Part shown: piece by piece, positions 1 through 64,000 of the stretch
How positions within the stretch are numbered: the stretch's first letter is position 1
Layout of the letters: every line of letters begins with the position of its first letter
Source of the DNA: Peribacillus muralis
GTDB lineage: Bacteria > Bacillota > Bacilli > Bacillales > DSM-1321
Reading direction: 5' to 3'
Assembly (NCBI RefSeq): GCF_001645685.2
Contig: NZ_CP017080.1
Location: 4,331,051-4,395,050 of the forward strand
DNA: 64,000 nucleotides
Notes under the pieces: generated by a model
The model's input: the letters and a program-made list of their open reading frames with translations, nothing else
Told to the model about the DNA's origin: nothing
Database searches by the model: none
Program-made: the position numbers and the translations under genes

Positions 1-390
1 AGTGTTCCTTACCCGACAGGCCGGAGAGATCATAAGGCGACCCGCCGCAATCTCAATTCGCAACATATCATGAAAACGCGATCTGGCTTTCTATATAGGC
101 ATCAGTTATTCCATTGTTATTTAGGTTTAAGAGGGCTGCACAAAATCAACACCACTACAATTTATCCTTTCCACTCTCGCATAGCTTCTCGGGAAACCGC
201 GACCCATATGGCCATCGGCACTAGCGTTGAAATAAAAACCATGTTTCATACACCTCCCAGCCTCAAGCTGCATTACCTCCATTTTAAAACAAAGAAGATG
301 GAAGCGGGCGTTCGTGACTGCCGCGGGAAAGCGCGTCTATAGGACCCGCCCGTGGATAAGGGAGGTAACGTCCAAATAATACAAGCATAA
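1..390. other. Left-edge region without a confident gene
   Basis: No confident gene is visible. On the minus strand a 40-codon frame (127 to 249) starts with ATG just after a GGGAGGTG ribosome-binding-like sequence and encodes a peptide beginning MKHGFYFNASADGHMGRGFP. It has no recognisable domain and the spacing from GGAGG to ATG is only about 3 nt, so I do not call it. The plus-strand frame at 70 to 342 has no ribosome binding site and an implausible composition. Confidence 0.3.
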
Positions 391-437
391 AAAAATGTAG
401 ACAATCTCGATTTTCATCGGGTTCGTCTACATTCTAA
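391..437 (-). terminator. Terminator of the PadR operon
   Basis: Arms AATGTAGAC (394-402) and GTCTACATT (425-433) form an inverted repeat, followed on the minus strand by a T-rich run. It lies directly downstream of the PadR-family gene. The same outer stem recurs downstream of the TrmB-family gene at 11341-11383. Confidence 0.75.
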
Positions 438-461
438 GGTCAGTCCCTTTTCGCTGCATTG

Positions 462-1004
462 CTATTGCGAAACATTTTCTCTTATACGTGAAACAAGCTC
501 CTCGAGCCATTCGGCTGTATGCTGTGCTCGGCTGTATGAATGCTCTTTAATGAAATTATATCCCAAATATTTATCGGAATCCTCATCAACCGTCTGGTCA
601 AAGCTTAAATACGTTTCCCATGCCAACCGATGCTCTTCGATTTTACGCTCTAGGATTGCAAGCACTTTTCGGCTATCCACATGCTTGATATACGTGAGTG
701 CAATATACATATCCGTGATTTGCGAGGCTTTTTCGAACGTTTGATAAATCCTTTTTACTAATTCTTCCCTTCCCTTTTCCGTAATTTGATACACATGCTT
801 ATCTGGACGGTTCTCTTCCTTTATCGTTTCAACCGGCTCGATAAACCGATTGGCAGCAAGCTTGTCAAAATGATAATACAATTTACTTTCGGTAATGCCG
901 GTAAATTTATCAATTGGAATCGGTTCGGATAATTTTTTTTTCAACATATACGGATAGCTTTTTTCTTCAGCTAAAATACCCAGGATATAAATTTGAATTG
1001 ACAC
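462..1004 (-). CDS. PadR-family transcriptional regulator
   Basis: Winged-helix regulator of the PadR family, about 180 residues. The N-terminal 90 residues carry the typical winged-helix pattern (YILGILAEEKSYPYMLKKKL, then SKLYYHFDKL and a wing ending in YQITEKGREEL), followed by a helical C-terminal dimerisation region. I choose GTG at 1004, because AAGGGAG lies 8 nt upstream; a TTG at 1022 would place that site inside the gene. It is the second gene of an operon with the YhgE/Pip-like protein (about 40 nt gap), so it probably controls that protein and itself. A near-perfect 20-bp palindrome in front of the operon is the likely operator. PadR family is clear from sequence; the ligand is unknown. 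Confidence 0.85.
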   Translation of the reverse strand: MSIQIYILGILAEEKSYPYMLKKKLSEPIPIDKFTGITESKLYYHFDKLAANRFIEPVETIKEENRPDKHVYQITEKGREELVKRIYQTFEKASQITDMYIALTYIKHVDSRKVLAILERKIEEHRLAWETYLSFDQTVDEDSDKYLGYNFIKEHSYSRAQHTAEWLEELVSRIRENVSQ

Positions 1005-1043
1005 GGTTAAAACTCCCTTCAATCGTCACCTGTCCATATTTTA

Positions 1044-2225
1044 TCAAACTAAAGCCTTCATTTCAGCTGCAAGTCGGTCGGTCTCTTCCATCTTTAGCGG
1101 TGACTCCTTATGGCGCACTGCCACGATCGTGATATTGATGAGCAACGCAGCTGCCCCCACCAACAACATCATTACATGCGCATGGGAGGCGTCTCCACCC
1201 CCATACATGATCGCGAAGTCTGCTTGTATCGAATAATACATGGGTGAAATATAGCTTAGCCACTGATATGGTGCATACATCATTTCCCGTGTGATTGCAG
1301 CCCCATTGGCAATGGTTTGCATAAGCAGGATTGGCATATTCAAGATCATCCCGCCTTCACCGACCAACAGGATGAAGATGGATGTAAATTGCCAGCATGC
1401 ATAATAGCCAAGTGCATGATGTCCCCATAATATAAAGAAGGTTTCAAGTCCATGCCCTTGTACGGCATAGGTGATACCAAGACCGACTGCCGGTGCTACG
1501 ACCGCAATCAAAAGCGCCGCAAGCTGCATGTAGCCAAACAGCCTCCACTTGCCTGCCTTCCCTTTGCTTTCATTGAACGCAGCCCCTAATTGCATCGCCC
1601 CAATCATCGCTCCTACATATGCCGCCATCGTTAAAAACATCGGCGCCATCCCATTATGCATTCCTGCTGGGATTTTGTTGATTTTCACCGTATTTGCACT
1701 AAATTGATGCTGCATCGCTGAAGCCATTTCTCCCGCTTTTTCTTCTGGCACATTAAAATTCATTAATACGCCTTTGGCATATTGAGCTGAAAACTGTTCG
1801 TTTAGCGTTGACTCGATTTGCGCTACAACAGAATCCATTGTAGACGTGACGATTGTCGGCCCCGCTTCATTGATTGTAAAATCGATGCTTGATACTCCTT
1901 TGCCACTCTCGACATTCCCGGAAAAAGATTCCGGAATACGAACAACTAACTTCACATCATTTTTATCCAATTGCTTTAATGCCTGTTTATTTGTTAAATC
2001 CGTTTTTATTTCATCAAAAGGAAGATTCTTTCCTAATTGGGCTGCAATCGTCGCACCTATTTCACCTGCATCCTCATTAACGATCGCGACTGGCATTTGA
2101 TCGATATTGGCTGGCATTGCCGAATAGCCAGGCATAAATGAGCCCAGCATGGCGATCTGATAAAAAATCCCCATAAAGATGGCTCCGATAGCTCCCTTTG
2201 TTTTCAAAAAATCTATAAATTTCAT
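1044..2225 (-). CDS. YhgE/Pip-like ABC-2 family membrane protein
   Basis: Membrane protein of about 393 residues resembling YhgE/Pip N-terminal and ABC-2 permease-like proteins. One N-terminal membrane segment (about residues 10-35) is followed by an external domain (PVAIVNEDAG motif, about 45-190), then five to six membrane segments to the C-terminus. No ATPase is encoded next to it, so an ABC transporter role is not shown. Start ATG at 2225 is preferred, with AGGATGAG just upstream; the alternative ATG at 2234 has no ribosome binding site. Family members are linked to export, phage infection or drug and type VII secretion functions; the role here is not determined. It is the first gene of an operon with a PadR regulator. 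Confidence 0.75.
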   Translation of the reverse strand: MKFIDFLKTKGAIGAIFMGIFYQIAMLGSFMPGYSAMPANIDQMPVAIVNEDAGEIGATIAAQLGKNLPFDEIKTDLTNKQALKQLDKNDVKLVVRIPESFSGNVESGKGVSSIDFTINEAGPTIVTSTMDSVVAQIESTLNEQFSAQYAKGVLMNFNVPEEKAGEMASAMQHQFSANTVKINKIPAGMHNGMAPMFLTMAAYVGAMIGAMQLGAAFNESKGKAGKWRLFGYMQLAALLIAVVAPAVGLGITYAVQGHGLETFFILWGHHALGYYACWQFTSIFILLVGEGGMILNMPILLMQTIANGAAITREMMYAPYQWLSYISPMYYSIQADFAIMYGGGDASHAHVMMLLVGAAALLINITIVAVRHKESPLKMEETDRLAAEMKALV

Positions 2226-2250
2226 ATTTCTCATCCTATACTTTTATTTT

Positions 2251-2270
2251 AGCACTTTAATTAAAGTACT
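2251..2270. promoter_or_regulatory. Palindromic operator candidate before the PadR operon
   Basis: AGCACTTTAATTAAAGTACT is a 20-bp palindrome with 9 of 10 pairs matching, lying about 25 bp upstream of the YhgE-like start codon. Position and symmetry fit a binding site for the PadR protein encoded in the same operon. The link to PadR is inference. Confidence 0.55.
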
Positions 2271-2392
2271 TTTTTTATTATACATTTTTCCTTTTGAAAT
2301 ACAAGCTTTAATCATCAGCTTTGCACGTAGTTCACATGAATGACCAAGGTTTCAAGAGGAAATTAGCGGATGATAAAGTAAGGAAAATCAAA

Positions 2393-2418
2393 AAAAGAAC
2401 GAGCATCATGCACGTTCC
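2393..2418 (-). terminator. Terminator after the M50-like gene
   Basis: GAACGtGCA and TGCtCGTTC arms around a 3-nt loop, followed on the minus strand by a run of T. It ends the gene at 2420. Confidence 0.7.
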
Positions 2419-2419
2419 T

Positions 2420-2923
2420 TTACTTGCAGTTATCTTCATCTTCAATTTTCTTCATGAATAGGTCATCCGTCACTTTGTCTTCCAGCTTATTCCGCAAGGC
2501 CAATTCGGCCGCCTTCCCATCACTGGGCGACCCGTCAGAGAAATACATCGGAAATAAAGAGAAAAACATGATATAGAAGGAGAAATAGATGAATTGGTAC
2601 CATATTACCGAACTTTCTAAAATCTTCTGGTAGACGAGGCTATATACGATAAGCATCGTGACCAAATTAAAGATCGATCCACCCAAATAAATGAACATAT
2701 TCGTCAATCGATTATCATGCTTCAGTCCCTTGAACTCACATGCTCCATTCCAAAAATAATATTTCCGTACCTCCATATTCCAAAAGGAGAAAAGCTTATT
2801 GCCACAGCCTATCACGATTTTCTTTTCCACCCCTCCGAAAATCGTAACGAAGAAGATGTGCCCGCTCAAATGAATTAGCGTAACGATGGGCATGATCAAG
2901 AAAAAGGAAAAAAGAAATTTCAC
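2420..2923 (-). CDS. Membrane protein with degenerate M50-like motifs
   Basis: A 167-residue membrane protein with about four hydrophobic segments. The first segment contains LIHLSGH at about residues 16-22, the place and shape of the HExxH zinc motif of site-2 (M50) proteases but with Leu-Ser instead of Glu. Near the C-terminus, FPMYFSDGSPSDGK recalls the second M50 motif (NxxPxxxxDG), also altered. I read it as a probably inactive M50-like protein; chance resemblance is possible. The start at 2923 is GTG with no clear ribosome binding site. It is a single-gene unit between its own terminator and the CoA-transferase terminator. Function unknown. Confidence 0.55.
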   Translation of the reverse strand: MKFLFSFFLIMPIVTLIHLSGHIFFVTIFGGVEKKIVIGCGNKLFSFWNMEVRKYYFWNGACEFKGLKHDNRLTNMFIYLGGSIFNLVTMLIVYSLVYQKILESSVIWYQFIYFSFYIMFFSLFPMYFSDGSPSDGKAAELALRNKLEDKVTDDLFMKKIEDEDNCK

Positions 2924-3035
2924 GATATCATATAGACCAAAAATAAATTATCCCCCCCAGCATCCCCTTTACAGGTACAGGAATGATTACTTTGATACCC
3001 GTACGAGATTCATGATTAACTAGAAATTTTTCACA

Positions 3036-3075
3036 GCAAAAAAAAAGCGATCACGCTCCAAGGAGATTGATCGCC
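3036..3075 (-). terminator. Terminator of the CoA-transferase gene
   Basis: GCGATCA and TGATCGC arms flank a loop and are followed on the minus strand by nine T residues. Confidence 0.75.
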
Positions 3076-3089
3076 CCAATAATCTTGGA

Positions 3090-4199
3090 CTACCGGGATT
3101 CTTGTCGGGAGGTACGCAGGATCTCTTCGTTGTTATGCCCTGGTTTAAGACCTGCATGCTTATATTCAGGGGTGAAAACGGAGGTTTTGATCGGGCAGGC
3201 CATTTGTTTTTGTAGGTTCCCTTGATCGTCAGGTACTTCGACGATCATCTCCCGCTGCTGTAATTGGGGGTGCTCGGCGGCCTCGGCAAAGGTCAGCACC
3301 GGTTCCGCGCAGGCGTCGGAATCAGCGAATATGTGCTGCCATTGCTGAAAATCCTTTGTCAGGAAAACTTGCTGGACGGCTTTTTTAAAGGCGATACCGC
3401 TCTCTTTGCTGCTGTCCATGCTCATTTCATACAATTCCGGTTTCCCGATTGCATCGCATAATGCTCGTTTAAATGGAGGTTCCAAGCTTCCTATCGAAAA
3501 ATAACGTCCATCCTTCGTTTCATAAAAGTCATAAAAAGATCCGCCGTTTAACATCATTTCTTCCGGTTCAAGCTCAAGCCCCTGTTGTAAATGAAGGGGG
3601 GCGGATATAGCATTCAATGCAAAGCTGCAATCGGTCATGCTAATGTCGATGGCCTGGCCGAATCCGGTTCTATCCCTGTAAGTGACAGCAGACAATATGC
3701 CGATCACTGCATGCAGTGATCCTCCCGCAAGGTCGGCAATCTGCGTTCCGTTTTTTGCCGGACCTTCCTTTTTCGTACCGGAATAGCTTGCTAAACCAGC
3801 AATCGAAATATAATTGATGTCATGGCCCGCACGGTCTTTATAAGGACCAGTCTGTCCATATCCCGTAATTGAACAGTAAATCACCTTTGGGTTGATTCGT
3901 TTTAAAGCCTCATACCCAAGTCCTAATCGTTCCATGACACCTGGCCGGAATTGCTCGACGACGATATCGTACTCCTTGACTAGGTTTTTTACGGATTCGA
4001 TGGACTCAGGCTGTTTTAAATCAAGGGTGATCGATTTCTTCGACCTGTTCAAGTATTGTTCGACTCCCCATAAGTCCCTCGCTCCCGGTCTCTCCACCTT
4101 CAAAACGTCCGCTCCCAAATCCGCCAGCATCAAAGTGGCAAAGGGACCTGGCAGCAACGTGGAAAAATCCAATACTTTCAAATGAGTCAATAAGGTCAT
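3090..4199 (-). CDS. CaiB/BaiF family (class III) CoA-transferase
   Basis: Family III CoA-transferase of 369 residues, a cytoplasmic enzyme that moves CoA between carboxylic acids. The N-terminal motif LDFSTLLPGPFATLMLADLG, followed by ADVLKVERPG, is typical, as is DIVVEQFRPGVMERLGLGYE and YCSITGYGQTGPY. The Asp in GHDINYISIAG (about residue 150) matches the conserved catalytic Asp that forms the acyl intermediate. The C-terminal part (HPQLQQREMIVEV) is also standard. Length fits the family (about 380-410) but is slightly short. No acyl-CoA dehydrogenase or racemase lies next to it, so the substrate cannot be inferred. Start ATG at 4199; a weak AAGGATG lies upstream. Confidence 0.85.
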   Translation of the reverse strand: MTLLTHLKVLDFSTLLPGPFATLMLADLGADVLKVERPGARDLWGVEQYLNRSKKSITLDLKQPESIESVKNLVKEYDIVVEQFRPGVMERLGLGYEALKRINPKVIYCSITGYGQTGPYKDRAGHDINYISIAGLASYSGTKKEGPAKNGTQIADLAGGSLHAVIGILSAVTYRDRTGFGQAIDISMTDCSFALNAISAPLHLQQGLELEPEEMMLNGGSFYDFYETKDGRYFSIGSLEPPFKRALCDAIGKPELYEMSMDSSKESGIAFKKAVQQVFLTKDFQQWQHIFADSDACAEPVLTFAEAAEHPQLQQREMIVEVPDDQGNLQKQMACPIKTSVFTPEYKHAGLKPGHNNEEILRTSRQESR

Positions 4200-4348
4200 C
4201 AGCCGTGCACATCCTTTTCTATCGGTTGGATACCTTCAATCGATTAAAATTTGGATCACCCTGCTCTTTCCCACTGCTGCCCTGTTCGTATCTATAAAGT
4301 GTATGCTTATCATATATTACATTTGAATATATATCCATAAATTCACAT

Positions 4349-4385
4349 AAAAAGCCGGACATCCTATCAGGATTGTCCGGCAAGT
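4349..4385 (-). terminator. Terminator of lysP
   Basis: GCCGGAC and GTCCGGC arms (4354-4360 and 4375-4381) followed on the minus strand by a T-rich stretch, just downstream of the permease gene. Confidence 0.7.
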
Positions 4386-4400
4386 TTCCTATATGCTTGT

Positions 4401-5888
4401 TCAATCGTATTTTTTGTCAAAATCAAACTTGACTTCATCAAGTTTAACGAATTTCGTTTTCCTTATCAGTTTATATCCAAACCACAAACCAAGGAAAAGC
4501 GGGATTCCCAGGTATGCAGCGACAACACTGCCCCAATCGATATGGTCTGAAAAAAAGGCTTGGATATTTTGCGACAGAATGACGATCAAGCCAATCAGGA
4601 TGGCAAAAATGGGGCCAATCGGGAACCACAGGGCTCTATATGGCAACTTATCCAATGAGTGCCCTTGTGAGATGTAAGCTTTTCGGAAACGGTAATGGCT
4701 GATGGAAATACCAAGCCAAAAGATGAACCCGGTTATTCCAATCGCATTCATCAACCAGATGTACACCTTGCCGTCTCCGAATATGGAAGCTAAAAAGGCA
4801 AGCATACCAATCGCACACGTCAAAACCATTCCTGCAACCGGAACTCCGCGTTTATTCAGTTTTGCAAAAATGCGCGGTGCCTGTCCATCCTTAGCCATTG
4901 AATATAACATCCTCGTCGATGCATACAAGCTGGAGTTACCCGCTGACAAAACAGCCGTCAATATGACTGCATTCATCAGTGAAGCGGCAAAGGCGATTCC
5001 AGCCTTTTCAAATATGAGCGTGAATGGACTTACCATAACGTTGTCCCCTTGCAAACTCGGGTTCGTATAAGGAATGAGCAGTCCTATCACAAAGATTGCC
5101 AAGACGTAGAAGAGAAGGATCCTCCAAAAAACACTTTTAATCGCCTTCGGTATATTCCGTGCTGGATCCTCACTTTCACCGGCAGCCACACCGACGATTT
5201 CGGTACCTTGAAAAGAAAAGCCAGCTGCAATGAATACGATGAAAACGCCCATGAAACCACCAGGGAAAGGTGCGTCATCGATCGTGAAGTTCTTGAAACC
5301 TACTGCTTCTCCACCCATGATGCCGACAATCATCAGAATTCCCACGACGATAAAAATGACGATGGCCGTTACTTTTATGAACGAAAACCAGTATTCCCCT
5401 TCGCCATATCCCTTAACGGATAAATAGTTCAATAGGAATATGAGCACCAGGAATGATGAGCTCCACAACAATGATGGACTATTCGGAAACCAAAATTTCA
5501 TGATCATCGTCGAAGCTGCCAGCTCGGCGGCTATCGTCATGGACCAGTTAAACCAGTACGTCCATCCTAATGCAAAACCGAACGCCGGATCGACGAATTT
5601 CGATCCATAGGTGCTGAATGAGCCGCTTGTCGGCATGAAGGCCGCAAGTTCTCCCAAGCTTGTCATCACGAAGTACACCATCGCCCCGACCAACGCATAA
5701 GCAAGCAATGCGCCGCCAGGTCCAGCCGTATGGATGGCTGCACCGCTGCTAAGAAATAACCCGGTACCGATTGCCCCTCCAATGGAAATCATCGTCAAAT
5801 GCCTGGATTTCAAACCGCGCTTCAATCCCGGTTCTTCTTCGTGCTGTGGAGGATGTTGCAAGATGTCATTTTCATGTTTTGGTAGCAT
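4401..5888 (-). CDS. lysP: Lysine-type amino acid permease (APC family)
   Basis: Amino acid:proton symporter of the APC superfamily, AAT group, 495 residues with about 12 membrane segments. The N-terminus has GLKSRHLTMISIGGAIGTGL, the first-helix substrate-binding signature, followed by SSGAAIHTAGPGGALLAYAL. From memory it aligns with Escherichia coli LysP along its whole length, including FSFQGTEIVGVAAGESEDP, AVLSAGNSSLYASTRMLYSM and GISISHYRFRKAY, so lysine is the likely substrate. It is a single-gene unit with its own terminator. I found no lysine riboswitch upstream. A CcpA-like cre lies 20-35 bp before the start. Confidence 0.85.
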   Translation of the reverse strand: MLPKHENDILQHPPQHEEEPGLKRGLKSRHLTMISIGGAIGTGLFLSSGAAIHTAGPGGALLAYALVGAMVYFVMTSLGELAAFMPTSGSFSTYGSKFVDPAFGFALGWTYWFNWSMTIAAELAASTMIMKFWFPNSPSLLWSSSFLVLIFLLNYLSVKGYGEGEYWFSFIKVTAIVIFIVVGILMIVGIMGGEAVGFKNFTIDDAPFPGGFMGVFIVFIAAGFSFQGTEIVGVAAGESEDPARNIPKAIKSVFWRILLFYVLAIFVIGLLIPYTNPSLQGDNVMVSPFTLIFEKAGIAFAASLMNAVILTAVLSAGNSSLYASTRMLYSMAKDGQAPRIFAKLNKRGVPVAGMVLTCAIGMLAFLASIFGDGKVYIWLMNAIGITGFIFWLGISISHYRFRKAYISQGHSLDKLPYRALWFPIGPIFAILIGLIVILSQNIQAFFSDHIDWGSVVAAYLGIPLFLGLWFGYKLIRKTKFVKLDEVKFDFDKKYD

Positions 5889-5907
5889 AAGCTTTCATCC
5901 CTTTCTA

Positions 5908-5922
5908 TACAAGCGCTTACAT
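5908..5922 (-). promoter_or_regulatory. CcpA-like cre site before lysP
   Basis: On the minus strand ATGTAAGCGCTTGTA matches the cre consensus WTGNAANCGNWNNCW except one position. It sits between lysP and its likely promoter, so catabolite repression is plausible. This is motif matching only. Confidence 0.4.
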
Positions 5923-6089
5923 ATATGGGGAAATCCATTTAATAAATTTTCCTATTTCATGAACCTTCAAATAGACCTAATTTACAATTCGAATATTCCT
6001 TTTCTGAATATATGCAATTTTCATGCCAAAATCATCAACCGCACCACACAACAGCCCGATTAAAAATACGACTTCTAAAGACGAATTAT

Positions 6090-6127
6090 TTTGCACTTGA
6101 CGCCATGATTCTTTGCACTTTACGCCA
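6090..6127. repeat. Pair of 16-bp direct repeats upstream of npr
   Basis: TTTGCACTTGACGCCA (6090) and TTTGCACTTTACGCCA (6112) differ at one base and lie 22 bp apart; a weaker third copy (TTTGCAGG) follows. The spacing recalls the 20-22 nt half-units of the larger tandem arrays in this window. The 450-bp gap between lysP and npr holds this, AT-rich DNA and a short stretch repeating TTTTTCACC near 6250-6303. Confidence 0.5.
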
Positions 6128-6333
6128 GGAATTTTTGCAGGTTGAAAGAATGTGGAATCTATTGATCGTTTCCTTACAGACCTTCCATTTGGAAATATCT
6201 AAAATATTACTAGAGGAATACTTAGAAATAAATTAGCTACTAAAAACCATTTTTCACCATTTTTATCCTTAAAATGTCAACTTTTTCACCCTTTTTCACC
6301 ATTTGATAATAAAATCAAATGATGCAAAAATAA

Positions 6334-7989
<1,656 letters not shown>

Positions 7990-8009
7990 AAAAACCTATC
8001 ACCCTAACC

Positions 8010-8047
8010 AAAACCTCCCTAGCTGCACCTTTAGCGGGAGGTTTTTT
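8010..8047 (+). terminator. Terminator of npr
   Basis: AAACCTCCC and GGGAGGTTT arms followed by T6, shortly after the npr stop codon. Confidence 0.85.
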
Positions 8048-8097
8048 CCTATGTATCACTTGTCACCGGGAACGATATTCGGCCGATTGGCGCGGGA

Positions 8098-8460
8098 TTT
8101 TGGCCGGTTCACGCGTTTTCCGGCCGTTTCTCGACTTATTTCCGGCCAATCGAACCGATTTTCCGGCCGTTCCTCGACTTATTCCGGCCGGTCGAACCGA
8201 TTTTCCGGCCGTTCCTGCTTTTTTCGGCCGGTCGAACCGATTTTCCGGCCGTTCCTCGACTTTTTCCGGCCGGTCGAACCGATTTTCCGGCCGTTCCTCG
8301 ACTTATTCCGGCCGGTCGACTCAATTTTCCGGCCGTTCCTCGACTTTTTCCGGCCGGTCGAACCGATTTTCCGGCCGTTCCTCTCTTTTTCCGGCCGGTC
8401 GAACCGATTTTCCGGCAGTTCCTCGACTTTTTCCGGCCGGTCGAACCGATTTTCCAGCCT
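8098..8460. repeat. GC-rich intergenic tandem array, 42-nt period
   Basis: About eight to nine copies of a 42-nt unit built of two 21-nt half-units: TTCCGGCCGTTCCTCGACTT and TTCCGGCCGGTCGAACCGAT. One unit is 40 nt. Because 21 is a multiple of three, frames stay open on both strands and give false repetitive peptides rich in SGRS. GC content is well above the surroundings. No spacers, so not CRISPR. It lies between the npr terminator and the SET-domain gene. Function unknown; each half-unit contains the palindrome CCGG or CCGGCCGG. Confidence 0.9.
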
Positions 8461-8606
8461 TCTCCATGATTGTTCATTCTCCGTGCCGATGCATATGAAT
8501 TAAAGCTGGCAAAGCAGGTAGAATATGATTAATTCCGCAAAATAGTTGCTTTTCTCCCTATTAACTGTCAAGCTAAGATAATCAATAGAACAAGTAGGTG
8601 ACGAAC

Positions 8607-9008
8607 ATGATTGAAGTTAAAACTTCCACACTCAGTGATGGTGAGTTCAATAGAGGCGTATTCGCGACACAGGACATTAAAAAAGGGGAGCTTTTGCATG
8701 AAGCACCTGTCATTGCTTACCCGAACGAGGAGCATGTTTTCATAGAGAAAACGTTGCTGGCTGATTATGCATTTGAGTATGGCATCAATCATACCGCCAT
8801 GCTTTTAGGTTACGGCATGCTGTTTAATCACTCTTATACACCCAATGCCACGTATGACATAAATTTTAAGAATCACACGTTTGATTTCTTTGCTTACACC
8901 GATATAAAAGCAGGAGAAGAAATCCTGATCAATTATAATGGTGAGGTCGATAACGAGGATCCGCTTTGGTTCAATAAAGAAAACGACGGTGAAGATGAAA
9001 CGGAATGA
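8607..9008 (+). CDS. SET-domain protein
   Basis: Small SET-domain protein, about 133 residues, nearly all domain. RGVFATQDIKKGELLHEAPV at the N-terminus is the usual start of the fold; FNHSYTPNATYD carries the NHS motif that binds S-adenosylmethionine; FFAYTDIKAGEEILINYNGE is the C-terminal motif with the catalytic Tyr. Such proteins usually methylate lysines, but the target of bacterial ones this small is not known. I prefer ATG at 8607 with AGGTGA just upstream; GTG at 8598 is the alternative. It stands alone with a terminator after it. Confidence 0.8.
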   Translation: MIEVKTSTLSDGEFNRGVFATQDIKKGELLHEAPVIAYPNEEHVFIEKTLLADYAFEYGINHTAMLLGYGMLFNHSYTPNATYDINFKNHTFDFFAYTDIKAGEEILINYNGEVDNEDPLWFNKENDGEDETE

Positions 9009-9017
9009 CCATCCAGG

Positions 9018-9078
9018 AAAGCACTTTTGCTTTTGAGTCCTATCAAGGGCACTCAAGAGAAACGGGTGCTTTTTTTTT
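9018..9078 (+). terminator. Terminator of the SET gene
   Basis: Outer arms AAAGCAC and GTGCTTT with an inner TTGAGT/ACTCAA pairing, ending in T9. Confidence 0.6.
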
Positions 9079-9106
9079 GAATCATGGTCATGTGTGCACT
9101 ATAAAG

Positions 9107-9164
9107 GCAAAAAAGCCCCATTGAGCATGCACGCACATATGGCGGGCATCCCTCAATGGGGTTT
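9107..9164 (-). terminator. Terminator of the small YtxH-like gene
   Basis: AAGCCCCATTGAG and CTCAATGGGGTT arms flank a long loop; the minus strand then runs into TTTTTTGCC. The stem is 13 bp. Confidence 0.7.
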
Positions 9165-9171
9165 TCGGCCC

Positions 9172-9360
9172 TTAATGGGCAGATGAGTTACTTGTTTTTG
9201 ATTTTGTTATGGATTGGAGTTGGCTCTTGACCTTTTCAATGGTTTCTGGTGTGGCTAAGGATTTGATTTGGCTCATGGTTTTCTCACGAGTTTTCTTATT
9301 GCGCATTAAATATGCGGCAGCTCCTATCACGACGGTTCCAATCACTTTGTTTGATGGCAT
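9172..9360 (-). CDS. Small protein with N-terminal hydrophobic segment
   Basis: A 62-residue protein with a short hydrophobic stretch at residues 5-18 (VIGTVVIGAAAYLM) followed by a basic, amphipathic helical tail. It has a clear GGAGG ribosome binding site and its own terminator, which support a real gene. The layout recalls small YtxH-like or membrane-associated proteins, but I cannot name a family. Confidence 0.6.
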   Translation of the reverse strand: MPSNKVIGTVVIGAAAYLMRNKKTREKTMSQIKSLATPETIEKVKSQLQSITKSKTSNSSAH

Positions 9361-9442
9361 TTGAGTTTCCTCCTTTTGGTTAGTTACTATATAGCATTCC
9401 CTTCACCAACTAATTTAAACAAAAACATGCAAGCTTCCCCTT

Positions 9443-10678
9443 TTAATTTGCCAATTTCAGGCTTTCCAAATATTTTAAGCTCTCAGGATTTTTCACCATT
9501 TTTTCGGCTTGATCCGGATCAGCCTTCGTTCGATTCATTGCCTGAAGCTTATATGTCAGGACTCGTTTCACCGACTGATCAATCCGCTCCATAGGAACCT
9601 TCCCTGCTTTAACAGCTTCCAGTAAGCCTTCGTATACCTCAAGCTCATGGGCATATTCATGGCAAACCAGCAATATATCAGCTCCAGCAAGAATCGCTTC
9701 CTTCCCCATTTCTTCATAGGAAAAGTACTTGTTCACGGCCCCCATTTCCAAATCGTCGGTAATCACAAGTCCCCCATAGTTAAGCTTGCCTCGCAGCAGG
9801 TCTTCTATGATGACCTTGGAAAGGCTTGCTGGTTTTTGTTGATCATAAGCCGGATATTTGATGTGGGTCACCATCACGAAAAAGCTTTGATCATCCATTT
9901 CGCTTACGATTCTCTTGAACGGGTAAATATCCGAATTCTCGAGATCGAGCTGGTTTGCTTTCACGGAGGATGTATCGACATGCGGATCGACTTCGCTCCG
10001 TCCGTTACCTGGAAAGTGTTTCAACGCGCCCGTTACGGAAGCATCATTCAAGCCTTGAATCGTTTTCTTTCCGTACCGATAAACCTTTTCGGGATCTTCC
10101 CCCACTGAACGCTTGTCGGTCTTCGATAAATCAAGAACAGGAGCAAAATTTATATTGATTCCCATCGAACTCAGTTCTGTTCCATTCAGTTTTGCCACCT
10201 TATACATGTCTTCAGCAGATGCATGCTTCCCCAGATCCTGCTGTGCAGGAAGCGGCGATACGCTTTCCTTCATCCGGATGATTTCCCCGCCTTCCTGATC
10301 TACGGCCACCATGAGCGGAAGCGAAAGTGTACTTTGCTCAGCCGTTTGCTGAAGCGAATTGGATAACCTCGCTACTTGTTTTGGCGATTTCATATTGCGG
10401 TCAAAATAAATGACGCCGCCTATATGTTTTTTTTCGATGAGCTCGTTAATTTTACGGCTCGCTTTTGTTCCCTTGAAGCCAACCATCATCAGCTGACCGA
10501 CTTTTTCTTCAAGCGTCATGCTTTCGAGCATTTTTTCTAATTCTTCCTGATTTTCCGTAATGGCATCAACGCTTTTCGCTTTTTCGGTTTCGGAATGATC
10601 TTTTTTTTGAATGAACATGATTGCCATAAAGGATAGGAGCAAGACCAAAAGTGCCCCCATATATAGTTTCCCTTTCAT
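9443..10678 (-). CDS. nagZ: Family 3 glycoside hydrolase, NagZ-like
   Basis: Probable beta-N-acetylglucosaminidase acting on cell wall muropeptides, about 411 residues. One membrane anchor or signal segment (about residues 3-22) is followed by a linker and a single GH3 catalytic domain (about 45-385). Seen motifs: VGQLMMVGFKG, MVAVDQEGGEI, NFAPVLDL, the catalytic loop KHFPGNGRSEVDPHVDT and VITDDLEMGA, whose first Asp is the nucleophile. In most NagZ the loop reads KHFPGHG; here the first His is Asn while the later Asp-Pro-His is kept. Start is uncertain: ATG at 10678 is preferred over GTG at 10690. It lacks the second domain of B. subtilis NagZ. Single gene. Confidence 0.8.
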   Translation of the reverse strand: MKGKLYMGALLVLLLSFMAIMFIQKKDHSETEKAKSVDAITENQEELEKMLESMTLEEKVGQLMMVGFKGTKASRKINELIEKKHIGGVIYFDRNMKSPKQVARLSNSLQQTAEQSTLSLPLMVAVDQEGGEIIRMKESVSPLPAQQDLGKHASAEDMYKVAKLNGTELSSMGININFAPVLDLSKTDKRSVGEDPEKVYRYGKKTIQGLNDASVTGALKHFPGNGRSEVDPHVDTSSVKANQLDLENSDIYPFKRIVSEMDDQSFFVMVTHIKYPAYDQQKPASLSKVIIEDLLRGKLNYGGLVITDDLEMGAVNKYFSYEEMGKEAILAGADILLVCHEYAHELEVYEGLLEAVKAGKVPMERIDQSVKRVLTYKLQAMNRTKADPDQAEKMVKNPESLKYLESLKLAN

Positions 10679-10904
10679 GCCCTGCCCCACGAATGGCGGT
10701 CCACCATAACAAAGATCTTTCCTTCATTGCCTATACCATCCATTTGTCCAAAAACTCCTGTCTACATGATTGGATTTTGTCCATACTATTCTACAGCTTG
10801 TTCAAAAACGGACCATTCTATATCAAGCCGAGTTGTTTTTTTTGCATAAAGCTTTAGCGGCGTACCATACTATCTACATACACTCATGCAAAGGAGATGC
10901 ACCC

Positions 10905-11252
10905 ATGGACGGAATCTTGAAGAATGTAGCCGACACCTTCAGTCATGCAGTCAATTATGCAAAAGAAAAAATATCTGCCATTACTGGTTCGACCTCGGTT
11001 ACGATCGGGGAATTGAGCCAACACATCATCAGCGAGCCTGAAACGATACTAATCAAGAAAAACCTTTTAGGTATCCCTTTTTCTTTTTATCATTTGCAAA
11101 AAGAAGGCGTTACGTATTATCTGGAAATGATAAACTCGCGAATTTTACAGCTGGATGTTCAAGCACATGACCATACCATCGTATCTTATCGCTCATATCG
11201 TGATAAATCAGAGTTGCCCCCCGCAGTTAAATTCCCCAAATCCCTTTTATAG
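10905..11252 (+). CDS. Hypothetical protein, 115 residues
   Basis: I do not recognise this protein. It starts at ATG 10905 behind AAAGGAG; a longer frame upstream has no ribosome binding site. The N-terminal half looks helical (DTFSHAVNYAKEKISAITG) and the C-terminal half has alternating hydrophobic residues that suggest beta strands (PFSFYHLQKEGVTYYLEMIN). No signal peptide or membrane segment. It is a single gene with an intrinsic terminator. Confidence 0.65.
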   Translation: MDGILKNVADTFSHAVNYAKEKISAITGSTSVTIGELSQHIISEPETILIKKNLLGIPFSFYHLQKEGVTYYLEMINSRILQLDVQAHDHTIVSYRSYRDKSELPPAVKFPKSLL

Positions 11253-11261
11253 ATTTCCAAA

Positions 11262-11296
11262 TAAAAAAGCGGATACCACCAGGGCATCCGCTTTAC
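11262..11296 (+). terminator. Terminator of the 115-residue gene
   Basis: AAGCGGAT and ATCCGCTT arms around an 11-nt loop, just after the stop codon. Confidence 0.7.
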
Positions 11297-11336
11297 GTTT
11301 GTAAACACAAAGATTTATTGTCACGATCATATAATA

Positions 11337-11387
11337 AAAAAATGTAGACAAGCCTCATCTAAAATCAAGAGGCTGTCTACATTTTTA
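11337..11387 (-). terminator. Terminator of the TrmB-family gene
   Basis: AATGTAGACA and TGTCTACATT outer arms plus inner AGCCTC/GAGGCT give a long stem, followed on the minus strand by T7. Its outer stem is the same as that of the terminator at 394-433. Confidence 0.85.
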
Positions 11388-11433
11388 AAGCTGATCGCCA
11401 ACTCCCTTTTATACTTGCTTCTTGCTCTGTCCC

Positions 11434-12216
11434 CTAAAGCGAGAAAAAACGATTTCTTTCCCTTGATATCCAGTCCTCAGCTTCCGCTTCATCCTTTTTG
11501 ACCAGGCGGTTAACGAGGATATCATGCCAAATGTAATTTTCGAGAAAATTGATATGAATCGGGTCATCCGTGTAAAACGCCGTTTCCCTCGTTTCCGAAG
11601 CAGGGCCGTAAATCGTCTCCGTGCCATCAATGGATAAGATGAACCATTTGTTTTCGCCAATATTGTTCACATAACTCGTTTGACGATGAACATCTATGCC
11701 CGCTAATGGGCTTTCAACCTGAAAGACAATCCCTTTAAGGGTACAATGTCCAGCTGACTCTTTAAGTTCTGGCTCTAGTATTTCGTACATTTTGTCCCAT
11801 AAGGATACGACGATCCTTTTCTCCGCTTTTTGAATTAAAGTGCGGCAAAACGAAAGGATATGTTGTTCCCCTTTAAGCGTCATTACACGATTGTCGGATA
11901 CTGGCCCGATCTTCTCGAATTGCTTGAGTGTGTCGCTGATCGATTGATAAGTATTGTCCCACCTCGATCGGACGGATTCCAAGAACACGTCTACCGGCAG
12001 TGGCGAGTATTGAATCGAGTCATTGATTTCCTCTTTAATCACAACGCCTTCCTCCTGGAGCCCATTCAGAATTTCATATATCCTCGCCCTTGGTATGCCT
12101 GATTCCTTGCTTACTTGATAGGCGCTTGCTTGGCCCTGCCGAACTAAAGACACATAAGCCTTCGCTTCATATTGGCTGAATCCGAGAGACTGAAGTTTTT
12201 CAATGATATCTTGCAT
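11434..12216 (-). CDS. TrmB-family transcriptional regulator
   Basis: About 260 residues. The N-terminal winged helix (GFSQYEAKAYVSLVRQGQAS, then ESGIPRARIYEILNGLQEEG) is typical of TrmB regulators. The middle and C-terminal part (about 105-250) resembles the phospholipase D-like sensor domain of that family. I choose ATG at 12216 with GGGAGGT four nt upstream; ATG at 12228 would overlap it. It is divergent from a TSUP permease, and inverted repeats lie both at its own start and at the permease promoter, so control of both is likely. Many family members sense sugars; here a sulfur or organic anion substrate would fit the neighbour better. That is inference. Confidence 0.8.
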   Translation of the reverse strand: MQDIIEKLQSLGFSQYEAKAYVSLVRQGQASAYQVSKESGIPRARIYEILNGLQEEGVVIKEEINDSIQYSPLPVDVFLESVRSRWDNTYQSISDTLKQFEKIGPVSDNRVMTLKGEQHILSFCRTLIQKAEKRIVVSLWDKMYEILEPELKESAGHCTLKGIVFQVESPLAGIDVHRQTSYVNNIGENKWFILSIDGTETIYGPASETRETAFYTDDPIHINFLENYIWHDILVNRLVKKDEAEAEDWISRERNRFFSL

Positions 12217-12226
12217 AGTACCTCCC

Positions 12227-12244
12227 ATAACTGTAGTGAGTTAT
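12227..12244. promoter_or_regulatory. Inverted repeat at the TrmB gene start
   Basis: ATAACT-GTAGTG-AGTTAT is a perfect 6-bp inverted repeat with a 6-bp centre, immediately upstream of the ribosome binding site of the regulator. It could serve autoregulation. Confidence 0.4.
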
Positions 12245-12337
12245 ATCTATCATACCAAATCTTATTTTGAATGCTATTCGATTTCAAAAGTGATGCAAGC
12301 ATACGGGTTCATTTTCTTATTTACACGCGATGTTTTT

Positions 12338-12369
12338 TTAGTTACTATCTAAATAGTGACTAATATAAT
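12338..12369 (+). promoter_or_regulatory. Operator and promoter of the TSUP permease
   Basis: TTAGTTACTAT and ATAGTGACTAA (12338-12348 and 12353-12363) form an 11-bp inverted repeat with one mismatch around CTAA. It is followed at once by TATAAT (12364-12369), so a bound protein would cover the -35 and spacer. The divergent TrmB-family protein is the obvious candidate. Confidence 0.6.
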
Positions 12370-12438
12370 ACATTGGGTTAAGGACAGCTTAAAAGCATGT
12401 GATTCATTCTTAATGCCATTGATACGGAGGCTTCTTCG

Positions 12439-13209
12439 ATGGAAGATATACAAATTTCCACACTTTTACTGCTCGTATTTTTCGGTTTTCTTGCAGCATT
12501 CATTGATTCTGTAGTTGGTGGCGGTGGCCTGATTTCCATACCGGCATTATTATTTTCAGGACTCTCCCCTTCTGCTGCGATTGCAACGAATAAGTTAGCC
12601 AGCTCCATGGGGTCTTTAACGAGCACCATTGCCTTCATTCGTTCAGGCAAGGTCGATTTCCGATTGGTTTCCAAGCTTTTTCCCCTTATTTTCACGGGTT
12701 CCCTTCTAGGCGCATGGGTCGTGAATTTTGTGTCATCGGAATTGTTGAAACCGCTGATATTGGTTCTTTTGGTCGCAATCGCGATTTATACCTTTATAAA
12801 AAAGGACTGGGGACAAAAATCGACCTACTCTAAGCTCACGCTGCAAAAGGCAGCATTATTCGCCGTCGCGATATTCGTCATTGGCTTCTATGATGGGTTT
12901 TTAGGGGCTGGGACGGGATCTTTCATTTTATTTGCCTTTTTAATGATCGGCTTCGATTTCCTGCATTCAGCCGGAAACGCAAAATTTTTAAACTTCGGCA
13001 GTAATTTGGCGGCATTGATCATGTTCATATTTTTGGATACCGTCAACTTTTCATATGGAATACCGATGGGCATCTCCATGATCGCAGGCGCATTGGCAGG
13101 CTCTAAATTCGCCCTCAAGAAAGGTGTGGCCTACGTAAGAGTGTTATTTATCGCCGTTACCGTCATCTTGATCATAAAAAATATAGTCGATTACTTAATG
13201 GGGCGTTAA
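12439..13209 (+). CDS. TSUP (TauE/SafE) family permease
   Basis: Membrane protein of 256 residues with about eight hydrophobic segments in two homologous halves. The half-motifs FLAAFIDSVVGGGGLISIPAL (start of helix 1) and the matching FYDGFLGAGTGSFILFAFL in the second half identify the TauE/SafE (TSUP) family, which exports or imports sulfite, sulfoacetate, taurine-derived or other small organic anions. Start ATG 12439 with CGGAGG 8 nt upstream. Single gene, divergent from a TrmB-family regulator with a strong palindrome on its promoter. Confidence 0.85.
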   Translation: MEDIQISTLLLLVFFGFLAAFIDSVVGGGGLISIPALLFSGLSPSAAIATNKLASSMGSLTSTIAFIRSGKVDFRLVSKLFPLIFTGSLLGAWVVNFVSSELLKPLILVLLVAIAIYTFIKKDWGQKSTYSKLTLQKAALFAVAIFVIGFYDGFLGAGTGSFILFAFLMIGFDFLHSAGNAKFLNFGSNLAALIMFIFLDTVNFSYGIPMGISMIAGALAGSKFALKKGVAYVRVLFIAVTVILIIKNIVDYLMGR

Positions 13210-13322
13210 TGGAAAAGTAAACATTAGGAAAAAACAAAATTGGAAAATCCACCCGCACATTGTGACATATAGGAATTATTTGGGTATATGATAGTAAAGA
13301 ATGTGTGGAAAGGTGTGATTGG

Positions 13323-14261
13323 ATGACTGATAAGTGGAATGGCGAAGAAATGGCGGATGTCTCGAAGCAAACGATTGTAATCACTGGGGCAAATAGCGGA
13401 CTTGGCTTCGAAACGGCTTTTGCCCTAGCGGGTAAGGGGGCAGAAATCATCCTTGCAGTCCGGAATGCTTCCAAAGGAGAAAAAGCGGTCGATAGAATTT
13501 TTTCGGTATATCCTAACGCGAACATACGGGTCATGCAGCTGGATTTAAGCGATCTTAGCAGCATTCGGCATTTTGCTGACTCCTATAAGGAGAACTATGA
13601 CTCGTTATCCGTTCTTATCAATAATGCAGGCGTGATGATCCCGCCTTACAGCAAAACGAAGGATGGCTTCGAGCTGCAATTCGGAATCAATCATCTCGGT
13701 CATTTCGCTTTGACAGGACTCCTCCTCCCGCGAATACTAGCTACGCCTGATTCACGGGTAGTCACATTGAGCAGCCTGGCCGCCATCAATGGATTCATCG
13801 ACTTTGAAAATCTAAACGGGGCAAACGGCTATAAACCAATGAAGTACTACGGCCAGAGCAAGCTCGCCAACCTCCTATTCGCCCGCGAGCTCCAGAACAA
13901 ATTTAGCAAGCATGGCGCAAGTGCGATTAGCGTAGCGTGTCATCCGGGACTTTCCCATACGAACCTCATGTCACGCGGATCCGGAAAACCGATCAATCGA
14001 TTTGTCCATTATCTCTCGAAATCCCTAACCCAGCCGGCAAGCATGGGCGCACTTCCCACCTTGTTTGCGGCAACGGAGCCTTCATTAACCGGGGGCGAAT
14101 ATATTGGGCCCGATGGAAAGAAAAACAGGAAGGGCTTCCCTAAGAAAGACGATATCATCAATACTCTATATAATGAGGAAACGTCGAAAAGATTATGGGA
14201 CCTATCGGAAGCCATGACAGAGGTCAACTATCGTTTCACTGAGAGCGTTACGCCGAAATGA
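13323..14261 (+). CDS. Short-chain dehydrogenase/reductase
   Basis: Classical SDR, about 312 residues, closest in style to retinol dehydrogenase-like SDRs. The nucleotide-binding TGANSGLG motif lies near residue 20, NNAGVM near 100, the catalytic Ser in LSSLAA near 155 and the YxxxK motif (YGQSKLAN) near 180. An Arg after the second strand (AVRNASKGEKA) suggests NADP(H). The C-terminal extension after the core is common in this subgroup. ATG at 13323 has AAAGGTG upstream; a TTG 18 nt earlier is the alternative. The substrate cannot be told. Ends at a bidirectional terminator shared with ppiB. Confidence 0.85.
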   Translation: MTDKWNGEEMADVSKQTIVITGANSGLGFETAFALAGKGAEIILAVRNASKGEKAVDRIFSVYPNANIRVMQLDLSDLSSIRHFADSYKENYDSLSVLINNAGVMIPPYSKTKDGFELQFGINHLGHFALTGLLLPRILATPDSRVVTLSSLAAINGFIDFENLNGANGYKPMKYYGQSKLANLLFARELQNKFSKHGASAISVACHPGLSHTNLMSRGSGKPINRFVHYLSKSLTQPASMGALPTLFAATEPSLTGGEYIGPDGKKNRKGFPKKDDIINTLYNEETSKRLWDLSEAMTEVNYRFTESVTPK

Positions 14262-14271
14262 CTCTCACAAA

Positions 14272-14308
14272 AAAGAAGGAGGGAGCAATATGCTCCCTCT
14301 TTTCACTG
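14272..14308. terminator. Bidirectional terminator
   Basis: AAGGAGGGAGCAATATGCTC with its complement forms a tight stem (GAGGGAGC/GCTCCCTC) with A-run before and T-run after, between convergent SDR and ppiB genes. Confidence 0.8.
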
Positions 14309-14311
14309 CAA

Positions 14312-14752
14312 TCATTCAGCGTCAAACACTTCGACTTTTTCCATTTTGTCACCATTTTTCATGGCTTTAGCCGTTTCAAGACCGGAAGTCACTTTACCGA
14401 ATACTGTGTGAACACCGTTAAGATGTGGTTGTGGTTCATGCACGATGAAGAATTGGCTTGAGCCAGTGTCTTTTCCGGCATGTGCCATCGATAAGCTGCC
14501 CGCTTCATGCTTGTGAGGGTTTCCAGCTGTTTCACATTTGATTTGAGTGCCGCTTCCGCCTGCACCAGTACCTGTTGGATCTCCGCCTTGGCTTACGAAA
14601 CCAGGGATTACACGGTGAAAGACAACGCCATTGTAAAATCCTGTGTTGGCCAGGTTTTCAAAGTTCGCAACTGTGTTTGGCGCTTCGTTCGGGAAAAGAT
14701 CGAATTCAATCTTTTCTCCATTTCCCATTAGTATGTATCCTTTTTTAGCCAT
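14312..14752 (-). CDS. ppiB: Peptidyl-prolyl cis-trans isomerase B (cyclophilin)
   Basis: Cytoplasmic cyclophilin of 146 residues. [19 protein letters not shown] (with the catalytic Arg), [20 protein letters not shown] and [11 protein letters not shown] are the standard active-site segments. The Trp that confers cyclosporin sensitivity in human cyclophilin is His ([13 protein letters not shown]), as in many bacterial forms. Start ATG 14752 with AAAGGAG 8-9 nt upstream; the longer frame upstream has no ribosome binding site. Single gene. Confidence 0.95.
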
Positions 14753-14913
14753 GTAAAACATCTCCTTTAATATGAACTGAATCAATTCTAATAGTACCAT
14801 TTTTCGAACAAGAATGAAAAGCAGGCGCTACTTATTTTGAACTGTCTCATTATACATATCGATGTTATTTCTTTTATAATGAGGAAGATTGATGATAAAA
14901 GGGGGAACGAACC

Positions 14914-15906
14914 ATGACAGAACGATTCGAAGCATTAGTCGTAAACAAGCAAGGAGATCAGTTCACCGTTAACATCCAGCAACTATCACTTGATGACCTG
15001 CCTCAAGGCGAAGTGCTCATCCGTGTCCATTATTCTGGGGTGAACTATAAAGACAGCCTTGCCAGCATTCCGAATGGAAATATCGTCAGCACGTATCCGA
15101 TCAGTCCAGGAATCGACATGGCAGGGGTCGTCGTTTCATCCGAGGATTCCCGATTCCAGGAAGGGGACGAGGTCATTGCCACCTCCTATGGGATTGGCGT
15201 TTCCCAATCAGGCGGCTATAGCCAATATGCCCGTGTTCCTGCGGATTGGATCGTTCCGCTTCCTGATGGACTATCAATGAAAGAGGCCATGATCATCGGA
15301 ACCGCTGGTTTCACTGCAGCCTTATCGGTTCTGCGCCTGGAAGAAAATAACCTTGCCCCCGATCAAGGCAGCGTGCTTGTTACCGGTGCGACTGGGGGAG
15401 TCGGCAGCTTTGCCGTCTCGATCCTTTCCAAGCTTGGGTATTCGGTGGAAGCGAGTACAGGAAAAGAATCGGAGCATGGATATCTGAAGGAAATCGGGGC
15501 GGCGACGATTGTATCTCGCCAAGAGGTTTACGATGGCAAGCTGCGCCCACTTGGCAAACAAAAGTGGAGCGGTGCAGTAGATCCCGTCGGCGGTGAACCG
15601 CTCGCATCCGTCCTTAGCCAAATCAAGTATGGCGGATCCGTAGCGATCAGCGGATTGACGGCTGGCACCAACCTGCCCGCCACTGTCTTTCCTTTCATCC
15701 TAAGGGGTGTAAATTTACTAGGGATCGATTCGGTCAATTGCCCGATGGAAACAAGATTGAAAGTTTGGCATCGACTAGCAACCGACTTTAAATTTGGTCA
15801 TCTGGAACAGCTCATCCAACAAGAAATTTCCCTTAAAGAATTGCCTGACGTTCTCCCGACCCTATTAAAAGGGGAAGCAAGAGGCAGAACGATCGTAAAG
15901 CTATAA
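14914..15906 (+). CDS. yhfP: YhdH/YhfP family quinone oxidoreductase (MDR)
   Basis: Zinc-free medium-chain reductase of 330 residues that matches B. subtilis YhfP along its length from memory. The N-terminal GroES-like domain (HYSGVNYKDSLA, PISPGIDMAGVV) is followed by the Rossmann domain with VTGATGGVGSFAVSIL around residue 155 and the conserved WSGAVDPVGGEPLASVL. No zinc-binding cysteines. Relatives include acrylyl-CoA reductase AcuI, so reduction of an enoyl-type or quinone substrate with NADPH is likely. ATG 14914 with AAAGGGGGAA upstream. Single gene with a terminator. Confidence 0.9.
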   Translation: MTERFEALVVNKQGDQFTVNIQQLSLDDLPQGEVLIRVHYSGVNYKDSLASIPNGNIVSTYPISPGIDMAGVVVSSEDSRFQEGDEVIATSYGIGVSQSGGYSQYARVPADWIVPLPDGLSMKEAMIIGTAGFTAALSVLRLEENNLAPDQGSVLVTGATGGVGSFAVSILSKLGYSVEASTGKESEHGYLKEIGAATIVSRQEVYDGKLRPLGKQKWSGAVDPVGGEPLASVLSQIKYGGSVAISGLTAGTNLPATVFPFILRGVNLLGIDSVNCPMETRLKVWHRLATDFKFGHLEQLIQQEISLKELPDVLPTLLKGEARGRTIVKL

Positions 15907-15907
15907 T

Positions 15908-15946
15908 CCAAAAAGTGACGCGGGTCAGCCCCTCGTCACTTTTCAC
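15908..15946 (+). terminator. Terminator of yhfP
   Basis: AAAAAGTGACG and CGTCACTTTT arms around a 13-nt loop. Confidence 0.8.
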
Positions 15947-16002
15947 TATGAATGGACAAGGATAGACTGGTACTCCCTTTTCCTCCATGCACAACTTTTC
16001 CG

Positions 16003-16362
16003 TGTTTGGACGAATTATTGGCAGGTTTGGCCGGATTATCCGCTTGTTTGGACGGATTATCGTGTGTTTGGACGGATTATTCACGGGTTCGGACGGATTA
16101 TCCACTCGTTCGGTCGAATTATCGCGCGTTCGGACGGATTATCCACTCGTTTGGTCGAATTATCGCGCGTTCGGACGAATTATCCACTCGTTCGGTCGAA
16201 TTATCGCGCGTTCGGACGAATTATCCACTCGTTTGGTCGAATTTTCGCGCGTTTGGTCGAATTATCACGCGTTCGGACGCATTATTCACGGGTTAGGCCG
16301 AATTTTTCGCGCGTTCGGACGAATTATCCACGCGTTCAGACGATTTTTCGCGCGTTCGCACG
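16003..16362. repeat. Intergenic tandem array, 41-nt period
   Basis: About eight to nine copies of a 41-nt unit made of half-units TTCGGACGGATTATCCACTCG-like (21 nt; written here in part) and TTCGGTCGAATTATCGCGCG (20 nt). Copies of ATCGCGCG start at 16121, 16162 and 16203, giving the 41-nt step. Since 41 is not a multiple of three, the three plus frames show the same peptides in rotation, and these frames are not genes. The array fills the gap between the convergent yhfP and cwlJ genes, together with the yhfP terminator. Confidence 0.9.
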
Positions 16363-16483
16363 AAATCCGGTCACTATCCTGCTGTACATGAAGATTTGCG
16401 GCCTATTGACAAGGCTGATTTGCATTATCTTATGCAGAGAAATCCACAAAAAGGCCAAACCTCCATAAGGTTCAGCCACATCT

Positions 16484-16912
16484 TTAAAAGGTATTATAAA
16501 TATTTTCACATTCCGCACCTGTTGGTTCATAAAAGCAATGAAGCTTAAAGCGGCCAACCAGAGGCTGATTATACCAGGTTGGCGGGCAATCTCCTTCTGG
16601 CCTGAAATACCAGAGGCTAAACTTCGAAGGCCATAGCCTTTCGCCACTTACACTTCTTCGTGCGAGCCTTTTTTCCCTATCCCGTGCCCGCTGATAAAAG
16701 TATCCCTTCTGCACGGCCTCAAATGCATGCTCCTGGTAAATCATTTCCGGTATCGTTCTCAGTCCTTTGAAATCGGAGCAATTCGACCTAATCCGGTTAA
16801 CCCCGACGTTCCCGATCATCAACATGCCTTGATCGCCTTCGCCCTCACCTTCAGCTCTAAGCAATCTTGCCAGCAGAGCAATGTCGGCATCAGTGTGCTT
16901 AACGACGGTCAT
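16484..16912 (-). CDS. cwlJ: Spore cortex-lytic protein CwlJ
   Basis: A 142-residue hydrolase, the same length as B. subtilis CwlJ and near-identical in pattern. It consists of one SleB-type domain: LLRAEGEGEGDQGMLMIGNV holds the conserved Glu, followed by NCSDFKGLRTIPEMIYQ, FSLWYFRPEGDCPPTWYNQP and an HCFYEPTG...CENIYNTF ending. It acts in the spore coat to degrade cortex peptidoglycan during germination, especially with Ca-dipicolinate. GerQ, its usual partner, is not next to it. Start ATG 16912 behind GGAGGTGATTGG. It should be expressed in the mother cell. Confidence 0.95.
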   Translation of the reverse strand: MTVVKHTDADIALLARLLRAEGEGEGDQGMLMIGNVGVNRIRSNCSDFKGLRTIPEMIYQEHAFEAVQKGYFYQRARDREKRLARRSVSGERLWPSKFSLWYFRPEGDCPPTWYNQPLVGRFKLHCFYEPTGAECENIYNTF

Positions 16913-17033
16913 CCAATCACCTCCACTTATTTATCCTATGCCCAAGAGATGGAAAGATGCTCCGATTTTAATAAAACCTTCATATGCCGTACATGTCCTA
17001 TCAACAATTCAACTCTATACTTAAGAAAGGCTG

Positions 17034-17081
17034 GATAGCACGCGTGGCTATCATGGTATTTGGCGTAGGCGGGGCCGATAC
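17034..17081. ncRNA. Two-hairpin structured repeat, copy A
   Basis: A 48-nt element with hairpin 1 (GATAGC, loop ACGCGTG, GCTATC) and, three nt later, hairpin 2 (GTATTTGGC, 9-nt loop GTAGGCGGG, GCCGATAC). A second copy of equal length lies at 25944-25991. Differences in the stems are compensatory, which argues for selected structure. On the minus strand the same DNA encodes IGPAYAKYHDSHACYP in a 101-codon frame without a ribosome binding site, so a peptide origin cannot be fully excluded. It lies in the 346-bp gap upstream of cwlJ, in which nothing else is seen except the terminator at 17219. Confidence 0.5.
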
Positions 17082-17218
17082 TTCTCCACAAAAAAACGGT
17101 ACGTAGTGATGCCGTCCCAGACTGTAAACAAACTCGATCATGATGGAGGTTGTTTATCGTTTTTTTTGTTTGTACCCGATTATCCAGGGGCTTTACTCCC
17201 CCCCTCTCAGAACAACAA

Positions 17219-17252
17219 AAAAAGTTCCGGAATGAGACCATCCCGAAACTCT
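17219..17252 (-). terminator. Terminator of the DUF1292 gene
   Basis: On the minus strand AGTTTCGGGATG pairs with CATTCCGGAACT, followed by T7. Confidence 0.75.
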
Positions 17253-17258
17253 TGTCCG

Positions 17259-17528
17259 TTATTCCTTCGCTTCAAAAGCAGCTTCAAACGCCAAAGATAC
17301 CTTTTCGAATTCTTCGTCCGATTGGATATCGAGCAATTCTCCTTCTCCCTCGACCCGGAAAAAGAAAATATCGATGTCTTCCTCTGTATCTTCTTCAATA
17401 TCTTCAAGCAAACCTACTGCCACATATTCCGTTCCTTCTACATCCAATGAGCCTAATACCTCAACTTCATGAGCCTCATCATTGTCATCAGTTAACGTGA
17501 AAACCTCACTTTCACGAATGTTACCCAT
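17259..17528 (-). CDS. DUF1292 (YrzB-like) protein
   Basis: Acidic 89-residue protein. EVFTLTDDNDEAHEVEVLGS, then EYVAVGLLED and IDIFFFRVEGEGE..LLDI with a C-terminal helix DEEFEKVSLAFE form the DUF1292 pattern of YrzB-type proteins. Function unknown. In B. subtilis yrzB sits next to yrrK and yrzL; those genes are not here, so this may be a paralogue. It has its own ribosome binding site (GGAGAGG) and terminator. Confidence 0.8.
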   Translation of the reverse strand: MGNIRESEVFTLTDDNDEAHEVEVLGSLDVEGTEYVAVGLLEDIEEDTEEDIDIFFFRVEGEGELLDIQSDEEFEKVSLAFEAAFEAKE

Positions 17529-17766
17529 ACTATCTCTCCTCTCCTATCCATTCATAATGGAGTTGTGACAATAGTATATCGACTATTCCGCTCGGAAACA
17601 AACTTTTGCCCTGAAAAAAAGGAAATTTCTTTTTCTTATAATTGTCGCATATTCTCCCTGAAATTCCAGGAATGGTGATTTTTCAAAAAAATATTTACAT
17701 ACAGTTAAAAAAGCCCATTATATTCCGAATCATATTATAGAAAAAATGAAGGAGGAGGATGTTTTC

Positions 17767-18153
17767 TTGGCCGCAAAAAGAGTCGATCATATAGGAATTG
17801 TCGTAAGAGATCTTGAAAACTCCATCGCTTTTTATCAGGAAGTGCTGGATTTAAAATTAAAGGCGCGTGTCCCTCACACTAACGGGGTCATCCAGCTGGC
17901 TTTTCTAGGCTACGAGGAGTCAGAAGAAACGGAAATCGAATTGATTCAAGGGTATAGCGACACATTGCCATCTGAAGCAACGATCCACCATTTTGCCATT
18001 ACCGTCGATGATATCGAAAAAGAATATGAGCGAATCAAAAACTTCGATAACATCGAGCTGATCGACGAGGAAATCATCACCCTTCCAAATGGCTACCGCT
18101 ATTTCTACATATACGGACCGGAAAAAGAATGGATTGAATTTTTCCAAAGATAG
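17767..18153 (+). CDS. VOC-family protein, methylmalonyl-CoA epimerase-like
   Basis: Vicinal oxygen chelate protein of about 129 residues made of two beta-alpha-beta-beta-beta modules. VDHIGIVVRDLENSIAFYQE supplies the first metal-binding His, ELIQGYS the Glu of the first module, IHHFAITVDDIEKEYERIKN the His of the second, and EWIEFFQ the last Glu, so a metal site can form. Resembles methylmalonyl-CoA epimerase and glyoxalase-type proteins; no mutase gene is nearby. I choose TTG at 17767, since GGAGGAGG lies 8 nt before it and inside the frame opened by ATG 17746. Confidence 0.8.
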   Translation: MAAKRVDHIGIVVRDLENSIAFYQEVLDLKLKARVPHTNGVIQLAFLGYEESEETEIELIQGYSDTLPSEATIHHFAITVDDIEKEYERIKNFDNIELIDEEIITLPNGYRYFYIYGPEKEWIEFFQR

Positions 18154-18179
18154 TCCCCCATCTTTTTTTCTTGCTTTGC

Positions 18180-18230
18180 CATTAAAAAGGTGATGCCAGG
18201 CCCATTACTCCTCGCATCACCACTTTTTAC
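18180..18230. terminator. Bidirectional terminator
   Basis: AAAAAGGTGATGC and GCATCACCACTTTTT arms between the convergent VOC and rpsN2 genes. Confidence 0.75.
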
Positions 18231-18235
18231 CGTTG

Positions 18236-18505
18236 TTACCAGCTTGCCTTTTTTACACCAGGGACCTGCCCCTTATGGGCGAGCTCCCGAAATGCGATAC
18301 GTGACATGTTGAATTTGCGCATATATCCACGCGGCCTTCCGGTTACTCCACAGCTATTATGAATCCTTGTCGGTGAGGAATCCCGAGGGAGCTTTGACAA
18401 TGCCGCATAATCTCCTTTTTCCTTCAAATCCCGCCTGCGTTCTGCATACTTTTCCACTAGAGCCAATTGTTTTTGTGCCTTTACTACCTTCGATTTTTTC
18501 GCCAT
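18236..18505 (-). CDS. rpsN2: Alternative zinc-free ribosomal protein S14
   Basis: Small-subunit protein uS14, 89 residues, of the long form without the two CxxC zinc motifs (only one Cys, in [12 protein letters not shown]). Bacilli keep this copy for zinc shortage, when it replaces the 61-residue zinc-binding form. It is the last of a group with rpmG and zagA and has a Zur-box half directly upstream, so it can be released from repression on its own. The [18 protein letters not shown] segment is the conserved rRNA-binding end. ATG 18505 with AAAGGAGA upstream. Confidence 0.95.
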
Positions 18506-18537
18506 TTTCCAGTCTCCTTTTTACTGTCCGTCCGAAT

Positions 18538-18558
18538 AAAACAAAATCATTACGATTT
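18538..18558 (-). promoter_or_regulatory. Zur box before rpsN2
   Basis: On the minus strand AAATCGTAATGATTTTG matches the first 14 positions of the Bacillus Zur consensus (AAATCGTAATNATTACGATTT-type) with a weaker second half. An 18-bp stretch is shared with the box at 19963. It lies in the 64-bp gap between rpmG and rpsN2. Confidence 0.75.
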
Positions 18559-18569
18559 AATTCCGGTGC

Positions 18570-18719
18570 TTATTTCGTTTCCCGATGGATCGTATGTTTC
18601 TTTAAGCGTGGACAATATTTTTTCAATTCAATTCGATCAGGATGATTTCGCTTATTCTTCGTTGTAATATAGTTACGGTCCCCTGTCTCCGTACATGCTA
18701 AAGTAATATTCACTCTCAT
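18570..18719 (-). CDS. rpmG: Zinc-free ribosomal protein L33
   Basis: A 49-residue bL33 read from the sequence: it starts [20 protein letters not shown] and ends [17 protein letters not shown]. The two CxxC pairs of zinc-type L33 are each reduced to a single Cys, so it is the C-minus form used in zinc shortage. ATG 18719 has GGAGGAAAAG in front. It is 27 nt downstream of zagA and upstream of rpsN2, in a probable zinc-starvation operon. Confidence 0.95.
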
Positions 18720-18746
18720 CTTCCTTTTCCTCCTTCCATTTTTCCT

Positions 18747-19925
18747 TTAAAAGGCAGGCAGTGGATCTTCATATAACGACCAATTCTGCTGCATCTCCGC
18801 TTCCGTCAATAAACAATGATCCAGTTCCGCCTCTATAACTTGCTGATTCATTTCGATGCCGATCAGCACCAGCTCCGTCAGCCGATCACCGTATACTTCA
18901 TTCCACCGGGCTAACAATTCAGGAGCTTCCTGCAATATTTGGTGCTGCTCATGCTCAGGATAAGCAGCGATCCATTCACCCGCTCCTTGTATCGTTAATG
19001 ATGGTCCTGCCTGTGACAATAAGCCTGCGGTATCATTTCTGGATGCCAGCCAAATGAACCCTTTCGCCCGTACGACTTGCACGGGCCATTTTTCCAACCA
19101 AGCCATCAAGCGCACGGGATGAAAGGGCACATTCCTTCTATAAACGAACGAGGCTATACCGTATTCCAGCGTTTCCGGGATATGCTCTTCATTCAATTCC
19201 TTTATCCAGCCCGCTCCTTGACTTGCCTTTTCAAAGTCGAATAGTCCCGTATTCAATATTTCCTTTAATGGAATCCTGGAATATGCCGTTTCTATGATTT
19301 TTGCATCCGCATTCATCTTATGCAGGACCGCTTTCAATCCCGCCACGTCTTTATCTTCCATCAAGTCGATTTTATTTAACAGGATTATATTGGCGAACTC
19401 GATTTGATCGATCAATAAATCGACCACTTCCCGGACATCAGCAGCATCAGCAGCCTGCTTCCGGTCGATAAGATTCTCACCGGAGGCAAAGTCCTTCCAA
19501 AAACTATGCCCATCAACAACTGTTACCATCGTATCGAGTCGGCAATATTCCGATAGATCGATGCCCATATTTTCATCCACATAAGAGAAAGTTTGTGCGA
19601 CCGGAACAGGTTCGCTGATCCCTGTCGATTCAATCAAGATGTAATCGATATCACCCTGTTTTGCCAATTTCTCGACTTCAATCATCAAATCCTCTCGAAG
19701 TGTACAGCAAATGCAGCCATTCTGCATTTCGACAAGTTTTTCATCCGTGCGGGTAAACCCACCCTGTTTGACCATGGAAGCATCAATATTTATTTCACTC
19801 ATATCATTAACGATGACGGCAACCTTCCGATCAGCCCGATTTTCAAGAATATGATTCAACAGCGTCGTCTTTCCCGCTCCTAAGTAGCCGCTCAATACCG
19901 TAACCGGAATTTTCTTTTTCTCCAT
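18747..19925 (-). CDS. zagA: Zinc metallochaperone GTPase ZagA (YciC), COG0523
   Basis: G3E-family P-loop GTPase of 392 residues. Seen in order: Walker [17 protein letters not shown] (about 12-27), the metal-binding CxCC motif in [11 protein letters not shown] (about 70), [15 protein letters not shown], the NKID base-recognition motif (LLNKIDLM, about 183) and a C-terminal CobW_C domain (about 260-350). In B. subtilis the orthologue is Zur-repressed and delivers zinc, notably to folate enzyme FolE, under zinc starvation. Two Zur boxes lie upstream, as in B. subtilis. ATG 19925; ribosome-binding AGAGGTGATAAGGG upstream. First gene of zagA-rpmG-rpsN2. Confidence 0.9.
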
Positions 19926-19962
19926 CCCTTATCACCTCTTACCTGATTCAATTCCTGTAAAC

Positions 19963-19983
19963 AAATCAAAATCATTACGATTT
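19963..19983 (-). promoter_or_regulatory. Zur box 1 of zagA
   Basis: AAATCGTAATGATTTTG on the minus strand, about 38 bp upstream of zagA; same sequence as the box before rpsN2. Confidence 0.75.
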
Positions 19984-20025
19984 ATATCCCGGAGCAACCA
20001 ACAAATAAAATCACTCCTTAATAAT

Positions 20026-20046
20026 AAAACGTAATGATTACTATTT
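20026..20046 (-). promoter_or_regulatory. Zur box 2 of zagA
   Basis: On the plus strand AACGTAATGATTACTATTT lies in a 21-bp near-palindrome that matches the Zur consensus at 19 of 21 positions. It is the best of the three boxes in the window and about 100 bp upstream of zagA. Confidence 0.85.
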
Positions 20047-20244
20047 GCAAGTTTTTTTTCAATATTGCCCCCGAATACTTTTTGGAACCAATGTTATCAA
20101 GTTGCTCCGCCACCTGAGCATAGGCCTTTTGGATAAATAAAAATTGAAGCCCCAGCACACATAACATTATGTGTAAGGAACCTCAATGGCAGCTTTATCA
20201 TTTACTGATGATCGTGAACACCGTTTCATCATTTGTTATTGTGT

Positions 20245-20415
20245 TTATTCCGTCATTTCCCGCCCTGAAGATGTTACTGTCTTTTGCTCAAAAGTTTCAA
20301 TCTCTCTCTGTTTCGCCAGTTTAGAAGCTTGTGAAACGGACCACGTTAAATTCCCAAAGGCAATCACTGTCCCGATCGAGATAACTAACACCTTTTTACA
20401 AAGTAATTTCTTCAA
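20245..20415 (-). CDS. Small secreted peptide, Phr-like
   Basis: A 56-residue reading frame starting at TTG 20415 with AGGAGG six nt upstream. MKKLLCKKVLVISIGTVIAF is a classic signal peptide (basic start, hydrophobic core), followed by a charged helix (SKLAKQREIETFEQK) and the end TVTSSGREMTE. Size, signal peptide and a C-terminal segment GREMT, close to the Phr pentapeptide pattern (PhrC ERGMT), suggest a Phr-type quorum peptide precursor. The extra final Glu and the absence of an adjacent rap gene weaken this. It is separated from the upstream GIY-YIG gene by a terminator. Alternative: an unrelated secreted peptide. Confidence 0.55.
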   Translation of the reverse strand: MKKLLCKKVLVISIGTVIAFGNLTWSVSQASKLAKQREIETFEQKTVTSSGREMTE

Positions 20416-20516
20416 TAGCTTCCTCCTGAGAATGTATTGGAATACTTTAAATATAAACCAACATTGTTAACCTAACATGTAGCTGCTGTAAATGTACGGA
20501 ATTATTTTTGTATATA

Positions 20517-20552
20517 CAAAAAAGCTGAGTGCATATGCAGTCAGCTTTTCAG
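20517..20552 (-). terminator. Terminator of the GIY-YIG gene
   Basis: AAAAGCTGA and TCAGCTTTT arms around a 12-nt loop, directly after the stop. Confidence 0.8.
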
Positions 20553-20561
20553 AGGTTTTCC

Positions 20562-20936
20562 TTATTTATAAAACACTTTATCGACGTTGTATTTAGCACG
20601 AAGGGTATTGATCATATACGTTTCGTAAATTTCGCGCTCCATGGCGTCCTCGACGATAAGAATGTCAATTTTCTTCACTTCATTACGGTGCTCTTTGATT
20701 GGAGAGACATTATCTTCAAAATGCTTTTTGACCCTTGGTCTTAGCTTACGGGCTTTCCCGACAAAAATCAGCTCATCGCGTTCATTGTAAAATAAGATGA
20801 TGCCGCCTTTATCGCGGGGAATCAAATGGAAATCGATAAAACCATAAATCTCCGGAATGACTGCTTCGTCTCCCTCGATCACTTGTTTTCTTTGTTTAAT
20901 GCTAATATCCGCTGCAGGGATTTCAATATTTATCAT
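20562..20936 (-). CDS. GIY-YIG nuclease family protein
   Basis: A 124-residue protein with a single GIY-YIG-like domain. GGIILFYNERDELIFVGKAR corresponds to the GIY and YIG strands (here GIILF and FVG), followed by KLRPRVKKHF with the conserved Arg, and AMEREIYETYMINTLRAKYN with the catalytic Glu and Asn-like positions. The motif is altered (Tyr to Leu/Val), so nuclease activity is not certain. It resembles the N-terminal domain of UvrC. Start ATG 20936 behind AGAGGACG. Single gene. Confidence 0.75.
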   Translation of the reverse strand: MINIEIPAADISIKQRKQVIEGDEAVIPEIYGFIDFHLIPRDKGGIILFYNERDELIFVGKARKLRPRVKKHFEDNVSPIKEHRNEVKKIDILIVEDAMEREIYETYMINTLRAKYNVDKVFYK

Positions 20937-21127
20937 TACAATTCACGTCCTCTATTTGTATCAGCTGAAGCTTCCAAACTTCTGTGATGATCCAGAAGCA
21001 TACAGCCCAATCGCTTTTTCCTTAAAGATAAATGGTATCATAATTATGAACGAAAAGCCATGCATGCCGCTATAGAGTTCTTTCGGGTTCCTATTACTTG
21101 CGGCCGTTTGACCCGCCAGGAAATATT

Positions 21128-21162
21128 AAAGAAGAAGACTCAATAAGAGCCTCCTTCTTAGT
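21128..21162 (-). terminator. Terminator of the 50-residue gene
   Basis: On the minus strand AAGAAGGAGGCTC pairs imperfectly with GAGTCTTCTTCTT and runs into TTT. Confidence 0.5.
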
Positions 21163-21173
21163 CGAAATATCCG

Positions 21174-21326
21174 TTACCACCTGTGAGCCTTTGCATTGCT
21201 TCTTAGGATAATGTTTGTTTGCGATACTTCCGTATGGCCATTAACTTGAGACTTCGAACGCTTAGGTCTTGTCCAATTATGGTGAAACTTTTGAGAATGT
21301 GGATCTAAGTGATCTTTATAACTCAT
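21174..21326 (-). CDS. Small basic protein, possibly YpzG-like
   Basis: A 50-residue frame with ATG at 21326, too short for standard lists. It begins MSYKDHLDPHSQKFHHNWTR and continues PKRSKSQVNGHTEVSQTN; it is rich in Lys, His and Asn with no membrane segment. The composition and the TRPKxxxSQVNGxTE pattern recall the YpzG family of small Bacillus proteins, from memory. GGGGTGACACAG upstream is a modest ribosome binding site, and a hairpin terminator follows. The rest of the 500-bp region between 20937 and 21431 shows no other gene. Confidence 0.5.
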   Translation of the reverse strand: MSYKDHLDPHSQKFHHNWTRPKRSKSQVNGHTEVSQTNIILRSNAKAHRW

Positions 21327-21431
21327 TCTGTGTCACCCCATCATTAGGATTTGGATATTTCAGCAGTGATAAACATCTCTATCACTTGCTCTAGTATTTG
21401 ATTTTTCCAGAGCTTTCATACACCATTTCCT

Positions 21432-22076
21432 TCAAAATTCCAACTCAACCGACTTCCCTTTTTCCAGGACCTTCCCTTCACCATTGACCGCGTCACTTGT
21501 CATGAAGGAAATCCCCCTCACATCCCCATTATTTACAATGAAGCCTACGTTTCCGCTTTTCGTTGCATTCCCGTCCAATTCACCGCTAAGTTCTTCCAGG
21601 TAAATGTCATCCTCCCATGGAAGGTGTTCCCCTTTATCGGTTTCAAGAAAAGCGACCGGTGAGAACTTGATTTTCTTATCGCTATTGTTTTTGATTTCAA
21701 CATTCACTTTAACGATGTCGAAATCCTCATCATGTGTATATCCATGAAAGAAATCAATCATGCTGTAATCCGGGGTAGCGTGCATCACCTTCATATCTTT
21801 GACGCTTACTTCGATTGGTCCGACCGTGACCGCTTGATCCACTTTTTTATGGGCCATTAAGGTTAAATCGCCCTTTGCATCCGAAGCGTTCTGACCGATT
21901 TGGGTAAGCTTCCTATCATCAGGCAGCTGCGGATTCGGAACATAGACATCCTTCTTCACCAGTGGTGCGGACATCTCATCCGTTTTTCCTTTGGCCGCCT
22001 TTTCTTCAAATGCAGGTTGGGTGTTAAGAGCCCCAAATGTGGTTAATATAAGGGCTCCTATTAGTAATCTGTTCAT
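21432..22076 (-). CDS. Secreted DUF4352-like protein
   Basis: A 214-residue exported protein. The first 20 residues form a signal peptide (LLIGALILTTFGALNT). The region from about 75 has the pattern of DUF4352-type immunoglobulin-like domains: VGPIEVSVKDMKVM, then VKVNVEIKNNSDKKIKFSPV and GFIVNNGDVRGISFM. No lipobox Cys. It is 19 nt downstream of the alkaline phosphatase gene and probably in its operon, so phosphate starvation may control it. No terminator is obvious. Its role is unknown; accessory binding to a wall or surface ligand is conceivable. Confidence 0.7.
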   Translation of the reverse strand: MNRLLIGALILTTFGALNTQPAFEEKAAKGKTDEMSAPLVKKDVYVPNPQLPDDRKLTQIGQNASDAKGDLTLMAHKKVDQAVTVGPIEVSVKDMKVMHATPDYSMIDFFHGYTHDEDFDIVKVNVEIKNNSDKKIKFSPVAFLETDKGEHLPWEDDIYLEELSGELDGNATKSGNVGFIVNNGDVRGISFMTSDAVNGEGKVLEKGKSVELEF

Positions 22077-22095
22077 GGATTCCCTCCCTGAAATA

Positions 22096-23475
22096 TTATT
22101 TCTGCTTCTTCAAAAGATCAAAGATGATCTTGGCATGATCGGTATTATCGACCTGCCCGGCAAAACGCTCTTTGTAGGGTCCGTAAGCATATACCGGTAC
22201 ATCTTCACCCGTATGACCTCCGGTGGTCCATGCTGTATTAGTCCGGTTATCAAATATCGCTTCAATGGCATTATCGATATTCGTGACATTTTTTGTTTTG
22301 GCAGCTTCCGTTACCGTCTTTATTTCTTCGCTAGTTAGCTTCAATTTATTTTGGTCGATGAATTGCGTTAAAGTCTTTTCAACATCAGCACCTTTAACGA
22401 TCGCATCCGCCATGAAATCAGGGGTGCGTTTGGCCGCTTTGATCGGTTCTCCATACCAGTTATATATTCCTTTGGCCCCGATCGAGAATCCTCCTGTAGA
22501 ATGGTCTGCAGTAGCCACCACCAAGGTATGTTTGTCTTTTTTCGCGAATTCTATCGCGGCTTTATAGGCTTTTTCAAAGTCCTCCATTTCACTCATGGCG
22601 CCAACGATGTCATTATCATGTCCAGCCCAATCGACTTGGCTTCCCTCGACCATCAGGAAGAACCCCTTTTTATTTTTATCCAAGCGCTTGATCGCCGAAT
22701 TGGTCATGTCTTTCAAGGAAGGTGTTTCACTTGGGCGATCAATCATTTTCGGGAGTCCTTCGGAAGCGAACAAACCAAGCACCTGTTCATTTTTATCATT
22801 GAGCATTTGTTTCTTATCCGTCACATAGCTATATCCATCTTTTTTGAAGGCTTTCGCCAAATTGATGTCCGGACGGACAAAATTGGATTTCCCGCCGCCT
22901 AAGAGAACGTCGATTTTATGCTTGCCCTTGATCAGTTCTTTATAATAATCGTCGGCAATCGAATTCATGTTTTTCCGGCTTTCATCATGGGCGCCAAATG
23001 ATGCCGGTGTAGCATGAGTAATTTCTGAGGTGGCAACCAATCCAGTCGCTTTTCCTTTTTGCTTCGCAGCTTCTAGGACCGTTTTGACTTCGGATTTATC
23101 ATTATCCACCGCAATCGCAGCATTATAAGTCTTTACGCCGGAAGACATTGCCGTTGCGGCCGAAGCTGAATCGGTAATATTTTGTGCAGCATCTTCGGGA
23201 TATGTCATTTGCTGACCAACCAGGTATTTATCGAACTCTGTCCGTTCCGCCACCAGGGTATTGGGGTCATTTTTTAAATACCTGTAAGCGGACGTATAAG
23301 AAACACCCATTCCGTCACCTATCATGAAGATGACATTCCTGATTTCCGGATCTTTATTCGACTTGTCCCTTGCCGATGCAGGTTCTGGTGCAGCGTATGT
23401 AAAACTTCCAAATGCCAGTGCCGATGCGAGTGTAAACGGCAAAACTTTCTTACTCCATGTACTAGTACGATTCAA
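22096..23475 (-). CDS. phoA: Secreted alkaline phosphatase (PhoA/PhoB family)
   Basis: Alkaline phosphatase of 459 residues that releases phosphate from organic esters outside the cell. A signal peptide covers about residues 1-34. Active-site elements: MIGDGMGVSYTSAYRYL (metal Asp), DSASAATAMSSG with the nucleophile Ser, ITHATPASFGAHDES, EGSQVDWAGHDND, TADHSTGG and TTGGHTGEDVPVYAYGP (metal His residues). The start is TTG at 23475 with GGGAGG eight nt upstream. Repeats like a PhoP box lie 55-80 bp upstream. First gene of a likely operon with the DUF4352-like protein. Confidence 0.9.
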   Translation of the reverse strand: MNRTSTWSKKVLPFTLASALAFGSFTYAAPEPASARDKSNKDPEIRNVIFMIGDGMGVSYTSAYRYLKNDPNTLVAERTEFDKYLVGQQMTYPEDAAQNITDSASAATAMSSGVKTYNAAIAVDNDKSEVKTVLEAAKQKGKATGLVATSEITHATPASFGAHDESRKNMNSIADDYYKELIKGKHKIDVLLGGGKSNFVRPDINLAKAFKKDGYSYVTDKKQMLNDKNEQVLGLFASEGLPKMIDRPSETPSLKDMTNSAIKRLDKNKKGFFLMVEGSQVDWAGHDNDIVGAMSEMEDFEKAYKAAIEFAKKDKHTLVVATADHSTGGFSIGAKGIYNWYGEPIKAAKRTPDFMADAIVKGADVEKTLTQFIDQNKLKLTSEEIKTVTEAAKTKNVTNIDNAIEAIFDNRTNTAWTTGGHTGEDVPVYAYGPYKERFAGQVDNTDHAKIIFDLLKKQK

Positions 23476-23528
23476 ATGAATGACCTCCCTTTAATGTTTG
23501 AATATTCACTTAAACTATAAGGGATGAA

Positions 23529-23556
23529 GATGAACACAGTGTCAAGGGTATGTAAA
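23529..23556 (-). promoter_or_regulatory. PhoP-box-like repeats before phoA
   Basis: On the minus strand TTTACA, TTGACA and TTCATC follow each other at exact 11-bp steps (23551, 23540, 23529). PhoP of Bacillus binds direct repeats of TT(A/T/C)ACA with 5-bp spacers, so the first two units fit well and the third is weaker. Confidence 0.6.
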
Positions 23557-23761
23557 AATACGGTAGGATTATTATGAAGGCAAGGTAAATTCAGCATTAA
23601 CGGAGATGCTGATTACATCGGTTATGAATCGCAGCATTTTCCAATGTGGCAAAAAGGGGAATTGTTGGATTCATGCCAAAAAGGCGCCCATTGCAGGAGC
23701 ACCCAGTTTGTAGGCACAAGGGGTTCTATCTCAAAGTTAAAACAAGGTAGAGTGGAAAAGA

Positions 23762-23996
23762 TACACCATTGAAACTCTAGGGCACTAAAGATTTCATCTT
23801 CATATACACGCATAGCGGATTGGAACGGAAGGTGTGAGACTCCTGCGGGAATTACGGTCTAGGGGAGACACCGCAGGCTTAAAAGCCGAGGAGGCTCCCC
23901 GACCGCCCGCGGAAAGCGAGTGCCTGAAGTGGAAAGGAACGGCCAACGGATACACCATTGAAACTCTAGGGCACTCATCTTCGTATATACGCAAAG
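23762..23996. repeat. GC-rich Bacillaceae extragenic repeat with flanking direct repeats
   Basis: The core (about 23836-23935) contains GAGACTCCTGCGGGAATTAC, ...CCGCAGGCTTAAAAGCCGAG and GACCGCCCGCGGAAAGCGAG, an arrangement I recall as a common intergenic repeat in Bacillaceae; it can fold into several hairpins (CCTGCGG/CCGCAGG; GCTT/AAGC). It is flanked by direct repeats of about 45 bp sharing ATACACCATTGAAACTCTAG (23763 and 23951), differing by an 8-bp gap. The whole region 23557-24067 between phoA and purT shows no gene. Confidence 0.7.
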
Positions 23997-24067
23997 TAGA
24001 AATCATACATACCCTTAAACAACTATAAAATAACTGAAGCGCCCCAATCCAGGAGCGTCTTCCCCAC

Positions 24068-25225
24068 CTACTTCTCCACCGTTAAACATTCCAAAGCCTG
24101 CGCTGCATTCTCCCTCGCAGCCTCGACTGCATCAGCTGATGACAAGGCAACGGCGACCCTTCTCCCCATTTTGGTGACGGGTTTTCCGAAGAGGCGCACC
24201 TCCGTATTCGGAACAGACAATGCGTTCTCCACACCGACTATCGAATATTCCGATAACTCCTCGGTCGCCTTTAATGGCCGGCTTGCTCCTGGCGTGATCA
24301 ATTTGATTTCAGGGATGGGATATCCCAGAATCGCCCGGACATGCAGGGCAAACTCGGATAAGTTCTGTGTCACTAATGTCACTAGTCCCGTATCATGCGG
24401 ACGGGGGGATACTTCGCTGAAGTAGACTTTATCTTCTGAGAGGAAAAGCTCGACTCCGAATAATCCGTATCCTCCAAGCTCATCTGTAATGGCAAGGGCA
24501 ATCCGCTTCGCTTCGTTCATCTGTGCTTCCGTCATATCATGCGGCTGCCACGATTCGATATAATCCCCGCCTTGTTGAACATGGCCGATGGGAGCACAGT
24601 ACATGGTTCCGTTTACGGCTCTAACTGTCAGCAGGGTGATTTCCGAATCAAAACGGATGAATTCTTCAATGATCACCCGTCCATTTTGAACCCTGCCGCC
24701 TTCCATGGCGATCCTCCAGCAGTCTTCCAGGTCACCTTCAGTTTTGCACACACTTTGCCCTTTCCCTGAGGAGCTCATCAGCGGTTTTACGACATTCGGA
24801 AAGCCAATTTCCTTGGCAGCCTGGACAAATTCTTCATATGTATCAGCGAACTTGTAGGCGGCAGTCGGAAGTTTCAAGGTTTCGGAAGCAAGTCTCCTGA
24901 TTCCTTCCCGATCCATCGTTAATTGAGCTGCCCTTGCCGACGGAATGACGGTAAAGCCCTCTACCTCCAATTCAACTAATGCCGCAGTGGCGATCGCTTC
25001 AATCTCCGGTACGATCAAATCTGGCTGCTCTTTTTCCACCACACCCCTAAGTTGTGCTGCATCCAGCATATCGATGACATGACTGCTGTGAGCAACCTGC
25101 ATGGCAGGGGCATGTTCATAGCGGTCAACCGCAACTGTCGTAACCCCAAGACGCTGTGCCTCAAGCAAAATCTCTTTCCCCAGTTCACCTGAGCCCAATA
25201 ATAAAAGCTTTTTGGATTTATACAT
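24068..25225 (-). CDS. purT: Formate-dependent GAR transformylase PurT
   Basis: ATP-grasp enzyme of 385 residues that makes formylglycinamide ribonucleotide from GAR, formate and ATP in purine synthesis. The N-terminal domain has [20 protein letters not shown] and [15 protein letters not shown]; the ATP-grasp part has [16 protein letters not shown] (about 150-165), [18 protein letters not shown] and [20 protein letters not shown], ending [12 protein letters not shown]. Start ATG 25225. It stands apart from a pur operon. A PurBox-like inverted pair lies 33-80 bp upstream. No purine riboswitch was seen. Confidence 0.95.
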
Positions 25226-25257
25226 TCAGCCTCTCCCCCTTCATAACCTTAAACACA

Positions 25258-25305
25258 TTATATACGAACTATAATGTAAAAAAAATGTTTTTTATTCGTA
25301 TATAA
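25258..25305 (-). promoter_or_regulatory. PurR-box-like inverted pair before purT
   Basis: TTATATACGAACT and ATTCGTATATAA are facing arms 26 bp apart between CGAA and TTCG. Bacillus PurR recognises two inverted boxes with a CGAAC core spaced about this far, so PurR repression of purT is likely. This region also includes the probable promoter. Confidence 0.6.
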
Positions 25306-25399
25306 AGCTATTCCTCGTTAAAAATACCACGAAATCCATAAAAATATCACTCTTTATAAAAACCAACTTGACAGGTAGGAACAATATCCTTTATCCTTT

Positions 25400-25477
25400 T
25401 TCATATAAACAAAAACCCACAGGCTGACCAGAACACTGGAGGCTCTCTAATCCAAAGATTAGGGAGTTTTTTAATTT
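25400..25477 (+). ncRNA. Leader or small RNA ending in a terminator
   Basis: TTGACA at 25367 may start a transcript that runs through a small hairpin (CCAG-AACA-CTGG) to a strong terminator, CTCtCTAATC-CAAA-GATTAGgGAG with T6 (about 25443-25474), before the gene at 25507. No plus-strand gene precedes it, so it is either an attenuating leader or a short independent RNA. I could not match a known riboswitch class. Confidence 0.4.
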
Positions 25478-25506
25478 ATGGAAAGGAAAAGAGAGGGGCA
25501 TCCATT

Positions 25507-25839
25507 ATGCAAAAGAAAGCGCATCGTCACATATCACCTATATTACCTATAGTTGATAAGAAAAAGGGAAGATTGGAAGAGATGAAGCACCTTAATCTTC
25601 CAGACAGAATGTTTTTTCATTGGTGCCAGCAGCAATATGCCCTGAATAGAGGGGTTTACAATACAATCGATAATTGGCTCCATGAATATGGCATCGTCGA
25701 TATTCAATACCGGAGAATCAACCTGTTAGCTTTTCTGGAATACGCTTCCGCCCCCGAGCAAACGAGCGGGCAGTCGAGGGCGATTAAATTTGGCAAAGGC
25801 GGGCTAACGACAAAGCTTCAGGAATTCATGGCCATGTAA
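25507..25839 (+). CDS. Hypothetical protein, 110 residues
   Basis: I do not recognise the family. The protein is basic and soluble; PDRMFFHWCQQQYALNRGVY and TIDNWLHEYGIVDIQYRRIN suggest a helical domain with several aromatic residues, and the tail (QSRAIKFGKGGLTTKLQEFM) is basic. ATG 25507 has GAGAGGGG 8-9 nt upstream; an internal ATG at 25582 is an alternative start. It is preceded by a leader-like RNA with a terminator, so expression may be attenuated. Confidence 0.55.
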   Translation: MQKKAHRHISPILPIVDKKKGRLEEMKHLNLPDRMFFHWCQQQYALNRGVYNTIDNWLHEYGIVDIQYRRINLLAFLEYASAPEQTSGQSRAIKFGKGGLTTKLQEFMAM

Positions 25840-25847
25840 TCTGACTC

Positions 25848-25875
25848 CAAGCTTTCTTCCTGATGAAAGCTTGGA
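25848..25875 (+). terminator. Hairpin after the 110-residue gene
   Basis: CCAAGCTTTC and GAAAGCTTGG arms form a perfect 10-bp stem around 8 nt. There is no T-run, so it is a weak terminator or an RNA-end stabiliser. Confidence 0.5.
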
Positions 25876-25908
25876 ATGTCGAAATTTGCACTACGAATTC
25901 CTTTGTAA

Positions 25909-25923
25909 ATGTAAGCGCTTACT
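25909..25923. promoter_or_regulatory. Perfect-match cre site without an obvious gene
   Basis: ATGTAAGCGCTTACT fits every fixed position of the cre consensus WTGNAANCGNWNNCW and is palindromic at its core. It lies between two convergent genes, 20 bp before the two-hairpin element. No coding gene is seen on either side that it would control. The rest of the 25876-26187 gap is otherwise empty. Confidence 0.45.
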
Positions 25924-25943
25924 ATTATAATGAATATAGGTTG

Positions 25944-25991
25944 GATGGCATGCGTGGCCGTCAAAGTATCTGGCGTAGGCGGGGCCGATAC
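25944..25991. ncRNA. Two-hairpin structured repeat, copy B
   Basis: Same 48-nt layout as copy A: hairpin 1 GATGGC-ATGCGTG-GCCGTC, three nt, hairpin 2 GTATCTGGC-GTAGGCGGG-GCCGATAC. Against copy A the fourth pair of stem 1 changes from A-T to G-C on both sides, and T-A becomes T-G at the third pair; in stem 2 a T-G pair becomes C-G. GGCGTAGGCGGGGCCGATAC is identical in both. Confidence 0.5.
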
Positions 25992-26187
25992 AAGCGGTAA
26001 AGAGGGTAAGCTTCATTACCGTAAAAAGATTTGAGTACCCATAGGCATGGGCTGCATATTCCTTGACCAATAATGGTGAATGACCGTTATTAATAGGCCT
26101 ACTAGCGACTTGAACAGGCAATCGATAAGTAGAGCAACCCTTTACTTATTTTTTGCAGCAGCCCTCATCGTTTTAAAAAGTGCATAA

Positions 26188-26231
26188 AATAAAAAGCTCT
26201 TCCCCCTATCGACAAGGAGTAGAGCGTTTTT
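26188..26231 (-). terminator. Terminator of the LysM/M14 gene
   Basis: On the minus strand GCTCTaCTCC pairs with GGGGaAGAGC, followed by T5. Confidence 0.7.
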
Positions 26232-26244
26232 GCATGTTCAACAT

Positions 26245-27438
26245 TTACATATACAATCCCGCCAGGAAAATCCCGAGCGACTTTTGATAAATTTCATCGA
26301 ACTGTGATATAGGAAGCGGGTTGGTTCCCTTGCCAAGCTCTACGGTAAAACCTGGCCTCCTCCAGTCCTGAATGTACCAATCCTTGTATCCTGCGTAGCT
26401 ATTGGCGGATTTGACAGGCTCATATCCACTTACCCTCGCAAATTCATTGACTATCGTTTCAGACTCTGGAGGCTCCATACCTTCAAACCCCCAATAAATG
26501 ACCTCCCCTTGGGTGTGGAATGCGAGGACTCTGGCGAAATCACGCTTTCGCGTTAAATTTGCCATCGCAATCGCTTCAGGCTGCGTAAGTGGTCCTTTTC
26601 CAGAATAATTCGCCGGGCCTGGTTCATTGACCATATTGCGGGCTTGCTCCAGCTCCCACTTGGCGGGGAATTGATCGTTCAGGTCGACACCATTGATATT
26701 CGCTTTCCACCCTGAAAAGTCTTCGCTGCCGTTATTCCATTCCACAAGCTGCTCTCGCAAACCCTCCTCTTCCGGCGGACCATTTTGCACCAACTCCACT
26801 CCGTCGGGGTTCACCATCGGGACGATCGACAGCAGCGTCTGTTGGTAATACGGAAACATGGAAAGGCTGCGGATGGCCGTCTGATTCGTGAGTGCCAGTA
26901 AATAGTCATTTAAAAAGGTCATGATCACAGGGGTCGTAATCCATTCATTCGCATGAAACGAACCATTATAATGAACTCGTTTCTCTCCCTGCCCGATCAA
27001 CACTTCGGGGATATCCCTATTCAATACCGTTTCACCAATCGGGGTTGTTCGAATGAAAGGGTATATGTTTTTCAACCGTCCAACATCGGTAAGCAATGTT
27101 TCATAATCATAGTTCTGATTCCCTTGTACGAGCCTCCACGTAATCCTCACTGGTACATCTATCGTCTGTCCGACTTGCAGGGCATTCGGGTTGAGGGTAG
27201 GATTCACCACAAATAAGGCATCCAATGAAAGATTACGGGATTTGGCGATTGCCCATAATGAATCCCCCCGCTTAATCTTATATGCTGTCGACGTAAAGCC
27301 GGGAATTTTGATTTGCTGTCCTATCATGAGGGCCTGTGGATCAATCCCCCTATTGGAATCAACGATCAGTTGGTAGTTCGTCTTGAATAATTGGCTATAA
27401 TACCATAAAGAGTCATTCTGACGCACATAAACGTCCAT
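26245..27438 (-). CDS. LysM-containing M14 peptidase (gamma-D-glutamyl-diamino acid endopeptidase)
   Basis: A 397-residue wall hydrolase. Two LysM domains (about residues 2-48 and 52-97; RGDSLWAIAKSRNLSLDALF) bind peptidoglycan, and a zinc carboxypeptidase M14 domain (about 110-397) follows. The HxxE zinc motif is in GSFHANEWITT near residue 162, the third His in LAFHTQGEVIYW and the catalytic Glu in TVELGKGTNPLP. The layout matches endopeptidase I (ENP1 of Lysinibacillus, YqgT of B. subtilis), which cut gamma-D-Glu-diaminopimelate bonds in muropeptides, often in sporulation. ATG 27438 has GGGGAGGTG upstream; a longer frame to 27552 lacks a site. No signal peptide. Confidence 0.85.
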   Translation of the reverse strand: MDVYVRQNDSLWYYSQLFKTNYQLIVDSNRGIDPQALMIGQQIKIPGFTSTAYKIKRGDSLWAIAKSRNLSLDALFVVNPTLNPNALQVGQTIDVPVRITWRLVQGNQNYDYETLLTDVGRLKNIYPFIRTTPIGETVLNRDIPEVLIGQGEKRVHYNGSFHANEWITTPVIMTFLNDYLLALTNQTAIRSLSMFPYYQQTLLSIVPMVNPDGVELVQNGPPEEEGLREQLVEWNNGSEDFSGWKANINGVDLNDQFPAKWELEQARNMVNEPGPANYSGKGPLTQPEAIAMANLTRKRDFARVLAFHTQGEVIYWGFEGMEPPESETIVNEFARVSGYEPVKSANSYAGYKDWYIQDWRRPGFTVELGKGTNPLPISQFDEIYQKSLGIFLAGLYM

Positions 27439-27559
27439 ACTGCACCTCCCCTTAATCATATATGTATGCTCATTTTGATTAATTATGGCTAATGCCCTTG
27501 AAGGCAGCATGGCCGTCTTGTTCCGATTGACATCGATCTCCAACTGGAACATTCATGAA

Positions 27560-27606
27560 CGCAAAAGCAAAGCGGGCATCCAATGGGTGCCCGCTTTGCT
27601 TTTTAA
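27560..27606 (-). terminator. Terminator of the catalase gene
   Basis: AAAAGCAAAGCGGGCA pairs with TGCCCGCTTTGCTTTT over 16 bp around a 9-nt loop. Confidence 0.85.
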
Positions 27607-27621
27607 TAGATTGGTTGTATA

Positions 27622-29076
27622 TTACGCTTCTTGCGGCACGGCCAAGCCCAAACCTTCAGCGATGCGTGTTCCGTATTCCGGATCGGCTTTGTAGAAATGA
27701 CCGATTTGACGAAGTTTGATTTCTTCCAACTCGACAGGCTTCATTGCGCCGACGATCGTTTCCACGAGGCGGGTTTTCTCTTCGGCACTCAATAATCGAT
27801 ATAAGTCGCCCGCTTGTGTGTAGTGATCATCCGAATTATGGCCGACTTGGGCAGCTTGCCCAGTCACCTCAAAAGGAGCCAATTTATTTTCCGTCGCTTC
27901 CACAGGACCGCCAAAGCTGTTCGGCTCATAATAAACGGAGCCTTTGCCATTGTCATCTGCACGCATGAATCCATCACGCTGGTAGTTGTTCGCTTCCACT
28001 TTCGGACGGTTTACCGGCAGGTGGTTGTGATTCGCGCCAACACGGTAACGATGAGCATCACCATAGGCGAATAGGCGCCCTTGAAGCATTTTGTCTGGTG
28101 AAGCTTCAATACCTGGCACGAATGTCCCTGGTGAGAACGTGGCTTGCTCCACTTCCGCAAAGTAGTTTTCAGGATTGCGGTTCAGTTCCATCCGGCCAAG
28201 TTCAATTAATGGGTAATCTTTTTGCGACCAAACCTTCGTTACATCGAAAGGATCGAAACGGTATGTATCCGCATCCTCCAATGGCATGATCTGAACATAC
28301 AATTTCCATGCAGGGAAGTCCCCTTTTTCAATCGCATTGAAAAGGTCTTCCGTATGGTAATCAGGGTTTTCACCTGCTAATTTTGCCGCTAGATCCACAT
28401 CCAGGTTTTTGATGCCCTGTTCTGTTTTGAAGTGGTATTTCACCCAGACGCCTTTTCCTTCATCATTCACCCATTTAAATGTATGGCTTCCGAAACCATG
28501 TGTATGACGAAGTGTTGCCGGAATGCCCCTGTCGGACATCAGAATCGTAACCTGGTGCAAGGATTCGGGAGAATGTGACCAGAAATCCCAAACTGCCGTA
28601 GGGTTTTTCAAATGTGTTCTGGGATCTCTCTTTTGTGTATGAATGAAATCCGGGAATTTGATCGCATCACGAATGAAGAATACCGGCGTGTTGTTGCCGA
28701 CGATATCGTAATTTCCTTCTTCCGTGTAAAATTTGACGGCGAAGCCACGAGGGTCACGGACCGTATCGGCGGAGCCCAATTCACCGGCTACCGTGGAAAA
28801 ACGGATGAACATATCCGTTTTCTTGCCAACACCATTGAAAAGCTTAGCTTTCGTATATTGAGAAAGGTCGTTCGTCACTTCGAAAGTGCCGAATGCACCT
28901 GCCCCTTTCGCATGCACGACACGCTCAGGTACGCGCTCACGATTGAAGTGGGCCAGTTTTTCCAATAAGTGCACGTCCTGAATGAGTACCGGTCCGCGCT
29001 GGCCGGCCGTGATCGAGTTCTGATTATCTCCGACTGGTGCGCCCCAGCTTGTAGTAAGGTTTTTCTTATTTGTCAT
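27622..29076 (-). CDS. katA: Monofunctional heme catalase
   Basis: Clade 3 catalase of 484 residues that breaks down hydrogen peroxide in the cytoplasm. [17 protein letters not shown] carries the catalytic His, and [19 protein letters not shown] the Asn of the distal pocket; [20 protein letters not shown] includes the proximal heme-binding Tyr. Length equals B. subtilis KatA (483). ATG 29076 with AAAAGGTGG upstream. A PerR box 72 bp upstream indicates peroxide induction. Confidence 0.95.
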
Positions 29077-29147
29077 AATTGAACCACCTTTTCATTATTA
29101 TTTATGTATATAATGATAAAGCTTATCAAGAAAAAATCAATACTTAT

Positions 29148-29162
29148 TTATAATAATTTTAA
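29148..29162 (-). promoter_or_regulatory. PerR box before katA
   Basis: TTATAATAATTTTAA matches the PerR consensus TTATAATNATTATAA at 14 of 15 positions, upstream of the catalase start, where PerR controls katA in Bacillus. Confidence 0.75.
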
Positions 29163-29246
29163 TATAGTAATCAATTTATTATCAGCTCGATTAACAAGTT
29201 ATCCATTCTTATTACATTTTGGAAATTTTTAGCTATATTATCACGT

Positions 29247-29430
29247 TCATTGATCATTTTCCAGCAATAAATCCCCAATAATGGTATGGATATCAACCTT
29301 TGTCTTTCCTTCTTGAGCTTTTCTTTTATCAATTCTCCACCAATTGTCATAGTAATCGAGAATCACACTTTCATTTTATAACAAACGAGCCGGTTGGCCA
29401 GTGACTTTGTTCACTTCAGCAGCCAAGATT
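29247..29430 (-). pseudogene. Possible decayed gene fragment
   Basis: Minus-strand translation gives an apparent protein tail, VILDYYDNWWRIDKRKAQEG and TKVDIHTIIGDLLLENDQ, before TGA at 29247. In the same frame upstream a TAA interrupts EVNKVTGQPARLL, and another stop comes earlier. There is no start with a ribosome binding site. It may be the remains of a small gene; I cannot name the family. The rest of 29163-29616 shows nothing clear. Confidence 0.3.
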
Positions 29431-29616
29431 CACATAATGAAACACCCGATGTCACCATATCGTTCCCATTAAAATGAACGATTAATCGACTTGTGCCTAA
29501 GCGGCCGCAGCCCTTCATTCACTAGGGGAGCTGGGAATATACCGGTTTGTGTTCAGTTGTAAAATAAGATACTATTACGTTAAAATGTCCGGCCAATAAG
29601 ACTAAGGGTGATATAG

Positions 29617-30507
29617 ATGAATGAGCGAAAACAGCTTGTAGTTAAATATGCACATGAATTATTTATAGAAAAAGGGTATCAAGCAACATCGATTCAGGAT
29701 ATTTTAGATTATAGCGGCATCTCAAAAGGAACATTTTATAACTATTTTTCTTCTAAAAGTGAATTGCTTAAGGCAGTCTTCCTTTCCGCAAAGGAGAAAT
29801 TCGAGACGGAGCGGAATGAGCTGCTTATCGGCCAAAACCTTGCAGATATAGAAATTTTCATTAAACAGTCCGAATTGCAAATACACTCCAATAAAAGTAG
29901 TAAACTATTTTCTTTGTATGAAGAAATCATGATTTCAAATGACACCGATCTTAAGAATTTCATTACACATGTTAAATTCCAAAATATACATTGGCTATCA
30001 AAACGGTTTCTCGAAATATTCGGTAACGAGAAAAAACCTTATATTCTGGACTGTGCCATCCTCTATTCAGGGATGATGCATCAAATGATACATTTTAACT
30101 CCTTGGCTAAAGAGCCCGATTTCAACCCTACGGAAATCATTCGTTATTGTGTAGATAGAATTAAAACGATTTTTGAAGACGTGAGCCGAGCCAACGTACA
30201 GCTATTGGAGCCTGATCTCATCAAGCAATGGCTGCCTGAATTCTTCCATACAGAGCAGGATTTTCATACAGCACTGTTACACTCTGCCACCGACCTGAAA
30301 AAAGTGATCTTCAAGCTTTGCCAGGATGATGAAGCAGAGCGGGTAAAAAACCTAAAATTAATCCATTTTATCCAAGAGGAATTTTTACAAAACTCCGATC
30401 CACGTATCTTCCTCATTGAAAGTGCCCTGCTGTCCCTAAGTACCAGCCCAAAGCTTAAGGATACAGCGGAAATAAGGGAATTCGAAAAGGTCATTGCCAA
30501 TAGCTGA
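29617..30507 (+). CDS. TetR/AcrR-family transcriptional regulator
   Basis: A 296-residue regulator, longer than the usual 190-220. The N-terminal helix-turn-helix (YAHELFIEKGYQATSIQDIL then YSGISKGTFYNYFSSKSELL, residues 8-50) is canonical. The remaining 240 residues are helical and resemble no ligand pocket I know; the extra length suggests a second C-terminal helical segment. No efflux pump gene is adjacent: the next gene is a YvlD-type membrane protein after a terminator, so the target is not evident. Start ATG 29617 with GGGTGATATAG upstream. Confidence 0.85.
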   Translation: MNERKQLVVKYAHELFIEKGYQATSIQDILDYSGISKGTFYNYFSSKSELLKAVFLSAKEKFETERNELLIGQNLADIEIFIKQSELQIHSNKSSKLFSLYEEIMISNDTDLKNFITHVKFQNIHWLSKRFLEIFGNEKKPYILDCAILYSGMMHQMIHFNSLAKEPDFNPTEIIRYCVDRIKTIFEDVSRANVQLLEPDLIKQWLPEFFHTEQDFHTALLHSATDLKKVIFKLCQDDEAERVKNLKLIHFIQEEFLQNSDPRIFLIESALLSLSTSPKLKDTAEIREFEKVIANS

Positions 30508-30563
30508 ATTGAACTGGCCTAGCCTTTTTGGGCGTTCTGTTCCCAATTGAACTCCTTTGGTGA

Positions 30564-30602
30564 CATTCGGAGACTCCTTTCTAGGAGTCTTTCGCTTTTT
30601 GT
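30564..30602 (+). terminator. Terminator of the TetR gene
   Basis: AGACTCCT and AGGAGTCT arms around TTCT, followed by a T-rich tail. Confidence 0.7.
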
Positions 30603-30718
30603 AAAGGAAATTGGCTCCGTACCCTTCTTTTTTTGTGACAATTCTGCAAACATATAACTGATATCCACAAATTTTAGTATAATGACTTTTAGTAGTGTGA
30701 TCTCAGGAGGAGTTTTTC

Positions 30719-31066
30719 ATGAATATAATCATGCGTTTTCTTATCAACGGGCTCGTGTTGCTCGTTATTGACTGGCTTCTCGACTCCATCACGATCAAAT
30801 CTTACGGTACAGCCCTGCTGGCGGTTTTCATATTATCCATCATGAACTTGCTCGTCAGACCCATTTTACAACTGATTACATTGCCGATCACCATCCTTAC
30901 GTTCGGATTGTTTTCGTTCATTATCAATGCCTTCACATTCCAAATCACTTCCTACCTAGTCAGTGGCTTTGTCATACATTCCTTTTGGGGAGCTTTAATC
31001 GGATCGTTGTTATTGAGTTTCATTCAAAGCCTGCTCATAAAAAAGAATAAAAAAAACCGTCAGTAG
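30719..31066 (+). CDS. YvlD-like (phage holin 4_2 family) membrane protein
   Basis: A 115-residue protein with four hydrophobic segments (about 5-22, 30-50, 58-80, 88-107). LSIMNLLVRPILQLITLPIT and TFGLFSFIINAFTFQITSYL are hallmarks of the family of B. subtilis YvlD, annotated as phage holin family 4_2 although it is a chromosomal membrane protein of unknown function. In Bacillus, YvlD sits with YvlABC and LiaR-linked envelope stress genes; none is here. Start ATG 30719 with AGGAGG eight nt upstream. Single gene. Confidence 0.8.
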   Translation: MNIIMRFLINGLVLLVIDWLLDSITIKSYGTALLAVFILSIMNLLVRPILQLITLPITILTFGLFSFIINAFTFQITSYLVSGFVIHSFWGALIGSLLLSFIQSLLIKKNKKNRQ

Positions 31067-31084
31067 GATGCTGGCGGTTTTTTT
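31048..31084 (+). terminator. Terminator of the YvlD-like gene
   Basis: AAACCGtCAG and CTGgCGGTTT arms with T7; the left arm overlaps the end of the gene. Confidence 0.8.
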
Positions 31085-31273
31085 ACATCCGTTTCCTTTC
31101 ACTGGCAAACTTCGATATTTCCCGGGCTATTTCCCTAATTTCCGCTCCCCCTCACTAGCTGTATTCTCTCATTTTTGACAAACTAGAAGGAAAAAACGGC
31201 TTGCATCCATAATCTTACATACACATGCCCTTTTCTCAGGAGACGGCCATGAATCGATTTATGGAGGAATAAC

Positions 31274-32428
31274 ATGTTCAGAAAACATGGACCAAGATTT
31301 ATCCTATCCCTTTTATTCATGCTTGCTTTCCTTATTCCCGTTCTAACCAGCACCACATCATTCGCGGCAACAGGAGCAGGCTCCGTATCCTCTCCATTTT
31401 CCGTTTCCCAGGTCATTTCCCAGCAAGACGGCTCGATTAAGACGGTCTCGGGCTATGTCGTGGGTCAGCCCATCTCTGCCAATGCAGTCGTCACGAGCAG
31501 TTATCCGAATGATTATGCTTTGGCATTAGCAGACAGCCCTTCGGAAACGAACACGGCCAATATGGCGTATATTCAGGTTCCCGCATCTTTTCGCCCTGAT
31601 TTCGGATTACAGTCGAAGCCAGCTTTAAAAGGGAAAAAAATAACGGTCACCGGTGTGCTTGGTGCATATTTCAGCCATCCTGGCATAAAGGATGTCACTG
31701 CCATGAACTCAAGCGATGCTTCCGTTCCGGTTACACCAGGCGCGGGCTCGTACTATGACACCGCAATTGGAAAATCAGGTTCATCGCTTAAGAATGCACT
31801 CCATGAAATCATCGATGACCATGTTGAAATATCGTATGCAAATGTGTGGGATGCTTTACGGGAAACCGATGAGGACCCGAATAACGCCAATAATGTCATT
31901 CTTCTATATACAGGACGCTCCCAAGGAAAAACAGTGAATGGATCCGGTGTCAATGATTGGAATCGTGAGCATGTTTGGGCAAAATCACATGGGGATTTCG
32001 GTACTACCTTAGGACCAGGTACCGACTTGCATCACCTTCGCCCAGCCGATGTTTCCGTCAACAGTACAAGAAATAACCTTGACTTCGATAATGGCGGTTC
32101 TGAACACTCGGAGGCAAAAGGGAATTATTATGATTCGGACTCCTGGGAACCACGCGATGGTGTCAAAGGCGATGTTGCCCGGATGCTCTTTTATATGGCA
32201 GTCCGTTACGAGGGTGATGACGGGGAAATAGATTTGGAGCTCAATAATCAAGTGAACAATGGCACTGCCCCTTATCATGGAAAATTGTCTGTCCTGCTGA
32301 AATGGAATGAACAGGACCCAGTCGATGCCTTCGAACGTAACCGAAACGAAGTCATTTATAATAAATACCAGCATAATCGCAACCCTTTTATAGATCACCC
32401 TGAATGGGCCTCCGCCATCTGGAAATAG
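31274..32428 (+). CDS. Secreted endonuclease I family nuclease with OB-like domain
   Basis: A 384-residue exported nuclease. Signal peptide about residues 1-33 (SLLFMLAFLIPVLTSTTSFA). An N-terminal domain (about 40-150; IKTVSGYVVGQPISANAVVT, ALKGKKITVTGVLGAYFSHPG) matches the OB-fold-like DUF6359 type that often precedes nucleases. The catalytic domain (about 165-384) is endonuclease I/Bsn-like: NREHVWAKSHGDFG with the catalytic His, DLHHLRPADVSVNSTRNNLDF, then KGDVARMLFYMAVRY. It likely degrades extracellular DNA and RNA for nutrients. Start ATG 31274 with GGAGGAA nearby. Single gene. Confidence 0.9.
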   Translation: MFRKHGPRFILSLLFMLAFLIPVLTSTTSFAATGAGSVSSPFSVSQVISQQDGSIKTVSGYVVGQPISANAVVTSSYPNDYALALADSPSETNTANMAYIQVPASFRPDFGLQSKPALKGKKITVTGVLGAYFSHPGIKDVTAMNSSDASVPVTPGAGSYYDTAIGKSGSSLKNALHEIIDDHVEISYANVWDALRETDEDPNNANNVILLYTGRSQGKTVNGSGVNDWNREHVWAKSHGDFGTTLGPGTDLHHLRPADVSVNSTRNNLDFDNGGSEHSEAKGNYYDSDSWEPRDGVKGDVARMLFYMAVRYEGDDGEIDLELNNQVNNGTAPYHGKLSVLLKWNEQDPVDAFERNRNEVIYNKYQHNRNPFIDHPEWASAIWK

Positions 32429-32432
32429 TTCA

Positions 32433-32472
32433 GCTAAAGGGCTGTTCCTTGAAAAAGGGACAGCTTTTAAAA
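32433..32472 (+). terminator. Terminator of the nuclease gene
   Basis: AAGGGCTGTTCCT pairs with AGGGACAGCTTTT around a short loop. Confidence 0.65.
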
Positions 32473-32582
32473 TGGGCAACGTTTAACTTTCAGAAAAATC
32501 ACATAATTTAATTTTGTTTAAATAGCAATAAATATGGATATTAATAGATTTTAAAAGCTGAAATTAAAGTAGACTCCTTTCA

Positions 32583-32597
32583 TAGTAAGCGTTTTCA
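32583..32597 (+). promoter_or_regulatory. CcpA-like cre site before the amino acid permease
   Basis: TAGTAAGCGTTTTCA matches WTGNAANCGNWNNCW except at position 2. It lies in the AT-rich 315-bp region before the permease, which otherwise shows no gene. Confidence 0.45.
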
Positions 32598-32743
32598 TTT
32601 TTTTCTTTACAATCTATCTATTAAAATATATTATTTAGTTGTAATATTATGTGAAAAATCAATAAATAATATGTAAGCAGCTCTACTAGTGATAAAATGC
32701 TAGATAGGGAATATGAAACTCCAACATAGAAAAGGGGAAAATT

Positions 32744-34111
32744 ATGCAAAACTCCAAAGAATCTCAACTGCACAGAGGATTGGAAGAAAGACATATCGCA
32801 TTAATGTCTCTTGGTGCAGCCATCGGTGTCGGTCTATTTCTTGGCTCGGCATCTGCGATTAAATTGGCCGGTCCTGCCATAATCATTTCATATGCAATTG
32901 GCGGCCTCATGATCTATCTTATCATGCGGGCACTAGGAGAAATGGCAATAAAAAATCCAGTGGCTGGCTCTTTTAGCCGCTATGCAAGCGAATATGTCGG
33001 ACCTCTTGCCGGCTATATCACCGGTTGGAACTATTGGTTCGTTTGGATAGCCACCTGTATGGCTGAAATTACGGCGGTCGGGATTTACATGCAATTCTGG
33101 TTTCCTGGAACCCCGCAGTGGGCATGGGCGTTAGCCGCTCTAGCCATCATGACGACCATTAACTTTCTTGCTGTAAAGGCATACGGTGAATTGGAGTTTT
33201 GGTTCGCCCTCGTTAAAATCGTGACGATCATCCTTATGATCGTTCTTGGCTTCGGAATGATCATCTTCGGATTGGGCAACGGCGGAATCGCGGTTGGATT
33301 CGGCAACCTTGTGGAGCATGGCGGATTTTTCCCTAATGGCATTTCCGGCGTCATGCTTTCATTCCAAATGGTCATGTTCGCCTACTTGGGAATCGAAATG
33401 CTAGGTGTTACCGCAGGTGAAGTTAAAAACCCTGAAAAATCTTTAAAAAGAGCCATCGATACGGTCTTTTATCGCATTTTACTTTTTTACGTTTTAGCTC
33501 TTACGGTCATTCTATCGATCACTCCATGGGATCAAATGAATGGTGAAAACAGTCCATTCGTAATGATGTTCGACAAAATCGGAATCCCGGGTGCAGCAGG
33601 GATCATTCAATTCGTCGTTCTGACTGCGGCCCTATCATCATGTAACAGCGGTATCTTCAGTACCGGAAGAATGTTGTTCAACCTGGCCCAGCAAGGTGAA
33701 TCACCTAAAAGCTTCGAACGTACGACAAAATCGGGCGTTCCTGGCGTGGCCATCATCGTTTCGGCTGTCGTGCTTCTATTCGGCGTCTACCTGAACTATA
33801 TGGAAGCGGATAAGGTTTTCAGTTACGTTACAAGTGTCGCTACATTCGGTGCACTTTGGACATGGGGAACCATACTTATCACGCAAATCATCTCAAGGCG
33901 GAAAATGAGTCCGGGAGAAAAACAAGGTTTATCCTATAAGATGCCTCTTTTCCCATTCACGTCTTACCTAACTCTCGCTTTCTTGGTATTCGTAATGGTT
34001 ATACTCGGCTTTTCGGCAGATACGCGAATCGCCCTTATCGTCGGTCCGATTTGGATCATCCTGCTCGTAGTCTTGTATTATGCGACAGGCTTGCATAAAC
34101 GAAGCAGATAA
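32744..34111 (+). CDS. Amino acid permease (APC family)
   Basis: A 455-residue permease with 12 predicted membrane segments. HRGLEERHIALMSLGAAIGV GL at the N-terminus, VAGSFSRYASEYVGPLAGYI and YLGIEMLGVTAGEVKNPEKS are typical of the AAT subgroup that includes GABA, proline and aromatic amino acid permeases. Compared with the LysP-type gene at 4401, it has a shorter N-terminus and a different helix 6 loop. It resembles B. subtilis YbxG/YdgF-type permeases in style, but the substrate cannot be assigned. Start ATG 32744 with AAAGGGG 6-8 nt upstream. Single gene with a cre candidate upstream. Confidence 0.85.
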   Translation: MQNSKESQLHRGLEERHIALMSLGAAIGVGLFLGSASAIKLAGPAIIISYAIGGLMIYLIMRALGEMAIKNPVAGSFSRYASEYVGPLAGYITGWNYWFVWIATCMAEITAVGIYMQFWFPGTPQWAWALAALAIMTTINFLAVKAYGELEFWFALVKIVTIILMIVLGFGMIIFGLGNGGIAVGFGNLVEHGGFFPNGISGVMLSFQMVMFAYLGIEMLGVTAGEVKNPEKSLKRAIDTVFYRILLFYVLALTVILSITPWDQMNGENSPFVMMFDKIGIPGAAGIIQFVVLTAALSSCNSGIFSTGRMLFNLAQQGESPKSFERTTKSGVPGVAIIVSAVVLLFGVYLNYMEADKVFSYVTSVATFGALWTWGTILITQIISRRKMSPGEKQGLSYKMPLFPFTSYLTLAFLVFVMVILGFSADTRIALIVGPIWIILLVVLYYATGLHKRSR

Positions 34112-34118
34112 ATGCACA

Positions 34119-34158
34119 AGAGGGTGCCCCATTCAGCGTGGGCACCCTCTTTTTTTTC
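34119..34158. terminator. Bidirectional terminator
   Basis: AGAGGGTGCCC and GGGCACCCTCT arms (11 bp) around a 10-nt loop with T8, between the permease and the convergent DUF4349 gene. Confidence 0.85.
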
Positions 34159-34160
34159 AC

Positions 34161-35027
34161 TTACTTTTTCCCTCTTCTACTCATGGCCCCGTGGACCAAC
34201 ACACCCGCGCCCCCTACAATAACGAGGATAGGCAAGTTTCCTATGATGAATACGATGATTCCCGAACCGGCTTTAAGCAGTAGATTCGCACTCGTTGCAA
34301 GCTGTTTCTTCGTTCGCTCCCATGTATTCAAGTCCTCATTATCAATGCCTGGTACAATGATTCCATCCTGTGACAACGTAATCGTGACCGTTGAATAGGA
34401 AGTTTGGTTTTCAATATACTTCATTTGCCCGGTAAGCTGCTCTATTTCTTCTTGAACCGCGGCAAGATCAGTGGATATTTTCAGCAGGTCTTCCGTCTTT
34501 TTGGCTTCCTGCATAAAGGCAAGCAGCCGTTCCTCTACAGTCTTCTTTGACTTCAATCTTGCTTTTAGATCCACATATTGCTCCGTTACATCCTGGCCGG
34601 TCACATTTCTTCCGACCACTTTCGAGGCTTCACCTTCGCTAGCTGAAAGGAAATCCTGAAAGCGGGCTTCCGGCACTCGTACCGTTATCGCCCCCTCCAT
34701 CTTTTCTTCATTCTCCCGGTACACATTGGACTCGACGACATACCCTCCGTATTCCTTTGCCTTCTCCTCAATCTTCCGTTGCACCTTTTCAACGTTCTTT
34801 ACCTTCAATTCTAGCTGGGCTTGATGAATGACCTTCCTTTCATCAGTAAGCCCTTCTTGTTTGGCGACTTTTTCTTCCGGCTTCTCATCACCGGAAAAGG
34901 AAGCATCCATTTTACTGCTCGCCTTTTGATCCTCTGATTCCGACACTGAATCCTCCTTTCCATTGCCGCTGCATGCCGCAAGTAAACAGAACAAGCTGAA
35001 TATAAGCATCATTTTTTTCCGGTTCAT
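34161..35027 (-). CDS. DUF4349 lipoprotein
   Basis: A 288-residue lipoprotein. The N-terminal signal ends in a lipobox (LFCLLAACSG, Cys near residue 18), followed by an acidic linker rich in Ser and Glu, then the DUF4349 domain (about 65-240): HQAQLELKVKNVEKVQRKIE, YGGYVVESN, VRVPEARFQDFLSA, then a coiled-coil part (EEIEQLTGQMKYIENQTSYS). A membrane segment near the C-terminus (IIVFIIGNLPILVIVGGAGV) ends in RRGKK. Start ATG 35027, seven nt from AGGAGG. Function unknown; members are found in the cell envelope. Confidence 0.85.
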   Translation of the reverse strand: MNRKKMMLIFSLFCLLAACSGNGKEDSVSESEDQKASSKMDASFSGDEKPEEKVAKQEGLTDERKVIHQAQLELKVKNVEKVQRKIEEKAKEYGGYVVESNVYRENEEKMEGAITVRVPEARFQDFLSASEGEASKVVGRNVTGQDVTEQYVDLKARLKSKKTVEERLLAFMQEAKKTEDLLKISTDLAAVQEEIEQLTGQMKYIENQTSYSTVTITLSQDGIIVPGIDNEDLNTWERTKKQLATSANLLLKAGSGIIVFIIGNLPILVIVGGAGVLVHGAMSRRGKK

Positions 35028-35107
35028 CGTCATTCCTCCTATTCTTACTAGTACCGACGAATAGGATGGAAAAAAGTTACACTCATTTGCATGTAGTAGT
35101 TCCAACA

Positions 35108-35144
35108 CAAAAAAGAAGGCGTCCAACTCATGCCGGAACGCCCC
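35108..35144 (-). terminator. Terminator of the yfkN-like gene
   Basis: On the minus strand GGCGTTCC pairs with GGACGCC around about 10 nt, then TTCTTTTTT. Confidence 0.65.
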
Positions 35145-35155
35145 CCATTTTTGCC

Positions 35156-38100
35156 TTATTTATTGATATTCGTAATCCTGCCTTCCAGATCCGCGGTGAT
35201 CTTACCGCCTTTGAACGTTGCTTTCACATAGGTAACGAAGGCTTCCAGATCAGCGTGTCCGAATACACGGTTCTTGCCTTTCAGGACGGTATAGTTATCC
35301 CCGCCGCTCGCCATGAAGTCATTGACGGTGACCGTATAGGTTTCATCATCCTTTATCGGGGTCCCGTCCGCCTTCTTCAGTAATGTGACCCGTTCCGTGA
35401 CCGGCTTACTGAAGTCAGCTGTATAGCTCAACCCTGAAATTTGCAACGTTTTCGGGGCTCCTTCCACGATCCATTGCTGTTGAAGCAACGTTTTCACTTC
35501 CGCTCCGGTTAGCTCAAGCTTAACCAAGACATTGCCGAACGGCTGGATTTTCGCCAAATCGGAAAATGTCACTTCCCCCTTCGGAATGTCCGCACGAATT
35601 CCGCCTGGATTCATGAACGCAAAATCGGAATTCAAATCGGCCTTCATTGAATCGGCGATTAAATTTCCAAGTGCCGTTTCCTCTGTGTAGGCATTGGTTC
35701 TGACAATCTTCTCTTCCGTTGTCCCAAGCGGTGCTTTCAGCTCTGGGAACATATTTAAATAATCATTGATGAATTTCGTCGTCCCTGCATCCGCCGTAAT
35801 GCCATCTTGTGTCACGGTCACAATTTCAGCTGACTTTTTGACAATATCCTTTGTCGCCGGATCGATCTCCAAATCGACATCTTCGAAAGCCGTCCCATAA
35901 GAATAAGCTTGTACAATCAATTTATCATCGACATAATTGTTGACCTTTGCATGATTATCTCCGGCCAAAATCACATCGACTTCATCATCGACGGCTTTAG
36001 CTAAATCCGCCACTTCACCTGTGATGACTCCGTCTTTTTCAGTACCTGGGTCATGTGAGATGATGACGATCGACTTGACGCCTTTCTCCTTCAATTCGGC
36101 AACCGCTTTATTCACGGCAGGTGCCTGCTCGATGAACTCCACATTCTTAATGCCATCCGGGCTGACTTTTTGAGGTGTGGCATTCGTGACTACACCGATG
36201 AAGCCAATATCAACCCCACCGACCTTTTTTATGACATAAGGGTCCAAAATAGGCTTTTTCGTGTCTTTATATACGACATTGGCAACTACATATGGAAAGT
36301 TCAATTTATCGAATACGACATCGGAGGTAGGTGACTTGCCGCCATTGATTTGGGCCATCAAGGTTTCCACCCCTTTATCGAACTCATGGTTTCCAACGGT
36401 GCCGACATCGAATTTCATATCATTCAAAAACTGAAGCGTCGGTTTATCCTGGACCAATGAAGATACCGGGGAACTTGCCCCGACGGCATCACCTGCCGAT
36501 AGTAAAAGTGTATGCTCAGGGTTTTCCGCTTTACGCTGCTTCAGATGCGCTGCCAAATAATCCGCACGCCCTTGCTTGATACCGCCAAAATCGGAGGTCG
36601 TATCGAGCTGACCGTGAAAATCATTAATACCGAGCAATTGCACTTTAACATTTTCTCTCCCTAGATTGAATTTGTAAATGCCGAAGCCTTTATCATCCTT
36701 TTTCCCTGTATACGAGATCGGGCTGTTTTCATTTAAATAATCCGCACCCTTCGGCGATGAAGTGAACGTTACATTCACCTTGCCGGAAATCGGGGCAATC
36801 GACCAGTTATCATCAGCGGTTGGATTGATTTCACCCTCTTGCGTGATGTAATCCATCAAGATTTGGCGATTTTCATCGGCAGAGTCAACAACATATTCGC
36901 TTCCCTTCACTCCCGGGAAGTTCCCGCCGCCTGAAGCGCGGTAATTATTCGTCACGACGATGAAATCCTGGTTCGGATCGATCGGTTCACCGTTATATTT
37001 CAACTCGGCAATCCTGCTTGAATCCGACACCTTCGTTCCTTTTTCATCATAGCGCGGAGCCTTGGTAACATCGATTTGATAGGTCACCCCGTCGATGACG
37101 TCAAAATTATAAACGGCAAACTTTCCATTGAGCAATTCCTGTTCCTCAGTCTTGGCAGGATCGATCGTATTATATTTCCCTGCCGACATCTCAAGCCATT
37201 CCTTGACGACGGAACCTTTGATTTTGATAGCCTTTAACGTATTGTCATATAAATATAAGTCGCCGGCGCTGCGAATGGTCAGACCGCCTTGTTTGATTTC
37301 CGTGAATTCCTCGACTCCATTGCGTCCCGCTTTGAAAGGAGCTCCTACAGAGAGAATCGGAAGGTCCATGTATTCCGGTCGGTTGTTCTTGATGTATTTC
37401 TCTACATACCATTTCTGGGCGCTTGTCACGACTTGTACGGAAGGATCATCCTGTACAAGGGCAAAGTAGCTATGGATCGGTGCTGTAGTCGTTCCAATCG
37501 GTGTATTGACATACTTGATCGTTCCTTCATGATCCTTTTTGACCGCTTTGACGACAGCCGGATCTTCGGCCGCTTTTTTCCCTGTCAATTTGTCGTTGAT
37601 TGCGCGAGTCGATGAATCCGAATGGACGACTTTCCATTTTCCTTTGATGCTCTGGATATCGAGGTCGATGATCCCTAGATTACTGCCGCCATATCCTGCT
37701 TGAACGGCCGGGACACCATTAATGGTCCCTTTTTTATTATCGACACCTTTGAGGACCTTGCCTTGGCCATCCTTAAATAGACTGTCTAACGATGCTTCAT
37801 CTTGTGCCGGAAAGACTTTATGTGTATGGGAGAACGTGATTGCATCGATACCGGACACCTTACTTAATGAATAAATGACATCCTCGGTATTCTTGGTGTC
37901 GCCATTGAATCCGGAGTGTGTAAGTGCCACGATCACATCCGCACCCTTTTTCTTCATTTCTGGAATATACTTGTTCGCAGTCGCGATGATTTCCTTCGTA
38001 ATGACCTTGCCTTCAAGATTCGCCTTATCCCAATCCATGATTTGCGGCGGAGCGAATCCTATATAGCCTATCTTTACCGCTTTTTCATTTCCATTGATAT

Positions 38101-38971
38101 CCTTTACCTTCTTGGTGACGATTTTATAAGGAGAATATTTATTTTTATCGTTTTTCGGATCTTTGTCTTTATCCTTTTTATAAATATTCGCATTGACATA
38201 AGGGAAGTTCGCATCGTTGATGGCTTCATCCAAATAAGATAGGCCGTAATTGAATTCGTGATTGCCGAATGTGGCCATATCATAATCAAGCAGGTTCATC
38301 GCTTTATAGACAGGGTGGACCTCACCCTTTTTCAGTGGCGCTATATTCGCTTTATACGTACCTAGCGGCGTGCCTTGAATAAGGTCGCCATTATCCACCA
38401 ACACACTATTTTTCACTTCTTTTCGTGCTTGCTTGATCAAGGTCGCCGTGCGGGCAAAGCCGACCGATTCGGATGCGGCATTTTTATAATAATCATAGCC
38501 CATCAGGTTCGTGTGTATATCGGTCGTTTCCATGATCCTCAATTCGAATGGTGCATCTGAAACGGAGGTTGCCAGGCTGTTTCCGAAGTTGCTCGTATTG
38601 CCGTTATACTTGGAAACCACCGACACTTTGACCCAATCACCCGATTGGTACGAGTTGAAGTATGCAGAGAATTTTTGGGCCGATTTAATATCCGTCTCAA
38701 CCGCTGACTGTGAAATGACCTTCGTTCCATGCATCAGCTGAAAGACAACGCTTTCATTTCCTTTGTTGCCTTGTTTCGGTGTGACGGTTACAGTCGCCTT
38801 GGTCCCTTTTGTGTAACTAACATCAGGAGCGGAGATGACAAATGGTTTGGACGCCGGCTTTTTGGAAGCCTCTTTGGCCGATGTCTCCCCCGGCACGGCA
38901 AATGGAGCCGTAATCAAACTTACAGCAAGCATCGGGGCGAGCATTTTTTTAACTTGAATCTTGAACGACAT
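35156..38971 (-). CDS. yfkN: Secreted two-unit nucleotide phosphoesterase, YfkN-like
   Basis: A 1271-residue exported enzyme with two tandem 5'-nucleotidase units. Signal peptide about 1-33, then a beta-rich N-domain. Unit 1: metallophosphatase (about 130-430; METTDIHTNLMGYDYY, VDNGDLIQGTP, FGNHEFNYG, SHTHKVF) and 5'-nucleotidase C domain (about 490-690; ASGGGNFPG). Unit 2: metallophosphatase (about 770-1010; GINDFHGQLD, SAGDAVGASSP, VGNHEFDKG, AGDNHAKV) and C domain (about 1040-1240; NPGGIRADI, MASGGDNYT). The pair corresponds to 2',3'-cyclic phosphodiesterase/3'-nucleotidase and 5'-nucleotidase, like B. subtilis YfkN (1462 residues), but it lacks a C-terminal sorting signal. It should recover phosphate and nucleosides outside the cell. 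Confidence 0.9.
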   Translation of the reverse strand: MSFKIQVKKMLAPMLAVSLITAPFAVPGETSAKEASKKPASKPFVISAPDVSYTKGTKATVTVTPKQGNKGNESVVFQLMHGTKVISQSAVETDIKSAQKFSAYFNSYQSGDWVKVSVVSKYNGNTSNFGNSLATSVSDAPFELRIMETTDIHTNLMGYDYYKNAASESVGFARTATLIKQARKEVKNSVLVDNGDLIQGTPLGTYKANIAPLKKGEVHPVYKAMNLLDYDMATFGNHEFNYGLSYLDEAINDANFPYVNANIYKKDKDKDPKNDKNKYSPYKIVTKKVKDINGNEKAVKIGYIGFAPPQIMDWDKANLEGKVITKEIIATANKYIPEMKKKGADVIVALTHSGFNGDTKNTEDVIYSLSKVSGIDAITFSHTHKVFPAQDEASLDSLFKDGQGKVLKGVDNKKGTINGVPAVQAGYGGSNLGIIDLDIQSIKGKWKVVHSDSSTRAINDKLTGKKAAEDPAVVKAVKKDHEGTIKYVNTPIGTTTAPIHSYFALVQDDPSVQVVTSAQKWYVEKYIKNNRPEYMDLPILSVGAPFKAGRNGVEEFTEIKQGGLTIRSAGDLYLYDNTLKAIKIKGSVVKEWLEMSAGKYNTIDPAKTEEQELLNGKFAVYNFDVIDGVTYQIDVTKAPRYDEKGTKVSDSSRIAELKYNGEPIDPNQDFIVVTNNYRASGGGNFPGVKGSEYVVDSADENRQILMDYITQEGEINPTADDNWSIAPISGKVNVTFTSSPKGADYLNENSPISYTGKKDDKGFGIYKFNLGRENVKVQLLGINDFHGQLDTTSDFGGIKQGRADYLAAHLKQRKAENPEHTLLLSAGDAVGASSPVSSLVQDKPTLQFLNDMKFDVGTVGNHEFDKGVETLMAQINGGKSPTSDVVFDKLNFPYVVANVVYKDTKKPILDPYVIKKVGGVDIGFIGVVTNATPQKVSPDGIKNVEFIEQAPAVNKAVAELKEKGVKSIVIISHDPGTEKDGVITGEVADLAKAVDDEVDVILAGDNHAKVNNYVDDKLIVQAYSYGTAFEDVDLEIDPATKDIVKKSAEIVTVTQDGITADAGTTKFINDYLNMFPELKAPLGTTEEKIVRTNAYTEETALGNLIADSMKADLNSDFAFMNPGGIRADIPKGEVTFSDLAKIQPFGNVLVKLELTGAEVKTLLQQQWIVEGAPKTLQISGLSYTADFSKPVTERVTLLKKADGTPIKDDETYTVTVNDFMASGGDNYTVLKGKNRVFGHADLEAFVTYVKATFKGGKITADLEGRITNINK

Positions 38972-39186
38972 ACTTCACAACCCTTCTATTTTTGTAAAAT
39001 GCTAGAATAATATACCATGATTTTGTCGAAAAAACGTCACAATTTGCGGTAATATTAAGAATTTTGGATAATTGGTACTATTTATCTATTCATTTTCCTA
39101 ATAACCCGCTCCTTTTACAGGTCACTCAAGAAAATGTTTGCTAAAACAATGGATAAATGTCAAATCACCAGTATAATCTTGTAAAC

Positions 39187-39221
39187 TCAAAAAAACCGCA
39201 GGGCAAGGTCACCTACGGTCT
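39187..39221 (-). terminator. Terminator of the DinB gene
   Basis: On the minus strand ACCGtAGG pairs with CCTgCGGT around a 9-nt loop, followed by T6. Confidence 0.75.
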
Positions 39222-39235
39222 GACAAGCTATTTAC

Positions 39236-39697
39236 CTATAAAACCCGATCGATCAAGCTGGCTGAAACCGGCTCGATGCCCAGCTCCCTCGCCCAAATGG
39301 ACAACTGGCCAATATGGTGGATTTCATGCGCAATCAAATGGTTCAATATTCTGTCTACATTATATTGACGGCCACCCATCCAAGCTGGTTCAACCATGTC
39401 ATTCCCCTCTTCAAATGAAGGCAAGTTCAAATAACCCAATACATCACCGTGATAACACCTGGATAATTCTTCCACTTTCTCGATTGTATAATAGGAGTCC
39501 AGATTTATTTCGACATCCGCCTTCCCCTGGATAGCCCGGATCCAGCTGTATTCGACATCGATAATATGTGCCAGCGTCCGTAAAATGGTGCCCATGCCTC
39601 CCGTCCGCTGTCGGTTAAGTTCCTCATTCGATATGGACCGGCACCATTGAAACCACTCTTTTCGCACCTGCCAGTTATACGTGAATAATGTCAGCAT
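39236..39697 (-). CDS. DinB-family protein
   Basis: A 153-residue four-helix protein of the DinB/YfiT superfamily. The metal-binding His residues are in LAHIIDVEYSWI and HLIAHEIHHIGQLSIWAREL. Family members are thought to be metal-dependent, thiol-linked transferases or stress proteins, with mostly unknown reactions. It starts at 39697 and follows the GNAT gene with a 15-nt gap on the same strand, so the two are co-transcribed. Confidence 0.85.
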   Translation of the reverse strand: MLTLFTYNWQVRKEWFQWCRSISNEELNRQRTGGMGTILRTLAHIIDVEYSWIRAIQGKADVEINLDSYYTIEKVEELSRCYHGDVLGYLNLPSFEEGNDMVEPAWMGGRQYNVDRILNHLIAHEIHHIGQLSIWARELGIEPVSASLIDRVL

Positions 39698-39712
39698 TCC
39701 ACTCCCCCTTAT

Positions 39713-40546
39713 TCACTTCAGCCCTTCGTATCGGTAATAATCCTGGCGTTGAATCGTCTTGAATCCGCAAGATTCGTAGAGCTTCAAAGCATGATCATTC
39801 GTCGCCTCGACTTCGAGAAAAATATCATATCCGAGCTGAGATTGTTCGGCTACAAGCTTTTTCAATACCTTTCTGCCAAGCCCCATTCCCTGGTATTCCG
39901 GAAGGATCGAAAATCCATAAATCCAAGCTTCCCCGCCAGAGTGATCCACACGGATTTTACCAACCGCCCGACCATCACTTTCAATCATCATCGTTTTCAG
40001 TGTATCCTCATAGAGAATGCGCTGATAATAATCCCTTGCCTCTTTTTCCGTAAAATGAAAGCAGTGGATATCCAGCAGTATTTCCGTTTCTTCATCATTT
40101 CTCCGGGAAGGACGGATGACGACATCTTCATACCCATCCAGCTCCGTTTGGGACCATTTCATTTGATATTCGGAAAAAGCAAGCTGGCAGGGCAACTCCG
40201 CCAAAAAACCTTTTCCGGAAGGTGATTGAGCTGGTGAATTCAAGATGATCGACTTATATTCCCGCTGTATTGCGCTCTCTAATGCCTCATCCAGCAAATT
40301 TGTGAAAATTCCCTGCCTTCGGAACTCCGGATGCACCATCCCGCACATCTCGATCTTGTTCCCAAAATCATAAAGCCCAAGAAAACCTACAAGATTTGAC
40401 CCATCATAATGAAAAAAATCATTTTGATGAATACCATTACGACTGCGAAGAGTTTCCCAGTTCAGCTTTAATGTAAAATCGCCACTTTCACATTCCCCCT
40501 GGAGAACTCGAATTTCTTCCAGCTGTTTTTCTTTCAAGATCGTCAC
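39713..40546 (-). CDS. GNAT-family N-acetyltransferase, two-domain
   Basis: A 277-residue protein with two GNAT folds. The C-terminal one (about 130-277) is complete, with YGFSILPEYQGMGLGRKVLK containing the acetyl-CoA binding Q/RxxGxG/A motif, then ATNDHALKLYESCGFKTI. The N-terminal one (about 15-125) has a second site, CGMVHPEFRRQGIFTNLLDE. Substrate unknown. It is the first gene of a two-gene unit with the DinB protein. Start 40546, with AAGGGGTGACG upstream. Confidence 0.85.
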   Translation of the reverse strand: MTILKEKQLEEIRVLQGECESGDFTLKLNWETLRSRNGIHQNDFFHYDGSNLVGFLGLYDFGNKIEMCGMVHPEFRRQGIFTNLLDEALESAIQREYKSIILNSPAQSPSGKGFLAELPCQLAFSEYQMKWSQTELDGYEDVVIRPSRRNDEETEILLDIHCFHFTEKEARDYYQRILYEDTLKTMMIESDGRAVGKIRVDHSGGEAWIYGFSILPEYQGMGLGRKVLKKLVAEQSQLGYDIFLEVEATNDHALKLYESCGFKTIQRQDYYRYEGLK

Positions 40547-40936
40547 CCCTTTTCCATACTATCAGTTTATTACCAAAATATAAGAAAAACAGCACCCCTT
40601 TATGGGATGCCGCAAACTTTTTGTAAGTTTTTTTAATATGTTGTTTTTTTAAAAGTATTTTCACTTTAATCCATAAAACTAAAATCGTACAAGAGGAGGA
40701 TTTCACATCTAATTCCATGGACGGATGAATTATTGTAGTAAAATGATTCCATTTGAGGATTATTTTTTACCTATTTTATGTTATATTCCAAATAATGGTT
40801 GGAGGTTTTTTATTTGACTATTTAAGGGGGGATATTGATATCCATTGGACCTATTTCTTTATACCCGAATTCCGGATTCCTTTTTCATGAGAACCCGAAA
40901 CTCGGTTTTACCACCTAGTACATGACGTCCTTTAGG

Positions 40937-41098
40937 TTATCGTTTCGTTTTATGAGCGGACTTTTTTAAGTTCTCTACGTCCGTTGACAGTTCTTTTAAT
41001 TGTTTACCGAAGCGGAAGAGCAAAAACATAGAAACGACGAATGGATAGCCAAATTCGCTAACTAATGACACCCACACAGTAGCATCCTCAATCATCAT
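40937..41098 (-). CDS. yvrJ: YvrJ-family small membrane peptide
   Basis: A 53-residue frame read from the sequence, beginning MMIEDATVWVSLVSEFGYPF and continuing VVSMFLLFRFGKQLKELSTD. A hydrophobic segment (about 10-28) followed by a charged helix is the pattern of the YvrJ family, whose members resemble holin-like or pore peptides. GGGGTGAAGAGG lies before the ATG. It is divergent from the SigO-like sigma gene; in B. subtilis yvrJ is in the SigO regulon, which supports the call. The rest of 40547-40936 shows no gene. Confidence 0.7.
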   Translation of the reverse strand: MMIEDATVWVSLVSEFGYPFVVSMFLLFRFGKQLKELSTDVENLKKSAHKTKR

Positions 41099-41183
41099 CC
41101 TCTTCACCCCTTTTCTTGTATCTGATATATAAAGTGAAACTTGTTTTAAAAAATCAATCTAGCACTATTGATTCATGGAAAAA

Positions 41184-41205
41184 AGAACGAATGTTCGTAT
41201 ATAAT
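41184..41205 (+). promoter_or_regulatory. LexA (SOS) box overlapping the sigma gene promoter
   Basis: AGAACGAATGTTCG (41184-41197) fits the Bacillus SOS box CGAACRNRYGTTCG at 13 of 14 positions, including GAAC-N4-GTTC. TATAAT follows at 41200-41205, so LexA bound here would block RNA polymerase. It is 50-70 bp upstream of the SigO-like gene. Confidence 0.55.
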
Positions 41206-41254
41206 TGATTTATTCCCCTTGTCTATCACTTTAATAATTAAAGGAGGGATAACA

Positions 41255-41878
41255 ATGAACCCATCAACTTCTCATTTTTTTTCTCATTCATTAGAGTTTT
41301 TGCAGCAACAGTACTCATCTTTCTTTGAACAGCCGATCATTCACGTATTTTTACAAAACCCAGAGCATATGAAGATTTTCACCGAGACTCTTGACACCCC
41401 TTCTTCTCACAACATATGTCATCTCAACGAGACTTTCAAAATTTTCTATTACCGGGCTAAGATATATAAATACATGTGCTCCTTGATTTATTTTTTCTCC
41501 GTTGATTTCGATAAAAGGGCGAGGAAGCAGCGGGAACGCTATCGCATGGTACTTGATGCGACACCGAGCGATGCTGGCGGAATGATCGATCGAATCGGGA
41601 ATTATGACGGTCAGCTTGAAAAAACGGGGGAAACGAATGATCTCTCCTCACATATTAGTGATGAAGAAATGATAAAGGCGCTGCAGAAGCTAACGGCCAA
41701 ACAAAACCTGGTACTGACGATGATCTTTTCTTATGGACTATCCAATAAAGAGATTGCTGCCTATTTCCATGAGTCACCCCAGAATATTTCAAGCATCCGC
41801 AAGCAAGCACTCAAAAAGCTCCGAAAGCACTATACGGATGAGGTATATGATAGAAAGGAGAAAAGCCATTGTGGATAG
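41255..41878 (+). CDS. sigO: SigO-like sigma factor subunit (region 4)
   Basis: A 207-residue protein homologous in layout to B. subtilis SigO (YvrI). Only the C-terminal part is sigma-like: MIKALQKLTAKQNLVLTMIF then GLSNKEIAAYFHESPQNISS and IRKQALKKLRKHY (about 138-195), the region 4 helix-turn-helix that reads the -35 element. The N-terminal 130 residues have no region 2 (FYYRAKIYKYMCSLIYFFSV resembles a linker or region 3). The missing region 2 is supplied by the next gene, which overlaps by 8 nt. ATG 41255 has AAGGAGG upstream. A LexA box lies on its promoter. Confidence 0.8.
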   Translation: MNPSTSHFFSHSLEFLQQQYSSFFEQPIIHVFLQNPEHMKIFTETLDTPSSHNICHLNETFKIFYYRAKIYKYMCSLIYFFSVDFDKRARKQRERYRMVLDATPSDAGGMIDRIGNYDGQLEKTGETNDLSSHISDEEMIKALQKLTAKQNLVLTMIFSYGLSNKEIAAYFHESPQNISSIRKQALKKLRKHYTDEVYDRKEKSHCG

Positions 41879-42089
41879 TAAACTTTCTAAAGAAGAGCTG
41901 ATGAGCTTAATCAATTCCCTGAATCCTAAAATAAAAAAATCATTAAAAAACACAAACTATCAAGACCGGAACGATCTCGAGCAAGAGATCAAGCTGAAAA
42001 TCATTGAATCCTATGAAAAAATCGCGGCAATAGAGGCACCCAACTTCGAGGAGTTCCTTTCCGAATTCCTGAATAAGCAAAAACAATGA
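41871..42089 (+). CDS. rsoA: RsoA-like sigma partner (region 2)
   Basis: A 72-residue protein starting at GTG 41871, overlapping the sigma gene stop by 8 nt (GTGGATAG), with AAAGGAG ten nt upstream. LSKEELMSLINSLNPKIKKS and NTNYQDRNDLEQEIKLKIIE match sigma factor region 2 (DLEQEI segment), the part that contacts core polymerase and the -10 element. In B. subtilis RsoA (YvrHa) works only with SigO, and together they act as one sigma factor. An upstream ATG frame (41733) overlaps the sigma gene and is not used. Confidence 0.85.
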   Translation: MDSKLSKEELMSLINSLNPKIKKSLKNTNYQDRNDLEQEIKLKIIESYEKIAAIEAPNFEEFLSEFLNKQKQ

Positions 42090-42132
42090 ATAAGCACCAA
42101 GTCCGGATCAGGCTGGACTTGGTGCTTTTCTT
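42090..42132. terminator. Bidirectional terminator
   Basis: AAGCACCAAGTCC pairs with GGACTTGGTGCTT (13 bp) followed by TTTT, between rsoA and the convergent acylase gene. Confidence 0.85.
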
Positions 42133-42141
42133 CGGAAGAAA

Positions 42142-44511
42142 TCAATAAACGGGCTTCAAGGTCAGCTTATCACCTTTTGGATCATTCATTACCGTTTGGT
42201 GATACGTCCCATCTGCCCAATCGTCAAGCTGATCGTGGTACCATTCGCTTTTGACGTTACCTGATTGGCCAGGTCCAACGAGATGATAGGCCTTGCTCAT
42301 GTCGGATAGATCCATGACAAACCTCCAGGAGCCGCCATGATTAACGGTTCCGTCTTCCAAAAATGCCGCTGCCTGCACCGTGACACTGCTGCCGCCGACA
42401 GGCACACCGCCGTCGCTGTTAAACAAATAATTCAACGGGGTGACGCTCGATAGCGGGTGGTTGAACCTTACCTGATGGTAGTCCCCCCATTCCCAATCAG
42501 CTATATCGTTCCCTTGTGTTTCCTCCAATTCGGCTAACGTCCGCTGAAGCGACTTGGCAAGCACCTGCTCAAGTCCGCCTCCCTCTTCGATCCACGGACC
42601 GGGCTTACCGTCCAATGCCCGGCGCAGCAGTTCATCAATGGCAGAGCGCCTTCCATTAAAGAGGTTGAGGGTTTCCTCCGGTATTTCTTCTTTAAGCAGG
42701 ACATCCCCTATATTTCGCATCCAGACATTAAAAATCATCGGTGCCGCCTCATCCACGGAATCAATATGATTCCACTTCCTTAAGATTCTCAGCGCCTCTT
42801 CTTCCTGTTTACCAGCTGAGCCCTTCAATACCTCCAGGAATCGGGGAGCAAACTCCTTGGCCTGAAGATTCACCTGATCCATCTGCAACGTTTGCATGTC
42901 TTCGGCCGTCAGCTTTTTATTGGCCTTTAAAAACTCCTGTATCCTCATCTGACGGTATGGCTGGGCCCAGTTATTACTGATGTGGTAAGGGTAATCATCT
43001 GAAATCACTTTATTATTCGCTGTCGAAATGAACCCTTCCTTCGGGTTGATCGTTTTAGGCAGTTCATCAAATGGGATGTAGCCCTTCCATTCATATTCAC
43101 CCGTCCAGCCAGGAACAGGCAGCATGCTATCCCCCTTTTTCCGAATCGGGATTTTCCCGTTTGCCTTATAGGCAATGGTCCCGTCGGTGGAGGCAAACAC
43201 AAAATTCTGCGCTGGCGTTTCGAATTTCAAGAGAGCCTTTTCGAAATCGTTCCAGTTTTCCGCTTTATTCATATTCAACACCGCTTCAAGCTCTGCGGAT
43301 GGATCAAGTGCCGTCCACCTTAATGCAAGCACGGTATCTTTCCCGCTTTTGCCGGCAAACTCGGAGATGACCGGTCCATGACGGGTAACGGTCACCTGAT
43401 AATCCAGGCTTTTGCCATCCTTCACCTTGATCGGCTCGTCCACGATTTCAGCTTTTTCCCATTTATCGTTGAAAGCGAATTCCCTCTCGTTTTCCGGGTT
43501 TCTTTTCTCAATGAATAAATCCTGGACATCCGGCCCCGTATTGGTCACGCCCCATGCGACCTTTTCATTATGACCGAGGATGATCCCCGGAATTCCGGCA
43601 AAAATCACTCCGCTCACATTGACTGTCGGGGCTTCCAAATGCATTTGATACCAAACGGACGGTGTAGCCAGCCCAAGATGTGGATCATCCGCCAATAAGG
43701 GCTTGCCGGAATCGGTTTTGCTTCCCGAAACGACCCAATTATTGCTGCCATTGAACTCATAAGGAACGACGGCCGATGCGAAACTTTTCTCAATATCCAG
43801 CTCCTCCTTACTGATGATATAAGGAGCATCCTTTGGATAATCCGGAAATAAATCATACGCCTTTTCCTTCGGGAACGTTTGCAGCAAATACTGCCTGAAC
43901 GCCTGGTCCTCCCAATTCCCGCCTAAATCAAAGGCCATATATTTACCGATCGTCAGCGAATCGACGGCTGTCCACCGCTCTGGTTCATATCCGAGTAAAC
44001 TGAACTCGACCGGCCATTTTCCATTCTCCTTGAGCTCATCGATATAAAGATTGACCCCCTCGGCAAACACATCCAACGCTTCTTTCCCTTCGGATGTATA
44101 TTCCGCGTAGGAGGCTTCAGCCGCCCGTCTCAGCCCAAGAGTGCGAAAATACTTATCATTTTTCACCGTCTTCTCGCCAATCACCTCGCTCAATCTTCCT
44201 GACGCCTGACGCCTGCTCAAATCCATTTGAAATAAACGGTCCTGCGCCTGGACATATCCTTGAGCTAAATACAAATCATGCTCATTCGTAGCATTGATAT
44301 GCGGGACCCCCCTGGAATCCCTCACCACCGTAACCGGTTTCAAAAGACCCGGCAGCGAAACTTCCCCCTTCGTTTCAGGCAAAGACCTTGAAAGAAATAC
44401 ATTCGCGGCAATCAAAGCAGACAGCAAAAGCACAATCAAAATACCCAAACTCCATAATGCCCGCCTTCGCCACTTCCGCTTCGGCGTCTGCTGAGGTACG
44501 GCAACTTCCAT
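42142..44511 (-). CDS. Penicillin acylase family protein (Ntn hydrolase)
   Basis: A 789-residue Ntn-hydrolase precursor. One membrane anchor (about residues 18-38) puts the enzyme outside the cell. The alpha chain (about 45-250; VTVVRDSRGVPHINATNEHD, LYLAQGYVQAQDRLFQMDLS) is followed by the new N-terminal nucleophile Ser256 in EFNGSNNWVVSGSKT. The beta chain contains ADDPHLGL, PGIILGHNEKVAWGVTNTGPD and RWTALDPS. Precursor cleavage before Ser256 is expected. Such enzymes hydrolyse amides such as acyl-homoserine lactones or beta-lactam side chains; the substrate here is not known. ATG 44511 has GGGAG eight nt upstream; ATG 44532 would overlap it. Confidence 0.9.
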   Translation of the reverse strand: MEVAVPQQTPKRKWRRRALWSLGILIVLLLSALIAANVFLSRSLPETKGEVSLPGLLKPVTVVRDSRGVPHINATNEHDLYLAQGYVQAQDRLFQMDLSRRQASGRLSEVIGEKTVKNDKYFRTLGLRRAAEASYAEYTSEGKEALDVFAEGVNLYIDELKENGKWPVEFSLLGYEPERWTAVDSLTIGKYMAFDLGGNWEDQAFRQYLLQTFPKEKAYDLFPDYPKDAPYIISKEELDIEKSFASAVVPYEFNGSNNWVVSGSKTDSGKPLLADDPHLGLATPSVWYQMHLEAPTVNVSGVIFAGIPGIILGHNEKVAWGVTNTGPDVQDLFIEKRNPENEREFAFNDKWEKAEIVDEPIKVKDGKSLDYQVTVTRHGPVISEFAGKSGKDTVLALRWTALDPSAELEAVLNMNKAENWNDFEKALLKFETPAQNFVFASTDGTIAYKANGKIPIRKKGDSMLPVPGWTGEYEWKGYIPFDELPKTINPKEGFISTANNKVISDDYPYHISNNWAQPYRQMRIQEFLKANKKLTAEDMQTLQMDQVNLQAKEFAPRFLEVLKGSAGKQEEEALRILRKWNHIDSVDEAAPMIFNVWMRNIGDVLLKEEIPEETLNLFNGRRSAIDELLRRALDGKPGPWIEEGGGLEQVLAKSLQRTLAELEETQGNDIADWEWGDYHQVRFNHPLSSVTPLNYLFNSDGGVPVGGSSVTVQAAAFLEDGTVNHGGSWRFVMDLSDMSKAYHLVGPGQSGNVKSEWYHDQLDDWADGTYHQTVMNDPKGDKLTLKPVY

Positions 44512-44639
44512 CGACTCATCTCCCTCTCCCATTAAAAACTCTCATCTTTCTACTTAAGATATTCCGCGCCCCCCTCCATCTTTCCTACCAACCTCGATTA
44601 ATTTTGCCAGTTTTCCGAAAATAATAGAATCCCGTCCGA

Positions 44640-45169
44640 GTGATCGGAGCGGTTACTCACGAATTGGGGCGGGGTTCTCCTGATTTTGGAGCTTTTACTT
44701 GCGAATTTGAGCAGTTTACTCGCCAATTTGAATTTTCTCTTGATTATGAGGGTTTCACTCGTAAATTTGGGCGTGCTTCTCATTAATTTGATGCTTTACT
44801 CTCAATTTTGGGCGGGACTCTCCTGATTTTGAAGCTTTACTCGCGAATTGGAACGTTTACTCGCCAATTTGAGCGGTTTACTCGCCAATTTTAGGCTTTT
44901 ACTCGCCAAATTGAGCAGTTTACTCGCCAATTTTAGGCTTTTACTCGCCAAATTGAATTTTCTCTTGATTATGAGGGTTTCACTCGTAAATTTGGGCGTG
45001 CTTCTCATTAATTTGATGCTTTACTCTCAATTTTGGGCGGGACTCTCCTGATTTTGAAGCTTTACTCGCGAATTGGAACGTTTACTCGCCAATTTGAGCG
45101 GTTTACTCGCCAATTTTAGGCTTTTACTCGCCAAATTGAGCAGTTTACTCGCCAATTTTAGGCTTTTAC
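44640..45169. repeat. AT-rich tandem array, left part
   Basis: Half-units of 21-22 nt begin TTTACTCGCC(A/G)A: TTTACTCGCCAATTTTAGGC alternates with TTTACTCGCCAATTTGAGCG. A higher-order unit of about 225 nt holding GAATTTTCTCTTGATTATGA and ATGCTTTACTCTCAATTTTG occurs at 44730 and 44955. The array continues at 46674 on the other side of an insertion element. It starts about 130 bp upstream of the acylase gene. Open frames in it are not genes. Confidence 0.9.
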
Positions 45170-45295
45170 AGTCAAGCCCTTATTATTGTGTAAATTCACT
45201 AACACAATGTTTTCAACCATATAATTTAATGTTTCCTCAGATTAAAAAGCTATTTTAGAGGTACGCAAAACTCTATCCTGACACATTTTTTTTGC

Positions 45296-45398
45296 GAAAC
45301 TTTCATGATCATCTTCTCTCACATTCGGGCAGGGCTGTCAAAGGCTTTTCACTTTGACGGTCCTGTTCGAATGTGAAATTATTCATGATGAAAGTTTC
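45296..45398. other. Long stem-loop inside the IS, after the transposase stop
   Basis: GAAACTTTCAT/ATGAAAGTTTC (11 bp perfect), then TCACATTCGGGCAGG/CCTGTTCGAATGTGA (13 of 15) and GTCAAAG/CTTTGAC enclose an 8-nt loop. The structure lies between the transposase stop codon and the left end. Confidence 0.7.
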
Positions 45399-45416
45399 AC
45401 AAAATAGGTACTTGGA

Positions 45417-46574
45417 CTATCCTTTTTTCTTAGCGTAAACCGTGTCTTGATACTGCATTAATACGGCACCTATTAATCGGAAGGCTGATTGGGTATTAGG
45501 AAAGATTCGGATGACTCTTTCTCTTCTACGAACTTCTTGGTTTAAACGTTCCAGCGAGTTGGTACTGCGGATGTGCTGCCTGATTTTTTCTGGATGATTC
45601 ATGTATTGAACGGTGTCTTCGAACCCTTCATCTAAAATTTGAAGGGCTTTTTCATATTTTAATTCCTCCCCGAATTTATCGATTAACTCCGCTTTGAATA
45701 GACGACAATCCTCAATCGTGACAGCCTCAAATACCCGTTTAATCATTAAACGAATGTCGGATGATCCCTTTTTGGGCAGTTTCTCTAAAATGTTCCGCTT
45801 AAAATGGACATTGCATCTTTGCCAGGAGGTTCCAATGAAATCGCGTTGGATCGCTTTTTGTAATCCTTGATGGGCATCAGAAATCACCAGCTTAGGGGAT
45901 TGAAGGCCACGAGATTTTAGTTGTTTAAAGAACTGGGACCAGCATTCAAAACTTTCAACATGATCGATATGTACCCCTATAATCTCCCGCTTATTTTGTT
46001 TGGTAAGAGCTGTGGCGATATATACGGCTTTTGAAACAACCTGTTGGTGCTCACGCACCTTGATATACATGGCATCCATGAAAATAAAGGGATAGTACGT
46101 GATATTTAGGGGCCTAGTTGCCCAGCCATTAACAATGGGATCCAGCTTTTGGGTAAGCGAGGAAACAAAAGACTTTGAAACACTTTCTCCGCAAAGCTGT
46201 TCGACAACATGGGTGACTTTCCGAGTAGAGACCCCATTGATCACCATCTCCAACATGGAAAGGATAAGCGCCTGATCACACCGGGCATATTTTTCAAAAA
46301 CAGAAGGGGAAAAGTCACCAGTACGCGTCCTGGGTACCTTCAATTTAATCTTCCCAATACTCATCGTAAAGTCACGTTCATAATAGCAATTCCGATAATC
46401 CTGACGTTCGGAGGAACGCTCATAAGATGAAACTTGTAGATAGGCGTCTCTCTCCTTCTCCATAAACTCATTTAAGATTAATACAACCGCTGATTTAATC
46501 ACGTCATCCATTGTAGAATTCATAATGGATACTTTTAAAAGATCGAGATCAAGGTTAAACTGTAACTGAGTCAT
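45417..46574 (-). CDS. IS256-family (mutator-type) transposase
   Basis: A 385-residue DDE transposase. RDYRNCYYERDFTMSIGKIK then LKVPRTRTGDFSPSVFEKYA is the N-terminal DNA-binding part. Catalytic residues: Asp in FIFMDAMYIKVRE (about 168), Asp in KLVISDAHQGLQKA (about 234) and Glu in STNSLERLNQEVRRR (about 342), with CNVHFKRN (the C/H motif) in between. Length and motifs are complete, so it is probably active. Start ATG 46574. It lies 247 bp from the left end and 99 bp from the right end of the element. Confidence 0.95.
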   Translation of the reverse strand: MTQLQFNLDLDLLKVSIMNSTMDDVIKSAVVLILNEFMEKERDAYLQVSSYERSSERQDYRNCYYERDFTMSIGKIKLKVPRTRTGDFSPSVFEKYARCDQALILSMLEMVINGVSTRKVTHVVEQLCGESVSKSFVSSLTQKLDPIVNGWATRPLNITYYPFIFMDAMYIKVREHQQVVSKAVYIATALTKQNKREIIGVHIDHVESFECWSQFFKQLKSRGLQSPKLVISDAHQGLQKAIQRDFIGTSWQRCNVHFKRNILEKLPKKGSSDIRLMIKRVFEAVTIEDCRLFKAELIDKFGEELKYEKALQILDEGFEDTVQYMNHPEKIRQHIRSTNSLERLNQEVRRRERVIRIFPNTQSAFRLIGAVLMQYQDTVYAKKKG

Positions 46575-46673
46575 TTTATTCCTCTTTTCAATGTGATTTC
46601 TGTGGTAGAAAACATTGTTTCCAAGAGTGAACGAAATGACTCTCTTTTTTTACACAATTATACGGACTTAATC

Positions 46674-47122
46674 GCTTTTACTCGCCAAATTGAATTTTCT
46701 CTTGATTATGAGTGTTTCACTCGTAAATTGGGGCGTGTTTCTCCTGATTTTGATGCTTTACTCTCAATTTTGGGCGGGACTCTCCTAATTTTGGAGCTTT
46801 ACTCGCCAATTTGAACGTTTACTCGCCAATTTCAGGCTTTTACTCACCAATTTAAGCAGTTTACTCGCCAATTTTAGGCTTTTACTCGCCAAATTGAGCA
46901 GTTTACTCGCCAATTTTAGACTTTTACTCGCCAATTGGAATTTCCTCTTGTTTATGAGGGTTTCACTCGTAAATTGGGGCGTGTTTTCTCCTGATTTTGA
47001 TGCTTTACTCTCAATTTTGGGGCGGGACTCTCCTGATTTTGATGCTTTACTCGCGAATTGGAACGTTTACTCGCCAATTTAAGCAGTTTACTCGCCAATT
47101 TTGGGCTTTTACTCGCCAATCC
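46674..47122. repeat. AT-rich tandem array, right part
   Basis: Continuation of the array left of the IS, with the same TTTACTCGCC half-units and two more copies of the higher-order unit (46692 and 46938). Removing the element plus one GCTTTTAC copy joins the halves into AGGCTTTTACTCGCCAAATT, exactly the sequence found elsewhere in the array. Confidence 0.9.
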
Positions 47123-47148
47123 TGCTCTTTTACTCTTGCGTAGAATGA

Positions 47149-47184
47149 AAAAGCATCGATACGATGTATGTATCGATGCTTTGT
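47149..47184 (-). terminator. Terminator of the 145-residue gene
   Basis: AAAGCATCGATAC and GTATCGATGCTTT (13 bp perfect) around a 7-nt loop. Confidence 0.85.
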
Positions 47185-47622
47185 TTAGCTATTGGCCAAT
47201 ATGTATTCGATCACTTGATCTACGTCATCCGTATAAAGGAGGGACTTGTCAAAGTCATGGGCGGCCTTCGTCTCTGCTACGATGTATTCCATCGGAGAGA
47301 GGAAGCCGAAGAGTCTCTTCCATTTATTGTTTTTTTCGAGTAGCTTTCTTTCCTTTTTTATATCTTCTGGGATGAATTCATTGATGATGTAGCAAGGGTC
47401 GGTATATGTCGGTTGCTGAAAGCGTTCATTCAGGCTTTGTAATTTTTCTTGGTCCCATTCCACTCTGATCAGATCGGATATGACCTTTACATTTTGGATT
47501 GAGTCGCAGATGCGTTTTGATAACGCATCATATTCTTCATCGTCCAGTCCGTGATCTGTCATGATTCCTATACAATACCATTTTTGAAATGATTCATCGA
47601 GATTCTCATTTTTCTTGAACAT
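47185..47622 (-). CDS. Hypothetical acidic protein, 145 residues
   Basis: I do not recognise the family. The protein is hydrophilic and acidic without signal or membrane segment; WYCIGIMTDHGLDDEEYDAL and ISDLIRVEWDQEKLQSLNER suggest an alpha/beta fold. ATG 47622 has AAAGGTGGATGAACC upstream, and a strong terminator follows. It lies between the tandem array and the RsbR-like gene, on the same strand as the latter with its own end signals. Confidence 0.65.
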   Translation of the reverse strand: MFKKNENLDESFQKWYCIGIMTDHGLDDEEYDALSKRICDSIQNVKVISDLIRVEWDQEKLQSLNERFQQPTYTDPCYIINEFIPEDIKKERKLLEKNNKWKRLFGFLSPMEYIVAETKAAHDFDKSLLYTDDVDQVIEYILANS

Positions 47623-47650
47623 GGTTCATCCACCTTTCTTCGATGCTCTA

Positions 47651-47676
47651 AAAAAAGACACCCTATCAAGGATATC
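47651..47676 (-). terminator. Terminator of the RsbR-like gene
   Basis: GATATCC and GGGTGTC arms pair with two G-T wobbles, followed on the minus strand by T7. Confidence 0.55.
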
Positions 47677-47680
47677 TCCA

Positions 47681-48544
47681 TCATACTGGCTGAATGGCCA
47701 GACCTCTTTGCTTAAAGATGGATTCCATGGCCTGCGCGAACGATAGGAAGGCTTTTACCTGATTGGCAAAGTCAAGTTTGACAATGCGTTTCACCACATC
47801 AGGGGTAAAGCCGACAACGATCGTTTCCGTTCCCATGAGCAGTAGTGCTCCCGCTAATTGCTCAAGCAGCAATAGCAAATTACTCTCCTTCGTAAACGTA
47901 ATCCCGGAGAAATCAATGATCAATATTTCCGCGTTTAGCTCTGCACATTTTTCCAGGATCCTTGACTGCATCGATTCCATTCTCCAGTCATCGACGCGTC
48001 CAATCATCGGGAAGAGCAGCACATCCTTCAATACAGTCTGAACGATTGGAGTCGCCAACTCTTCCATGACTTCTTGGTTTTCCTTTATCTTCTGCAATGA
48101 ATCATTTGCCACCTTGGCCAGTTGTTTATAATGATTGACATAGCTTATGCTGATACAGTGAATGTATTGGTCGAGGATCGAATCGATTATCGAACTTGCC
48201 TTCAGCAATATTTCGATGGAATAGTACCGATTGCTTACTTCTTCTTCAATGAAACTCCAAAAAAGATTACGCAGCAGTTGGGCTTCCTCTATATTTTTAT
48301 CTAAAGGTATGCCCATGTCCACGATACGCCTTCCTATTTCCATTCCTGAAATTTTCATACTTGCCATCGCTTCTTCCTTACCATGAATCAGTGCATCGGC
48401 ATGAATTTGAATGAGCTTTGATCTTACCTGTTTACTCGTTTCAAGGTCATAGCGTGAATCCTCTTCATCAAATAATTCAATATGCTCCACAAGTATTTTT
48501 TTGAATTTCTCGATTTTTTCTCCGATCATTCTTAATTGTTCCAT
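47681..48544 (-). CDS. RsbR-like STAS-domain protein
   Basis: A 287-residue protein built like RsbR paralogues of the stressosome: a helical N-terminal sensor region (about 1-160) and a C-terminal STAS domain (about 170-275; LFPMIGRVDDWRMESMQSRI, AEILIIDFSGITFTKESNLL, GTETIVVGFTPDVVKRIVKL). At the position I align with the phosphorylated Thr205 of B. subtilis RsbRA there is Glu or Ser rather than Thr, so phosphorylation is uncertain. No rsbS, rsbT or rsbX is adjacent. Start ATG 48544 with GGGGGAGG upstream. The N-terminal domain may sense a signal for the general stress pathway. Confidence 0.8.
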   Translation of the reverse strand: MEQLRMIGEKIEKFKKILVEHIELFDEEDSRYDLETSKQVRSKLIQIHADALIHGKEEAMASMKISGMEIGRRIVDMGIPLDKNIEEAQLLRNLFWSFIEEEVSNRYYSIEILLKASSIIDSILDQYIHCISISYVNHYKQLAKVANDSLQKIKENQEVMEELATPIVQTVLKDVLLFPMIGRVDDWRMESMQSRILEKCAELNAEILIIDFSGITFTKESNLLLLLEQLAGALLLMGTETIVVGFTPDVVKRIVKLDFANQVKAFLSFAQAMESIFKQRGLAIQPV

Positions 48545-48691
48545 TTCAACCTCCCCCATACAGGGCTTTTATCACATTTTATCAAATTTTTTAAGGTTTG
48601 TGATATAAAATCCTACTTTTACCAATATGATAAGAGACGTTTACCCCATTCACAAAAAGGGTATCATGATATATGACTTGGAGGGATTACC

Positions 48692-48835
48692 ATGAAAAAG
48701 AATCAACGAGACTTTGAATCTGAAAATATGAGCGATTTAGTCGAGCTCATTAACAGTAAAAATAACAGCCGCAGGATCTTGGATGTACTACGGCGTAATA
48801 AAAAAGATAAAACGAAAAGCAAAGATAAAAAATGA
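48692..48835 (+). CDS. Small basic protein, 47 residues
   Basis: A 47-residue frame beginning MKKNQRDFESENMSDLVELI and ending in a Lys-rich tail (KKDKTKSKDKK). ATG 48692 has TTGGAGGG 7-8 nt upstream, and a good terminator follows at once. No membrane segment. Function unknown; the tail suggests nucleic acid or ribosome contact, which is speculation. Confidence 0.6.
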   Translation: MKKNQRDFESENMSDLVELINSKNNSRRILDVLRRNKKDKTKSKDKK

Positions 48836-48872
48836 AAAAGCCCAGACCAATTTGGCCTGGGTTTTTGCTTGC
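48831..48872 (+). terminator. Terminator of the 47-residue gene
   Basis: AAAAGCCCAGACC and TTTGGCCTGGGTTTTT arms around AATT, ending in T5. Confidence 0.8.
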
Positions 48873-48894
48873 ATAAATTCACACTGGTTCAGGA

Positions 48895-49224
48895 CTATCT
48901 TTTTCTCTGTATTTCCTTCACATGGTTTCCTTCAGTCGTAATATAGACCGTTTCTCCGATCTTATAGTTTAAATAACGGTCACAATCAATTTCCAACGTT
49001 TCCCCATTGTTGAATTTCATTGCGCAATTGGAGCCTTCTTCGGTTTTCGACACAGATATGACCTTGTTCGTCTTAAAACCGATCGCCTTGCCATCGGAGA
49101 AATGGGGATAGTACTTTTCAACGATCTCCACCTTTGCCAATCTGCCCGGACTTGTTAAGTATACAATGAACAATATTATTAATACGGCTATTAACCCAAT
49201 GAGAATTACAGCTTTCCGTTTCAC
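48895..49224 (-). CDS. Membrane-anchored hypothetical protein
   Basis: A 109-residue protein with one N-terminal membrane anchor (about residues 5-25; VILIGLIAVLIILFIVYLTS) and a small external beta-rich domain (VEIVEKYYPHFSDG, NNGETLEIDCDRYLNYKIGE). Two Cys residues near 67 and 80 could form a disulfide. Family not recognised. It is on the same strand as the MFS gene, upstream gap about 100 bp, so a single gene is likely. Start ATG 49224. Confidence 0.6.
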   Translation of the reverse strand: MKRKAVILIGLIAVLIILFIVYLTSPGRLAKVEIVEKYYPHFSDGKAIGFKTNKVISVSKTEEGSNCAMKFNNGETLEIDCDRYLNYKIGETVYITTEGNHVKEIQRKR

Positions 49225-49321
49225 TCTATTTATTACCCTCTTCTCTTATCAATCTATTCTTCCATATCCTTTTCACTAGATTATATTCAGCGTCCGGAAA
49301 ATCATGATAGAAAAGCACATT

Positions 49322-50515
49322 TTAGTTACCGATTTTCACCTTTTCAACCATAATGACACAAAAGGCAGCCAGGATAATGAGGATGGATACAGCCGAGATG
49401 ACCCCGCCCCAACCGAACTTCATCAAGAATAAACCGCCCGATGCCCCAACAACACTGGAGCCTGCATAGTAAAACAGCAAATATAAAGACGATGCTTGCG
49501 CTTTTTCGTTTTTTCCGGCTAACCTTCCGATCCAGCTGCTTGCGATGGAGTGAGCTCCAAAAAAACCGAATGTGAACAGGGCAAGCCCGAATATTTTCAG
49601 CAATAGTGGTGCCGCTAAGGTCAATAGCGCCCCCATCAGCATGATTGTGATCCCGGAGAGAAGGACGCCCCTCCGCCCATATTGGTCGGCTAGCTTCCCC
49701 ATCCAGGTGGAACTGAATGTCCCCACAAGATAAATGATGAAAATGAAGCCAATCAATGTCTGTGATAAATGATATGGTGGTCCCATTAATGGTATACCCA
49801 CAAAGTTATATACGGTAACAAACGACCCCATCAATAGAAAAGCCATACCGAATAAGAGGATGAGCCTGCCATTCCTCAAGTTATTGAGAAGGGAGGCTTT
49901 GATTCGCGACAATGACACTTTATTGCGAATCGCATGCTGGGAAGGGGGAAGCATCCACCAGAAGAACAGACTAATGACCAAACTTAATGCGCCAAGGCTG
50001 CCGATTGCGATATTCCATGAAAAATGATCGGTCAGCACCCCGACAATCAGCCGGCCGGCCAAACCGCCGATGCTGGAGCCGCTCACATAAATGCCCATCA
50101 CATAGCCGAGGCTTTTCGGATGGACTTCTTCATTGATATAGGCCATGGCTATTGCCGGGAAGCCGGCAAGCACTGCTCCTTGAATCGCCCTTATGGTGAT
50201 CAGGATGTACAGATCATCCTGTATGAAGCTGACGCATATGGATAATAAGGCAGATAACGTGAGCGCTGTCCCCATTATTTTTTTTCGATCGATGTTTTCA
50301 GAGAAAAAGGAAACGAGCAATAAACAGATGGCAAGCGTCCCTGTCGCGAATGATAATGTCAGGCTTGCCATTGCAGGGGAGACGCCGAATTGCTTGGCGA
50401 ATACCGGAATGACGGGCTGCGTACTATACAGATCGGCAAACGTTACAAAGCTGCCAAGAAATAAAGCCAAGATCGTCATTTTGAATGATTTTCCAGCAGG
50501 CTCGATATAACTCAC
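49322..50515 (-). CDS. MFS transporter, YnfM-like
   Basis: A 397-residue major facilitator with 12 predicted segments. ALFLGSFVTFADLYSTQPVI at the N-terminus, FFSENIDRKKIMG in the loop 2-3 (variant of the usual MFS motif) and GKLADQYGRRGVLLSGI in loop 8-9 support the family. The YSTQPVIP signature is typical of the YnfM-type drug or arabinose efflux-like subgroup. Start ATG 50515. Substrate unknown. Confidence 0.8.
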   Translation of the reverse strand: MSYIEPAGKSFKMTILALFLGSFVTFADLYSTQPVIPVFAKQFGVSPAMASLTLSFATGTLAICLLLVSFFSENIDRKKIMGTALTLSALLSICVSFIQDDLYILITIRAIQGAVLAGFPAIAMAYINEEVHPKSLGYVMGIYVSGSSIGGLAGRLIVGVLTDHFSWNIAIGSLGALSLVISLFFWWMLPPSQHAIRNKVSLSRIKASLLNNLRNGRLILLFGMAFLLMGSFVTVYNFVGIPLMGPPYHLSQTLIGFIFIIYLVGTFSSTWMGKLADQYGRRGVLLSGITIMLMGALLTLAAPLLLKIFGLALFTFGFFGAHSIASSWIGRLAGKNEKAQASSLYLLFYYAGSSVVGASGGLFLMKFGWGGVISAVSILIILAAFCVIMVEKVKIGN

Positions 50516-50587
50516 ATTAATTCAGACCCTTCACGATTTAAACTTTCCCCCTATGTTAATACGAACGGACCTCGTTGTCTATTTTGC

Positions 50588-50648
50588 CGCATGAAGCTTT
50601 CCGCTTCATGAAAAAACCCTTCACAATAAGAAGTGAAGGGATTTTTCG
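50588..50648 (-). terminator. Terminator of steT, with a second hairpin
   Basis: CCCTTCAC and GTGAAGGG arms (8 bp) with T6 on the minus strand, then a second inverted repeat CATGAAGC/GCTTCATG at 50590-50609. Confidence 0.75.
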
Positions 50649-50660
50649 TCCATATTCCAA

Positions 50661-51974
50661 TTAGTCTTTCACCCGCTCGCTTTTTTTAAGCAGCCAGTAT
50701 ACTGGCATGCCTATGACGAGGATAATTAACGAGTATAAGGCATCCAGCGGTGTATCGAGCAATGTGCTGACGACAATATATACGGCACCAGCTATCGCTA
50801 CAATGGGAATGATCGGGTACAGCGGGACTTTATACGTTTTTGCATCCGGATCCCTCTTGCGCAGGATGAAGACGGCAAAGAAAGCTAATCCATAAAAACA
50901 GAAGACGGAGAATATCGCCATATTCGTAAGTTTGTCAGGGTTTGTCACAACCATCATGATGATTGCAATGATCACTTGCAAGATCGTCGCATTGATGGGC
51001 GTTTTGAACTTCGGCGATATTTTCCCGATTTGCTTATGTCCAGGCATCATTTTATCGTGTGCCATCGCCAGGGTAATCCTCGGAAAGGTCAGGAGCTTCC
51101 CGTTCAGGCAACCGAATATCGAAATCAAAATTCCGATCGCGATCAATTTTCCGCCCAATTCACCAAATAGCATCGTTGCCGCCACATTCGCAGCATTCGT
51201 GCCATGAGCGACGACGCCCTCTGCACCCAATATATGAAGCATGGCGAGGTTAACGGCCAAGTATGCGACCATGACCACGAGGATGCCCGTGATGATTGCG
51301 CGCGGTAATGTTTTTTGGGGATTCTTCATCTCTCCTGCCATGAAGCCGACGTTCATCCAGCCATCATATGCCCACAGTGTAGCCAATATCGCTCCAGCCA
51401 TACTGATTTTCATTGAGCTTTCACTCGTTACATTGAATACTGGCATATCACCTTGGGCAATCCCGAATACGGCGATGAAAAGGATCGGGATCAGTTTGCC
51501 GACGGTCGATAAGGTTTGGATGATCCCTCCGTACTTCGTTCCGAGCAAGTTCATTGCTGCCAAAAATACGATCGTTATGATTCCTATGGCCAGCGTGTAA
51601 TCGGTAGATATATTGAAAATTCCTGAAACCAATAACCCGAAATATAAACTGAGGGCTCCCATGACAGCAGGTCCATATACCAATGTTTGCACCCAGCCGC
51701 AGAGGAATCCCCAAACTTTTCCGTACACTTCTTCAAGGTAAACATACAAGCCACCCGTTTTAGGAATGCGTGTACTCACTTCAGCAATCGTCAAACCGCT
51801 TGCCAAGGTAATGAGACCGCCTATCAACCAAGCTAATAACGCCATGGTGGAATTGCCGCTTAGCTCAAGCACGTCACCAGGTTTCATGAAAATGCCAGAA
51901 CCGATAACCGTTCCAACTACAATAGATGTTCCAACCCAAAAGCCAATCGTTTTCTTTAACTGGTCGTTTTTCAT
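50661..51974 (-). CDS. steT: Serine/threonine exchanger SteT-like permease
   Basis: A 437-residue LAT-type APC transporter. KKTIGFWVGTSIVVGTVIGS GIFMKPGDVL and KTGGLYVYLEEVYGKVWGF, GWVQTLVYGPAVMGALSLYF, AYDGWMNVGFMAGEMKNPQK match B. subtilis SteT (YkbA), a serine/threonine exchanger, along most of their length from memory. 12 membrane segments. Start ATG 51974. The 350-bp region upstream (51975-52326) is AT-rich and shows only the uppP terminator and a weak Fur-like palindrome. Confidence 0.85.
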   Translation of the reverse strand: MKNDQLKKTIGFWVGTSIVVGTVIGSGIFMKPGDVLELSGNSTMALLAWLIGGLITLASGLTIAEVSTRIPKTGGLYVYLEEVYGKVWGFLCGWVQTLVYGPAVMGALSLYFGLLVSGIFNISTDYTLAIGIITIVFLAAMNLLGTKYGGIIQTLSTVGKLIPILFIAVFGIAQGDMPVFNVTSESSMKISMAGAILATLWAYDGWMNVGFMAGEMKNPQKTLPRAIITGILVVMVAYLAVNLAMLHILGAEGVVAHGTNAANVAATMLFGELGGKLIAIGILISIFGCLNGKLLTFPRITLAMAHDKMMPGHKQIGKISPKFKTPINATILQVIIAIIMMVVTNPDKLTNMAIFSVFCFYGLAFFAVFILRKRDPDAKTYKVPLYPIIPIVAIAGAVYIVVSTLLDTPLDALYSLIILVIGMPVYWLLKKSERVKD

Positions 51975-52263
51975 TTTGTCCTCCCCGCGTGTACAAGTGT
52001 GTTTATTTTATACTAAAATTATATCATAAAAATTATCCGAGAATAGTTTATGGAATAGTTTGAATTTTTTTACATAATTGCAAATACCATGATACCACTA
52101 CGCTCATAGCGTTTTTTTCTTTTTAATTTTTTTCTATTTCTTTGTGCATTTTCACTTAAATCCGAATATTTCTTTAACCACCAAAGAATAATGATTATTT
52201 TTCGCAAAAAAAACCGAATTTAAAAATCACAACACAACAAATCATTCGGTATATTTTTCTGCA

Positions 52264-52298
52264 CATAAAAAATCCACCCCTCTCTAACGGGGTGGACT
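52264..52298 (-). terminator. Terminator of uppP
   Basis: TCCACCCC and GGGGTGGA arms (8 bp) around 8 nt, with T6 on the minus strand. Confidence 0.8.
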
Positions 52299-52326
52299 GC
52301 ATTCTCTATACACGCTTCAATTCATA

Positions 52327-53154
52327 TCACCAAATAATGAATAATAAGATCACTGCCAACACGATGCGGTAGATGGCAAATGGCGTCAATTTCACTTTAT
52401 TGATTAAAATCAAGAAAAAGCGAATACAGAATAAAGCAAAGATAAATGCACTGATGAAGCCTGCAATGAAGAATGGCAGAACTTCAGGAGTGAAAGAATC
52501 CCAATACTTGACGACTTTCAACAGACTGGCACCTGCCATGATCGGAACTGCCATGATGAACGTGAAATCGGAAGCGGCCCGATAGCTCATCCCTAAAAGC
52601 ACCCCGCCTGAAATCGTCGAGCCTGAACGGGAAAACCCCGGCCATAGTGACAAACATTGGATCAACCCGACTCCAAGTGCTTGTTTGTACGTGATTTGGT
52701 CAACCGTTTCAGCAGTCAGCTTCGGACGGAATTTATCCGCAGCGATCATCAGGAACGCGCCAAGGAACAACCCGATGATGACTGTCTCTATCCTGAATAA
52801 CTTGTCATCGATGTAATCTTCGAATAATAGACCAAAAATGCCCGCCGGCAGCAATCCGACGAATATCTGCAATAAGTTAAGCTTTTGACCGTTCACTGCA
52901 GATGTGCCTTTCAGCTTCTTTAAACCAAGCAAGTCCATGAACCGTCCCCAGAAGAGCACGACGACGGCGAGTATCGAGCCAAGCTGGATGACCACCTTGA
53001 AGGCATTGGCCACTTCACTACCGAAGAGTTCTTTCGAATTCAGCCATAAGTCATCGACAATGATCATATGCCCTGTAGACGAAACAGGCGCAAATTCAGT
53101 TAATCCTTCTACAAGACCAAGGACAACCGCGACAAAAATTTCCCACATATTCAT
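52327..53154 (-). CDS. uppP: Undecaprenyl-diphosphate phosphatase (BacA type)
   Basis: Membrane enzyme of about 275 residues that converts undecaprenyl diphosphate to the monophosphate, recycling the lipid carrier of wall synthesis; it also gives bacitracin resistance. GLVEGLTEFAPVSSTGHMII is the first conserved motif with the catalytic Glu, and LWPGFSRSGSTISGGVLLGM is the second, with the catalytic Ser and Arg. Eight membrane segments. I choose ATG 53154, with GAGGTG six nt upstream; a GTG three codons earlier is the alternative. Confidence 0.95.
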   Translation of the reverse strand: MNMWEIFVAVVLGLVEGLTEFAPVSSTGHMIIVDDLWLNSKELFGSEVANAFKVVIQLGSILAVVVLFWGRFMDLLGLKKLKGTSAVNGQKLNLLQIFVGLLPAGIFGLLFEDYIDDKLFRIETVIIGLFLGAFLMIAADKFRPKLTAETVDQITYKQALGVGLIQCLSLWPGFSRSGSTISGGVLLGMSYRAASDFTFIMAVPIMAGASLLKVVKYWDSFTPEVLPFFIAGFISAFIFALFCIRFFLILINKVKLTPFAIYRIVLAVILLFIIW

Positions 53155-53299
53155 TTCATTCACCTCTTAATTCGAACACCTATTTATGGAAATACCATAT
53201 GTATTTTACGCGTTGTTTAAATTATTGTCTATTAAACATTGCTGAAACATTTTTGGGGAAAAGGTATGATAGGTTCTAAATCAGTTTAAAGGGGATGTG

Positions 53300-54049
53300 A
53301 TGATTTTGCAAAGCATAAAAATTTTCGCCCATAGAGGCTCGAAGGGAACGCACCCGGAAAATACCATTGCCGCCTTTCAAAAGGCTGCCGAAACAGGAGC
53401 GGACGGAATCGAATTCGATGTCCATCTTAGTGCTGACGGGGAATTGATCATCATCCATGATGAAACCCTCGATCGGACCACCTCCCTTACCGGATTCGTG
53501 AAGGACCATACTGCCCAAAAGCTGAAAACCGGGGATGCCGGGGTCAAGTTCTCCAAGCAATTCATTGGCGAGCGAATCCCTTTCCTGGACGATGTTTTTG
53601 ACTGGGCCAAGGGTAATCACCTATTGATGAATATCGAACTGAAAACGGATAAACTGGCCTATGAAGGAATCGAACAGAAGGTCATAGATGCAATTCGCCA
53701 TCATGAGATGGAGCAGCGGGTGATCCTCTCCTCCTTTAACCATCAATCGATCGAAAAGGTGAAGCTGCTCGCTCAAGATCTTGAGCGCGCCTTATTGTTC
53801 GAGGGGATCCCGGAAAACCTGGAACAAATCTTGCGCGATAAACAAGAATCCGGCTTTCATCCCGATAAAAACAGCCTGACGGAAGCGACCAATGAACTGG
53901 CGAAAACACTTGGATATAAAATCAGGCCGTGGGTCGCCAATGAGGAAACCGATATCATCAAGCTCGCCAAAATGGGCGTTGACGTGATCATGACGGATTA
54001 TCCTGAACGGGCGATAAAAACGGTAAAGTCCTTGGATTCGAACGGCTGA
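53300..54049 (+). CDS. Glycerophosphodiester phosphodiesterase
   Basis: A 249-residue GDPD with a TIM-barrel fold. IFAHRGSKGTHPENTIAAFQ is the GDPD signature, with EFDVHLSADGELIIIHDETL carrying the metal-binding residues, and NIELKTDKL and LSSFNHQSIEKVKLLA further on. No signal peptide, so it is a cytoplasmic enzyme (UgpQ-like) that splits glycerophosphodiesters into glycerol 3-phosphate and an alcohol. ATG 53300 with AAAGGGGATG upstream. Single gene, terminator after it. Confidence 0.9.
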   Translation: MILQSIKIFAHRGSKGTHPENTIAAFQKAAETGADGIEFDVHLSADGELIIIHDETLDRTTSLTGFVKDHTAQKLKTGDAGVKFSKQFIGERIPFLDDVFDWAKGNHLLMNIELKTDKLAYEGIEQKVIDAIRHHEMEQRVILSSFNHQSIEKVKLLAQDLERALLFEGIPENLEQILRDKQESGFHPDKNSLTEATNELAKTLGYKIRPWVANEETDIIKLAKMGVDVIMTDYPERAIKTVKSLDSNG

Positions 54050-54053
54050 ACAA

Positions 54054-54092
54054 AGCGAAAGAGAAGGAGCCGATGCCCCTTCTCTTTCTAAT
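54054..54092. terminator. Bidirectional terminator
   Basis: AAAGAGAAGG and CCTTCTCTTT arms (10 bp) between the convergent GDPD and ssp genes. Confidence 0.8.
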
Positions 54093-54109
54093 CCATGTTA
54101 TTCAGTTAA

Positions 54110-54319
54110 TTAGCGAGAATAGTTTGATCCGCCTAATTGTTGTTCAGCCATTTGAACCAAACGTTTCGTGATTTCTCCACCAACGGAACCGTTAGCGCGA
54201 GCAGTAGTGTCGGCACCAAGATTCACGCCAAATTCACTTGCGATTTCATATTTCATTTGTTCTAGAGCTTGCTCTGCGCCAGCTACTACTAGTTGATTGC
54301 TGCTGTTGTTGTTTGCCAT
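54110..54319 (-). CDS. sspA: Small acid-soluble spore protein, alpha/beta type
   Basis: A 69-residue DNA-binding spore protein. [20 protein letters not shown], the GPR cleavage region EIASEFGV, and [20 protein letters not shown] carry the usual family pattern. It coats spore DNA and changes it to the A form, then is degraded in germination. It is expressed in the forespore, under SigG in Bacillus; the promoter is not clear to me. GGAGGTG ribosome binding site before ATG 54319. Paralogue number not assignable, so the symbol is a family label. Confidence 0.95.
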
Positions 54320-54489
54320 GTGTTTTCACCTCCTACTAATATTAATTAGCATTTTGAGCTTAAATTATTATTGCCAATTTATTGAATTATTTTTTCTTTG
54401 GCAATTCTCATTCCAAAGCTCTTTATCATGATTTCCTTTGACTGCTCATAAACTGTTAGGAAACTTTCTTTCAGTAGGAGGGGAAAGCA

Positions 54490-55776
54490 TTGCAAATACA
54501 TGTGGTTAGGCCAGGCCAGACGTTATATGGCATCGCCCAGACATACAGCGTGACCGTTGATCGGCTCGTTGAATCAAATAAAATTCCTAACCCAAACAAT
54601 CTTGTTACGGGGCAGGCCCTTGTCATTCCGATCGTCGGCAGCTATTATTTCGTGCAGCCCGGTGATAGTCTTTACTCCATTTCCCAAAAGGTTGATGTCC
54701 CTGTTCAAGAGTTGGCGAATATAAACGGTCTTCCTGAAGGTCAATCCCTTTCCGTCGGATACCGGCTCTATATACCGGCACGCAAGAAACGGACTGCCGA
54801 ATTCAATGGGTACGTCGAGCCTAGGGGTACGACGGTCGCTCCTGCCCTGGAAACGGCAGCAAGGGAAGCCGCCCCCTATTTAACCTATTTAGCTCCATTC
54901 AGCTTTCAGGCGCTTCGTGACGGCTCCTTAAAGGAGCCATTGCTCAATAATTTCCCTGCCATCGCCAGAGAAAATAAAAACGTCCTGATGATGGTGATCA
55001 CGAACCAGGAAAATGACCAATTCAGTGATGAGCTCGGGCAAATCATCCTGACGAATACGTCCGTTCAAAATAAGTTCCTCAACAACATCGTTACGACTGC
55101 AAAGAAGTATGGATTCAGGGATATTCATTTTGACTTTGAATATTTACGGCCAGCTGATAAGGAGGCCTATAATCAATTTCTCCGGAAAGCGAAGGAGCGC
55201 TTCAAAAAAGAGGGCTGGTACATTTCCACGGCGCTTGCCCCGAAAACCAGCGCGGACCAAAAAGGACGCTGGTATGAGGCTCATGATTATAAGGCACATG
55301 GGGAGATCGTCGATTTCGTGATCATCATGACTTATGAATGGGGTTATAGCGGCGGCCCGGCCATGGCCGTCTCACCGATCGGTCCCGTTCGCGAGGTGCT
55401 TGAATATGCCGTCACCGAGATGCCATCCAACAAAATCCTGATGGGTCAAAATCTATATGGATATGATTGGACCCTTCCCTTTGTACAGGGGTCCACAGCC
55501 AGGGCCGTAAGCCCTCAGCAGGCGATACAACTCGCTGCCGATAATGACGTTTCCATCGAATATGATGAAACCGCACAAGCTCCCCACTTCAATTATACGG
55601 ATATTGAGGATAGGAAGCATGAGGTTTGGTTTGAAGATGCCCGTTCGATTCAGGCAAAATTCGATTTAATCAAAGAATTGAATCTCAGGGGGATGAGTTA
55701 TTGGAAACTTGGTTTATCCTTCCCTCAAAACTGGCTGCTCATCAGCGATAACTTCAATGTGCGCCGAAGGGTTTGA
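54490..55776 (+). CDS. yaaH: LysM/GH18 spore cortex lytic enzyme YaaH (SleL)
   Basis: A 428-residue N-acetylglucosaminidase of the spore coat/cortex. Two LysM domains (about 2-46 and 50-95; VRPGQTLYGIAQTYSVTVDR and VQPGDSLYSISQKVDVPVQE) are followed by a GH18 catalytic domain (about 100-428): IHFDFEYLRPADKEAYNQFL with Glu217 as the general acid, and IIMTYEWGYSGG. In B. anthracis the orthologue SleL cuts cortex fragments. The start is TTG 54490 with AGGAGGGG upstream. Expected in the mother cell. Length equals B. subtilis YaaH (427). Confidence 0.9.
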   Translation: MQIHVVRPGQTLYGIAQTYSVTVDRLVESNKIPNPNNLVTGQALVIPIVGSYYFVQPGDSLYSISQKVDVPVQELANINGLPEGQSLSVGYRLYIPARKKRTAEFNGYVEPRGTTVAPALETAAREAAPYLTYLAPFSFQALRDGSLKEPLLNNFPAIARENKNVLMMVITNQENDQFSDELGQIILTNTSVQNKFLNNIVTTAKKYGFRDIHFDFEYLRPADKEAYNQFLRKAKERFKKEGWYISTALAPKTSADQKGRWYEAHDYKAHGEIVDFVIIMTYEWGYSGGPAMAVSPIGPVREVLEYAVTEMPSNKILMGQNLYGYDWTLPFVQGSTARAVSPQQAIQLAADNDVSIEYDETAQAPHFNYTDIEDRKHEVWFEDARSIQAKFDLIKELNLRGMSYWKLGLSFPQNWLLISDNFNVRRRV

Positions 55777-55882
55777 GAGCGGAATGGGGCTTTCGGCAAG
55801 GTTAAGGAATAATGGAAAACATTCAGGCATATAATCGACTATCGAGCATGAAGTCCGGATTTCAAGGATACGTGACTCAGTC

Positions 55883-55920
55883 ATAAAAGCCTTCCGGCGC
55901 TTATCGGAAGGCTTTTATCG
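55883..55920 (+). terminator. Terminator of yaaH
   Basis: AAAAGCCTTCCG and CGGAAGGCTTTT arms (12 bp) around 8 nt. Confidence 0.85.
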
Positions 55921-56003
55921 TGATTCAAAGTTTTCCGCCCCAGCCTTATGAGCCAAGTCTTTCTTGTCCATACTAAAAGGATCAGCTTAAAGGGTGTGAA
56001 AAT

Positions 56004-56996
56004 ATGATCAGAATCGGTCCAATCAATACCGCCGTTCCCAGATTTCCGCGTTTCATCAGATTGCTTTCCATTATCGCCTTATTTTTACTATCATTCGGAA
56101 TATTGATTCACCTAGTCGAGCCTAAAAGGTTTCCCACCTTGCTTGATGGGATCTGGTGGGCCATCGTGACCATGTCAACGGTAGGCTACGGCGATTACAC
56201 GCCTGTGACCAACCTTGGTAAAATCATCGGCATGCTTCTCATCTTGTCAGGTGTCGGCTTGATTACGTCTTATTTTGCGTACATTGCAAAAATGTCCATA
56301 TCCACTGAACAGCAATTCCTTACAGGAAAGAAAGACTATGCCGGCGGCGGACATTTTATCATCGTAGGCTGGAATGGCCGCTCTAGACGGATCATCCAAA
56401 ACATCCATGATCGCAAGCATCATCAATCCATCGTCCTTATCGATGATACGCTGCAAAAGCACCCCCTTCCAAGGACAAATATTCACTTCGTGCACGGAAA
56501 AGCGACCTTGGATTCCGTTCTGAAGAAAGCGAATATAAAACAGGCGATACGAGTTCTTATCACTGCCGATCTTAAGCAGGACGAGCTGCAAACGGATATG
56601 TTTTCCATTTTGACATTGCTTGCTGTCAAGGGGCTCAATCCTGATGTGTATTGCCTTGTGGAGATTTTAACCCATGAACAAAAGGAAAATGCCTTGCGTG
56701 CTGGTGCGGACGGAATCGTCGAAACGAATAAATTTGCGAGTGAATATATGCAGGATTGTTTATCCAAGGGAATGGTCGGGGAAGCCGAAGAGCAAACTGA
56801 AGGGACAGGATTGAAAATCAAACAGCTGCCCATTCAGGAGACATGGGCAGAAAAGACGTTCAAGCGGTTGAGTATGGAGCTTTTGGAACAGAACATATTG
56901 GTGATCGGCATCATATCAGGAGGCGAGACCTACATCAAGCCCCCCGCAACTGCACTCATCCAGCGCAATGATGTCCTGCTCATCATCGATGATTAA
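56004..56996 (+). CDS. yugO: Potassium channel with RCK domain, YugO-like
   Basis: A 330-residue ion channel. TM1 (about 16-38; LLSIIALFLLSFGILI), pore helix and selectivity filter TVGYGDYT (59-66), TM2 (about 75-97), then RCK/TrkA-N domain with GHFIIVGWNGRSRRIIQNIH (dinucleotide-binding, about 112-131) and a TrkA-C-like tail (about 245-330). In B. subtilis YugO mediates potassium release and electrical signalling in biofilms. There it is preceded by mstX (Mistic), which is not found here in the 230 bp upstream. ATG 56004 with AAAGGGTG upstream. Overlaps yugN by 4 nt in convergent orientation. Confidence 0.9.
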   Translation: MIRIGPINTAVPRFPRFIRLLSIIALFLLSFGILIHLVEPKRFPTLLDGIWWAIVTMSTVGYGDYTPVTNLGKIIGMLLILSGVGLITSYFAYIAKMSISTEQQFLTGKKDYAGGGHFIIVGWNGRSRRIIQNIHDRKHHQSIVLIDDTLQKHPLPRTNIHFVHGKATLDSVLKKANIKQAIRVLITADLKQDELQTDMFSILTLLAVKGLNPDVYCLVEILTHEQKENALRAGADGIVETNKFASEYMQDCLSKGMVGEAEEQTEGTGLKIKQLPIQETWAEKTFKRLSMELLEQNILVIGIISGGETYIKPPATALIQRNDVLLIIDD

Positions 56997-57397
56997 TGTA
57001 ATAATAGCTTTTCCAAATCACGGACAAGCGACTTCCCATAAGAGATATAGTTCTCCGGAAAATCGGCATCCGGATCTTCAGGCTCGGCAAATTGGTTGAA
57101 GGAAGCAGAAAGGTTCCCGATATTCCCTTCATCGTCAATGCCGTCCTCGTACTTATGGGACAATAAGAACGGCTGTAAAAGCTCAACCATCGCCCCATCC
57201 TTATCGAGTGAACCATCAATGGCCTTGAACGGGACACGAAGGAATTGGTACCCATCGCTATCATCCATTTTGTAATCGAAAGAGCCATGGTCATAATCCC
57301 AGCCGCCGCCAATTACATAGCCTTCCGGTTTTAATTTCGTCTCCAGATCGAACAAGCCGAATGTTTTCCCTTCCAACTCAGAAGAAATTCTGATCAT
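56993..57397 (-). CDS. yugN: YugN-like protein
   Basis: A 134-residue cytoplasmic protein matching the YugN family: MIRISSELEGKTFGLFDLET, YVIGGGWDYDHGSFDYKMDD, LRVPFKAIDGSLDKDGAMVE, then SASFNQFAEPEDPDADFPEN. Function unknown. Its place beside yugO and upstream of pgi is as in B. subtilis. ATG 57397 has AGGGG upstream; the longer frame to 57439 lacks a site. Confidence 0.85.
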   Translation of the reverse strand: MIRISSELEGKTFGLFDLETKLKPEGYVIGGGWDYDHGSFDYKMDDSDGYQFLRVPFKAIDGSLDKDGAMVELLQPFLLSHKYEDGIDDEGNIGNLSASFNQFAEPEDPDADFPENYISYGKSLVRDLEKLLLH

Positions 57398-57466
57398 CGT
57401 AAAAAACCCCTTCGCTAATTTTTCTATTAGCATAACCAAAAGGCATAAAAAAAACCTGGAATGTCC

Positions 57467-57796
57467 TTATTCTTCCTTCGATTGTTTATAGAGGAGCATG
57501 GCCTTGTCACTGATTTCCAAGCGGTCCCCAGGCATTTGCGACGGTTCGGTCCCCTCTTTCGCCTCACTGGATTCACTCCTTTGCAATCGCTGGAGCTGCA
57601 TTTCGATTTTCTGCATTTCCTGCTGCAGTTCTTTTAGCTTCTGCTCCTTGTCCTTTGCTTCGTCATCCTTTTGGTATACTTCCTGGATATCCGCTTGCAG
57701 CTCCGTTTTCCGTTTTTCCAGCTCCTTGATTGCATTGGCCGAATCGCCTGCTCCAGCACTCGGGTAAGCGGAGCTTGTCGATGATGATATGTTCAT
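57467..57796 (-). CDS. FlxA-like coiled-coil protein
   Basis: A 109-residue protein with a long central coiled coil (about 20-72; AIKELEKRKTELQADIQEVY then KELQQEMQKIEMQLQRLQR) between a Ser-rich start and a Pro-containing end with DRLEISDKAMLLY. The layout is FlxA-like. The C-terminal DxLEIS(D)KA motif recalls flagellar-associated small proteins, so a link to motility is possible but not shown. Start ATG 57796 with GAGGGTCAG upstream. Confidence 0.65.
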   Translation of the reverse strand: MNISSSTSSAYPSAGAGDSANAIKELEKRKTELQADIQEVYQKDDEAKDKEQKLKELQQEMQKIEMQLQRLQRSESSEAKEGTEPSQMPGDRLEISDKAMLLYKQSKEE

Positions 57797-57880
57797 ACCT
57801 GACCCTCACTTTCGTTTTGCTCTTCATGAGTATCTGATAAAATTATTAACTTTCCCTTAACGGAAGTCTTTGGAACATAT

Positions 57881-57934
57881 TAAAAAGGCATCAAGCCAGG
57901 ATGAGATGCATCCGGCTTGATGCCTTTTTTTATT
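57881..57934 (-). terminator. Terminator of pgi
   Basis: AAAAGGCATCAAGCC and GGCTTGATGCCTTTT arms (15 bp) around 16 nt. Confidence 0.85.
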
Positions 57935-59279
57935 ATAAGCGCTTCTCTAATTCCGCTTTTTTCTCTTCAAAGCCAGGCTTGCCCAAAAGTGCAAACATGT
58001 TCACCTTGTATGCCTCCACACCAGGCTGATCGAATGGATTGACGCCAAGCAGGTAACCGCTCATCGCACAGGCCTTTTCAAAGAAATAGACCAGATAGCC
58101 AAACGTGTACGCATCAAGCTTCGGAACCGTTACGATAAGGTTCGGAACGCCGCCATCCGTATGAGCTAACAGCGTGCCCTCGAATGCTTTGTTATTGACG
58201 AACTGCACCGTTTCTCCTGCAAGATAGTTCAGGCCATCCAAATCATTATCCGCTTCCTCGATCGTGATTTCATGACGGGCATTATCGACTTTAATGACCG
58301 TTTCAAAAAGATCGCGACGACCTTCCTGAACATATTGCCCCAATGAATGCAGGTCAGTCGAAAAGTTCGCTGAAGAAGGGAAAATCCCTTTTTGATCCTT
58401 CCCTTCACTCTCTCCGAATAATTGCTTCCACCACTCAGAGAAGTATTGCAGACCCGGCTCATAGTTGATCAGCATTTCAATCGTCTTCCCTTTATTGTAA
58501 AGGACATTTCGAACTGCGGCATATTGGTATGCCTGATTATCAGCTAGCTCGGAAGTACCGAAATCCTTTCTGGCACTCTCCGCACCTTCCATGATTTGGT
58601 CGATATCCGCACCGCTGACTGCAATCGGAAGCAAGCCCACTGCCGTTAACACGGAGTAGCGTCCGCCCACATCGTCAGGAATGACGAAAGTTTCGAAGCC
58701 TTCCTCGGTTGCCACCGTTTTTAATGCACCTTTTTCTTTATCAGTGGTTGCATAAATCCGGCTTTTTGCTTCTTCAACCCCATATTTTTGTTCCAGAAGC
58801 TTCCGGAATATCCTGAAAGCGAGTGCAGGTTCAGTCGTCGTACCGGATTTAGAGATAACATTGATCGAGAAATCCCTATTTTCCAATATGTCCATCAAGT
58901 CCTGCATATATGTAGAGCTGATATTGTTACCTACAAATAGAATTTGCGGAGTTTTTCTTTTGTCAGAAGGCAATATGTTATAAAAGCTATGCTGAAGCAT
59001 TTCTACCGCTGCACGGGCTCCCAGGTACGACCCGCCGATACCGATAACCAGAAGCACTTCCGAATCTTGCTTGATTTTGGCTGCCGCCTTTTTGATTCTT
59101 GAGAATTCTTCTTTATCATAGTTGGCAGGCAGATCGATCCAGCCAAGATAATCATTCCCTGCACCAGTCTGTTCGTGCAGGGAATGGTGTGCCACTTTTA
59201 CGGCATCCTGTAAATAGGTTATTTCATGCTCCCCGAAAAACGGCAGGGCTTTTGAATAATCGAAACGTATATGGGCCAT
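57933..59279 (-). CDS. pgi: Glucose-6-phosphate isomerase
   Basis: Glycolytic enzyme of 448 residues interconverting glucose 6-phosphate and fructose 6-phosphate. [40 protein letters not shown] (the phosphate-binding SKS/T segment) and [20 protein letters not shown] are family signatures, with [11 protein letters not shown] nearby. Length as in B. subtilis (450). Start ATG 59279 with GGAGGAGG upstream. Confidence 0.95.
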
Positions 59280-59313
59280 TCAAATTCCTCCTCCAATAGT
59301 AACTTTCCCTTTC

Positions 59314-59342
59314 ACTTTATCTGATGTAATTCTCATAATCAA
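59314..59342 (-). promoter_or_regulatory. SigA-like promoter of pgi
   Basis: On the minus strand TTGATT and TAAAGT separated by 17 bp, about 35 bp upstream of pgi. Confidence 0.5.
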
Positions 59343-59387
59343 GAAGTGGATAAAGTAATTGGCGAATTTTCCCGAGTACATAAATTG

Positions 59388-59414
59388 CATTCCCACCTAA
59401 AAAAGGTGGGAAAT
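59388..59414 (-). terminator. Terminator of yugJ
   Basis: TTTCCCACCT and AGGTGGGAAT arms around TTTTT, after yugJ. T-run is weak. Confidence 0.5.
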
Positions 59415-59430
59415 ATGAGATTTCTCTTGA

Positions 59431-60594
59431 TTATAGTGAAGCGCGCAATATGGCAAGAACATCCTCGCGGTTCAGGATTTTGAACCGGCCGAAGTCACCT
59501 CTGCTCATCGCTTTATCAGCCATCACTTCCAGCTGTGAGTCATCGATGCCATAATCGGAAAGAGTCGTCGGCGCCCCTAAGCTGCTCCAAAATTCCCGAA
59601 GCTTGTCAATGCCTTCAAGTGCCGCTTCCTCATCCGTTTTCCCTTCAGGATCGACACCGAAAACCCGGACCGCAACCTGTTTGAACCGTGAGACATTCTC
59701 ATGGAGTACATGCTTCATCCAATTCGGGAACAGGATGGCCAATCCGCCGGCATGGGGAATGTCATACACCGCCGAAACGGCATGTTCAATATTATGCGTC
59801 GCCCAATCGCCGCTGTAACCTACACCGAGCGAGCCATTAAGAGCTATATGACCGGCATACAAAATCGTTGCCCTATGCTCATAATCCTCAAGGTCCTCCA
59901 ATAATTGAGGTGCCGTTTCCTTCACTGTCAATAACAGTGATTCGCAGAAACGGTCCTGAAGCGGTGCATGCGTTTCGGGATGGAAATAAGTTTCGAACAC
60001 ATGTGACATCATATCGACCATTCCGTATACCGTATGGTCCCTTGGCACCGAAAATGTGTTTTCAGGATCTAGAATCGAGAATTGCGGGAAAACCAAAGGA
60101 CTGCCCCAGCCATATTTCTCTTTCGTTTCCCAGTTTGTTATAACAGAACCTGAATTCGCCTCAGATCCGGTTGCAGCCAATGTCAGCACCGTACCGAACG
60201 GCAGTGCCGCTTCAACTGGTGCCTTCTTGATGACAAGGTCCCATGGATCGCCGTCATATTTAGCACCAGCAGCAATCGCCTTTGTAGCATCAATGACACT
60301 TCCGCCGCCAACAGCAAGAATGAAGTCGATTTGATGCTGCTTGCAAAGATCCACACCCTTTTTTACAGTCGTAATGCGTGGATTCGGTTCGACACCTGAA
60401 AGCTCGTGCACCTCTGCATCGATTTCATTCAAGGTTTTGATCACTTTTTCATACAAGCCATTTTTCTTTATGCTGCCTGTACCATATACAAGTAAAACTT
60501 TATTTCCATATGTCGGAATTTCAGACTTCAAGCTTTCAAGCTGGTCTTTTCCAAAAATTACTTTAGTAGGATTTTTGTATGTGTAATTTTCCAT
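59431..60594 (-). CDS. yugJ: Iron-containing alcohol (butanol) dehydrogenase
   Basis: A 387-residue group III alcohol dehydrogenase, related to NADH-dependent butanol dehydrogenases. [40 protein letters not shown] (nucleotide binding), [20 protein letters not shown], and metal ligands Asp ([13 protein letters not shown]) and His ([20 protein letters not shown]). The iron site is complete. In B. subtilis yugJ and yugK are two such genes; only one is present here. Start ATG 60594 with AAAGGAGAGA upstream. Downstream neighbour is pgi. Confidence 0.9.
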
Positions 60595-60798
60595 TGAATT
60601 TCTCTCCTTTGTGACATCGTCTCACTTGTGGCCACGAATCATCCACGCGGGCGATGCATTTTTTTCTTCCTTCATTATGACCAATGTTCCATATAAATAC
60701 AAAAAATCCGCCCGGAACTTTTGGAGGGATGTATATTTACATGATGAAAAAGCATGATAAATAAAGAACGAACTTATTTTTAAAAAGGAGGCTGTACA

Positions 60799-61032
60799 AT
60801 GAGTGGAATTCAAAGAACGGCACTTGTTCTTACAATAATCGGGGCAATCAATTGGGGATTAATAGGCTTTTTCCAATTTGATCTAGTCGCATCCATCTTC
60901 GGTGGACAAGATGCCGCATTGGCACGTATCGTTTATGGACTGGTTGGAATTGCTGGTCTGGTTAATCTTGGTCTTCTCTTCAAACCAAGCCCTGAAATTT
61001 CCAGAGAACCTGAAACAAAACCGACTCGTTGA
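60799..61032 (+). CDS. yuzA: DUF378 membrane protein YuzA
   Basis: A 77-residue membrane protein of two helices (about 8-27 and 43-62). LTIIGAINWGLIGFFQFDLV and IVYGLVGIAGLVNLGLLF are the DUF378 signature. Function unknown. ATG 60799 with AAGGAGG 10 nt upstream. Its site between yugJ and yugI is as in B. subtilis. Confidence 0.9.
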   Translation: MSGIQRTALVLTIIGAINWGLIGFFQFDLVASIFGGQDAALARIVYGLVGIAGLVNLGLLFKPSPEISREPETKPTR

Positions 61033-61075
61033 GATGAAGATTCCTAAGTCCTTGGACATCTTTTATGTACGATAA

Positions 61076-61119
61076 ATAAAGCCGGACCATGGATTCTTCC
61101 ATGACCCGGCTTTATTTCT
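61076..61119 (+). terminator. Terminator of yuzA
   Basis: AAATAAAGCCGG and CCGGCTTTATTT arms (12 bp). Confidence 0.8.
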
Positions 61120-61127
61120 ACAATCAA

Positions 61128-61165
61128 AAAAAAAACCGGCTGATCAAAGGATCGGCCGGTTCTCA
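61128..61165 (-). terminator. Terminator of yugI
   Basis: AACCGGCtGATC and GATCgGCCGGTT arms around AAAG, followed on the minus strand by T10. Confidence 0.85.
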
Positions 61166-61168
61166 GTA

Positions 61169-61573
61169 TTATTTCTTGATTAAGTCTTCGCGTTGAGATT
61201 GTTCGATCCACTCTTGAAGTTTGTCTTTCAATGTGTTGAAGCCTTCAGTAGATTCGATGTGAGATGTTGCTTTAACAGATGCTTGGCGTTTTTTAGGAGC
61301 TTTTTTCGGAGCTTCAGTACGCTCAGGAGCTTCTTCTGTAGCACGGATCGATAAGCCGATTTTTCCAGCAGCTGAATCGATTGAAAGAACTTTGACTTTC
61401 ACTTCATCGCCCACTTTTAAATGTTCGTTGATATCTTTAACGAATCCGTGAGTAATTTCAGAAATATGAACTAAACCTTGAGTTGAATCATCTAAAGCAA
61501 CAAAAGCACCGTATGGTTGAATACCAGTTACTTTACCAGTAACTACCGCACCAATTTCGAATTTTTCAGACAT
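61169..61573 (-). CDS. yugI: S1-domain general stress protein 13
   Basis: A 134-residue protein with one S1 RNA-binding domain (about 5-75; GAVVTGKVTGIQPYGAFVAL, GLVHISEITHGFVKDINEHL) followed by a Lys- and Glu-rich linker and a short C-terminal helix (LKDKLQEWIEQSQREDL). In B. subtilis YugI/GSP13 associates with ribosomes and is a general stress protein. A clear SigA-type promoter lies upstream. AGGAGTGTT ribosome-binding site before ATG 61573. Confidence 0.95.
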   Translation of the reverse strand: MSEKFEIGAVVTGKVTGIQPYGAFVALDDSTQGLVHISEITHGFVKDINEHLKVGDEVKVKVLSIDSAAGKIGLSIRATEEAPERTEAPKKAPKKRQASVKATSHIESTEGFNTLKDKLQEWIEQSQREDLIKK

Positions 61574-61624
61574 GGTAACACTCCTATTTTATATATATTT
61601 TTTCGTCTATTCACGCAATAAAAA

Positions 61625-61653
61625 ATTATATCACATAATTGGTAAATAATCAA
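61625..61653 (-). promoter_or_regulatory. SigA promoter of yugI
   Basis: On the minus strand TTGATT, 17 bp, TATAAT, with TG in an extended -10 position (TGATATAAT). About 50 bp upstream of the gene. Confidence 0.7.
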
Positions 61654-61940
61654 AGTTAAGTATACCATACTTTTTGGGATTTTACTCATAAAAAATGTTT
61701 GTTTTTTGGAAATAATAATTAAGTAAATAAAATCGTTATATATAACTTATCCTAACAATGGGCAAATAACCTTACATATTAACTGTCACATGCAAGATCG
61801 AACGAAAATCTTTGGCTTTCTAAGTTTAGCAAACAGGAGTTCTTTTCACAAAACCTACATATTCAGTCACTTTTCTAAAGTTATAATATGGTAAAATAAT
61901 GACATAACATATTATTTTCCATAAAAAGGAGTGCCTACGC

Positions 61941-62294
61941 ATGTCAAATATCGCAAAGAATATCCGGCAATACCGAGAAGACCATAACCTCACGCAGCAG
62001 GAACTGGCTTTGAAATTAAGGATCGGCACTAAAAAAATCGAAAAGTATGAATCAGGAGAGTCGGTTCCAGATACACAAACCATTTTACGACTTTCCACCG
62101 TTCTTGATATTCCTGCCTCAGAATTTTTGAAGGATGCCCCTGCCGGAAATGCAGTTGGCATTGACGATGACATCAAAAAGCTCATTGAAGAAATCGGCGC
62201 CAAAAAAGCTGAACTCATCCTAAGGACAGCCAAGGATTTCAATGAAGAACAAATTCTGAATGTTATGCATACTTTATATAATACACAAGCTTAA
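61941..62294 (+). CDS. XRE-family transcriptional regulator
   Basis: A 117-residue protein with an N-terminal helix-turn-helix of the Xre/Cro type (IRQYREDHNLTQQELALKLR, then IGTKKIEKYESGESVPDTQT; about 8-62) and a C-terminal helical part with IDDDIKKLIEEIGAKKAELI. No partner gene. ATG 61941 with AAAGGAG upstream; TATAAT near 61883 could be its promoter. The 360 bp between yugI and this gene contain only the two divergent promoter regions. Targets unknown. Confidence 0.85.
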   Translation: MSNIAKNIRQYREDHNLTQQELALKLRIGTKKIEKYESGESVPDTQTILRLSTVLDIPASEFLKDAPAGNAVGIDDDIKKLIEEIGAKKAELILRTAKDFNEEQILNVMHTLYNTQA

Positions 62295-62404
62295 TTTAAA
62301 AATGGTCATGGTATGTGTATTTTTTTTCAATATGCTGGATATACTATGATTAACACTTTCTATGTTAATCCATTAGATTAACTCTTTTTTCTAATTCCCC
62401 CTAT

Positions 62405-62448
62405 GGAAAGGGATCCGGCTGCATGATGCCGGATCCCTATTTTTTTGC
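62405..62448. terminator. Bidirectional terminator
   Basis: GGGATCCGGC and GCCGGATCCC arms (10 bp) around 8 nt with T7, between the convergent regulator and alaT. Confidence 0.8.
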
Positions 62449-63618
62449 TCATTTGCCGTGGTTATTCATGAATCGTTCCATTCTCTTCAGCGCTTCTTGA
62501 AGTTGCTCCATCGAGGATGCGTAGGAACAGCGGATATGACCTTCGCCGCTCTTGCCGAACACATCTCCCGGAACGACCGCAACCAGTTCCTCCGTCAAAA
62601 GCTTTTCAGCGAATTCCATCGAAGTCATCCCTGTCTTCTCGATGGATGGAAAGGCATAAAACGCCCCGCCGGGATTATGGCAATCCAGTCCCATTTCATT
62701 GAATGATTTCACGATATAATTTCTTCTTCTCCGATAACTGCGTCGCATATCTTCTACATCCTGCATTCCGTGCTTCAAGGCTTCCAAAGCAGCATGCTGT
62801 GCCATTGTCGGCGCACACATCATCGCATATTGATGCAGTTTGAGCATCGCTTCGGAAATTTCCTTAGGAGCACAAACGAACCCAAGTCGCCATCCAGTCA
62901 TCGCAAATCCTTTCGAAAAACCATTGATGACGATCGTCCGCTCAAGCATGCCATCGATGGCGGCAAAAGAAGTGAACTGCTCATCATATGCAAGCTCTGC
63001 ATAGATTTCATCGGAAATAACCAACAAGTCGTGCTTTTTGACGATATCAGCAAGCATCACCAATTCTTCCTGCCCGAGTTGTGTCCCTGTAGGATTATTC
63101 GGTGAACAAATCAAAACGGCCTTCGTCTTTGGCGTAATCGCCGCTTCTAGTTGCTCGGGAGTCAGCTTGAAATCATCGGCCTTCGAGGTTTGAACCGTGA
63201 CCGGAATCCCCCCCGCCATCGTCACCAACGGTGCATACGCCACAAAGCATGGTTCGACGACGATGACTTCTTCACCGGGGTTCAAGATGGTCCTCAGCGT
63301 AATGTCGAGCGCCTGGCTTGCTCCTACGGTGACGATGATTTGATCCTCTGGACTATATGGAACATGGAACTGCTTTTCCATATATCGACTGATTTCCGCC
63401 CTTAACTCATATAAACCGGCATTGGCTGTATAAGAGGTGAATCCTTCCTCCAGTGAGTTGATCGCCGCCTCCCTTACTGCCCAGGATGTGACGAAATCAG
63501 GTTCGCCTACACCAAGCGAGACGACCCCCTCCAAATTGGCTGCCAGGTCGAAAAAACGGCGGATACCTGATGGTTTAAGCTCTGCAATCGTTCTTGAAAC
63601 ATAACTCGTTTTTATCAT
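62449..63618 (-). CDS. alaT: Alanine transaminase (class I aminotransferase)
   Basis: PLP-dependent class I/II aminotransferase of 389 residues, matching B. subtilis AlaT (YugH). SLGVGEPDFVTSWAVREAAI, VTVGASQALDITLRTILNPG, SPNNPTGTQLGQEE, ISDEIYAEL and the lysine motif INGFSKGFAMTGWRLGFV (PLP Lys near 235). It probably makes alanine from pyruvate. Start ATG 63618, overlapping the alaR stop by 4 nt (ATGA), so the two genes form one operon as in B. subtilis. Confidence 0.9.
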   Translation of the reverse strand: MIKTSYVSRTIAELKPSGIRRFFDLAANLEGVVSLGVGEPDFVTSWAVREAAINSLEEGFTSYTANAGLYELRAEISRYMEKQFHVPYSPEDQIIVTVGASQALDITLRTILNPGEEVIVVEPCFVAYAPLVTMAGGIPVTVQTSKADDFKLTPEQLEAAITPKTKAVLICSPNNPTGTQLGQEELVMLADIVKKHDLLVISDEIYAELAYDEQFTSFAAIDGMLERTIVINGFSKGFAMTGWRLGFVCAPKEISEAMLKLHQYAMMCAPTMAQHAALEALKHGMQDVEDMRRSYRRRRNYIVKSFNEMGLDCHNPGGAFYAFPSIEKTGMTSMEFAEKLLTEELVAVVPGDVFGKSGEGHIRCSYASSMEQLQEALKRMERFMNNHGK

Positions 63619-64000
63619 GGTGACACCACGATCCGCTTATCTTCTTCAGTTTGATCGAAAATGGTGCCATCATGCTTGTATTTTTTCATGATGAAATGCG
63701 TCGTCGTGGAAATGACGGAATCAAGCGTCGAAAGTTTTTCCGAAACGAAGCTAGCCACTTCATTCATCGAGCGTCCTTCGACAATGACCGAAAGATCATA
63801 GGCTCCTGACATCAAATAAACGGATTGCACTTCTTTGAATTTATAAATCCTTTTTGCGACATCATCAAAACCGACACCTCGCTTCGGTGTGACTTTCACA
63901 TCAATCATCGCAGTGACACCGTGGTATTCATCCACTTTTGCCCAGTTGATGACCGTCAAATAGCGGACGATGACACGCATATCTTCTAATTTTTTCAATG
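63615..64000 (-). CDS. alaR: Lrp/AsnC-family regulator AlaR (partial, runs off edge)
   Basis: The C-terminal 127 residues and more of an Lrp/AsnC regulator; the gene continues past the window edge. The sequence after MKKLEDMRVIVRYLTVINWA is the RAM sensor domain (VTAMIDVKVTPKRGVGFDDV, SVYLMSGAYDLSVIVEGRSM), followed by a YKHDGTIF..VVSP tail, matching B. subtilis AlaR (YugG, about 166 residues). The helix-turn-helix N-terminus is outside the window, so the Met at 63998 is an internal residue. It activates alaRT in response to alanine. Confidence 0.9.
   Translation of the reverse strand, partial: LKKLEDMRVIVRYLTVINWAKVDEYHGVTAMIDVKVTPKRGVGFDDVAKRIYKFKEVQSVYLMSGAYDLSVIVEGRSMNEVASFVSEKLSTLDSVISTTTHFIMKKYKHDGTIFDQTEEDKRIVVSP

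Follow-up and report, generated by a model that had tools for sequence, protein, structure and literature searches.

A putative LexA-controlled two-subunit sigma factor in Peribacillus with a holin-like peptide as its predicted output

In Bacillus subtilis, SigO, which supplies sigma region 4, and RsoA, which supplies region 2, have been shown to join on core RNA polymerase; the pair is also named YvrI-YvrHa. The system is acid-responsive, with RsiO (YvrL) as its membrane regulator and OxdC as its target. Passages of published work describe SigO-RsoA as transcribing its own operon and yvrJ (PMC8103513) and as acting in an acid response (PMC10141391). Judged by titles and abstracts, the open-licence PMC papers searched describe a two-subunit sigma factor from B. 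subtilis alone, with an odd, narrow regulon, and none of them reports that LexA controls SigO-RsoA. Sigma factors tied to DNA damage have been described elsewhere: excerpts on the clostridial UviA/UviB system report a sigma factor, a BhlA-family holin, an amidase and an SOS-induced bacteriocin, together with a putative LexA site (PMC4459074, PMC9527704), and an excerpt on Xpf of prophage PBSX links this sigma-like factor to DNA-damage-induced killing (PMC10141391).

The locus described here lies in a Peribacillus genome, for which the nearest named record is P. simplex VanAntwerpen02, with a SigO that is 95% identical. Its features are collected in Table 1, with positions counted in the window, the whole 64,000-nt stretch of DNA that was analysed. 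A sequence-only reading of this DNA had described a region-4-only sigma gene overlapping a region-2-only gene by 8 nt, with a divergent yvrJ, and this arrangement is borne out by the coordinates and by matches to Sigma70_r4 and PF12841. Residues 142-191 of SigO match Sigma70_r4 of Pfam (E 5.3e-10), a region-2 family is absent from the five families listed for the protein, and a PDB profile search with 24 SigO relatives matched FliA, WhiG and SigF chains across region 4. The best NCBIfam models for RsoA are NF010682 (73 bits, cut-off 86) and the RsoA model NF041489 (57 bits, cut-off 100); because both scores fall below their cut-offs, we regard the protein as a diverged relative. Its AlphaFold2 model is helical throughout (pLDDT 88), and a fold search returned nine matches, none of them significant, two of which are sigma-factor chains with E above 8. 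A SigO with region 4 and no region 2, adjoining the gene of a diverged RsoA relative, points to a putative two-subunit sigma factor of the SigO-RsoA type. The window YvrJ scores 31.5 bits against PF12841 (cut-off 29.5), and its gene could equally well begin at the in-frame ATG at 41098.

Table 1. Features of the sigO-rsoA-yvrJ locus, by position in the window.
Feature	Position	Strand	Description	Basis
GNAT acetyltransferase gene	39713..40546	-	follows yvrJ, same strand; possible co-target	role predicted
yvrJ	40937..41107	-	small membrane peptide, holin-like family; predicted target	PF12841
Putative SigO-RsoA promoter of yvrJ	41130..41157	-	TTGATTT-N13-TCACTTTA	role predicted
LexA-type box	41184..41197	.	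AGAACGAATGTTCG, core GAACN4GTTC, directly 5' of TATAAT	palindrome, conservation, published consensus
TATAAT	41200..41205	+	putative sigma-A -10 element, SOS promoter of sigO-rsoA	sequence reading; role predicted
Putative SigO-RsoA autoregulatory promoter	41205..41233	+	TTGATTT-N14-TCACTTTA	role predicted
sigO	41255..41878	+	region-4-only sigma subunit; ATG start, 207 aa	Sigma70_r4 match
rsoA	41871..42089	+	region-2-like sigma subunit; GTG start, 72 aa	NF010682/NF041489, below cut-offs

The earlier claim of a LexA-like box near the sigO promoter also held, and the core of this box proved to be conserved among relatives. The palindrome is of the GAACN4GTTC type, as in the LexA/SOS regulon, and has one mismatch to CGAACN4GTTCG and two mismatches to CGAACRNRYGTTYC; a published passage gives GAACN4GTTC as the Firmicutes LexA core and CGAACRNRYGTTYC as the Gram-positive consensus (PMC2248561). 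Allowing up to two mismatches, CGAACN4GTTCG has 25 matches in the window versus 22.9 expected, a number reached in 31 of 100 shuffles, and CGAACRNRYGTTYC has 24 versus 14.9 expected (4 of 100 shuffles as high), seven of the 24 belonging to a single repeat array at 8151-8455. Since the window-only count for the palindrome does not exceed chance, we dropped such counts as evidence and took the significance of the box from its conservation among relatives. The array at 8151-8455 consists of seven copies of CGAACCGATTTTCC, spaced 40-84 nt apart and in most cases by about 42 nt. The window also contains tandem arrays of units of about 21 nt (TTTACTCGCCAATTTGAGC), set within 225-248-nt repeats at 44694-45169 and 46675-47135, which flank on both sides a transposase-like ORF, recognised by eye, at 45417-46574.

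Within the genus, GAAC and GTTC are exact in all 23 aligned Peribacillus upstream regions, including those of orthologs with 48-57% protein identity, while the spacer and flanks vary; the alignment omitted three near-copies (L008, L009 and L010) and three paralogs that are too distant (L033-L035), among which the box occurs in L034 only. Of 36 Peribacillus genomes, 24 have a SigO relative and the other 12 have none at E 0.001, indicating that the module has been gained or lost inside the genus. One Peribacillus sigO (L028/L032) is interrupted by stop codons, with its LexA box and promoter elements intact. Across the order, RsoA-like proteins are found in at least 136 of 397 genomes (E 0.001), and nine score above the model cut-off among the matches listed. 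From the matches listed we examined 29 newly fetched loci and 60 picked in list order after thinning out repeats from the same genus, in addition to the Peribacillus set. The exact core GAACN4GTTC stands ahead of 74 of 100 region-4/region-2 sigma pairs, counting any box from 350 nt upstream of the longest frame to 60 nt into it; the 100 include same-genus repeats and count the broken Peribacillus gene L028 as two rows (73 of 99 without the double). Filters on ORFs and pairing excluded six loci from this count (L001, L007, L008, L012, L026 and L030), all of which carry an upstream box, and a further three without an intact or same-strand pair stand outside it (L072, L077 and L114), of which L077 carries a box. 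As a control, 500 windows upstream of other ORFs in the same loci were examined; 15 contain the core, and 12 of these 15 are the sigma gene's own, shared box; the comparison of 74/100 with 3/500 gives a Fisher p of 4e-68, which indicates scale only, since the rows are not independent. At least one boxed pair is present in 30 of 40 genus codes.

The exact core is missing from 26 of the 100 pairs, namely nine B. subtilis-type loci (L036-L044) and 17 others. Three of the 17 have a GTTT-type LexA-like box (L061, L064 and L080), and three have another one-mismatch box near the gene (L067, L071 and L113); we give one-mismatch boxes little weight because they are common by chance, occurring in 88 of 500 control windows. 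In a single genus code, three loci (L130, L131 and L135) have extra LexA-like half sites past the first box and no YvrJ, and in a fourth (L083) the pair lies directly before an ORF that resembles, by eye, a single-strand-binding protein.

A palindrome of this kind might instead be bound by a different dimeric repressor whose half-site resembles that of LexA, such as a plasmid or phage repressor. The site is identified from its sequence only, and TetR-like and XRE-like genes, recognised by eye, occur in 6 and 4 of 85 neighbourhoods, respectively. Nonetheless, this genome has related boxes at lexA (TIGR00498 above cut-off), which carries two of the GAACN4GTTT form, and at a parE-like gene recognised by eye, which carries the exact core. 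Moreover, the four inner bases, which were free in the search, follow the RNRY pattern of LexA in 35 of 43 genus-unique boxes, compared with 14 of the 41 core sites found genome-wide here and with 18.75% expected, and among the clusters shown no regulator gene is as widespread as the box with its 30 genus codes. We consider another repressor very unlikely. Genome-wide, the core has fewer sites than its reversed pattern (41 versus 116). A second LexA-like match, to the C-terminal part and below cut-off at 71.9 bits, lies about 5 kb from lexA (G000:C1:2021630-2022007). Putative LexA control of sigO-rsoA is the reading that we regard as highly probable, and the SOS control suggested earlier is best supported by the conservation pattern, in which the core is present in 23/23 Peribacillus regions and 74/100 pairs and in none of the nine B. 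subtilis-type loci.

The sequence-only reading had also remarked that rsiO and oxdC are missing from the window. They are, and a search of the whole 5.0-Mb genome found no match to RsiO (PF14184; the B. subtilis protein was detected as a control) and no OxdC (TIGR03404) above cut-off; the two OxdC matches below cut-off lie in open frames of 242-243 aa. For this locus the absence need not be unusual, since comparison with relatives points to B. subtilis as the special case. By eye, we recognised an OxdC-like cupin beside the two B. subtilis-type loci whose ORF lists were read. In a tree of 90 sigma proteins, rooted at the midpoint for drawing only, the nine B. subtilis-type rows cluster together (100/100) within a set of 42 rows (99/97), 29 of which bear the box, and the box label changes 13 times on the tree versus 20.5 times for shuffled labels. 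The nesting of the B. subtilis-type clade among mostly box-bearing relatives suggests that the box was lost, and the B. subtilis model system looks like an exception in its family. An acid-stress SigO-RsoA as in B. subtilis, beside a palindrome that arose by coincidence, would fit the homology of the two pairs and a box that does not exceed chance in the window by itself. We find this reading scarcely credible, given the GAAC/GTTC retained in every aligned Peribacillus region, the strong enrichment of the box across genus codes, and a genome with no RsiO match and no OxdC above cut-off; on the last ground, an acid-type SigO was rejected for this genome.

Peribacillus upstream regions share an order of LexA box, TATAAT (kept in 23/23 aligned regions) and TTGATTT-N14-TCACTTTA, with the N13 version before yvrJ, and in the window the sigO and yvrJ promoter elements are identical at 15/15 letters. 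Among 18 divergent loci, 11 have at least 13 of the 15 promoter letters in common between the sigO side and the yvrJ side; this level is also reached in 78 of 306 pairings across loci and in 25 of 180 shuffles, so that the test is a modest one. A strict promoter pattern has eight matches in this genome, at sigO, at yvrJ, inside five genes, and at a site (L183) that straddles the start of an oppositely read gene and has no gene called ahead of it; a relaxed pattern has three, at sigO, at yvrJ and inside an MFS-like gene. Thus, with two patterns applied to the whole genome, no gene besides sigO and yvrJ was found downstream of a correctly oriented match. That YvrJ might be the target had been suggested before, and it is now the best-supported reading, since only sigO and yvrJ follow a same-direction SigO-type promoter here; we predict with good confidence that yvrJ is a target of SigO-RsoA. 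The GNAT acetyltransferase gene is a possible co-target; it is spaced 390 nt from yvrJ in the window, and 46 and 53 nt in two other loci (L141 and L142).

What YvrJ does is suggested by its family. All of 42 YvrJ peptides, 41 of which came from sigma modules, match PF12841 at E up to 0.1, and 36 of them match the PHROG holin family phrog_4898 (E up to 0.1, best 7.9e-9); the window YvrJ matches the latter at E 0.19, weaker than the 0.1 threshold. None of the 42 matches the BhlA family in Pfam. Of 82 sigma pairs (counted with unfiltered ORFs in 82 of 85 loci), 66 have a YvrJ no more than 2.5 kb away. In a table of all 85 loci, made with a filter that dropped an overlapping gene, YvrJ lies between sigO and rsoA in 28, is divergent in 14, downstream in 4 and elsewhere in 8, and is absent (E<1e-6) in 13, with 18 loci unclassed. 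Another YvrJ, which scores higher in Pfam (L002 1468-1644; G000:C1:3824229), follows two small same-strand ORFs and adjoins no sigma pair.

Peptidoglycan hydrolases and peptidoglycan-binding proteins were surveyed with phmmer, using six Pfam-checked hydrolases and two peptidoglycan-binding proteins as seeds. Such a protein lies within 1.5 kb of 17 of 82 pairs, and within 500 nt of 13; by these seeds, 65 of the 82 loci have none within 1.5 kb, and widening the flanks to about 5 kb added only two more pairs. The catalytic domains, checked by Pfam in six loci, are Amidase_3 (L065, L066 and L127), Amidase_2 (L081 and L088) and GH24 (L085). By a simple hydropathy scan, a signal-peptide-like stretch is missing in 20 of the 21 such proteins with the N-terminus present, the exception (in L094) looking secreted. 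In L106 and L112, one strand behind the box carries sigO, rsoA, a peptidoglycan-binding protein, an Amidase_3-like gene and yvrJ, in that order, and in L088, L105 and L126 YvrJ adjoins hydrolase genes outside the sigma operon. For the strain studied here, no hydrolase was found beside the module or by the genome-wide promoter pattern.

YvrJ could instead be a regulatory membrane partner under the same SOS control, a tether or anti-sigma replacing RsiO, with the true targets elsewhere. Its position between sigO and rsoA in 28 of 85 loci, where it would be made together with the sigma halves, the lack of an RsiO match in this genome, and a weak match of one of the 42 peptides to a PHROG anti-sigma family (E 0.079) are consistent with such a role. 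We nevertheless think it unlikely: the holin family is matched by 36 of the 42 peptides, hydrolase genes adjoin yvrJ away from the sigma operon in three loci and precede it in two, and the two patterns give no other gene-preceding promoter match in the genome. That YvrJ is a putative holin-like effector is the assignment we lean towards, if not strongly.

The module is also found on plasmids. SigO relatives occur in 30 plasmid records, and the exact box precedes the sigma gene in 10 of 11 plasmid loci examined, the exception (L202) having an insertion sequence there. The gene order on the B. subtilis plasmid pBS72 is sigma, small gene, glutaredoxin, amidase, YvrJ. Genes for an S8 protease and a glutaredoxin recur beside the module on both chromosomes and plasmids (L076, L078, L102, L191, L192, L194, L200 and L203). 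Phage records yielded no match for the window SigO or for the one YvrJ searched, and another SigO gave one weak partial match; we rejected a phage origin of the module on this account, though PHROG families resemble both sigma genes.

It is established SOS biology that DNA damage leads to the removal of LexA. The box, the promoter-like elements and the gene order are read directly from the DNA; from these we infer LexA repression, a sigma-A start, amplification by SigO-RsoA and action of YvrJ at the membrane. In undamaged cells, LexA would occupy GAACGAATGTTC, adjoining the TATAAT and the SigO-type promoter that precede sigO-rsoA. Once DNA damage had cleared LexA, the sigma-A promoter would start sigO-rsoA. 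SigO and RsoA would unite on core RNA polymerase through region 4 and region 2, respectively, and the holoenzyme would read TTGATTT-N13/14-TCACTTTA before sigO, amplifying its own synthesis, and before the divergent yvrJ. YvrJ, a putative phage-holin relative of about 50-60 aa, may then permeabilise the membrane; in those relatives with a peptidoglycan hydrolase beside YvrJ, the cells probably lyse or use the holin to assist release. Requiring both sigma halves would turn the module into a threshold (AND) switch. We propose that the locus encodes a two-subunit sigma factor that LexA represses and whose output is a holin-like peptide, a split counterpart of clostridial UviA/UviB, and we give this reading a probability of roughly 60%.

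A broader proposal is that LexA-controlled split sigma factors with YvrJ form a widespread DNA-damage switch for lysis or release on Bacillales chromosomes and plasmids, made safe by the AND gate, and that the acid system of B. subtilis is a derived copy, in which the LexA box was lost and RsiO and OxdC were gained; we would put this at even odds. If true, B. subtilis is the exception, and what the family usually does is respond to DNA damage by expressing a holin-like peptide and, in some cases, a wall hydrolase. YvrJ would gain a function, and the split sigma factor a reason, a dangerous output being kept behind two keys. The sigma-holin logic of the clostridial UviA/UviB system would likewise extend to the Bacillales and their plasmids.

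Set beside the known systems, the Peribacillus locus resembles B. subtilis SigO-RsoA in its putative sigma factor split into region 4 and region 2 and in its divergent yvrJ; unlike the B. subtilis locus, it has a LexA-type box, and its genome has no RsiO and no OxdC above cut-off. Xpf is similar in that, in the excerpt cited, a sigma-like factor is tied to killing induced by DNA damage (PMC10141391), but Xpf is a prophage gene, whereas split-sigma modules are found on chromosomes and plasmids and hardly in phage records. The Clostridium perfringens UviA/UviB (Bcn5) regulon, as excerpts describe it, similarly has a putative LexA site, a dedicated sigma factor, a small holin and an amidase endolysin nearby, and is likewise found on plasmids and chromosomes (PMC4459074, PMC9527704). 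It differs in that UviA is one polypeptide and UviB belongs to the BhlA family, whereas here the sigma factor is split and the peptide a YvrJ, and in its bacteriocin cargo, none having been identified here. The resemblance is one of function only; by this analogy, UviA/UviB is the closest working parallel to the split sigma factor and its putative YvrJ output.
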